This document shows positions 1-30,924 of a stretch of 30,924 nt of DNA, one piece after another; position 1 is the first letter of the stretch, and each line of letters starts with the position of its first letter. This stretch comes from a virus, in the IMG/VR virus record IMGVR_UViG_3300025896_000127, positions 1 through 30,924 of that record; one strand, given 5' to 3'. The notes below the pieces were generated by a model. The model was not told the origin of the DNA and ran no database searches. It saw nothing but the letters and a program-made list of their open reading frames with translations. The position numbers were made by a program, and so were the translations under genes.

Positions 1-136
1 ACAGGCGGCGGCGATCTTCGGCCGCGAGCGCACCGCCGTCACCCACGCCCGCGCCAATCTGCCGGGCTGGCTGGAAGAGGATGCAGAGCTGCGACGGATC
101 AAGGCCGCGCTCTATGAAGCACTGAGGGCCGAATAA
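1..136 (+). CDS. DnaA C-terminal-domain-like protein (3' end only)
   Basis: Only the last 44 residues are in the window; the 5' part lies off the left edge. The visible part reads AAIFGRERTAVTHAR followed by an acidic, helical tail. This resembles the DNA-binding helix-turn-helix of DnaA domain IV, where the family has FGRDHTTVxHA, so a DnaA-box-like or origin-binding role is plausible. Many phage proteins carry this domain alone, without the AAA+ ATPase, and I cannot see which type this is. The stop TAA shares a base with the ATG of the next gene (TAATG), so the two are translationally coupled. Its position at the head of a replication block fits a role in initiation or early regulation. The domain call rests on a short segment. 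Confidence 0.6.
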   Translation, partial: QAAAIFGRERTAVTHARANLPGWLEEDAELRRIKAALYEALRAE

Positions 137-432
137 TGAGCGACATCAAGACAACCGGCGCGTTGTTCATCACGGACAAGCAGGGCAACGCCAATAGGCC
201 CGACTACAACGGGGACTTCAAGCTGACGCAGGAGTTCCTGGCGGCCCTGACGGCGGCGCTGGGCGATGCCCCAGACTGCAAGGTCAAGCTCGCCGGCTGG
301 AAGAAGCAGGGGCAGAAGGGGCCGTACCTCAGTCTCAGCATTCAGCCGCCGTTCGTTGCCGATGGGCAGTCGCGTCCTGCCTCGGCGCCGGCCAAGCCGC
401 GCAACGACCTTGACGATTCCATACCTTTTTGA
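136..432 (+). CDS. Small protein with SSB-like acidic C-terminal tip
   Basis: This is a 98-residue protein. The N-terminal ~75 residues look like a compact beta-rich domain of the kind seen in DUF736-type or OB-like small phage proteins. It is followed by a Pro/Ala/Ser linker (about residues 76-88) and ends in DLDDSIPF. An acidic tail ending in D-D-x-I-P-F is the protein-interaction tip of bacterial single-stranded DNA-binding proteins, which recruits replication and repair partners. The domain itself is not a recognisable canonical SSB. The start is fixed by the TAATG overlap with the preceding gene. Location in the replication block supports a ssDNA or replisome-linked role, which is inferred from the tail and context only. 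Confidence 0.7.
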   Translation: MSDIKTTGALFITDKQGNANRPDYNGDFKLTQEFLAALTAALGDAPDCKVKLAGWKKQGQKGPYLSLSIQPPFVADGQSRPASAPAKPRNDLDDSIPF

Positions 433-443
433 GCGAGGCGAAC

Positions 444-551
444 ATGAGCAACGCAACTGAAGGTGCCATTGCGGCGCCGAGGCGACCAACCCTCGACCCG
501 CAGGAAATTGATCTCACGATCCCCGCGCATCTCCTGCGGAAGCGCGCGTAG
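444..551 (+). CDS. Small ORF (35 aa) coupled to the methyltransferase
   Basis: This 35-residue reading frame begins at an ATG preceded by a purine-rich CGAGG. It ends in TAG, whose last G is the first base of the methyltransferase GTG start (TAGTG). The product is Ala/Pro/Arg-rich and ends in a basic LLRKRA. I do not recognise a family. Short genes in this coupled position often serve as translational leaders, and it fills what would otherwise be a 118-base gap in a very tightly packed operon. Function unknown; real expression is likely but not certain. Confidence 0.5.
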   Translation: MSNATEGAIAAPRRPTLDPQEIDLTIPAHLLRKRA

Positions 552-2110
552 TGCGTTATCTCAGCGTTTGCTCTGGAATAGAAGCCGCTTCCGCTGCCTG
601 GCACCCGCTGGGATGGACGCCTGTTGCGTTCAGCGAGGTCGACAAGTTCCCGTCCGCCGTCCTCGCCCATCACTATCCCGATGTCCCGAATTGGGGCGAC
701 ATGACCAAGTTCAAGGAATGGCCCGATGCAGATGTCGATGTTCTCGTCGGAGGCACCCCCTGTCAGTCCTTCAGCGTCGCAGGACTGCGAAAGGGCATGG
801 ACGATCCGCGTGGCAACCTGGCGCTTACCTATCTGGCGATTGCTGATCGATACAAGCCCACCTTCCTCTGCTGGGAAAATGTTCCCGGTGTCCTGTCATC
901 GAACGGAGGACGGGACTTTGGTGCCATCCTCGGGGGCATGGTCAAACTCGGGTATGGCGTCGCCTACAGAGTGCTCGACGCACAGTTCTTTGGAGTTCCT
1001 CAGAGACGCCGTCGCGTGTTTGTTGTCGGACATCTTGGAGACTGGCGACGTGCCGCGGCGGTTCTTTTTGAGCACCACAGCTTGCAAGGGCATCCTCCGC
1101 CGCGCCGCAAAGCGCGGCAAACAGCTCCCACCATCCCTTCACGCCGCACTGCAGGCGGCGGCCTCGACACCGACTTCGACTGCGGCGGAGGACTGATCCA
1201 CTGCGCCGATGTCGCGCCGACATTGAACGCGCATTTTGGCGACAAGCAGGGTTTTGAGGACCAGCATATCAACGGGGGGGGGGCCTCTTCGTTGCCGGAA
1301 ATCTCCCATTGCCTCAACGCAGGCGGCATGAGGAGACAGGACTACGAGACGGAGACGTTAATCCCCACGCGCGGAGGTTTCTTTGACGTAGCGCATAGCC
1401 TGCGCGGCGAGGGCTTCGACGTCGGCGAGGACGGCACAGGGCGCGGCACGCCGCTGGTGACGGCGTTCTATCCGACCAATCGCCAGCCCGAATTTGGCAA
1501 CTACGAAGACGTATCTCCCGCGATCAAGATCGGCAGCAGCGGCAGCAGCGGCAATCCTCCAGCGATAGCCTTCAGCGCGAAGGACCACGGCGCCGATGCG
1601 GGCGAGGTGGCGCCCACCCTGCGCTCGATGGGCCACGACGGCAGCCATGCGAACGGCGGCGGCCAGGTGGCCGTGGCGTTCATGGAAAACGTGCGCGGCG
1701 AACTGCGAACATCAGAGGTCACTGACAGCCTGCAAGGATCAGGCGGCAAGCCGGGGCAGGGCTATGCGGCAGTCCTCGAGCCGGTCACGTTCGAGAGCCG
1801 CTTCGCCCGCAACGGTCGAGGCGCTCCCGACACCATCGTGCCACCGCTGAAGGCCCAGTCCGGCGAGACCGGCAAGGGCGATGCTGCGCCGCTGGTGGCG
1901 TTCTCGAGCATGCAGGTGCGCCGCCTCACGCCGCGTGAGTGTGAAAGATTGCAGGGATTTCCTGACGACTACACCCTCATCCCGTGGCGCGGCGGCATGT
2001 CGCCCGACGGCCCGCGTTACAAGGCGCTCGGGAACTCGATGGCCGTACCCTGCATGCGTTTTTTGGGTGAACGCATCCAGATGGTTTCTGACCTGGAGGT
2101 AACGCCATGA
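551..2110 (+). CDS. DNA (cytosine-5) methyltransferase, multi-module target region
   Basis: This 519-residue phage C5 methyltransferase transfers a methyl group from S-adenosylmethionine to cytosine in DNA, probably protecting phage DNA from host restriction. Visible motifs are SVCSGIEA near residues 5-12 (SAM binding), GGTPCQSFS at 67-75 with catalytic Cys71, ENV at 109-111, QRRRR at 151-155, RRLTPRECERLQGFP at 457-471, and GNSMAVP at 494-500. The variable region (about 190-450) is far longer than in a single-specificity enzyme. It contains a series of degenerate modules around VAPTL/VAHSL/VSPAI-type cores. A run of ten G (1274-1283) encodes Gly242-244. The GTG start is set by a one-base overlap with the preceding stop and lets motif I begin at residue 3. 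No cognate restriction enzyme is visible. Confidence 0.95.
   Translation: MRYLSVCSGIEAASAAWHPLGWTPVAFSEVDKFPSAVLAHHYPDVPNWGDMTKFKEWPDADVDVLVGGTPCQSFSVAGLRKGMDDPRGNLALTYLAIADRYKPTFLCWENVPGVLSSNGGRDFGAILGGMVKLGYGVAYRVLDAQFFGVPQRRRRVFVVGHLGDWRRAAAVLFEHHSLQGHPPPRRKARQTAPTIPSRRTAGGGLDTDFDCGGGLIHCADVAPTLNAHFGDKQGFEDQHINGGGASSLPEISHCLNAGGMRRQDYETETLIPTRGGFFDVAHSLRGEGFDVGEDGTGRGTPLVTAFYPTNRQPEFGNYEDVSPAIKIGSSGSSGNPPAIAFSAKDHGADAGEVAPTLRSMGHDGSHANGGGQVAVAFMENVRGELRTSEVTDSLQGSGGKPGQGYAAVLEPVTFESRFARNGRGAPDTIVPPLKAQSGETGKGDAAPLVAFSSMQVRRLTPRECERLQGFPDDYTLIPWRGGMSPDGPRYKALGNSMAVPCMRFLGERIQMVSDLEVTP
1121..1903 (+). repeat. Tandem degenerate target-recognition-like modules (protein level)
   Basis: Between methyltransferase motifs VIII and IX the protein repeats a core of hydrophobic-x-[PHD]-[TSCA]-[LI] eight times. 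Core residues are near 192 (APTI), 222 (APTL), 253 (HCLN), 281 (AHSL), 322 (SPAI), 354 (APTL), 391 (TDSL) and 430 (PPLK). They are spaced 28-41 residues, and most units are followed by a Gly-rich stretch and a VAF/TAF-like strand. C5 methyltransferase target-recognition domains characteristically contain a T-[LVI] pair, and those of multispecific SP-beta-type phage enzymes are about 40 residues each. Calling each unit a recognition module is inference. Confidence 0.6.
1274..1283 (+). repeat. G10 homopolymer inside the methyltransferase gene
   Basis: Ten consecutive G on the coding strand, in frame as Gly-Gly-Gly plus the first base of Ala. As written the frame is open. Gain or loss of one or two G would frameshift within the target-recognition region, before motifs IX and X. 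Poly-G runs of this length are classic slippage (phase variation) sites in bacterial methyltransferases. Confidence 0.9.
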
Positions 2111-2286
2111 CCCGCCAAGGTGCTGCGACCCAGCTCGCGTTACGCCGTGCAGAGCGTGCCGTCGTTTCCGCCCGCAAGCGCAAGAAGCGCGCCCGGCACG
2201 GCGACAAGCTGCTGGCGCTGATCCGGCTGAAGGACTGCGTGACCGCCGCTCTGGCGTTGACGCCTAGGGCAGGGGTGCGGGCATGA
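2107..2286 (+). CDS. Small basic protein, unknown
   Basis: This is a 59-residue protein rich in Arg, Lys and Ala, with a basic cluster around residues 23-31 (RKRKKRARH) followed by a short amphipathic helix. A strong GGAGGT (2095-2100) precedes the ATG, which overlaps the methyltransferase stop as ATGA. Its own TGA overlaps the next start the same way. I do not recognise the family. The basic patch suggests nucleic-acid contact, but nothing more can be said. Confidence 0.65.
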   Translation: MTRQGAATQLALRRAERAVVSARKRKKRARHGDKLLALIRLKDCVTAALALTPRAGVRA

Positions 2287-2639
2287 AGCCTCCCGCCATA
2301 TCCGAGGAAGCCCTGCACCGCGCCGTGGCTGAGTATCTCGACGTTGTGATCCAGCCGCCCGCGTTCTGGTCAACATTTCCAGCGGGCGGAGGCGGGCGCG
2401 TGCGCGGCGCTAAGCTCAAGGCGATGGGGTTAAAGCCGGGGATGCCGGATCTGATGATATTCGCGCCTGGCGGCAAGGTTCTAGGGATCGAACTCAAGAA
2501 GCGCGACGGCTACTACACGCGCGAGCAGAGGGACATGTCCCGGCGGTTTGCAGACTGCGGTATGTGGATGGTCCTTTGCCGGTCGGTAGAGGAAGTTGCC
2601 CGCGCTGTTCACTTTGTCACGAAGCGGGAGGCGGCGTGA
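2283..2639 (+). CDS. VRR-NUC domain nuclease
   Basis: This 118-residue stand-alone VRR-NUC nuclease belongs to the PD-(D/E)xK superfamily found across phages and in FAN1. The catalytic pattern is visible as GMPDLMIF (Asp of PD), then VLGIELKKRDG (E-x-K), then a conserved Gln in the REQRDM segment, followed by GMWMVLCRSVEE. Stand-alone phage versions are thought to cut branched or structured DNA such as Holliday junctions or replication flaps. It sits between the methyltransferase and the replication protein and overlaps both neighbours by 4 bases. Length is typical for the single-domain phage form. Confidence 0.88.
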   Translation: MKPPAISEEALHRAVAEYLDVVIQPPAFWSTFPAGGGGRVRGAKLKAMGLKPGMPDLMIFAPGGKVLGIELKKRDGYYTREQRDMSRRFADCGMWMVLCRSVEEVARAVHFVTKREAA

Positions 2640-3460
2640 GCAACGAAGCACCGATGACGCCGGCCGACTGCGACCTTCGCGGTCTGGAATGGATGCCGCT
2701 CTATGGTGGCAGGCTGTTCGGTTCTGACTTCGACGCGCACGCCTCGGACGCAGAGTGGCGCGCTGCCCTGCAACTGTGGTGGGCCGCCTGGAACCAAGTG
2801 CCGGCCGCCAGCCTCCCCGATGACGACGTGGCACTCTGTCGGCTCGCGGGTTTCGGCCGCGACGTGAAGGCATGGCGCAAGGTGAAGGAGCGCGCCCTCT
2901 ACGGGTTCACGATCTGCACCGATGGCCGCTACTACCACAAGGCTCTGGCGGTCTTCGCGCTGGAATCGTGGCAGCGCCGCCTGCGGGATCGCGAGCGCAA
3001 GGCGAAGTATCGGGCGGAAAAAGAACGTCGCGCGGCGGGGGACGGAACGCGGACGGAGACGGGGACAGGACGCGGAAATGAGGTGGGACAGCCGCGTTCT
3101 GGAACGGCTGATGAGATGAGATGTGATGAGACAGGACAGGACGCGACTCTTAAAGAAGATTTAGGCGGCAAGCCGCCCAAGGCAACGCGGAAGACGAAGT
3201 TGCCTGCCGACTGGAAGCCAACCGATGAACAGCTTGCCTACGCCAAGGGGCAGGGCTGCACCGATCCGGCAGACACTGCCGAGCGATTCAGGCTGCACCA
3301 TCAGAGCAAGGGCACCTTGGGGCAGGACTGGAATCTCGGGTTTCAATACTGGTGCCGCAACGAAAAGACCTTCCGCAAGGCCACGCCCGAAGACCGGGGC
3401 GAGAAGCGAGCGCGTGAAATCCAGCAAGCCATCGAGAACAGCAGGGAGCCGCTGCAATGA
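2636..3460 (+). CDS. Replication protein, DUF1376-type N-terminus (O/DnaD-like)
   Basis: This is a 274-residue two-domain phage replication protein. The N-terminal ~115 residues match the DUF1376/YdaU pattern: W-rich helix (LQLWWAAWNQVP), SLPDDDVALCRLAGF, WRKVKERALYGFTICTDGRYYH. A charged, low-complexity linker follows (about 120-180). The C-terminal ~70 residues (LPADWKPTDEQLAYA ... WNLGFQYWCRNEK) are a segment common at the end of phage O-like replication proteins. It probably binds the phage origin and recruits the helicase loader encoded next. The GTG start at 2636 is chosen because it overlaps the upstream stop as GTGA; an upstream ATG at 2564 would run 76 bases into the nuclease gene. 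The linker DNA contains origin-like repeats. Confidence 0.8.
   Translation: MSNEAPMTPADCDLRGLEWMPLYGGRLFGSDFDAHASDAEWRAALQLWWAAWNQVPAASLPDDDVALCRLAGFGRDVKAWRKVKERALYGFTICTDGRYYHKALAVFALESWQRRLRDRERKAKYRAEKERRAAGDGTRTETGTGRGNEVGQPRSGTADEMRCDETGQDATLKEDLGGKPPKATRKTKLPADWKPTDEQLAYAKGQGCTDPADTAERFRLHHQSKGTLGQDWNLGFQYWCRNEKTFRKATPEDRGEKRAREIQQAIENSREPLQ
3040..3166 (+). other. Candidate phage replication origin inside the replication gene
   Basis: The linker-coding DNA carries GGACGGAACGC (3040-3050), GGACGGAGAC (3051-3060) and an exact 11-base repeat GACAGGACGCG at 3064-3074 and 3135-3145. Seven consecutive pentamers of the form GAYNN run from 3110 to 3144. These are followed by a short A+T-rich patch (3146-3162), unusual in this GC-rich gene. 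Iterons plus an A+T-rich segment inside the initiator gene is the arrangement of the lambda origin within gene O. No experiment or search supports it yet. Confidence 0.45.
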
Positions 3461-4026
3461 CCGTTGAACAACTGCTGAGCAAACTGGCCGATGCGTTCCC
3501 GGCCTTCAACGCCAAGGCCCTGGCGGCATGGGCGCCGGTATTCCGCGCTCGCCTTGCCCGGCACGAAGGCCCCGCGCTGCAACAGGCCTACACCGATACG
3601 CTGGCCGCCTTCACGGTCGCCAAGGACAAATCGCTGTTCCCGGTGCCGGCTAATTTTGAGGCTAACCTGCCATCGACGCGGCTCAACCTACCGAGCGAAG
3701 GCCACGGCATCCGAGAGGCGATCAAAGCCCAAGCCGATCGGCAGAAACAGTCGTTCGCCGCATGGCTGAAGACGCAAGGCGCGAAGATCAAACAGGCCCG
3801 GCCGTCGCCGGTCTACAACGCCTGCCTGATGATGGCGGCGGACCTCGCCAAGCAATCCGCCAGAGTGATCCTGAAGCCGGAGCAGATCGCCAAGTGCGAG
3901 GAGCGGGCGTTGTCACAGGCTCGCGTTGCCATGTTCGGCGCGCTTCCGCGCACAACCGAGGAATGGACACACCAGATCGAGCAAGTCCGCGCATCCTGGG
4001 CAACACCGCAGCAGGTGGCGGCGTGA
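3457..4026 (+). CDS. Putative helicase-loader-like protein
   Basis: This 189-residue, mostly helical protein immediately follows the replication initiator and overlaps it by 4 bases. The N-terminus (VEQLLSKLADAFP ... WAPVFRARL ... ALQQAYTDTLAAF ... FPVPANFEANLP) has the layout of small phage helicase loaders of the G39P/P type: a helical N-domain ending in a Pro-rich PxxxxF stretch. The C-terminal half is a basic helical region ending TPQQVAA. Gene order (initiator then loader) supports the idea, but sequence evidence is weak and no catalytic motif exists to confirm it. It could equally be a replication accessory protein of unknown function. Confidence 0.5.
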   Translation: MTVEQLLSKLADAFPAFNAKALAAWAPVFRARLARHEGPALQQAYTDTLAAFTVAKDKSLFPVPANFEANLPSTRLNLPSEGHGIREAIKAQADRQKQSFAAWLKTQGAKIKQARPSPVYNACLMMAADLAKQSARVILKPEQIAKCEERALSQARVAMFGALPRTTEEWTHQIEQVRASWATPQQVAA

Positions 4027-4199
4027 TTGGCTTGTTTAGCGCACCGCCGGCACCGCCGCCGCCCCCAAGCGGCCGGCTACCCTTGTTCTCGGACTGCATG
4101 CGGTTCGTAGACCCCGACGATTGGGCAGCATTCCAAAAATGGAAGCAGGACGAGGCGGCCAAGCATCCATACGCCTTCTGGCTGGGCCGCGACGGGTGA
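4023..4199 (+). CDS. Small Pro-rich protein (58 aa), unknown
   Basis: This 58-residue frame starts at GTG 4023, which overlaps the preceding TGA and follows an AGGTGG binding site. The N-terminus contains a proline run (APPAPPPPP). The C-terminal half (DPDDWAAFQKWKQDEAAKHPYAFWLGRDG) is a well-composed Trp-rich helical segment, suggesting a real folded peptide. No family recognised. It lies in a run of tiny genes between the replication block and the terminase, where phages often keep non-essential accessory genes. Confidence 0.6.
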   Translation: MIGLFSAPPAPPPPPSGRLPLFSDCMRFVDPDDWAAFQKWKQDEAAKHPYAFWLGRDG

Positions 4200-4204
4200 G
4201 CGAG

Positions 4205-4276
4205 ATGAACACCTGCGGAACCTGCAAGCATTTCGAGCCTGACACGACAGAGCCGCGTCAGCAGGTGGCGGCATGA
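4205..4276 (+). CDS. Micro-ORF (23 aa) with CxxC
   Basis: This 23-residue frame reads MNTCGTCKHFEPDT and then ends in QQVAA, the same ending as the 189-residue protein encoded at 3457-4026. The CGTCKHF start resembles small phage zinc-ribbon proteins, which normally carry a second Cys pair that is missing here. The likely explanation is a zinc-ribbon gene cut short by recombination at the repeated junction sequence. It overlaps the next gene by ATGA. Whether it is translated is unknown. Confidence 0.4.
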   Translation: MNTCGTCKHFEPDTTEPRQQVAA

Positions 4277-4503
4277 ACGGCAGGCCGTGGACCCAAGACG
4301 ACACGGCCACTCTGCACGCGCTCCACAAGACGCACGCAGACCACGAAATCGCCCGAAAGACCGGACACCATGCCGACACGGTTCAACGCAGGAGAGCAGC
4401 TTTGGGTTTGGACCCGTATGTGCGCGTGAGATACGCGACGTTCCTTGAACTGCCGGCCGCATCCTTGGCCGCAATTCGCCAAGCTGCTAGGGTGGCGGCA
4501 TGA
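4273..4503 (+). CDS. Small Myb/SANT-like HTH protein
   Basis: This is a 76-residue protein. The first ~48 residues have the pattern WTQDDTATLHALHKTHADHEIARKTGHHADTVQRRRAALGL. This is a three-helix Myb/SANT-like helix-turn-helix, in which small phage and GcrA-type proteins have W-T-x-[ED]...IA..LG...V..R...LGL. It probably binds DNA and could regulate the adjacent early-late switch, but the target is unknown. The start follows the AGGTGG junction repeat and overlaps the upstream micro-ORF. The last ~25 residues are Ala-rich. Confidence 0.65.
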   Translation: MNGRPWTQDDTATLHALHKTHADHEIARKTGHHADTVQRRRAALGLDPYVRVRYATFLELPAASLAAIRQAARVAA

Positions 4504-4751
4504 GGGGCGATTGGACTTTCGGCGATCTTGACCGGCTTACGCGAGAGGCCTTTGAGGCTGCCGACGAGGAATTGCTAAGCCGCATCTATATGAGCGATAA
4601 TTTTGAGCCGAGTCTGGACACTGAGTCCACCGGGCTTGCGGCGCTAATTATCTGCACCAAACAAGAAAAGGCCGAAAACCGAGCGCGCGTGCTGGCAATT
4701 TTTGCTGAACGAGATGCCATCAAGGCGCGATGGACCGCGAAATCCTCTTGA
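4500..4751 (+). CDS. Small acidic protein (83 aa), unknown
   Basis: This is an 83-residue, largely helical and acidic protein with several Trp and a C-terminal basic stretch (KARWTAKSS). It overlaps the HTH gene by ATGA and is the last gene before the only gap between the early genes and terminase. I do not recognise the family. Codon choice (att, aat, ttt) is more A+T-rich than its neighbours, a mild sign of separate origin. Confidence 0.6.
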   Translation: MRGDWTFGDLDRLTREAFEAADEELLSRIYMSDNFEPSLDTESTGLAALIICTKQEKAENRARVLAIFAERDAIKARWTAKSS

Positions 4752-4810
4752 CTTTCTAAGTCGGAACTTTCCACTGATCTAAGCCGACGCTCACAACAGC
4801 GAGCAACGGC
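4748..4810 (+). promoter_or_regulatory. Leader before the terminase genes (candidate late promoter or packaging site)
   Basis: This is the only intergenic gap in the first 10 kb. It has a TTGACT at 4748-4753, a direct repeat TCTAAGTCGG (4755-4764) / TCTAAGCCGA (4778-4787) 23 bases apart, and the inverted pair GTCGG (4760-4764) / CCGAC (4784-4788). A correctly spaced -10 box is not evident. The position suits late transcription control or terminase recognition, but neither is shown. Confidence 0.35.
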
Positions 4811-5233
4811 ATGGGCGCGAAGCCCCTTAATCCAAAGCAGACGAGATTCGTCGCCGAATACCTGATCGACCTGAACGCCACGCAGGCGGCCATTCGTGCT
4901 GGGTACAGCGAGAAGACGGCCGCTGTCATTGGTTGCGAGAACTTAACCAAACCTAATATCGCTGCCGCAATTGCAGAGGGCCAGGCCAAGGTTGCGGGCA
5001 CGCTTGGAATAGACGCCGCCCAGATCATCGCCGACCTACAGGAACTGAGCCGCCGGGCAGCCGCAGAGAACCAATACAGCGCCGCCATTAAGGCCAAGGA
5101 ACTGGTAGGCAAGCACGCCGGCATGTTCGTGGAGCGCCGCGAAACCACCGTTACAGACAAGCGCATGGTGGTCGAGGCCCCGCCGGTCGCCAAGGATGCG
5201 GACGAGTGGGCCAGCCAGCACGGGCCGCACTGA
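4811..5233 (+). CDS. Terminase small subunit
   Basis: This 140-residue protein belongs to the Terminase_2 family of DNA-recognition subunits. The signature is clear near the N-terminus: LNPKQTRFVAEYL at residues 6-18, then NATQAAIRAGYSEKTA, in which a helix-turn-helix contacts the packaging site, and a downstream oligomerisation helix (IIADLQELSRRAA). It recognises phage DNA and hands it to the large subunit. The stop overlaps the large-subunit ATG as TGATG. Length is normal for this family. Confidence 0.93.
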   Translation: MGAKPLNPKQTRFVAEYLIDLNATQAAIRAGYSEKTAAVIGCENLTKPNIAAAIAEGQAKVAGTLGIDAAQIIADLQELSRRAAAENQYSAAIKAKELVGKHAGMFVERRETTVTDKRMVVEAPPVAKDADEWASQHGPH

Positions 5234-6690
5234 TGCCTGACGGCACCGACTACTCGATCATCTGGAAGCCGCAGGCTGGCCCGCAGACGGCTTTGGTGAC
5301 GTGTCCTGTCTTCGAAGTGTTTTATGGGGGCGCACGCGGCGGCGGCAAGACGGACGGAGTGCTAGGCGAATTCGTCATCCACGCCGACGAATACGGCGAA
5401 AACGCCATCGGCCTTATGGTCCGCCGGACGCTCAAGCAGCTTCGCGAGACGATTGAACGCAGCAAGGTCATCTACCGGCCGCTAGGTGCCGTTTTCAACG
5501 ATACGGACAAGATCTGGCGATTCCCGAACGGGGCGCGGCTGGTGTTCGCCTACTTGGAGCGTGACAGCGACGCCGACAACTACCAGGGCCACAGCTACAC
5601 GCGGGTCTACGTCGAGGAAATCGGCAACTTCCCGAGCGCCACGCCGATTATGAAGCTCATGGCGACGCTGCGTTCCGGTGCTGGCGTGCCCTGCGGCTTC
5701 CGGGCGACGGGCAATCCGGGCGGCGCCGGCCACCAGTGGGTCAAGGCCCGCTACATCGACCCGGCCCCGCGAGGCTGGCAGAGGATCGAAAGCCGCTTTA
5801 CGAATCCGTTTACGGGCGAGACTGTCGTTCGCGAGCGCGTCTACATCCCGTCACGGCTGGACGATAACCGCTACCTGGGCGGCGACTATGTCGCCAACCT
5901 GCACATGAGCGGCAGCGCCGAACTGGTGCGGGCCTGGCTGGAGGGCGACTGGAGCGTCATCGCGGGCGCGTTCTTCCCGGAGTTCGGTCCGCAGCACATC
6001 GTCAAACCAATGGCGCTCCCGGATCACTGGACGCGCTTTCGTTCGGCCGATTGGGGTTCCGCCAGGCCGTTCAGCGTGGGCTGGTGGGCGATCAGCGACG
6101 GCTCGCTCGATGCGTTCCCGCGCGGCGCAATCATCCGGCATCGGGAGTGGTACGGCTGGAATGGCAACCCGAACGAAGGGCTGCGGCTGACGGCCGAAGA
6201 CGTGGGCGTGGGCATTGCCCAGCGCGAAGACGGGGAGAAAATCTCCTATGGCGTACTTGATCCTGCGGCGTTCGCCTCCGATGGCGGCCCCTCGATCGCT
6301 GAGCGCATCTGGAAGGGCAGCGGCAACAAGGTTCAGTTTCACCGCGCCGATAATGCCCGTGTGGGCAAGCTGGGCGCTATTGGCGGCTGGGACCAGGTGA
6401 GGTCGCGCCTGAAGGGCGAAGACGGCCGCCCGATGATCTATTTCTTCGACACCTGCACACACCTGATTCGCACGCTTCCGGCGCTCCAGCACGACGAAGC
6501 GCGGCCCGAGGACGTGGATACCGAGGGTGAGGATCACGCGCCCGACGAGGCGCGGTATGCCTGCATGAGCCGCCCATATGTGCGCCTCGATCCATCCAGG
6601 GAAGCGCCAAAATTCGGCATTGAGAACTACACCATGAACGACCTCTGGCGCGAACACGGCCAGCACAAGGGCGGAAGAGGCAGGATATGA
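5233..6690 (+). CDS. Terminase large subunit (packaging ATPase/nuclease)
   Basis: This 485-residue motor protein cuts and translocates phage DNA into the procapsid. The ATPase domain shows Walker A GGARGGGKT (32-40), Walker B VYVEEIG (125-131) with adjacent acidic residues, and the coupling motif ATGNPGG (158-164). The RNase H-like nuclease domain shows ADWGS (Asp273) and GVLDPAAF (Asp343), plus later acidic residues. The start at 5233 is chosen because it overlaps the small-subunit stop and leaves a typical short N-terminus; the in-frame ATG at 5206 would lengthen the overlap to 28 bases. It overlaps the portal gene by 4 bases. Confidence 0.95.
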   Translation: MPDGTDYSIIWKPQAGPQTALVTCPVFEVFYGGARGGGKTDGVLGEFVIHADEYGENAIGLMVRRTLKQLRETIERSKVIYRPLGAVFNDTDKIWRFPNGARLVFAYLERDSDADNYQGHSYTRVYVEEIGNFPSATPIMKLMATLRSGAGVPCGFRATGNPGGAGHQWVKARYIDPAPRGWQRIESRFTNPFTGETVVRERVYIPSRLDDNRYLGGDYVANLHMSGSAELVRAWLEGDWSVIAGAFFPEFGPQHIVKPMALPDHWTRFRSADWGSARPFSVGWWAISDGSLDAFPRGAIIRHREWYGWNGNPNEGLRLTAEDVGVGIAQREDGEKISYGVLDPAAFASDGGPSIAERIWKGSGNKVQFHRADNARVGKLGAIGGWDQVRSRLKGEDGRPMIYFFDTCTHLIRTLPALQHDEARPEDVDTEGEDHAPDEARYACMSRPYVRLDPSREAPKFGIENYTMNDLWREHGQHKGGRGRI

Positions 6691-8822
6691 GCGAACTGGC
6701 AGACAACGTCGCCATTACACAGGGCGACAAGCCCGTAGGCTCTGCCCGCTACTGGCTGGGCGAAATCGCCACCGCCAAGCGCGTTCATGCGCCGTGGCAT
6801 ACGCGCGGCGACAAGGTAATCCGGCGCTACAAGGACGAAAACAGCGGACGCGAGATGGCGCAAAACTCGCGCGGCCGGAAGATGGCGATGCTGTGGTCCA
6901 ACGTGCAGACCATCGGGCCGGCGCTGTTCAACCAATCGCCTGTGCCGAACGTGTCGCGCCGCAACAAGGACGCAGATCCGGTTGGCCGCGTGGCCTCGAT
7001 CATCTTGGAGCGCAGTATTGGCGTCTGCCTCGATACGCAGGACTTCGAACACACCATGCGCGACGTGGTGCAGGACTTGCTGCTGCCAGGGCGTGGCCTT
7101 GCGGTGGTCGAGTACCAGGCGGAGATCGGCGACGATGCCGACGCGGCGACCGAGCCGATGGGCGACGACCCGGACGACCCGACGCCGCAGCCCGGCCAGA
7201 AGGTCACGCGCCAGCAGGCAATCATGCGCTACCTGCACTGGAAGGACGTGCTGACCAATCCGGCCCGCATCTGGTCCGAGGTGTGGTGGTTCGGCTATCG
7301 GTCGTTCCTGACCAAGGAGGAGATCGCCGACAAGTTCGGTGAGGAGGTGGCCGATCGCATCCAGCTTGACCACCGCCCGGACGACGAGAAGAAGGCCCCC
7401 AACGAACAGGCCGGCGACTACAAGGCGACCGTCTGGACGATCTGGTGCAAGCGCCACAACAAGGTCTATCAGGTCGCGCCGGGCTATCCCGACGATCTGC
7501 TTTCGGACATGGCGCCGCCGGTGAAGTTCGACAATTTCTGGCCGATCCCGCGCCCGGTGAATGCCACGACGGCCAGCGATTCGATCCTGCCGGTTCCCGA
7601 CTTCGCGCTGTATCAGGACCAAGCTGACGAAATCGACCTTCTCACGAACAAGATTTACAAGCTGAGCGAATCGCTGCGACTGCGCGGCCTGTACCCGGCC
7701 GATATGGACAGCGTGAAGCGCCTGCTGTCGGACGCATCGGATACCGAGCTTATTCCGGTCGAGAATTGGGCGATGCTGGCCGAGCGCGGCGGCGCCGATG
7801 GCCTCGTCGTCTGGTTCCCGCTGAAGGACGTAGCGGGCGCTCTGGTGGCTTGCTACGAGGCGCGCGAGAAGGCCAAGGCCGCGCTGTACGAAGTGACGGG
7901 CATTGGCGACATCGTGCGCGGGGCATCGGACGCCAACGAGACGGCGACGGCGCAGCAGCTCAAGAGCCAGTGGGGCAGCCTCCGCATCCGCGACCGGCAG
8001 CGCGATATTCAGCGCTTTGCCCGCGATGCGATCCGGCTCATGGCCGAAGTGATCGCCGAGCACTTCAGCCAGGAGACGCTGGCGCAGATGTCCGGTGTCA
8101 AGCTGTTGACGGCACAACAGAAGCAGATGCTTCAGATGCAGCAGCAGTACATGCAGCAGTACCAGCAGCAGGCACAACAGGCCCAGCAAGCCGGCCAGCC
8201 GGTGCCGCCACCGCCGAACCTGCCGCAGCCCCCTCCCGAAATGCTCAAGGCGATGGAAGAGCCATCTTGGGACGACGTAATGGCGCTCCTGCGCGACGAC
8301 AAGCTGCGGGGCTTCCATATCGACGTTGAGACGGACAGCACCATCGAGCCTGACCAGCAGGCCGAGCAACAAAAGGCGGTCGAGTTCATCGCCGCCATGA
8401 CGCAATTTCTGACGGCGGCCGGGCCGATCCTCCTGCAAGCCCCGGAGGCGGCACCGATGCTGGGTGAAATGCTCACCTTTGGCGCACGTCGCTTCAAGAT
8501 CGGCGAGACGCTGGAAACGGCCATCGAGAGCTTCACGAACCAGATGGCGCAGAAGGCCAACCAGCCGCAGCCACCAAATCCGGGCCTCGAGGTCGCGAAG
8601 ATCAGGGCCGATGCCGAGAAGCAGAAGGCCGGCGCACAGGTTCAAATGAGCCAGATCGACTTGCAGTCCAAGGCGCTGGAACATCAGCAGGCGCAGGCCG
8701 AACACGGCATGAACATGCAGGCGCTTCAGCAGGAAAGCCTCGCCCAGCAACAGCAGGCGGCCCTTGCCGAACAGCAGCACGCGCAGGCCATGCAGCAGGC
8801 GCAGATGCCGGTGGCCCCGTGA
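6687..8822 (+). CDS. Portal protein (P22 gp1-like)
   Basis: This 711-residue protein is close to the ~725 residues of the P22 portal and much longer than siphophage portals. It follows terminase directly, forms the DNA entry vertex and docks the motor. Recognisable features are the N-terminal helical region (YWLGEIATAKR ... WHTRGDKVIRRYKDE) and central wing/stem segments. The C-terminal third is extremely Gln-rich (about residues 470-530 and 640-711, with QQQ runs and a PVPPPPNLPQPPP stretch). This suits the long helical barrel of P22-like portals. The start ATG overlaps the terminase stop. Confidence 0.92.
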   Translation: MSELADNVAITQGDKPVGSARYWLGEIATAKRVHAPWHTRGDKVIRRYKDENSGREMAQNSRGRKMAMLWSNVQTIGPALFNQSPVPNVSRRNKDADPVGRVASIILERSIGVCLDTQDFEHTMRDVVQDLLLPGRGLAVVEYQAEIGDDADAATEPMGDDPDDPTPQPGQKVTRQQAIMRYLHWKDVLTNPARIWSEVWWFGYRSFLTKEEIADKFGEEVADRIQLDHRPDDEKKAPNEQAGDYKATVWTIWCKRHNKVYQVAPGYPDDLLSDMAPPVKFDNFWPIPRPVNATTASDSILPVPDFALYQDQADEIDLLTNKIYKLSESLRLRGLYPADMDSVKRLLSDASDTELIPVENWAMLAERGGADGLVVWFPLKDVAGALVACYEAREKAKAALYEVTGIGDIVRGASDANETATAQQLKSQWGSLRIRDRQRDIQRFARDAIRLMAEVIAEHFSQETLAQMSGVKLLTAQQKQMLQMQQQYMQQYQQQAQQAQQAGQPVPPPPNLPQPPPEMLKAMEEPSWDDVMALLRDDKLRGFHIDVETDSTIEPDQQAEQQKAVEFIAAMTQFLTAAGPILLQAPEAAPMLGEMLTFGARRFKIGETLETAIESFTNQMAQKANQPQPPNPGLEVAKIRADAEKQKAGAQVQMSQIDLQSKALEHQQAQAEHGMNMQALQQESLAQQQQAALAEQQHAQAMQQAQMPVAP

Positions 8823-9097
8823 TCTACGCATTTAAAGGCGAGGTTGTGACCTGTGAGCGCGGGCATCCTGTGGCGCAGTTCAATCGCGACGTGGCACGCT
8901 ACGACGTATCCACTCCCGACACTCTCACATTCGCGGACGGCTCAAAGCCCCGAAGCGGTGAGGCAGTCACGCAATGCAGATGCGGCGCGCTGGCTTTCCA
9001 GATGGAGGGCGGTTTGGTCGCATTTATCGGCGGTCAATGGCGCCGTTCGCAGCCCGACAACCCCCTCGACGGCACAAGATTGTGGGACAACTCATGA
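8819..9097 (+). CDS. Small Cys-containing virion-region protein, unknown
   Basis: This 92-residue protein starts at GTG 8819, overlapping the portal stop as GTGA. It has a possible metal site: C-E-R-G-H near residue 12 and C-R-C-G near residue 53. It also has a beta-rich pattern (ALAFQMEGGLVAFIGGQW). Small Zn-binding proteins occur between portal and scaffold genes in related phages, but I cannot name a family. It overlaps the next gene by 4 bases, so it is co-translated with head genes. Confidence 0.65.
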   Translation: MIYAFKGEVVTCERGHPVAQFNRDVARYDVSTPDTLTFADGSKPRSGEAVTQCRCGALAFQMEGGLVAFIGGQWRRSQPDNPLDGTRLWDNS

Positions 9098-9441
9098 GAA
9101 CCCGTTTCCGCTACGACGCAGACCTCGATGCCGTTGTCGAAATACGCGGCAACTACTTTGAGGAAACCAAACCCGGCCCGTCCGTCATCAGCGACGGCCT
9201 GAACGGCATCCACGGCCTGCTGAACCACGCCGACCGAAAGACCTACGACAGCAAGCGGGCTTTCGAGGCCGCCACCCGCGCCCACGGCTACGACACCGTC
9301 GGCAACGAGGACATGAGCAAGCACGTCAAGAAGCCCGACCTGATCGGCAAGCGCGAGATCGGAGAGGACATCAAGCGGGCCTTTGAGGAGGTCCGGCAAT
9401 TCGGCAGCGATGCGGCGCGGCGCGCGAAGGAGCTAGGCTGA
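9094..9441 (+). CDS. Conserved-looking head-region protein, unknown
   Basis: This is a 115-residue protein beginning MRTRFRYDADLDAVVEI. Its C-terminal ~40 residues are charged and helical (REIGEDIKRAFEEVRQFGSDAARRAKELG). The ATG at 9094 overlaps the preceding stop, and its TGA shares a base with the scaffold ATG (TGATG). An N-terminal RxRYDxDLDAVVEI is familiar from proteins encoded between portal and scaffold in alphaproteobacterial podophages, but no function is known to me. A scaffold or head-assembly accessory role is possible from position alone. Confidence 0.65.
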   Translation: MRTRFRYDADLDAVVEIRGNYFEETKPGPSVISDGLNGIHGLLNHADRKTYDSKRAFEAATRAHGYDTVGNEDMSKHVKKPDLIGKREIGEDIKRAFEEVRQFGSDAARRAKELG

Positions 9442-10523
9442 TGGCTGATACTGAAGTTGACGACCTGCGGGGCGATCTCGCCAAGGCGTTCTCCGGTGAA
9501 ATCGAGCCGGCCACGCCGCCCGTCGCCGACATGGGCGAGACGCCACCCGTCGAGACTGCGGAGCCTCTCAAGGAGCGCACGGCGGCCGAACGTGCCCGCG
9601 ATGAGCAGGGGCGCTTTGCCAAGGAAGAGCAGGCGCGCGAGACGAAGGCGCGCGAGACGCTGACGATCAAGCCGAAGGACGCGGCGGTTGCCCGTGATGC
9701 AACCCCACCCATTACATCACAGGCAGCACCGGCACCGGACGCCGCCAAGCCCGCAGACATTCCCCCGCCGATGGAATGGAAGGGCGCGGCGAAGGTTGAC
9801 TGGAACCGCCTGCCGGCGCCGGTCAAGGCCGAGATCGCGGAGAAGTACGCAGCCCTGGCGACGGAGCGGGCAGAGGTCGCGCCGATCAAGGAGCTGATCG
9901 ACACCAACCGGCAGTTTCTGGTCAACGAGGCGGGATCGATCGGCGAGGCGTTCCGGCAGATGGTGCAGTTCGCACGCTTGTCGGTTGACAATCCCGTGGC
10001 TTTGGCCCAGCATATCCTTCGAGCACGCGGAATCGATCCCGCGTCTGCGTTTGGTGGACAGCCCCAGCAGGGTATCCCCGGCCAGCCGCCGCAGATCGAA
10101 GACCTCGTCGCTCAGACCGTGCAGCAGAGATTGCAGCCCTTGTTGGCGCAATTTGAGCAGCGGGAATCCCAGCAGCATATCCAATCTATCGAGGCGTTCG
10201 CCTCGGACCCCGCGCATCCGTACTTCAACGACGTTCGCCCGCAAATGGCAATGTACCTGAAGTCCGGCCAGGCAAAGGATCTGAAGGACGCTTACGAACA
10301 AGCGACTTGGGCGCATCCAGTTATCCGGCAGCAGCTTCTCGCTGCACAGGCCGAGGACGCCGCGAAAGCCAAAGCCGCAGAGGTCCAGCGGGCGCAAGCC
10401 GCCTCCAGGGCCTCACTCACCGGCCCGCCGGTCACGGGGAACACCACCGTGAATGGCGAGTCAGATGGCAGCATTCGCGGCGATCTCATGCGGGCGTTCC
10501 AGTCCGCCGGAGGGGCCGTCTAA
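9441..10523 (+). CDS. Capsid scaffolding protein (putative)
   Basis: This is a 360-residue acidic, Ala/Pro/Gln-rich protein directly upstream of the coat gene, the standard scaffold position. The N-terminal third is disordered-looking. The middle is helical (AEKYAALATERAEVAPIKEL). The C-terminus is helical and ends in SDGSIRGDLMRAFQ. A related LRGDLAKAF occurs at residues 9-17, so the RGDL helix brackets the protein. A near copy (SDGSVRGDI) is present in the protein encoded at 12746-13216. In P22 the C-terminal helix-turn-helix of scaffold binds coat, so the C-terminal motif may be a coat-binding element; this is inference. Confidence 0.75.
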   Translation: MADTEVDDLRGDLAKAFSGEIEPATPPVADMGETPPVETAEPLKERTAAERARDEQGRFAKEEQARETKARETLTIKPKDAAVARDATPPITSQAAPAPDAAKPADIPPPMEWKGAAKVDWNRLPAPVKAEIAEKYAALATERAEVAPIKELIDTNRQFLVNEAGSIGEAFRQMVQFARLSVDNPVALAQHILRARGIDPASAFGGQPQQGIPGQPPQIEDLVAQTVQQRLQPLLAQFEQRESQQHIQSIEAFASDPAHPYFNDVRPQMAMYLKSGQAKDLKDAYEQATWAHPVIRQQLLAAQAEDAAKAKAAEVQRAQAASRASLTGPPVTGNTTVNGESDGSIRGDLMRAFQSAGGAV

Positions 10524-10538
10524 ACAAGGAGACAGGCG

Positions 10539-11489
10539 ATGCCCTCGCCGAATCTTTCGGAAATCACGACCACGACGCTTCAGAACCGTTCCAAGAAGCT
10601 CGCAGACAACGTCACGAAGAACAACGCCCTGCTCAACCGTCTGTCGAGCAAAGGCAACGTCAAGACCGTCCCCGGTGGCCGCTCCATCGTTCAGGAGCTG
10701 GAGTATCAGGAGAACGGCACGTTCACGCGCTACAGCGGCTACGACGCCGTCTCGATCGCGCCGAGCGACACGTTCACCGCTGCCGAGTTCGACTGGAAGC
10801 AGGCGGCTGTCGCCGTCTCGATCTCCGGCCTCGAACAGTTGATGAACAGCGGCCCCGACGCAGTGATCGACCTGCTCGAAAGCCGCATCAAGAACGCCGA
10901 AAAAACCATGATGAATAACATCGCGGTTGACTGCTACTCGGACGGCACCGCGTCCGGTTCCAAGCAGATCGGCGGCGCCCAGTTGCTGGTTGCCGATACC
11001 CCGACCTCGGGCACCATCGGCGGCATCAACCGCGCGACGTGGACGTTCTGGCGCAATATCGCCGTCAGCACGACCTTCACGGCAGCCCTGATCCAGACCG
11101 GCCTCAATTCGGCCTACGCGCAGACCACGCGCGGCAAGGACCAGTGCGATCTGTGGGTCGCCGACAACACGGCCTGGCTGGCCTATCTGGCCTCGCTCCA
11201 GGCCATCCAGCGCATCACCGTCTCCAGCGAGGCTTCGGCCGGCTTCCAGACGCTGAAGTACATGGGCGGCGACTTCATGCTCGACGGCGGCTTCGGCGGC
11301 GGCGCTCCGGCGTCGCACGTCTACGGGTTCAACACGGACTACATCTACTTCCGGCCCCACAAGGACCGGAACATGGTCCCGCTGGATCCCGACCGCTTCA
11401 GCACCAATCAGGACGCGATGGTCAAGCTCATCGGGTTCGCCGGCAACATGACCCTGAGCAACGCTTCGCTCCAGGCCGTCTGCAAGTAA
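10539..11489 (+). CDS. Major capsid (coat) protein
   Basis: This 316-residue protein is preceded by AAGGAG (10525-10530) with good spacing, the first strong stand-alone ribosome binding site in the late operon, as expected for an abundant product. Features typical of HK97-fold coats of this phage group are the N-terminal NxLLNRLSSKG, a beta-rich E-loop region (GRSIVQELEYQENGTFTRYSGYD), a long spine helix (GLEQLMNSGPDAVIDLLESR) and an A-domain-like end (IYFRPHKDRNMVPLD). It follows scaffold and precedes a decoration-like gene. Fold assignment is by pattern and position. Confidence 0.85.
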   Translation: MPSPNLSEITTTTLQNRSKKLADNVTKNNALLNRLSSKGNVKTVPGGRSIVQELEYQENGTFTRYSGYDAVSIAPSDTFTAAEFDWKQAAVAVSISGLEQLMNSGPDAVIDLLESRIKNAEKTMMNNIAVDCYSDGTASGSKQIGGAQLLVADTPTSGTIGGINRATWTFWRNIAVSTTFTAALIQTGLNSAYAQTTRGKDQCDLWVADNTAWLAYLASLQAIQRITVSSEASAGFQTLKYMGGDFMLDGGFGGGAPASHVYGFNTDYIYFRPHKDRNMVPLDPDRFSTNQDAMVKLIGFAGNMTLSNASLQAVCK

Positions 11490-11501
11490 GGAGAGACTGA
11501 C

Positions 11502-12065
11502 ATGGCTGTTGCTTCCTGGGCTGCCCTCGACACGATGGGCGGCGCTCCCAATCCCGGCGATGCGGCCGATACCGTCATCACGTCGCCGGCGGGTACCAAT
11601 CTTGGGCCGCAGGTTCCGGTGGGCACCGTCCGCCGGTTCATCGACACGACCGGCAAGTTCGGCGTCGGCGAGTTCATCTACCTTCCGGGCGTGGCTTCGC
11701 TCGCGGTGGGCGATGTCGTCGAATACAACCTCTCGGCCGGCGTCACCGCCGCGACCGATGCTACGGTGGTCCGCTGGGCCGGCGCGGCAGGCTCCGGCAA
11801 GGCGCTTGCCGTCGCCATGACGGCGAACACTTCGGCGACCACCTACTCTTGGTACCAGATCGGCGGCGCTGCCGTCGTGAACACCAACGGCACCGTGGCG
11901 GCCGGCGACAAGGCGTTCTGGCAGGCAACTGCGACCGTCTCCACCACGCAGGTCAACGGCAAGCAGGTTCTGGGAATGGCCGCCTTCTCGGCTAACGGCG
12001 TGCCCAGCGCCAACAAGGCGATCTACACGCTCGATCGTCCGCACGCGCAGAGCCAGATCCTCTAG
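11502..12065 (+). CDS. Head decoration-like protein (putative)
   Basis: This is a 187-residue, beta-rich, Gly/Ala/Thr/Val-rich protein with very few charged residues. A GGAGAG binding site lies upstream, and the gene ends just before a strong terminator. The arrangement (coat, 12-base gap, small beta protein, terminator) is typical of capsid decoration or stabilising proteins. The alternating phrases VGDVVEYNL ... GGAAVVNTNGTVAAGDKAFW resemble DUF2190-type beta-sandwich decoration proteins. I assign it by composition, position and this resemblance only. Confidence 0.6.
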   Translation: MAVASWAALDTMGGAPNPGDAADTVITSPAGTNLGPQVPVGTVRRFIDTTGKFGVGEFIYLPGVASLAVGDVVEYNLSAGVTAATDATVVRWAGAAGSGKALAVAMTANTSATTYSWYQIGGAAVVNTNGTVAAGDKAFWQATATVSTTQVNGKQVLGMAAFSANGVPSANKAIYTLDRPHAQSQIL

Positions 12066-12080
12066 CGATTGACTACAGGG

Positions 12081-12106
12081 CGGGGGCTTCGGCCCCCGTC
12101 TTTTCC
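12081..12106 (+). terminator. Intrinsic terminator after the coat and decoration genes
   Basis: A perfect 7-bp stem CGGGGGC (12081-12087) / GCCCCCG (12092-12098) with a TTCG tetraloop is followed by TCTTTTCC. It sits 15 bases after the decoration gene stop. It probably separates the highly expressed coat and decoration genes from the downstream tail genes, or attenuates read-through. Confidence 0.85.
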
Positions 12107-12147
12107 TTTGTTCAACCGGACCCGGCCAAGACCGGCATGGAGGCCAA

Positions 12148-12744
12148 ATGACCGACCCGACTCCCTTTATCGTCCCCAATCCCGAAAACCCCAAAGAGCA
12201 GAACGTCGTTTGGTTTGAGTGGTCGTCCGAAAAGGACGATCAGGCGACTGCGGCGCAGGGCGTGCCAGTCTTTGACACCGTCCTGCTGGCTCATGTGCAG
12301 GGGCCGGGCTTGATGCGATCCGAGGCGGTTCTGGTGGTCGAACGCAAGAAGCCCGATGGGCAGGTGGTCGAGAACCACCGCATCTATGGGCCAATGATCG
12401 CGGCCTTCAAGAAGAACGAAACGGGCGACATGACGGGAACGCCGCTGACCGAACTGGCGATCCTCGATCACGGCATCCGCTCGACGCTGAAGGCGATGGG
12501 CGTCCACTCGATCGAAGCCCTGGCGAACTTGGCCGATACGGCGTCGCAAAGCCTCATGGGCTTCCAGCGCTTCAAGCAGGGCGCCAAGGCTTTTCTGGAT
12601 CAGCGCGCCGGCCAGCAGCCGCTGGCGAAGATGGCGGCCGATCTGGAGACCGAACGCGAGAAGAACAAGCAGCTTCAGGCGACCATCGTTTCGCTCGATG
12701 AGCGGCTGAAGGACTTGGAGAAACCGAAACGCAAGGCGGCCTGA
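12148..12744 (+). CDS. Conserved phage protein with HhH-like region and coiled coil
   Basis: This 198-residue protein is preceded by GGAGG. The N-terminal ~95 residues are beta-rich and end in RIYGPMIAAFKKNETGDMTGTPL. Next is a helical stretch GIRSTLKAMGVHSIEALANLAD ... FKQGAKAFL whose L..GI.S.E.LA pattern resembles a helix-hairpin-helix/alpha-CTD-like fold. The C-terminal ~45 residues form a charged coiled coil (LETEREKNKQLQATIVSLDERLKDLEK). It lies between coat and adaptor genes and is probably a head-associated structural or assembly protein. No specific function is assignable. Confidence 0.7.
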   Translation: MTDPTPFIVPNPENPKEQNVVWFEWSSEKDDQATAAQGVPVFDTVLLAHVQGPGLMRSEAVLVVERKKPDGQVVENHRIYGPMIAAFKKNETGDMTGTPLTELAILDHGIRSTLKAMGVHSIEALANLADTASQSLMGFQRFKQGAKAFLDQRAGQQPLAKMAADLETEREKNKQLQATIVSLDERLKDLEKPKRKAA

Positions 12745-12745
12745 T

Positions 12746-13216
12746 ATGGACCCTGTGAGCGAACGATACCGGAAAGCGGAGGCGCTTCGCCGCGGCAATC
12801 CCGGCCCGACGGGCCAACCAGACGTGCTGGCCGAACTGTTCGCCCGCATCGGACGCCATCTCAATCCCAATCCGAAGGTACCGACCGCGCCGCCGGTCAA
12901 TGTCGCCGCGACGCCTCCCGCGCTGCCGCCCTTTGAAGGGCCGGGCGCGTCCCTGCCGATGGACCGCTACATGCTCCCGCAGGCATCTGCCGAGGTCGTT
13001 CGGAACACGACGCCCGCCCCGCAAGCCGCAATGCCGGCTGCCGCCCAGCCCGCAATGGCTCCCGAGGTTCCGCCGATGCCTGCGCCTGTCCAGATCGGCG
13101 CGTCCGATGGCTCCGTTCGCGGCGATATACTGGCGGCCATTGAGGCCAAGAAACGTGCCGCGATGGTACCGCCTTGGGCGGTCAATCAGGGCACCTTGGC
13201 AGACCAACAGGGATGA
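12746..13216 (+). CDS. Pro/Ala-rich protein with scaffold-like SDGSVRGDI motif
   Basis: This 156-residue protein starts one base after the previous stop. The N-terminal ~40 residues are helical and basic (SERYRKAEALRRGN ... LAELFARIGRHL). A long Pro/Ala-rich segment follows (about 42-115), then SDGSVRGDILAAIEAKKR (120-137). That last motif nearly repeats the C-terminus of the putative scaffold (SDGSIRGDLMRAF). Long Pro/Ala tracts act as flexible linkers, so this may be a tethering or assembly protein that uses the same binding site as the scaffold. Function unknown. It overlaps the next gene by 4 bases. Confidence 0.65.
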   Translation: MDPVSERYRKAEALRRGNPGPTGQPDVLAELFARIGRHLNPNPKVPTAPPVNVAATPPALPPFEGPGASLPMDRYMLPQASAEVVRNTTPAPQAAMPAAAQPAMAPEVPPMPAPVQIGASDGSVRGDILAAIEAKKRAAMVPPWAVNQGTLADQQG

Positions 13217-13926
13217 GCGCCCTTACGATTCTTCAGACGGCGGCGTCATGGCTGGCTATTCCCGTGCCCACGGCCGCGTTTTCGGCAACCGACACGCAGA
13301 CCATTCAGCTTCGGTCGTTGATGAATGACGAGGGGCTGGAACTGGCGTCCTGGCCGGATCATGCGTGGACGAAGCTGACGAAGGAAAAGACATTCACCAC
13401 GGTTGCGGCAAGCATCCAGACCAGCGCCGTGCCCACGGACTTTGCGCGCTTCTGCGACAACTCCGCTTGGGATCGCACCGTGGATCGCCCCCTGTGGGGG
13501 CCAATGAGTCCGCAACAGTGGCAGCAGGAGAAGGCGGGGCCGACCTTCACCAGCATGTACTATGGCTTTCGTATTCGCGGGAACGACTTCCTGATGACGC
13601 CGACGCCGACCGCTGGCGACACGGTGGCCTATGAGTACGTCTCAAACCTCTACGTCTATGCCTCGGGCGACACGACGCCGACGAAAAGCGCTTTCAGCGT
13701 GGATACGGATACCTGCGTTTTCGATGAGACGCTTGTGGCGCGCGGCGTGCGTTGGCGCTTCCTGCGGGCCAAGGGCCTCGACTACAGCCAGGAATATCAG
13801 AGCTGGATCGAACTGCTCCAGCGCTTGGCGGCCCGCGATGGCGGAATGCCGAAGCTCAGCGCCTCGCGCAACTATCCGTGGACCCGTCTCAGCCCGTTCA
13901 TTCCGGACACTGGCTTCGGCAGCTAA
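13213..13926 (+). CDS. Head-to-tail adaptor (P22 gp4-like, putative)
   Basis: This 237-residue protein has the layout of short-tailed phage adaptor proteins. The N-terminal helical part includes LRSLMNDEGLELAS ... HAWTKLTKEKTF. A beta-rich middle follows (YGFRIRGNDFLMTPTPTAGDTVAYEYVSN, a pattern common to this group), and the C-terminal part is helical (GVRWRFLRAKGLDYSQEY ... WIELLQRLAARDGG). It would bind below the portal and provide the platform for the tail hub encoded at 14265-15812. ATG 13213 is chosen because it overlaps the preceding stop as ATGA. Confidence 0.75.
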   Translation: MSALTILQTAASWLAIPVPTAAFSATDTQTIQLRSLMNDEGLELASWPDHAWTKLTKEKTFTTVAASIQTSAVPTDFARFCDNSAWDRTVDRPLWGPMSPQQWQQEKAGPTFTSMYYGFRIRGNDFLMTPTPTAGDTVAYEYVSNLYVYASGDTTPTKSAFSVDTDTCVFDETLVARGVRWRFLRAKGLDYSQEYQSWIELLQRLAARDGGMPKLSASRNYPWTRLSPFIPDTGFGS

Positions 13927-14265
13927 ATGGCGACCGCCCTTCCCATCTACTCGCCGGAATGGATCTTCAAGTCCTTGGTGTCTGACCGCCTCGCCGGGCT
14001 GGTGACGCAGGTTCTGACGGGCCTGGCAACCTACGACCCGCCGAACGTGGCGAGCGGGGCGGCAACGCCGATCACGACGGTCACGGTGACGGGTGCTGTG
14101 GTGGGCTATCCTGTTTGGGCGACCTTCTCTCTGGACGTGCAGGGCCTCGCGCTCAATGCATGGGTGAGCGCCGCCAATACCGTGTCGGTCAACTTCCTGA
14201 ACCTGACGGGCGGCGCCATTAACCTCGCGAGCGGCACGCTCACGGCCTATGTGGTGGTGCCCTGA
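13927..14265 (+). CDS. Small beta-rich tail/head-completion protein
   Basis: This 112-residue protein starts directly after the adaptor stop. Residues ~45-112 form a repeating beta pattern (TTVTVTGAVVGYPVWATF ... GLALNAWVSAANTVSVNF ... TGGAINLASGTLTAYVVVP). This phrase recurs in small phage virion proteins, sometimes as an appended domain. It lies between adaptor and tail hub genes and overlaps the hub gene by one base (TGATG). Probably structural; exact role unknown. Confidence 0.7.
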   Translation: MATALPIYSPEWIFKSLVSDRLAGLVTQVLTGLATYDPPNVASGAATPITTVTVTGAVVGYPVWATFSLDVQGLALNAWVSAANTVSVNFLNLTGGAINLASGTLTAYVVVP

Positions 14266-15812
14266 TGTTCGCGCCCGCCGTCGCCGATCGACGTTTCGCC
14301 GGCAAGCGTGCCGTCGCCACGGCTTACAATCTTCCGGCTCCTGTCAACGGCCTGAACGCCCGAGACGGCTATTCGGACATGAAACCCGACGATGCGCTAA
14401 CGCTCGTCAACGTGTTCCCCGAAGCCAACTATGTGGCCGTGCGGAAGGGCTACACGTCATGGGCGACGGGCATGACCAACCCCATCCGCACGCTGATGAC
14501 CTATTACGGCCTGACGGGCGCGGACAAGCTATTTGCCTGCGAAAGCACGAAGATTTGGGACGCGACGGCCTCGGGCGCGGCTACCTCCGTCGTGACGGGC
14601 CTCGGCAGCGCCGATTGGCAATGGACCAACATCAAGACGCCGGGCGGCGCCTATCTGATCTGCTGCAACGGCACGGACTCGGTACGCAGCTTCGACGGCA
14701 CGACATGGGCAACGCCGGCCATCACCGTGGTTACGTCCTCGACGCTCTGCAACGTGTTCCAGTTCAAGCAGCGCCTTTGGTTCGTCCAGAACAACAGCCT
14801 CTCGCTCTGGTACCTGGGCACGCAGGCCATTGCGGGCGCGGCCTCCGAGTTCCCGCTGGGATCGGTGTTCCGCAAGGGCGGCTACATCGTGGCGGCCGGG
14901 TCGTTTTCCCGCGATTCGGGCGACGGTGCCGACGATTACCTGGCCGTTATCACCAGCAATGGCGAAATCGCCGTCTATCAGGGCACCGACCCGACCTCGG
15001 CCAATACCTTCGCCCTTTCCGGCATCTTCAATACGGCGGCGCCCATCGGCCGGCGGTGCATGGCGCGGCTTAATGGTGATCTTTCCATCGTCACGGCGAA
15101 CGGCGTCATGAGCATGAACGCGCTGCTGGAATTTGGGCGGGAATCCGACCAGAAAGCGGCGATCACGGCGCGAATACAGACGCTCTTCAGCCAGTATGCC
15201 AGCGACTACAGTTCGCTTTTCGGTTGGCAGGTGATGACCTACCCGAAGGCGCGCTATCTGATCGTGAATGTCCCGATGATTGCCAACACGACGGCGGGCC
15301 AGCTCGTGATGAATACAATTACGGGCGCATGGTGCCAATTCTCCAACATGAATACGAACTGTTGGGGGGCGGCGAACGGCGCGCTTTACTTCGCGGGCAA
15401 CGCTGGCGTCGTCTACACCGCAGACGTGGGCTATCAGGACAACGGGAGCCAGATCAACTGGGAAGTCCGCACGTCATGGCAACAGCCGGGCGGGGCACGA
15501 AACAAGCTGTTCAAGATGGTTCGGCCCGTCATGCTCACCGGTTCGGGCGTGGCGTTCGGCATCGAGGTAAACACCGATTTTGACACCACTACGGTTTTGA
15601 CCGGCTCGATCTCGGCCACCGCCGTTACGGGCAATGCGTGGCCCTGGACGTGGCCGGGCACATGGGGCGGGACGAATGTTCTGGACGCCCGGTGGCAGTC
15701 GGTAGGATCGATCGGCACATGGGCGGCCGTGCATATGGTTGGCGCTACGCGCGGCGGTGCCTGTCAGATCAACTCTTTCGATTTGCTCGCGGAGCGCGGA
15801 GGCGTCCTGTGA
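14265..15812 (+). CDS. Tail hub protein, P22 gp10-like (DNA stabilisation)
   Basis: This is a 515-residue beta-rich protein at the position of P22 gp10 (472 residues). It binds below the adaptor to close the portal channel and hold packaged DNA. Family-like phrases include PVNGLNARDGYSDMKPDDA near the N-terminus, VNVFPEANYVAVRKGY, repeated propeller-like blades of the type FKQRLWFVQNNSLSLWYLG, and a late block around NCWGAANGALYFAGNAGVVY. The protein ends at TGA 15810-15812, overlapping the GTG of the acetyltransferase gene. Confidence 0.82.
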   Translation: MFAPAVADRRFAGKRAVATAYNLPAPVNGLNARDGYSDMKPDDALTLVNVFPEANYVAVRKGYTSWATGMTNPIRTLMTYYGLTGADKLFACESTKIWDATASGAATSVVTGLGSADWQWTNIKTPGGAYLICCNGTDSVRSFDGTTWATPAITVVTSSTLCNVFQFKQRLWFVQNNSLSLWYLGTQAIAGAASEFPLGSVFRKGGYIVAAGSFSRDSGDGADDYLAVITSNGEIAVYQGTDPTSANTFALSGIFNTAAPIGRRCMARLNGDLSIVTANGVMSMNALLEFGRESDQKAAITARIQTLFSQYASDYSSLFGWQVMTYPKARYLIVNVPMIANTTAGQLVMNTITGAWCQFSNMNTNCWGAANGALYFAGNAGVVYTADVGYQDNGSQINWEVRTSWQQPGGARNKLFKMVRPVMLTGSGVAFGIEVNTDFDTTTVLTGSISATAVTGNAWPWTWPGTWGGTNVLDARWQSVGSIGTWAAVHMVGATRGGACQINSFDLLAERGGVL

Positions 15813-16270
15813 GGCGCACGCTGCTGACCGGACAGGAGTCGGCGGTTCTTAAATTCGTGGCCGACCTGTCGCCGATCGAGCGGCCGGTGTGGCGGGACGT
15901 GGCTGGCGCCTTTGGGGTGCTGCGCGAGGACGGCGCCATGATAGCGGGGGTTGTGTTTTCCAACCATCGCCCGGAATTTTCGACGTTGGAATTGAGCGCG
16001 GCAAGTGTTACGATGCACGCATTCAGCATCGGCATCGTATCCGCCTTGGGCGACTACGCTTTCCGACAGCTCTCCACAAATCGAGTTTGGGCGAGAACTT
16101 CCACGGCGAACCGGCGCGCACGCGCCATGCTTCGCGGCCTCGGGTTCACCGAGGAGGGCGTTCAAGCCTGCCACTACGGGCCTAAATCGCACGCGGTCAT
16201 CGCGCGCCTTCTACGGTCGGAGTGGGAACGTCGGAAAATCCGCACCGAAGAGGTGCGGCGGGCAGCTTAA
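15809..16270 (+). CDS. GNAT-family N-acetyltransferase
   Basis: This 153-residue protein starts at GTG 15809 (GTGA overlap). It has a GNAT acetyl-CoA-binding fold: a core strand and loop (REDGAMIAGVVFSN), then the diagnostic C-terminal element RVWARTSTANRRARAMLRGLGFTEEG, where the N-x-R-[AS]-xxx-LxxLGF pattern binds acetyl-CoA. The substrate is unknown. GNAT genes inside tail operons are recurrent in alphaproteobacterial podophages, and a virion protein or a host target could be acetylated. An in-frame ATG at 15638 would overlap the hub gene by 175 bases and is rejected. Confidence 0.82.
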   Translation: MRRTLLTGQESAVLKFVADLSPIERPVWRDVAGAFGVLREDGAMIAGVVFSNHRPEFSTLELSAASVTMHAFSIGIVSALGDYAFRQLSTNRVWARTSTANRRARAMLRGLGFTEEGVQACHYGPKSHAVIARLLRSEWERRKIRTEEVRRAA

Positions 16271-16271
16271 A

Positions 16272-17138
16272 ATGCAAAGTGGCGGCGGCAGCGCCCCCAA
16301 GTTTGACGCCGAAAAGGCGGCGAACGACCAGAAGAATACCAATGTCGCGACGGGCATTTCCAACGCCTATCTGGGCAACACCAATCAGGTGACGCCCTAC
16401 GGCAACCTGACGTATGAGCAGACCGGCACGGCGAGCATAGACGGCCGGGACATTCCCCGGTTTACCGCCACGCAGACGCTCAGTCCCTCGCAGCAGGCGA
16501 TCTACGACAAGACGACGGGATTGCAAAGCCGGGCGCTCGACACCGCCGGCAACGTGCTGGGCAGCGTCAACAATTCGGTCAACACGCCGCTCAACTACGA
16601 CGGGCTGCCGCAACTCCCGCAGGACCAGACCCAGCTTCGCAACGATGCGTATAGCGCGCTGACGGCTCGATCGACGGAGGATCTGAACCGGCAGACCGAC
16701 ATGCAAAAGACGCAGCTTGCCAACCAGGGCGTAGCGGCAGGATCGGAAGCCTACAACAACGCCATGATCCCGTTGGAGCGGGCGCGGGTGGACGCCTCCA
16801 ACCAGGCCACGATCAACGCCGGCAACATCGCGGGCCAGAACCTCCAGCAGGGACAGACGCTCCGCAACCAGGGCATTCAGGAGCGGACCTCGATCCGTAA
16901 CCAGCCCCTACAGGACTATCAGGCCTTGCAGGGCTTCGGGGGCGGCGTGACGCAACCGACGTGGGCGACGCCGACGCAGGCGCAAATTCCCACAACCGAT
17001 GTGACCTCGCCGCAGATCGCGGCCTATCAGGGACAGGTCAACGCCTACAATCAGGATCGTAGCGCCGGCAACGCGGCGATGGGCGGCCTGTTCGGACTGG
17101 GCGGCTCCGCCCTCATGGCTGGGGCGATGTTCGCATGA
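16272..17138 (+). CDS. Virion-associated protein (internal or tail protein, putative)
   Basis: This is a 288-residue Gln/Asn/Ala-rich protein. It begins with a Gly/Ser stretch and contains NTNQVTPYGNLTYEQTG, a phrase common in podophage internal or tail proteins encoded next to ejection proteins. The middle is long-helical with Gln-rich heptads (LANQGVAAGSEAYNNAM, GQNLQQGQTLRNQGIQ). The C-terminus is Gly/Ala-rich and hydrophobic (MGGLFGLGGSALMAGAMF), like a membrane-interacting end. Together with context this suggests a small ejection protein, comparable in position to P22 gp7/gp14. It starts one base after the acetyltransferase stop. Confidence 0.65.
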   Translation: MQSGGGSAPKFDAEKAANDQKNTNVATGISNAYLGNTNQVTPYGNLTYEQTGTASIDGRDIPRFTATQTLSPSQQAIYDKTTGLQSRALDTAGNVLGSVNNSVNTPLNYDGLPQLPQDQTQLRNDAYSALTARSTEDLNRQTDMQKTQLANQGVAAGSEAYNNAMIPLERARVDASNQATINAGNIAGQNLQQGQTLRNQGIQERTSIRNQPLQDYQALQGFGGGVTQPTWATPTQAQIPTTDVTSPQIAAYQGQVNAYNQDRSAGNAAMGGLFGLGGSALMAGAMFA

Positions 17139-17144
17139 TCGCCC
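17122..17144. terminator. GC-rich hairpin between convergent stop codons
   Basis: GGGCGAT (17122-17128) pairs with ATCGCCC (17138-17144) around a 9-base loop. The hairpin sits exactly where the plus-strand virion gene and the minus-strand lipoprotein gene meet. There is no T-run on either side, so it is a weak or accessory terminator candidate, possibly protecting mRNA ends. Confidence 0.35.
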
Positions 17145-17644
17145 TAGTCGCCTTGGCACTTCACCTTGTACTTGGTGCCGATCGACCGGCAGATGAACTG
17201 CGCGTCGTAGATCATCGCCTCAACCTGCGGCCGATCCCGGAACATCACGACGGTATTGTTGGCGGTCGGGTAGGTCCACGCATAAGCCGCGCCTGGATAG
17301 CTGATCGTATTGGAACTGCCGGAGATCGAATTGCCGTAAATCGAAGCGCTGCCGCTGGTGGTGCTGTATCCCGGCACAGTGACGACTCCTCCCGCATTGG
17401 CTCGCACGGCAGCGCCAGCAAATCCAAAATAACGGAAGCCGTTTTTAGTGGCGAGTTCGGCGCTTCGCAGCAAGGCAAAGTCCTGCGTTTGCTCCTGCGA
17501 GGTGTAGCCGTTTCCGGTGAAGGACACGCGCCAGATGTTGGGGGCAAGTTGGGTTTCCTCGTAGCCGCCAGCGAGGCCGCTGGGGCCGTATGGGGTACTG
17601 CATCCCGCAAGGGTTGCAAGCAGCATGACCATGAATAGTCGCAT
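17144..17644 (-). CDS. CC0125/CC1285-type lipoprotein (lysogenic-conversion candidate)
   Basis: This 166-residue protein is encoded against the direction of the whole late operon. The N-terminus MRLFMVMLLATLAGC is a lipoprotein signal with lipobox LAGC (lipidated Cys15). The mature part starts with PYGPSGLAGGYEETQLAPN, then WRVSFTGNGYTSQEQTQDFALLRSAELATKNGFRYF. This is the pattern of the CC0125/CC1285 lipoprotein family of alphaproteobacteria. A near-perfect GAGGAG (complement of 17650-17655) lies 5 bases from the ATG, and a promoter-like pair lies further upstream. Opposite strand, own ribosome site and own promoter are hallmarks of a moron, a gene the prophage expresses to alter the host envelope. 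Confidence 0.85.
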   Translation of the reverse strand: MRLFMVMLLATLAGCSTPYGPSGLAGGYEETQLAPNIWRVSFTGNGYTSQEQTQDFALLRSAELATKNGFRYFGFAGAAVRANAGGVVTVPGYSTTSGSASIYGNSISGSSNTISYPGAAYAWTYPTANNTVVMFRDRPQVEAMIYDAQFICRSIGTKYKVKCQGD

Positions 17645-18368
17645 GATTTCTCCTCTGCCCCTGCACGGGAATATCGCCCTTCAATTCAGCGGAGGCAAGG
17701 ATAGCCTCGCGCTCGTCCATCTGTTCAGGAACGATTGGGACCGAATCACGGTCTATCACGTCGATACCGGGGATTTGCTGCCGGAAGTCCGCGAGATTGT
17801 GGACGACGTGGCCGCAATGGTGCCGCGCTTTGTCCGCATTTCCTCCGATTCGCGGGCATGGGGAGCCATCCACGGCCTGCCGAGCGATCTTGTGCCCTGC
17901 ACCGGAACGCCGCCTGCAATCCTGATGGGAAGCCCGACGCGCATTTCCGGGCGCTATGAGTGCTGCGGTCATAATCTGTGGCTGCCGATGCACGCCCGCA
18001 TGGTGGCCGACGGGGTAACGCTTGCCATTCGCGGCACCAAGCGCTGCGACATGGCAAAGCTGCCGGCTGTCAGCGGCGACCAGACGCTTGGCTATGAGTT
18101 GCGGCTGCCGATCGAGGACTGGTCACACGATGACGTGTTTGCCTATCTCCGCGAGGTTGGCGCTCCGATCTGCCGCGTCTACGAAAGCAACGTCAACGCG
18201 CCGGAATGTGCGACATGCCCGGCCTGGTGGAGCGAAGGGCGGGGGGCTTACCTCGCCAAGTACCATCCCGATCTGCACGCGGCCTATCGCGCAAAACTCG
18301 CCATCGTGGGGGCCGAAATCGCGCCTCTGTACGCCGACCTTCAGCGGGAGGTGATGCATGGCCAGTAA
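17643..18368 (+). CDS. PP-loop / PAPS-reductase-family enzyme
   Basis: This protein of about 241 residues has the adenylating PP-loop ALQFSGGKDSLALVHLF at residues 12-28, the core of PAPS reductase/sulfotransferase, DndC and tRNA-thiolation-type ATP pyrophosphatases. Further elements are YHVDTGDLLPEV, RGTKRCDMAKLP, and LPIEDWSHDDVFAYL, a conserved W-x-x-x-D-V-F block of this superfamily. The CysH C-terminal ECGLH motif is absent. Instead there are ECCGH (mid-protein) and ECATCPAWW near residue 194, a CxxC that may bind metal or an Fe-S cluster. So it is probably not a true sulfate-assimilation reductase. No good ribosome site precedes ATG 17643; ATG 17625 (with a distant AAGGG) is an alternative start. 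Either way it overlaps the divergent lipoprotein gene. Confidence 0.85.
   Translation: MISPLPLHGNIALQFSGGKDSLALVHLFRNDWDRITVYHVDTGDLLPEVREIVDDVAAMVPRFVRISSDSRAWGAIHGLPSDLVPCTGTPPAILMGSPTRISGRYECCGHNLWLPMHARMVADGVTLAIRGTKRCDMAKLPAVSGDQTLGYELRLPIEDWSHDDVFAYLREVGAPICRVYESNVNAPECATCPAWWSEGRGAYLAKYHPDLHAAYRAKLAIVGAEIAPLYADLQREVMHGQ
17670..17698 (-). promoter_or_regulatory. Candidate promoter of the lipoprotein gene
   Basis: Read on the minus strand, TTGCCT (complement of 17693-17698) and GATATT (complement of 17670-17675) are separated by 17 bases and lie upstream of the strong ribosome binding site. Matches to sigma-70 consensus are only moderate (3/6 and 4/6). The site lies within the plus-strand PP-loop gene. 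Confidence 0.3.
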
Positions 18369-20175
18369 GCTCGCAGACTATCTTCTCGAAAATCCGATCT
18401 ATGCGGTCGGACAGCGCGCATCGGCGCAAGGATCGTCAACCGCGCCTGTTCAGTCGCCGCTGGAAGGCCTCGCGCGGGCGCTGCAAGGCGGCATTGGCGG
18501 CCTCACGCAAGGCTACGGGCTGGCGCAAGCCAAGCAGGAGCAGGGCGCCGACCAGACCGCGCTCGCGCAGGCGATGCAGCTCTACACGACCGATCCGGCC
18601 GCCGCGCGCAAGATACTGGCAAGCCGCCCGAACCTGTCCGACACGGCGGCGGCGATGCTGGCGCAAGACGTGGGCTTTGAGCGCCAAAAGGGCCTGATCG
18701 ACTACAAATCGAAGAAAGAGGAAGAGGACCAGGCCCGCACGATGCAGGCTTGGGGCCTCACGCCTCCGGGCGCAACGCCTGCCGGTGGCGGAAATACGCA
18801 GGTTGCCGGAGGTGTGCCGCCGGCACAGGCCAAAGCCGAGGCGCAAAAGCAAATTCAGTATCTCGTCAACGTCCACAACATCCCGCCTGAGTTGGCGACA
18901 ACGATGGTCGGCAATCTCTATCAGGAGAGCGGCTTCAACCCGAATGCCGTGCATGATGGCGGCACGGGATACGGCATGGGCGGTTGGCGCAATGAGCGCC
19001 GCTCGTCTCTGGTCAACGAGGCGCAGGCGCGCGGCGAAGACCCGTCAAACCCTACCGCCCAACTTGATTTTTACGCCAACGAGTTCAAGACGCGGCCCGA
19101 ATACCAGCAGGCCCTCCAGGCAAAGACCCCGGAGGCGCGGCAGGCTGCAATGATGACCTATTTCCGGCCGGCAGGGTACACACCACAAAACCCGCAGGGC
19201 GGTCACGGCTTCAACAACCGCGTGCAGTACGCGCAGCAATTTTCGCCGCAAGTCGTGCAAGGCTCAGCAGACGGGCAGATGCAGCCGCCCCCGCAAGCAC
19301 TCAACGCGCCGGCACCGCAGGCGAACGGCGAGACGATCAACTATCAGGGCCTCCAGCTTCCTAAGGCGGAAGTAACGGCGGCCATGATGATCCCCGACAA
19401 GGTGAAGCGCCAGGAAGCGCTGCTGAAGATCATCACAGACGGCGGCAAGCAGCAGCGCGGCCCCGACGCGGGCACGGCGGCCGGCGACGTTCACATTCTG
19501 ACCAAGGGCGACCCGTCGTCTCCCGAGTATCACGCCGCCTACAATCGTATTGCCGAGCCCAAGCAGGCCGCCAATGGCCAGCTTCTTCAGCCCGACATGC
19601 GCGCCTATCGCCGGCCGGAGATCGTCGGCGCGCAAACGGACGGCAACGTGGAGCCGCGCGTGATCGACACGCCGGCCTCGCGCTTTCAGATGAGCGGCAA
19701 ACTTGCGGACGACTTCAACCAGCTTAAATCAGTGAAGGACTACCGCGAGGTCGTGCCGATCTTCCAGTCGATGCAGGAAGCGGCAACGCAGAACAACCGC
19801 GTGGCCGACCTCAACCTTGTGTATGGCCTCGCCAAGCTGTTCGACCCGACCTCGGTTGTCCGCGAGGGCGAACAGATCATGGTGAAAAACGCGCAGGGCC
19901 TGCCGGATCAGGTCAAGGGTTGGATCAGCGCGTTCCAGGGCGGCAGCGGTTTCCCGCCCGAACAGCGCGCTCGCATCATGGAGCAGGCCGCAAGCCGCGT
20001 GAATGCCTACAAGGCGCAGTACGACGGCATCGCAGCGCAGTTCACCGAACGCGCCAAGCGTTACGGCCTCGATCCGAAGGACGTGCTGACGACGCCGAGC
20101 CAGCCGCAGCAGCCCGCACAGGGCGCGGCGGGCAGCGTCCCGGTCTACGACATCAACGGAAAGCGCATCAAGTGA
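18358..20175 (+). CDS. Ejection/internal virion protein with tail-lysozyme domain
   Basis: This is a 605-residue protein. Residues ~165-290 match the phage tail lysozyme pattern: LVNVHNIPPELATTMVGNLYQESGFNP (candidate catalytic Glu190), then NAVHDGGTGYGMGGWRNERRSSL, then AQLDFYANEF and a late GGHGFNNRVQYA. It likely cuts peptidoglycan during DNA injection. The N-terminal ~130 residues are helical and Gln/Ala-rich, and the C-terminal ~300 residues are helical and probably form part of the ejection channel. The ATG overlaps the PP-loop gene by 11 bases, and the end overlaps the next GTG by 4 bases. Role comparable to P22 gp16/gp20-type ejection proteins, by position. Confidence 0.82.
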   Translation: MASKLADYLLENPIYAVGQRASAQGSSTAPVQSPLEGLARALQGGIGGLTQGYGLAQAKQEQGADQTALAQAMQLYTTDPAAARKILASRPNLSDTAAAMLAQDVGFERQKGLIDYKSKKEEEDQARTMQAWGLTPPGATPAGGGNTQVAGGVPPAQAKAEAQKQIQYLVNVHNIPPELATTMVGNLYQESGFNPNAVHDGGTGYGMGGWRNERRSSLVNEAQARGEDPSNPTAQLDFYANEFKTRPEYQQALQAKTPEARQAAMMTYFRPAGYTPQNPQGGHGFNNRVQYAQQFSPQVVQGSADGQMQPPPQALNAPAPQANGETINYQGLQLPKAEVTAAMMIPDKVKRQEALLKIITDGGKQQRGPDAGTAAGDVHILTKGDPSSPEYHAAYNRIAEPKQAANGQLLQPDMRAYRRPEIVGAQTDGNVEPRVIDTPASRFQMSGKLADDFNQLKSVKDYREVVPIFQSMQEAATQNNRVADLNLVYGLAKLFDPTSVVREGEQIMVKNAQGLPDQVKGWISAFQGGSGFPPEQRARIMEQAASRVNAYKAQYDGIAAQFTERAKRYGLDPKDVLTTPSQPQQPAQGAAGSVPVYDINGKRIK

Positions 20176-22259
20176 GCGACGTTTTCCAAATCCAGCTTCC
20201 CGATGGCCGGGTGGTGGGCATCCAGGCGGGTTCTCCGCAGGAAGCCGCCCAAGGCGCGCGGAACATCGTCGCGCGGGAGAAGGGCGAGAAAACCGGCAAG
20301 GAGGCAAGCGGCCTCGGGTTTGTCGATAACCTCGCCCGGCAGGCGGCCAACGGCGTGACCTTTGGCTATGCCGACGAGATCACGGCGGCCCTGGACGCGG
20401 CAACGCATGGCCTCCTTGGCCGTGGTGCGCCGGGTGAAAACTTCAGCGACCGTTACGACCAGAACCTCGCCGCCACACGCGGGCAAGACAAGTCATTCTC
20501 CGAACAGAATCCGATCTCCGCAGGCACCGCCAACATCGCCGGCAACATCGCAACGTCCGTGGCCGCCCTTCCGGCCGCCGCAACTGCAATGGGGCCTAGC
20601 CTCCTCGGCAACGCCGTCAAGATGGGAGCCGTAGGCGGTGGCCTTGGTGCCGCGCAGGGCTTTGGCGAGGGCGAGGGTGGCTTTACCGATCGATCCACTC
20701 AGGCCGCCCTTCAGGGTGCCTTGGGGGCCGGAGCGGGCGCTGCCATTCCCTTCGTCGGCGCTGCCGCCAGCCGGGCGCTGGAAACCGCGCCGGGCCGCTA
20801 TGTGTCGGAGCAGATCGTGGCGCCGGCTGCCCGCGTCGTTGGTGGCTTGTTCAAGGGCGGCATCCCCGCCCAATCCCTGTCGGCCGCCGCACCGGACGGA
20901 GCGGCAGGCGCGGGTAATTTCATCAGCAACGCAGCCGATGCCGTGGTTGCCAAGACAGGCAACGTCGCGGAACGTGGTGCTATCGACCGGCTGGCGACCG
21001 CGCTTCAGCGCAGCGGCACCAGCAGTTCGCAGATCGAGGCGCGGCTTTCCCGGATGGGCGAGGGGGCAACCCTGGCCGATACCGAACAGCAGTTCCTGCG
21101 GGAAGCACGCCGCGCCAACACGCTGCCGGGCGAAACATCGACCTATGCCAAGAACGTACTGGAAGCCCGCGACCGCGCTGCGCCGCGCCGCCTGACCTCG
21201 GCTTTCGAGGGTAGCGAATCGCCGCCGTCGACCTTTGCCTTGCGGGGCGACGGGCAGGCCTTCGATCAGAACCTCCGCGCCGTGGGCCAGAAGGTCTATG
21301 GCGACATGGCAGACGCGGGCCTCCGGCAGTCGCCGGAACTGATGGCGATCTATGAAAATCCGGCCGTGGCACAGGCCATCGATCGGGTGATGACGGCAGA
21401 GAAGGCTACCCGCATCGGTACCGACCGCGCGCCGGCCTCTCCCGTCGAGATAATGCACAAGGTCAAGCAGGCCATTTGGGATTTGGGCTTCGACAAGGAA
21501 ACCGCCCGGCCCGGCCCGATGGCGTCGTGGTATCGCGACCTTGGCACGCAGTACATGGACCGCCTGAAGGCCGCCAATCCCAAGCTGGCGGAAGCCGACG
21601 TGCTGTATTCGCAGGCCGCCTCCCTGCCGGAGCATTTCGACGCCGGCCGCGCGTTCCTTGCCAGCGGTACGACCGAAAAGGGAATGAACTCGTCGGCCCC
21701 GGCTCTTGCCGAGCTTCTTTCGGGGGCCAACACGCAGCAGCAGGCCGCCGTGCGCGCGGGTTCGACCAACACCGTCCGCGACCTCACCAGCGGCCGGAAC
21801 GCCATCAACCAGGCGCGCTCCCTGGCGCGCGACGTGACGAACGGCAGCGAAATTCAGGCGCGGTTGACGCAGATCTATGGCCCCGATCAGGCGCGCGAGA
21901 TCATGCGCCGCGCAGAGACGGAAGGCATCTTCGCCAATACCAGCAACGAACTGCTGAAGGGTTCCAAGACGGCCGAAAAGCTATCGGAAGTGATGGATAC
22001 CGGCAACGCAGGCTTCCGCGTCACGCCGGGCGGTGTCACGCCGCGCTTTTTCGAGCGGTTGATGGACATTCCAGAAATGCTCCTGAAGCCGAACGAGGCC
22101 GTTCGGAACCAGATCGGGCGAATGACGCTCAACGCCGACAGCGCGGAGACGCGCCGCATCCTCGCTTTGGCCGAGGAGCTTCTGAAGAAGCGGGCCGGAG
22201 GTGCATCCGGCCGGGTCGGCGCAGCGGCGGGCCTCGCTGAAACACTCATGGGACCATAG
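20172..22259 (+). CDS. Large ejection (internal virion) protein, putative
   Basis: This 695-residue protein starts at GTG 20172 (GTGA overlap). The N-terminal ~20 residues read like a beta domain (FQIQLPDGRVVGIQ). Residues ~45-250 are glycine/alanine-rich hydrophobic helices (GNAVKMGAVGGGLGAAQGFGEG, LGAGAGAAIPFVGAAASR), typical of phage ejection proteins that insert in the host envelope. The C-terminal half is a long helical region with many charged heptads. Adjacent to the lysozyme-bearing ejection protein, it probably forms the trans-envelope channel. No enzymatic motif seen. Confidence 0.7.
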   Translation: MSDVFQIQLPDGRVVGIQAGSPQEAAQGARNIVAREKGEKTGKEASGLGFVDNLARQAANGVTFGYADEITAALDAATHGLLGRGAPGENFSDRYDQNLAATRGQDKSFSEQNPISAGTANIAGNIATSVAALPAAATAMGPSLLGNAVKMGAVGGGLGAAQGFGEGEGGFTDRSTQAALQGALGAGAGAAIPFVGAAASRALETAPGRYVSEQIVAPAARVVGGLFKGGIPAQSLSAAAPDGAAGAGNFISNAADAVVAKTGNVAERGAIDRLATALQRSGTSSSQIEARLSRMGEGATLADTEQQFLREARRANTLPGETSTYAKNVLEARDRAAPRRLTSAFEGSESPPSTFALRGDGQAFDQNLRAVGQKVYGDMADAGLRQSPELMAIYENPAVAQAIDRVMTAEKATRIGTDRAPASPVEIMHKVKQAIWDLGFDKETARPGPMASWYRDLGTQYMDRLKAANPKLAEADVLYSQAASLPEHFDAGRAFLASGTTEKGMNSSAPALAELLSGANTQQQAAVRAGSTNTVRDLTSGRNAINQARSLARDVTNGSEIQARLTQIYGPDQAREIMRRAETEGIFANTSNELLKGSKTAEKLSEVMDTGNAGFRVTPGGVTPRFFERLMDIPEMLLKPNEAVRNQIGRMTLNADSAETRRILALAEELLKKRAGGASGRVGAAAGLAETLMGP

Positions 22260-22267
22260 GAAAGACA

Positions 22268-23752
22268 ATGCCCCTCAACGGTTCTGGCACCTATTCGGCT
22301 CCGGCGCTTCCCGGTTCGTGGAATCCCGCGTCGTCTGGCTCCATTGCATCCCCGACAGACTGGAACACGCTGCTCGCCGATATGTCTACGGCGCTCTCGA
22401 CGATGATTGCCAAGGACGGCCAGACGACCGTTACGGCCAACCTGCCAATGGCGGGCTTCCGGCATACCGGCGTCAGCAATGCCACGGCGCGCGACAGCTA
22501 TGCCTCGGCCGGACAGGTGCAGGACGGCAGCACAACCTATATCGCGGCGGGCGGTACAGCGGACGCAATCACGCTCACGCTGGCACCAGCCATCACGGCC
22601 TATGCCATCGGGCAGTCGTTCCGCTTCAAGGCATTGGGGGCGAACACCGTCACCAACCCGACGATTAACGTAAACGGCGTCGGCGCCGGCACGATCTTCT
22701 GGCCGGATGGATCGGCACTGGCGGCCGGCGATATTCCGGCCAATGCGCTCGTGACCGTTACCTGCTCTGCCACCACGCCAGTCTGGCACCTCCAGACGGT
22801 TTCCCGGCTTGGCTATGTGGCGGGCGTCCTTCCGTTCTTCCCGCCACAGGGCCGGTTGACGCTCAGCACTGGCGTCCCTGTTCCGATTGCCAATACGACG
22901 GGCGCGACCTCGATCTATTACACGCCTTACAACGGCAACCTGATTCCCATCTACAACGGCACCACCTTCATTCCGACTACCTTTGCTGAACTGACGAACA
23001 CGACGACGGACAACACCAAAAGCCCCGCTGCCGTGGCGGCAAACAGCAATTATGATTTGTTCGCCTGGAGTGACGCCGGCACGATCCGGCTTGGCCGTGG
23101 GCCGCTTTGGACTTCCGACACGGCGCGCGGGACGGGCGCGGGCACGACCGAATTGCAGATGCTCTCCGGCATCCTGACCAACAAGGTGGCAATCACCAAC
23201 GGACCCGCAGCAAATCGCGGCACCTACGTCGGCACCGTCCGATCGGATGGATCGAGCCAGCTCAACTGGCATGTCGGTGCGGTCGCCGCCAGCGGCACCG
23301 CGGCGCTGCTCAACGTCTGGAACGCCTACAACCGCGTGACCGTCCAAGGTCTTGTTGGCGACACGACGGACAGCTGGGCCTATTCGACAAACACCATCAG
23401 GCCCGCGAACAATTCCTCGACGATGCGTGCAAGCTTTTTGCAGGGCTTGCAGGAAGATGCATTCTCGGCCGAATACGCTGCGCAGTGGACCAACGACACC
23501 ACGAGCCGATATGGCATCGCCGGCATCGGCTACGACAGCACGACGGCTTTTTCCGGCCGCTATCCGAAGTGTACCAACTCCACCGTAACGGCAGTCAACG
23601 GTCACAAGGTCAGCGTCGGTTCGCATCGCGTGCAGGCCCTCGGCTTTCACTACATGCAGGCCCTCGAATATCCCGAAGGCACGACCCACACCTGGCACGG
23701 CGACAACGGCGGCGCGGCGCAAAGCGGTCTGACCTATCTCGGGAGTTTCTGA
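22268..23752 (+). CDS. Tail fibre / tailspike-type protein
   Basis: This is a 494-residue beta-rich protein with a Gly/Thr/Ala/Asn-rich composition and an AGGAA binding site ahead of the ATG. The N-terminal ~70 residues (MPLNGSGTYSAP ... WNTLLADMSTALSTMI) match the start of many podophage fibre proteins, likely the virion-binding part. The middle has repeated strands, and the end (SVGSHRVQALGFHYMQALEY ... TWHGDNGG) may form the receptor-binding tip. No lyase or hydrolase motif is visible, so fibre is preferred over a depolymerase spike. Confidence 0.8.
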   Translation: MPLNGSGTYSAPALPGSWNPASSGSIASPTDWNTLLADMSTALSTMIAKDGQTTVTANLPMAGFRHTGVSNATARDSYASAGQVQDGSTTYIAAGGTADAITLTLAPAITAYAIGQSFRFKALGANTVTNPTINVNGVGAGTIFWPDGSALAAGDIPANALVTVTCSATTPVWHLQTVSRLGYVAGVLPFFPPQGRLTLSTGVPVPIANTTGATSIYYTPYNGNLIPIYNGTTFIPTTFAELTNTTTDNTKSPAAVAANSNYDLFAWSDAGTIRLGRGPLWTSDTARGTGAGTTELQMLSGILTNKVAITNGPAANRGTYVGTVRSDGSSQLNWHVGAVAASGTAALLNVWNAYNRVTVQGLVGDTTDSWAYSTNTIRPANNSSTMRASFLQGLQEDAFSAEYAAQWTNDTTSRYGIAGIGYDSTTAFSGRYPKCTNSTVTAVNGHKVSVGSHRVQALGFHYMQALEYPEGTTHTWHGDNGGAAQSGLTYLGSF

Positions 23753-24135
23753 TGAGCGATCTGACGCAAGCCATAATCGCCCTGCGGCCGGGTGTGAATT
23801 TTTCAAACACGGACCGGACGCTTGCCGGTATCCGCTGGGACACGCCCGGCGTCGAGCCTCCGACGCAGGCCGAGGTAGACGCAGAAATCGCGCGCCAGGC
23901 GACGCCGCCGCTCGAAACCTCCAAGCTCCGCTTTGCGCTGGAACTGAAGGCGCGGGGCATGTGGCCGGCGGTCAAGGCCGCCATCGAGGCTGACGAGGAT
24001 GCCTCGATGTATTGGGATTTCACCGACATCGTGCGCTCCGACAATCAGATGCTTCTGGCGATGGCAAGCCAGTTGAACATCAGCGCGGCCGACGTTCGCA
24101 ACATCATCGTCGCTGCCATCGCGCGGCACGTCTGA
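23752..24135 (+). CDS. Tail-fibre-associated protein, XkdW/assembly-like (putative)
   Basis: This 127-residue protein overlaps the fibre stop (TGATG). The N-terminal half (LTQAIIALRPGVNFSNTDRTLAGIRWDTPG ... PPTQAEVDAEIAR) has the alternation seen in small proteins encoded right after fibre genes: a short beta domain then PTxAEVxAEI. The C-terminal half is helical (LRFALELKARGMWPAVKAAIEA). A chaperone or fibre-base role is plausible. Function is inferred from position and this weak similarity. Confidence 0.6.
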   Translation: MSDLTQAIIALRPGVNFSNTDRTLAGIRWDTPGVEPPTQAEVDAEIARQATPPLETSKLRFALELKARGMWPAVKAAIEADEDASMYWDFTDIVRSDNQMLLAMASQLNISAADVRNIIVAAIARHV

Positions 24136-24157
24136 ACAGGAAAGCAAGGAGAGAACA

Positions 24158-24628
24158 ATGGCCCTCAACCCAAACAGTATGCTGGTTGTTTACAATGCCA
24201 CTCCCGGCACGGTATCCGACGCCACCGACGCGCTCGCACAGGGCGACGATCAGGGAAAGCAGCTCGTTACGCCCTATGCCGCCCCAGCAAACCGCTGGAC
24301 CTATGCGGCTGCGGCTTCCGGCATCGTGAACACGACCACGGCGGTTACGATAAAGGCTGCCGCAGCGGCGGGCCTTCGGAACTACATCACGGACATTCAG
24401 ATCAACACGGCCACGCTGGGGGCGGCGACAGAGCTTGCCATTCGGGATGGCGCGGCGGGCACGGTGCTGTGGCGATGCCAGCTTCAGACGGTGGCGCTTC
24501 CGCTGCTTTCGGTCAACTTCCAAAGCCCGCTGAAGGGAACAGCGGCAACGCTGCTGGAAGTGGTGACGATTACCGCCACGGTGACGGGCGCCGTCTACTT
24601 CAATGCGCAGGGCTTCGTGGCGCCATGA
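24158..24628 (+). CDS. Beta-rich virion protein, unknown
   Basis: This is a 156-residue protein with a strong AAGGAG upstream. It is rich in Ala/Thr/Val with few charges, a composition shared with the decoration and fibre proteins here. A conserved-looking core reads RWTYAAAASGIVNTTTAVTIKAAAAAGLRNYITDIQI, then VLWRCQLQTVALPLL, ending in TGAVYFNAQGFVAP. Similar small beta proteins occur as tail or head virion proteins of many phages. It overlaps the next gene by 4 bases. Specific function unknown. Confidence 0.65.
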   Translation: MALNPNSMLVVYNATPGTVSDATDALAQGDDQGKQLVTPYAAPANRWTYAAAASGIVNTTTAVTIKAAAAAGLRNYITDIQINTATLGAATELAIRDGAAGTVLWRCQLQTVALPLLSVNFQSPLKGTAATLLEVVTITATVTGAVYFNAQGFVAP

Positions 24629-24825
24629 GCGACCTGGCCGAACTAGCCAAGGGCTTTGGGTCGGCGGCGCCCGCCATCGGCCTTCTGTTGTGGCTGTTCT
24701 GGCAGGAACGCGGCGAGCGTCGGGAGCTTCAGAAGGACAGCCTTTCGCTGTTCCGCGACAAGCTGAAGTCCGATTCCGACATGCTCGCGGTGCTGGAGAA
24801 GATTGCGGACAAGGTGGGCGCGTGA
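24625..24825 (+). CDS. Small one-TM protein with coiled coil (lysis region)
   Basis: This is a 66-residue protein. A single hydrophobic segment (APAIGLLLWLFW, about 15-26) is followed by a charged helical tail (QERGERRELQKDSLSLFRDKLKS). The topology resembles small XhlA-like or spanin-like lysis helpers. It overlaps both neighbours by a few bases and starts the lysis block. No lipobox or classical spanin signal is present, so the lysis role is positional inference. Confidence 0.6.
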   Translation: MSDLAELAKGFGSAAPAIGLLLWLFWQERGERRELQKDSLSLFRDKLKSDSDMLAVLEKIADKVGA

Positions 24826-25019
24826 TGATGGCCCGGAAAGCCGAACTGCCGGAGATGACGGCCCTCAAGGTCGAGGCGGAAGATATAGCGCGGCGCAAGA
24901 AGAGCGTGCTGCGCCGCCTGTCCCGCAGGCTCGATGAATTGCAGGCCGGTATTTCCGATGGGATCGACTCGATTGCCGACGACATGGCGGGCAAGTCCAA
25001 CGCGGGAAGGGGCGACTAA
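24825..25019 (+). CDS. Small charged helical protein (64 aa), unknown
   Basis: This 64-residue, highly charged, helical protein (EAEDIARRKKSVLRRLSRRLDELQAGI) starts at ATG 24825 within TGATGATG and ends TAA, which shares a base with the next ATG (TAATG). It lacks a membrane segment. It sits between two membrane proteins of the lysis block, so it may assemble with one of them. No family recognised. Confidence 0.55.
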   Translation: MMARKAELPEMTALKVEAEDIARRKKSVLRRLSRRLDELQAGISDGIDSIADDMAGKSNAGRGD

Positions 25020-25357
25020 TGATCCAGTGGCTTGCGCTCAACGCTTCCGAGGTGCTGGGCATCCTGTGCGCGGCGGGAGCCATTGCCGGCATGTCCCGAT
25101 GGAAGACGGCGCATCGGCCGGATCTGCTCCTGGCGTTCATTGTTTTCCTTTGGGCGACGGCAGCGCGTGAGGTGCTGGTTTACATCGTCGGTATTCAGTT
25201 CCTGACTGACGGTGCCGTTCTGGCATCTGCCATCGGCCGGCTCGGCCAGATCGTGGGCGCTGTGTTGTTCCTTCGCGGGATTATCAGCCCCGATTGCCCG
25301 GCTTGGGGCAAGTGGGCGCTGCTTCTGATGGTCGTTCTTTTTGCGATGGTGGTTTAG
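25019..25357 (+). CDS. Multi-TM membrane protein, candidate second holin/antiholin
   Basis: This 112-residue protein has three or four hydrophobic helices: about residues 10-25 (VLGILCAAGAIAG), 36-55 (LLLAFIVFLWATAAREVLVY), 66-90 and 97-112. Few charges separate them. It lies directly before the lysozyme with no gap, where holins or antiholins usually sit. A separate three-TM holin-like protein lies after the lysozyme, so this one may be an antiholin or an accessory pore protein. Confidence 0.6.
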   Translation: MIQWLALNASEVLGILCAAGAIAGMSRWKTAHRPDLLLAFIVFLWATAAREVLVYIVGIQFLTDGAVLASAIGRLGQIVGAVLFLRGIISPDCPAWGKWALLLMVVLFAMVV

Positions 25358-25795
25358 ATGGAAACCAGCCCGCAAGGCATCAAGCTGCTGCACGGTCGCG
25401 AGGGCTGCCGACTGAAGCCCTATCAGGACACCGTGGGCGTCTGGACTGACGGCTGGGGAAATACGCATGGCGTCATCCCCAACGGGCCGCCAATCACGCA
25501 GGAAAAGGCCGACGCGGATCTCGCGCGCCATCTGGAAGCGTTTGAGGCTGCCATAAACGACAGCGTGACGGTGGGGCTTGAACAGCACCAGTTCGATGCG
25601 CTGGTGTCCTTTGCCTACAACGTCGGCATCGGCGCGTTCAAATCCTCGACGCTGCTGAAGCGCATTAACGCCATGCGCTTTGAAGAGGCGGCCCTTCAGT
25701 TCGACCGCTGGCACATTCCCCCGGAAATCACGTCCCGGCGCAATGCCGAGCGAGAGCAGTTCAAAGGCACGGCTTTCGAGGCGCGCATCTCATAG
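25358..25795 (+). CDS. Endolysin, T4-type lysozyme (glycoside hydrolase 24)
   Basis: This 145-residue muramidase cleaves peptidoglycan between MurNAc and GlcNAc at the end of infection. The catalytic triad pattern E-x8-D-x5-T is exact: Glu15, Asp24, Thr30 in the segment from GREGC to WTDGWGNT. The family's ALVSFAYNVG occurs near residue 83, and the C-terminal RRNAEREQF is also typical. No signal peptide or SAR anchor is visible, so release should depend on a true holin. It starts at the base after the preceding stop. Confidence 0.95.
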   Translation: METSPQGIKLLHGREGCRLKPYQDTVGVWTDGWGNTHGVIPNGPPITQEKADADLARHLEAFEAAINDSVTVGLEQHQFDALVSFAYNVGIGAFKSSTLLKRINAMRFEEAALQFDRWHIPPEITSRRNAEREQFKGTAFEARIS

Positions 25796-25828
25796 CCAAA
25801 GCCCGGCCAATCTGAAGGAGATCACCCG

Positions 25829-26365
25829 ATGCCGTTTCTTCCCTTGCTGTTGGGCCTCGCGCCCACGGTCGCCAGTTGGATTATGGGAGACAAGACCGGC
25901 GCCGCCATTTCCAAGGTGACGGGGATTGCCCGCGAGATCCTCGGCACCGACGACGCCAACGCTATCGAGAAGGCCATCGCAGCCGATCCGAACGTCGCGC
26001 TCCAGTTCAAGATGGCCGTTATCCAGGCGGAAGCCGACGCGCGCCGGCAGGAATTTGAAACGATGCAGGCGCAGCTTGCAGACGTGCAGAGCGCCCGCGA
26101 TCAGACCGTGAAGCTGGCACAGGCCGGCAGCGCGATAGCCTGGGGGGCGCCGATTGTCTCCGTCCTTGCCATTATCGTGTTTGCAGGCTTCGTCTACCTG
26201 CTGTTCGCCAAGGTCGTGCCAGAAGGCATGAAGGAGGCCCTGCTGTTGCTGGGCGGTTCAGCCGCCACCGGCTACGGCATGGTGCTGAGCTACTGGCTGG
26301 GCAGTTCGGCCGGATCGGCACAAAAGAACGCCGCGCTGGCGTCCGCCATTGAGAAGGGCAAATAA
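25829..26365 (+). CDS. Holin, three-TM (GTA-holin-like)
   Basis: This 178-residue protein is preceded by a strong GAAGGAG. A short hydrophobic N-terminus (PFLPLLLGLAPTVASWIM) is followed by a charged coiled-coil region (FKMAVIQAEADARRQEFETMQAQ). Two further TM segments lie near 105-127 (APIVSVLAIIVFAGFVYLLF) and 137-158 (LLLLGGSAATGYGMVLSYWLG), ending GSSAGSAQKN. This matches the three-TM holin family described for alphaproteobacterial gene transfer agents and phages. It would permeabilise the inner membrane to release the lysozyme. Confidence 0.8.
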   Translation: MPFLPLLLGLAPTVASWIMGDKTGAAISKVTGIAREILGTDDANAIEKAIAADPNVALQFKMAVIQAEADARRQEFETMQAQLADVQSARDQTVKLAQAGSAIAWGAPIVSVLAIIVFAGFVYLLFAKVVPEGMKEALLLLGGSAATGYGMVLSYWLGSSAGSAQKNAALASAIEKGK

Positions 26366-27616
26366 ATGGCCCAGGCCCCGCTTCCCGACGAGAAGTGTCA
26401 GGAGGCGGTAGACGCCATCGTGGTGCATGGCAGCGTATCGGCAGCCGCCCGCGCGCTGAACGTCAACCGATCGACATTTGAGGCCCGCGTTATCGAGGCA
26501 AAGCGGCGGGGCTTTATCTCGACGCTACCGCCGCGCCTGATGATGAAAGGCCAGTCCATCCTTCGCAACAGCGCGGGGGAGGAAGTCGGGCGGTGGGACA
26601 AGACCAAGCTCGCCGGCCGCGACCCGGCCGATACGTTCCAGCTACCGGACCCAAAGAAGGTCACGAAGGTTTCAACCTTCCTTGACCAGCAGGGCAACGT
26701 CGCGGCCCAGTGGATCTCGGAGAAGCCCGACGACGCTGAACGCGAACGGCTGTGGCAGCTCTACGCCGAGAAGATCGCGGGCGATGTGAAGCGCGCCGCG
26801 CCGGTCAAGGCGCCCAAGGGCCGCTCACATGCCGACCTGCTCGCGGTGTATCCTGTAGGCGACCACCATACCGGCATGATGGCGTGGCCCGACGAGACGG
26901 GCGACGAGGCGTATGACTTGAAGATTGCCGAACAGGTGATGCGCGATGCGTCCGTCCGCCTGATCGACACATGCCCGCCGTGCGACCAGGCGCTGATCCC
27001 GTTCCTCGGGGATTTTCTTCATTACGATTCCTACGCCGCGGTCACGCCGGCTCACCGGAACCTGCTCGACGCTGACGGCCGGTTCCCCAAAATGGTCGAG
27101 ACCGGCGTGCGGATCGTGCGCCATATCATCGCCGCTGCGCTCGAGCGGCATGGGCGCGTCAATGTGATCTTCGAGGGCGGCAACCACGACCCTGCTACGG
27201 CGGCCTTCATGCGTATCCTGCTGTCGTGCCTGTACGAGAACGAGCCGCGCGTCACCGTCGATAAAACGCCCACGGGTGTGCACTATTTCGAGTGGAACCG
27301 CGTGCTGATCGGCACCCACCACGGCGACAAGATCAAGGGCGAGAAGCTGCCCAGCATCATGGCGCACGACAGGCCAGAGGCGTGGGGCCGCACGGCGCAC
27401 CGCGTCTGGTTCACCGGCCACGTCCACCACGAAAGCCTCAAATCGTTTCCCGGCTGCAAGGTCGAGACGATGGAAGTGCTGGCCCCGCTCGACGCCTACG
27501 CGGCCGGGGCCGGCTATCGCGGTCATCGATCGATGAAGGCCATCGTCTACCACTGCGAATACGGCGAGGTGGAGCGGCACACTGTGCAGCCGAGCATGTT
27601 CGAGAGGGCAGCATGA
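26366..27616 (+). CDS. HTH-metallophosphoesterase fusion protein
   Basis: This is a 416-residue two-part protein. Residues ~8-50 form a helix-turn-helix (CQEAVDAIVVHGSVSAAARALNVNRSTFEARVIEAKRRG). From ~160 a calcineurin-like metallophosphoesterase domain shows the metal motifs GDHH (165-168), GDFLHYD (215-221), GGNHD (271-275), GTHHGD (316-321) and GHVHH (351-355). All dimetal ligands appear intact, so it should be an active phosphatase, nuclease or phosphodiesterase. The HTH suggests DNA targeting. It follows the holin gene directly. Substrate unknown; a late role in host nucleic-acid processing or in DNA packaging is possible. Confidence 0.85.
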   Translation: MAQAPLPDEKCQEAVDAIVVHGSVSAAARALNVNRSTFEARVIEAKRRGFISTLPPRLMMKGQSILRNSAGEEVGRWDKTKLAGRDPADTFQLPDPKKVTKVSTFLDQQGNVAAQWISEKPDDAERERLWQLYAEKIAGDVKRAAPVKAPKGRSHADLLAVYPVGDHHTGMMAWPDETGDEAYDLKIAEQVMRDASVRLIDTCPPCDQALIPFLGDFLHYDSYAAVTPAHRNLLDADGRFPKMVETGVRIVRHIIAAALERHGRVNVIFEGGNHDPATAAFMRILLSCLYENEPRVTVDKTPTGVHYFEWNRVLIGTHHGDKIKGEKLPSIMAHDRPEAWGRTAHRVWFTGHVHHESLKSFPGCKVETMEVLAPLDAYAAGAGYRGHRSMKAIVYHCEYGEVERHTVQPSMFERAA

Positions 27617-27732
27617 GATTGGTGTGGGCCGCCAGTGTTCCGGCCGAGAAACTCCCCTTGCGGGTACTAAAGCCCGGCTCTGCGGTGTCTGACGGCCCAC
27701 GGGCAACCTATAGCATGGCGAGAGCAGCATGA
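27613..27732 (+). CDS. Micro-ORF (39 aa), unknown
   Basis: This 39-residue frame (MRLVWAASVP ... YSMARAA) overlaps the phosphoesterase stop and the following start, both as ATGA. Its 5' junction (GGGCAGCATGAGATTGGT) resembles the start of the next gene (GAGCAGCATGAAACTGGT), as if a start region had been duplicated. No domain is visible. It could be a decayed gene remnant kept for translational coupling. Confidence 0.4.
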   Translation: MRLVWAASVPAEKLPLRVLKPGSAVSDGPRATYSMARAA

Positions 27733-27965
27733 AACTGGTCCGCGTCATCTGGGTTGACGCCGTGTCCGACGAATCGGGCTGGAAGCATCTCGACACAGTG
27801 CGCGGACAGAAGCCCCCGGTAGTCAAGTCTGTCGGCTGGGTGGTCGCCCGGAACAAGGGCCACATCACGCTCGCGGCCTCGATCATCGGGGACCATTGCG
27901 ACGGGGACGTCACGATACCGATCGGCATGGTGCAGTCCATCACCGAACTGATGGTGAAGAAATGA
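27729..27965 (+). CDS. Small conserved-type phage protein (78 aa), unknown
   Basis: This 78-residue protein has the pattern MKLVRVIWVDAVSDESGWKHLD followed by VVKSVGWVVARNKGHITLAASI and a C-terminal VTIPIGMVQSITELM. This W-D-A...W...SVGW(V/L)...I.L layout is a recurrent small beta-rich phage/prophage protein of unknown function. Both ends overlap neighbours by ATGA. Confidence 0.65.
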   Translation: MKLVRVIWVDAVSDESGWKHLDTVRGQKPPVVKSVGWVVARNKGHITLAASIIGDHCDGDVTIPIGMVQSITELMVKK

Positions 27966-28213
27966 AAGCCCTTGCCCGCATCATGGAATCGCGAGGCAGG
28001 CCCACCTTGCTGGTGACGCCGCAGCCTTCCACCGACGAAGAGCGGGCACAGGTGGAAGCTATGGCCGCGATCCTGCCGCTCACCTTCACGCTGCCGTATG
28101 TCAACGTGGCGTCGGTCGCAGAGGACGCGCAAGCCATCGTCTGCCGGCAACTCCGGCTCATGTGGGATGCGCCGCACCCGTCCGACAGTGACGCCCCAAG
28201 GCCGCCGCGATGA
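27962..28213 (+). CDS. Small protein (83 aa), unknown
   Basis: This is an 83-residue protein with a predicted alpha/beta character (RGRPTLLVTPQPSTDEERAQVEAMAAIL) and a Pro/Asp-rich tail. The ATG at 27962 overlaps the preceding stop and its TGA overlaps the next ATG. No family recognised. Co-transcription with the late operon is likely. Confidence 0.55.
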   Translation: MKALARIMESRGRPTLLVTPQPSTDEERAQVEAMAAILPLTFTLPYVNVASVAEDAQAIVCRQLRLMWDAPHPSDSDAPRPPR

Positions 28214-28602
28214 TCCGCGTCGTGGCCTCATATCTGGCTGCGGCTCTGGCCTTTGTCGCCGTCGTCACCGTGTTTCTGCCACTGAAGGCGAGGGGGCAGG
28301 ACCACCACCACCCGCTGCACAAGGACTTCTACCGGCTATGGCTACAGCCTGGAACCAATGTCAGTTGCTGCAATGCGCGGGTCGAAAAGGATGGCATCGA
28401 GACGGGCGACTGTGAGCCGGTCAAGGCGGAGGTCAGGGGCGGGAACTGGTGGGCGTGGCTGCGCCAGGAGAGCCGCTGGATCGAGATAGACGACAGCCGC
28501 ATCCTGCGTGAAAAAAACCCGACGCAGGGCGGGGTGGATGCTCACCTGTGTTACAGCTACGGCCGGGTGCTGTGTTTTGTCCCGCCATTTGGTGGCGGCT
28601 AG
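28210..28602 (+). CDS. Exported Cys-rich protein, unknown
   Basis: This is a 130-residue protein with an N-terminal hydrophobic segment (VVASYLAAALAFVAVVTVFL, about 4-23) ending near AR-GQ, so a secretion signal is likely. The mature part has a His-rich start (DHHHPLHKDFYRLWLQPG), then SCCNARV ... GDCEPVKAEV and DAHLCYSYGRVLCFVPPFGGG. The five mature cysteines could form periplasmic disulfides. It is the last plus-strand gene before the integrase and so a candidate host-altering gene. Its TAG stop overlaps the integrase stop on the other strand (CTAG). Similar short exported proteins are common in rhizobial prophages, but I cannot assign a function. Confidence 0.7.
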   Translation: MIRVVASYLAAALAFVAVVTVFLPLKARGQDHHHPLHKDFYRLWLQPGTNVSCCNARVEKDGIETGDCEPVKAEVRGGNWWAWLRQESRWIEIDDSRILREKNPTQGGVDAHLCYSYGRVLCFVPPFGGG

Positions 28603-28608
28603 AGCCGC
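28595..28608. terminator. Small inverted repeat over the convergent stops
   Basis: GCGGC (28595-28599) and GCCGC (28604-28608) enclose TAGA, placing the two overlapping stop codons of the opposing genes in the loop. The stem is only 5 bp with no T-run, so it is a weak terminator candidate at best. Confidence 0.25.
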
Positions 28609-29582
28609 GCGGCGATCTGCTCCGCTGTCTCTCGATAGTACGCATTCACGAGTATTCGCACGTCCTTGTGGCCGCTGATCTTGGCGAGCGTCATCACGTC
28701 CACCTTGCGGGCCAGTCGTGTCAGGGCCTCGGCGCGGGAGTCATGGAAGTGCAGATCCTCTATCATAAGCCGGTCGCGCGCCTTGCGGAACAGCACATCA
28801 AGGACGGCCGACGACAGGGTGAAGCATCGTTTACTTTGGGCGACGGGGCGCAGGAGCCGGATGGCTTGGCGTGTCAAAGGCACATCGCGCGGTTTGCCTG
28901 TCAGGTGCTGGGTCTTGTGGCTCACTGAAGCAACGCGCCGGCCCAGGTCGAGGTTGGATTTGCCGAGGCTCAGTATCTCGCCGGCACGCATGCCTGAACG
29001 CAGGCCGACCATGAAGGCTAAGGCGACCTCCTGCTGTTTCGTCTGGGGTGCCTGTCCCGGCCTGTAATCGAGGCCACGGCATAGCTGGCGGACCTCCTGG
29101 GGCGACACGCGGCGGGTGCGGGCGGCGGGGCTCTTGGGCAGCCGTAGGCCCTTGAGCGGGTTGGCCTCCATCCATTTCCATTCCTCGCGGGCGATCCTGA
29201 AGGCGTGCCGCAGCCAGTTGATCTGCCGCAGGATGGTGGCATCCGACACGACCTTGAGCCGGGCGTCGCGCCACGCCGCCATGTCGGGCGTGTCGAGATC
29301 GGCGAGACGCTTGCCGGCCAAGGCGGGGAAATCCCGCAGCAGCGCGCGGGCCTGCCGGGCCTCGTGGTCGCCGCCCTTCTTTGCGGCCATGACTTCTTCG
29401 ACGTAACGCTCAACCAGTTCGCGCAGCGTGTGCCGGCTGGCCGGCGCGCTGGCGAGAGTGGTTTCCTCGGCCGCCGCCCATGCCTGGGCCTCGCGCATGG
29501 TGCGAAAGACGCGCGACCGCCGCTTGCGCCGCACATAGACCTGCGCGCGGTATCCGCCCTTGTGCCTGCTGATCGACGCCAT
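28599..29582 (-). CDS. int: Tyrosine-type site-specific integrase
   Basis: This 327-residue phage integrase carries out integration and excision at att sites. The N-terminal part (MASISRHKGGYRAQVYVRRKRRSRVFRT) is an arm-binding-type beta domain. A SAM-like core-binding domain spans ~50-150. The catalytic domain shows RSGMRAGEI (first Arg), the active-site Lys region, HFHDSRAEALTRLAR (H-x-x-R), ISGHKDVR (the third His) and AYYRE with the nucleophilic Tyr. The start at 29582 is chosen because GGGAGGG lies just upstream and the N-terminus then matches the family; an ATG at 29768 adds 62 unrelated residues from the regulatory region. Confidence 0.93.
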   Translation of the reverse strand: MASISRHKGGYRAQVYVRRKRRSRVFRTMREAQAWAAAEETTLASAPASRHTLRELVERYVEEVMAAKKGGDHEARQARALLRDFPALAGKRLADLDTPDMAAWRDARLKVVSDATILRQINWLRHAFRIAREEWKWMEANPLKGLRLPKSPAARTRRVSPQEVRQLCRGLDYRPGQAPQTKQQEVALAFMVGLRSGMRAGEILSLGKSNLDLGRRVASVSHKTQHLTGKPRDVPLTRQAIRLLRPVAQSKRCFTLSSAVLDVLFRKARDRLMIEDLHFHDSRAEALTRLARKVDVMTLAKISGHKDVRILVNAYYRETAEQIAARL

Positions 29583-29821
29583 CCGCCCTCCCGTGCGTAG
29601 TGCTGTGGGGAGATTGTGGGGAATAGGCGTCAGAATTGTCCAGTGGAGGCGGACCCTCGCGGCCACGATGCCTGTGCGGAAGTGTCGATTTAATCTATAT
29701 TGTCCGGGACTGTCCGCATATTGAGTGACAATAGCGGACAGGCCATTGGTACCCGCTGCCGGACTCATAAAGACAGCAAAATAGGCGCTTCAGACGGCCT
29801 CTGCGTAATAAATGGGGAGCG
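29583..29821. other. Non-coding region between xis-like gene and int; candidate attP
   Basis: This 239-bp gene-free stretch is dense in repeats. TGGGGA pairs lie at both edges: 29606-29611 and 29617-29622 on the int side, 29813-29818 and 29828-29833 on the xis side (the last within xis). TGTCCG occurs at 29701-29706 and 29711-29716, one helical turn apart. TGTCCGCATATTG (29711-29723) faces CAATAGCGGACA (29729-29740). A further inverted pair GCTGCC (29755-29760) / GACAGC (29772-29777) encloses GGACTCATAAA. Paired outer repeats flanking an inner inverted pair resemble the arm and core sites of a phage attachment site. Confidence 0.5.
29711..29740. repeat. Inverted repeat TGTCCGCATATTG / CAATAGCGGACA
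   Basis: A near-perfect palindrome with a 5-base spacer (AGTGA) and one bulged A. It is preceded by another TGTCCG at 29701. It could be a binding site for a regulator, the excisionase or the integrase, or the operator/promoter area for int. Confidence 0.75.
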
Positions 29822-30049
29822 TTATTCTGGGGACCGCATCGCGTCCACCGATTCGATCGGCAGATAGCCGCAGCGATTGAGCTTCAGCTTGCCGGCCTGG
29901 ATATAGCGTCGCACGGTTCGCGGCGCGACGCGAAGGATTTCCGCAGCTTGGACCTGCGTGACCTGCGTGGGCCTCGGGTGGCTCTCTGCGTACAGGCGCA
30001 CGGCGCGGGTGGCAATCCGCAGCTCGCGGTCGTCGTTTGGCTCACTCAT
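29822..30049 (-). CDS. Excisionase-like HTH (MerR-type) protein
   Basis: This is a 75-residue protein. The C-terminal ~45 residues (TQVQAAEILRVAPRTVRRYIQAGKLKLNRCGYLPIESVDAM) form the MerR-like winged helix of the excisionase family: a helix-turn-helix, then wing residues G-K-L...GY.I....V. It lies upstream of int in the same operon and is therefore the best candidate for the recombination directionality factor. It could also be a transcriptional regulator. The ATG overlaps the preceding gene's stop (ATGA). Confidence 0.75.
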   Translation of the reverse strand: MSEPNDDRELRIATRAVRLYAESHPRPTQVTQVQAAEILRVAPRTVRRYIQAGKLKLNRCGYLPIESVDAMRSPE

Positions 30050-30180
30050 GGGCTTCCCACTCGCGCCAGGAACTCGCCGTACCTGACCACCAGCCAGAGC
30101 GCGCCGGGTATCACCACGAACAGTATCACGGCGACGAGGCCAATGCGCGCGATGTTTGCTAGAGCGTCTTCGCTAATCAT
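30046..30180 (-). CDS. Small one-TM membrane protein (44 aa)
   Basis: This 44-residue frame has a central hydrophobic helix (IGLVAVILFVVIPGALWLVV, residues 13-32) flanked by an acidic N-terminus and a basic C-terminus (RYGEFLARVGSP), giving a probable N-out/C-in or N-in/C-out single-pass protein. It overlaps the Lar-like gene upstream and the excisionase gene downstream as ATGA on the minus strand. Too short to name; early small membrane proteins can act in superinfection exclusion, which is only a possibility. Confidence 0.65.
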   Translation of the reverse strand: MISEDALANIARIGLVAVILFVVIPGALWLVVRYGEFLARVGSP

Positions 30181-30605
30181 GTGCTTACCTTCCTGCTGGC
30201 GGAGAGCAGATCGCTGATCTTCTTGTCCATTTGCTCGTCGGCATACCAGTATCCGCGCTCACTCCAGTCATGCCCTGCCCGCGATTCGCGGATGTCCTTC
30301 AACAGCGAGCGCGGCACCACCACATAGCCTTCCGGTATCGTGACGCGCTCTGCCCGCAGCCGCTCGATCTCGTCGTCAGGGGCGCGGCGGTTCCATGCGG
30401 CGATGGCTTTTTCGGGCGTGTCGTATCCGCGAAGCCCTTGATTGTTCATCCCGCAGATCATGCAGTTGCAGTAGTAGAACGTACTCTGAGACCAACCCTG
30501 CTCTTTGGCGAAGGCCTCGCCATAGCGCACTTTGCCGTTGCCGGAGGATTTTCCGCCGCAGCATGGACAGGGCAGCACCGTAGGGAGGTCTTGCGCGTCG
30601 GTCAT
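30177..30605 (-). CDS. Lar-like restriction alleviation protein
   Basis: This is a 142-residue protein. The N-terminal ~75 residues fit the Lar family: LPCPCCGG (Cys13, 15, 16), then YYCNCMICGM (Cys46, 48, 51) as a second zinc knuckle, then TPEKAIAAWNRRA, the diagnostic A-W-N-x-R. In E. coli, Lar of the Rac prophage lowers type I restriction. The C-terminal ~65 residues (RVTIPEGYVVVPRSLLKDIRES) form an extra helical extension common in phage small-protein fusions. The start at 30605 is preceded by GGGAG; a longer frame adds 14 unrelated residues. The role could also be generic zinc-ribbon DNA binding. Confidence 0.75.
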   Translation of the reverse strand: MTDAQDLPTVLPCPCCGGKSSGNGKVRYGEAFAKEQGWSQSTFYYCNCMICGMNNQGLRGYDTPEKAIAAWNRRAPDDEIERLRAERVTIPEGYVVVPRSLLKDIRESRAGHDWSERGYWYADEQMDKKISDLLSASRKVST

Positions 30606-30790
30606 GAAACGCTCCCGTTTGGGTAGATGCGATACACGCGGCCACAAGTGCCCTGCTCGATCATCTGCGCTTCGGCCTCACTGACTTCGCGGTACGAGCG
30701 GCCAAGGTTGTCGGTTTCAATAGTCTCTCCGGTGCCTTGGCCGGGCCGCGATGACACGATGCGGCGGCCTTCCGGGTTTTCAAATATCAT
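30602..30790 (-). CDS. Small protein (62 aa), unknown
   Basis: This 62-residue protein (MIFENPEGRRIVSSRPGQG ... QGTCGRVYRIYPNGSVS) is preceded by a strong AAGGAG on the minus strand, which decides the start over a longer frame. It is beta-rich with a single Cys. No family recognised. It overlaps the next gene (Lar-like) by 4 bases. Confidence 0.6.
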   Translation of the reverse strand: MIFENPEGRRIVSSRPGQGTGETIETDNLGRSYREVSEAEAQMIEQGTCGRVYRIYPNGSVS

Positions 30791-30924
30791 GTCTGCGTCT
30801 CCTTGAGTGCTGCGCGTGCGGCTTCCCACATTCTGCGATCTTGTCCGTCTTCTTCTGGCGGCTCCCATCGTTCGACCATTTCCCGCAACGCCTCACGCAT
30901 CCTCTCCACCTCCCGCGCTGCTGC
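30787..30924 (-). CDS. Small helical early protein (5' end off window)
   Basis: The last 45 residues are visible; the start lies beyond the right edge or at one of the internal Met codons. The sequence (REVERMREALREMVERWE ... RRMWEAARAALKETQT) is a charged amphipathic helix pair. The MWEAARAAL ending is common in small early proteins of alphaproteobacterial prophages. Its TGA overlaps the next ATG. Function unknown. Confidence 0.6.
   Translation of the reverse strand, partial: AAAREVERMREALREMVERWEPPEEDGQDRRMWEAARAALKETQT

Follow-up and report, generated by a model that had tools for sequence, protein, structure and literature searches.

How can an operon accommodate a gene that runs against it and still express the genes behind? 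The question is raised by a viral record of 30,924 nucleotides (IMG/VR IMGVR_UViG_3300025896_000127; this whole stretch is called the window below), in which a lipoprotein gene lies on the minus strand between two genes of a virion operon, head-to-head with a gene for a PP-loop protein (Table 1). The window carries an integrase gene, and its succession of genes for an amidase-like virion protein, an acyltransferase, a virion protein and a PAPS reductase is that of gp63-gp67 of the Burkholderia phage BcepIL02, which places it in the broad Bcep22-like group. The phage is a temperate Bcep22-like podovirus, and its host is probably an alphaproteobacterium. The ORF listed for the virion structural gene upstream of the lipoprotein gene starts at a GTG at position 16005, and its match to the phrog_6121 family begins only at residue 91. 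Elsewhere in the window, an ORF at 30177-30647 (minus strand) is similar to a Lar-like restriction alleviation protein (phrog_599, 5e-10), and the N-terminal part of the ORF at 551-2110 matches both a DNA methyltransferase (phrog_116) and a DNA primase (phrog_864).

Table 1. Features of the locus, with positions in the window.
Feature	Positions	Strand	Remark
Virion structural gene (phrog_6121), upstream partner	16272..17138	+	Same position as BcepIL02 gp66
Relay frame, 167 codons, open antisense to the lipoprotein gene	17135..17638	+	SD of start, -7.7
Lipoprotein gene, 166 aa, CC0125/CC1285 family	17144..17644	-	NF047637
Signal peptide, including the lipobox Cys codon (17600-17602)	17600..17644	-	DNA homology between long and short loci ends here
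PP-loop / PAPS-reductase-like gene	17631..18368	+	PF01507, phrog_424; alternative starts 17625, 17643
GAGGAG ribosome site of the lipoprotein gene, inside PP-loop codons	17650..17655	-	CTCCTC on the plus strand, 5 nt from the ATG
Promoter-like pair TTGCCT (17698-17693), 17 nt, GATATT (17675-17670)	17670..17698	-	Inside PP-loop codons; putative
Downstream virion gene with phage tail lysozyme domain	18358..20175	+	PF18013

The product of the reversed gene scored 87.4 bits against the NF047637 model lipo_CC0125 over residues 3-155 (cut-off 40) and thus belongs to this family. Its N terminus, MRLFMVMLLATLAGC followed by STPYG, comprises the signal peptide and lipobox that characterize NF047637 members, and the lipobox Cys is invariant among the aligned sequences. 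Family score, lipobox, SD sequence and conservation together rule out a chance ORF. The sequence-only reading had proposed that a lipoprotein gene stands reversed in the late operon and carries its own ribosome site; the family score and the GAGGAG bear this out, and the layout is kept in all 17 loci that carry such a gene.

These carriers came to light among relatives of the region drawn from IMG/VR and GTDB genomes, 16 of which have, like the window, a reversed lipoprotein gene head-to-head with the PP-loop gene. The long lipoprotein of about 166 residues is found in the window and on three other contigs (L002/L005, L003/L006 and L004/L015), whose proteins are 97-98% (L002, L003) or 79% (L004) identical to that of the window. 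A different, short lipoprotein of 70-75 residues is encoded in 13 further loci, in all of them reversed and head-to-head with the PP-loop gene; a scan for it brought up mainly contigs from this set, and no contig on which it could be seen outside the slot. The slot bounded by the virion and PP-loop genes thus holds a long CC0125-type lipoprotein gene, an unrelated short one, a methyltransferase gene, or nothing (L009, L013, L022, L028, L031, L032 and L033). The methyltransferase-like ORF, predicted to use SAM, stands on the plus strand in place of the lipoprotein gene in one locus (L023:2475-3320), and for this reason the slot may be a general site of insertion.

Comparison of the loci pointed to exchange of the lipoprotein gene as a cassette. 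From codon 9 to the end, the lipoproteins of the window and of L005/L006 are 99% identical, with 8-9% of fourfold sites differing, as against 52-58% in the adjoining PP-loop genes. Between long and short loci, DNA similarity spans the PP-loop gene, the start and the signal peptide, ends at the lipobox Cys codon (17600 in the window), and picks up again in the virion gene, close to where the lipoprotein gene stops; blastn alignments of the window with L011 begin at 17600, and those of L015 with L018 at the equivalent base. Because similarity breaks and resumes at these points, the mature lipoprotein is seen to be exchanged at the lipobox Cys, which is the processing site, while the start and the signal peptide, tied in position to the PP-loop start, are retained. 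By its sequence, then, the gene is best described as an exchangeable envelope-lipoprotein cassette, or moron, reversed between two genes of the virion module.

Homologues of the long lipoprotein are present on the chromosomes of 41 of 190 alphaproteobacterial genomes, and one Hyphomonadaceae MAG holds four copies of the family as well as a relative of this phage (L035); weaker homologues of the short lipoprotein were also found on chromosomes. Searches of Pfam and PHROGs gave no significant match for the lipoproteins, Foldseek comparisons of predicted structures of the long (pLDDT 76) and short (pLDDT 78.5) proteins with the PDB gave no meaningful one, and no homology to known superinfection-exclusion lipoproteins was found by sequence or fold. 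The single match of the lipoprotein in the phage collection, at 26% identity, lies in Acinetobacter phage Ab1656-2 (MZ675741.1:26333-26776, minus strand), where it bears the possibly mistaken annotation of a SEL1-like repeat protein. As lipoproteins of this kind occur in host chromosomes, are exchanged among phages and are independently oriented, the gene fits an envelope protein that would be expressed by lysogens as a moron, for example a superinfection-exclusion factor.

The partner of the lipoprotein gene, read as the ORF from 17625 to 18368, has PF01507 as its only domain over threshold and matches phrog_424. It falls far below the CysH equivalog cut-offs (32 bits against 154 for PRK02090, and 21 against 235 for TIGR02055). 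The protein has an invariant CC at positions 107-108 and a CxxC at positions 189-192, numbered from the ATG at 17643, the arrangement in which APS reductases have their 4Fe-4S ligands, and it shows a weak profile match to Cap9. A search of the literature for phage PAPS reductases accompanied by a lipoprotein found nothing relevant.

We then asked how the two head-to-head genes are joined at their starts. The minus-strand ATG at 17642-17644 and a plus-strand ATG at 17643-17645 do overlap as CATG in the window, as had been pointed out, but this overlap is not conserved in the relatives: L005/L006, L011, L015 and L035 have ACA, ATT, ATC or ATT at that position, none of them a start codon. The PP-loop gene of these relatives must therefore start further upstream, within the signal-peptide codons of the lipoprotein. 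The window also has ATGs at 17625 and 17631, within lipoprotein codons, and one of these is more likely to be its PP-loop start than 17643. With such a start, the two genes probably share 14-20 bases rather than 2.

The usual setting of the PP-loop gene can be read from 65 lipoprotein-free relatives, the most distant at about 31% identity. Its start overlaps the stop of the upstream gene in 51 of them, mostly at -4 or -1, and lies within 17 nt of it in 12 more, showing that the PP-loop gene is normally placed to take ribosomes from its neighbour. Such stop-start overlap would also imply co-transcription of the two genes in those phages. In the carriers, the candidate PP-loop starts have SD duplex energies of +0.3 to -4.1, compared with about -6 to -9 at the majority of the window's other starts; the values for the window are -4.1 (17625), -3.8 (17631) and -0.8 (17643).

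In each of the 17 carriers, one plus-strand frame, which we call the relay frame, is open across the whole antisense of the lipoprotein gene and ends at the PP-loop start. In the window, its ATG overlaps the stop of the virion gene (ATGA, 17135-17138) and its stop (TAG, 17636-17638) overlaps the ATG at 17631, forming ATGAATAG (17631-17638), as it does in L005/L006 and L015. These spacings are the same in the relatives and are among the -4, -1 and -8 spacings enriched at coupled genes (PMC12548453). At the PP-loop start, the frame ends in ATGA in carriers of the short lipoprotein, and in ATGAATAG or ATGAATAA in those of the long one. At its other end, the start codon overlaps the stop of the virion gene (ATGA, GTGA or TTGA) in 16 of 17 carriers and lies a few bases downstream in L024, an overlap that is common by chance, as it arises wherever A, G or T stands before a TGA stop.

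How much the openness of the frame says depends on its phase. In the long carriers, the window included, the relay frame is in the codon-aligned antisense phase, and synonymous recoding indicated that it should be open fairly often (P 0.05-0.43); the same frame is open in 18 of 29 chromosomal homologues of the long lipoprotein, so that the window's own frame had to be rejected as proof of selection. The short lipoproteins have it in a phase where stops arise often. There, recoding gave 1.6-2.8 expected stops per gene and a probability of 0.03-0.16 that a gene be open by chance, yet nine of nine tested were open. Pooled over these nine loci, no relay stop was observed where 18.9 were expected from recoding, or 10.0 from permutation of each gene's own synonymous codons, a weaker test (P 0.06-1.0 per gene). 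In the other two antisense phases of the same genes, stops were at or above expectation, and in the relay phase of these phages' PP-loop and virion genes they amounted to 0.83-1.05 of it.

Shared ancestry accounts for little of this openness. Fourfold sites of the short lipoproteins are saturated between most lineages (0.55-0.79 differing), making these lineages near-independent at such sites; the fraction is 0.18-0.36 among L007, L019 and L021, which are closer kin and do not count as three independent lineages. The saturation also means that the amino acid sequence of the relay frame is not conserved, which argues that ribosome passage matters rather than the product. Thus, the absence of relay stops in the short-lipoprotein lineages is far beyond chance, and the evidence for selection comes from these relatives, not from the window.

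A noncontiguous operon contains an opposite-strand gene with its own promoter inside a co-transcribed operon, with antisense transcripts capable of mutual regulation (PMC7154746, PMC11087260). The locus likewise has an opposite-strand gene between operon genes, and the reading that we favor, with a probability of roughly 0.6, is that of a lipoprotein cassette in a noncontiguous-operon layout, in which translation of the relay frame would preserve the coupling of the enzyme gene. During late expression, ribosomes finishing the virion gene would resume at the start of the relay frame and translate across the antisense of the lipoprotein gene. Having terminated at the PP-loop start, they would reinitiate at that point. 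The relay frame would in this manner restore the stop-start coupling that relatives without lipoprotein have directly. A minus-strand promoter of its own would drive the lipoprotein gene, probably in the lysogen, where the lipoprotein would alter the cell surface, for example to exclude superinfecting phages, and late antisense transcription would lower expression of the gene. The more specific proposition, that selection maintains a stop-free antisense frame to relay ribosomes through the complement of the reversed gene, with the mature lipoprotein swappable as long as the frame stays open, appears to us evenly balanced between true and false.

The ribosome site and the putative promoter of the lipoprotein gene lie inside PP-loop codons. 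The ribosome site is conserved and strong, with a duplex energy of -9.0 kcal/mol in the window and of -7.7 to -12.9 kcal/mol across carriers; it is only mildly stronger than synonymously recoded PP-loop codons would provide, and non-carriers overlap in range, so that this result is supporting, not decisive. The promoter-like pair noted earlier does match the consensus at 8 of 12 positions, but a strict sigma-70 scan of positions 17000-18400 reported no promoter. TTGCCN-N17-NATATT occurs at the same position in 10-11 of 13 carriers versus 2 of 17 non-carriers, part of this positional conservation reflecting conserved PP-loop residues. A terminator scan of the same interval found none between the converging genes. 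L009, a close relative without lipoprotein, has neither the ribosome site on the minus strand nor the -35-like element; an 8-nt gap precedes the PP-loop ATG in that locus (L009:3159-3239).

With its integrase gene and possible minus-strand promoter, the window could instead harbor a transcriptional switch of the noncontiguous-operon type, in which divergent overlapping transcripts exclude each other, lipoprotein being made in lysogens and enzyme in lysis. The layout is the same as that of tha/ith in phage 80alpha, where exclusion was shown (PMC11087260), and a lysogeny/lysis switch is plausible by that analogy. The form in which the sequence-only reading had cast it, mutual exclusion through overlapping start codons, is unsupported, as the CATG is not conserved; moreover, the conserved relay frame suggests that late expression is organized to traverse the reversed gene. 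A switch is compatible with the relay frame yet does not need it, and as a full account of the locus we consider it possible, in a tentative way. The same openness of the frame would also be expected if translation shielded the late transcript from Rho-dependent polarity over an otherwise untranslated stretch, without serving the PP-loop start specifically. This is unlikely given that the frame ends precisely at that start, with ATGA in the short-lipoprotein carriers, and that the PP-loop gene has no strong SD sequence and is stop-start coupled in non-carriers.

It is improbable that the antisense frame is a genuine protein-coding gene overprinted on the lipoprotein gene. Its openness in all carriers, the SD value of its start in the window (-7.7) and the somewhat reduced fourfold divergence among the close L007, L019 and L021 would agree with such a gene, but the saturated lipoprotein fourfold sites of distant lineages let the relay protein change freely, the antisense phase differs between long and short carriers, and the relay protein matches no family. 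Chance combined with codon bias, which would do for the long lipoproteins taken alone, is similarly improbable, given that the short ones lack any stop where 10-19 would be expected and that control genes are near expectation.

Cor and the Llp of phage T5 are superinfection-exclusion lipoproteins of phages. Ltp of phage TP-J34 is another that is phage-encoded (PMC3952083), and the lipoprotein of the window resembles all three in being encoded by a phage as an accessory gene. Compared with the rest of the CC0125/CC1285 family (NF047637), it is a phage copy placed in a virion operon. Bcep22-like podoviruses (Lessievirus) share the order of the surrounding genes, BcepIL02 gp63-gp69 comprising an internal virion/amidase-like protein, an acyltransferase, a virion protein, the PAPS reductase and virion proteins. 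BcepIL02 (L169) differs in having no lipoprotein gene between gp66 and gp67; a 13-nt gap separates them, with an SD sequence before the PAPS reductase gene.

If the gap opposite the reversed gene is translated, this would explain in a simple way how an operon can carry a reversed cargo gene and keep the genes behind it. The places where morons can land would then follow a layout rule, and long open antisense frames would have a new reason, namely selection for ribosome passage and not for a protein. A search of the open-access literature found no report of an open, coupled antisense stretch across a reversed operon gene. A parallel for the bridging itself is MIRU, a repeat whose insertion at a start codon brings in an ORF with -4 coupling to the gene that follows (PMC12548453). 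By analogy, the relay frame would do for the reversed gene what the MIRU ORF does for the repeat, with the difference that the bridging frame is here the antisense of another protein gene. Noncontiguous operons, such as menE-menC-MW1733-ytkD-MW1731 of Staphylococcus aureus (PMC7154746) and tha/ith of 80alpha, where lysogenic and lytic states exclude each other by virtue of this layout (PMC11087260), have been presented chiefly as transcriptional switches whose gap is untranslated, the mRNA opposite the reversed gene being regarded as an internal untranslated region. In the window, by contrast, that stretch is an open frame with stop-start overlaps to both neighbours.
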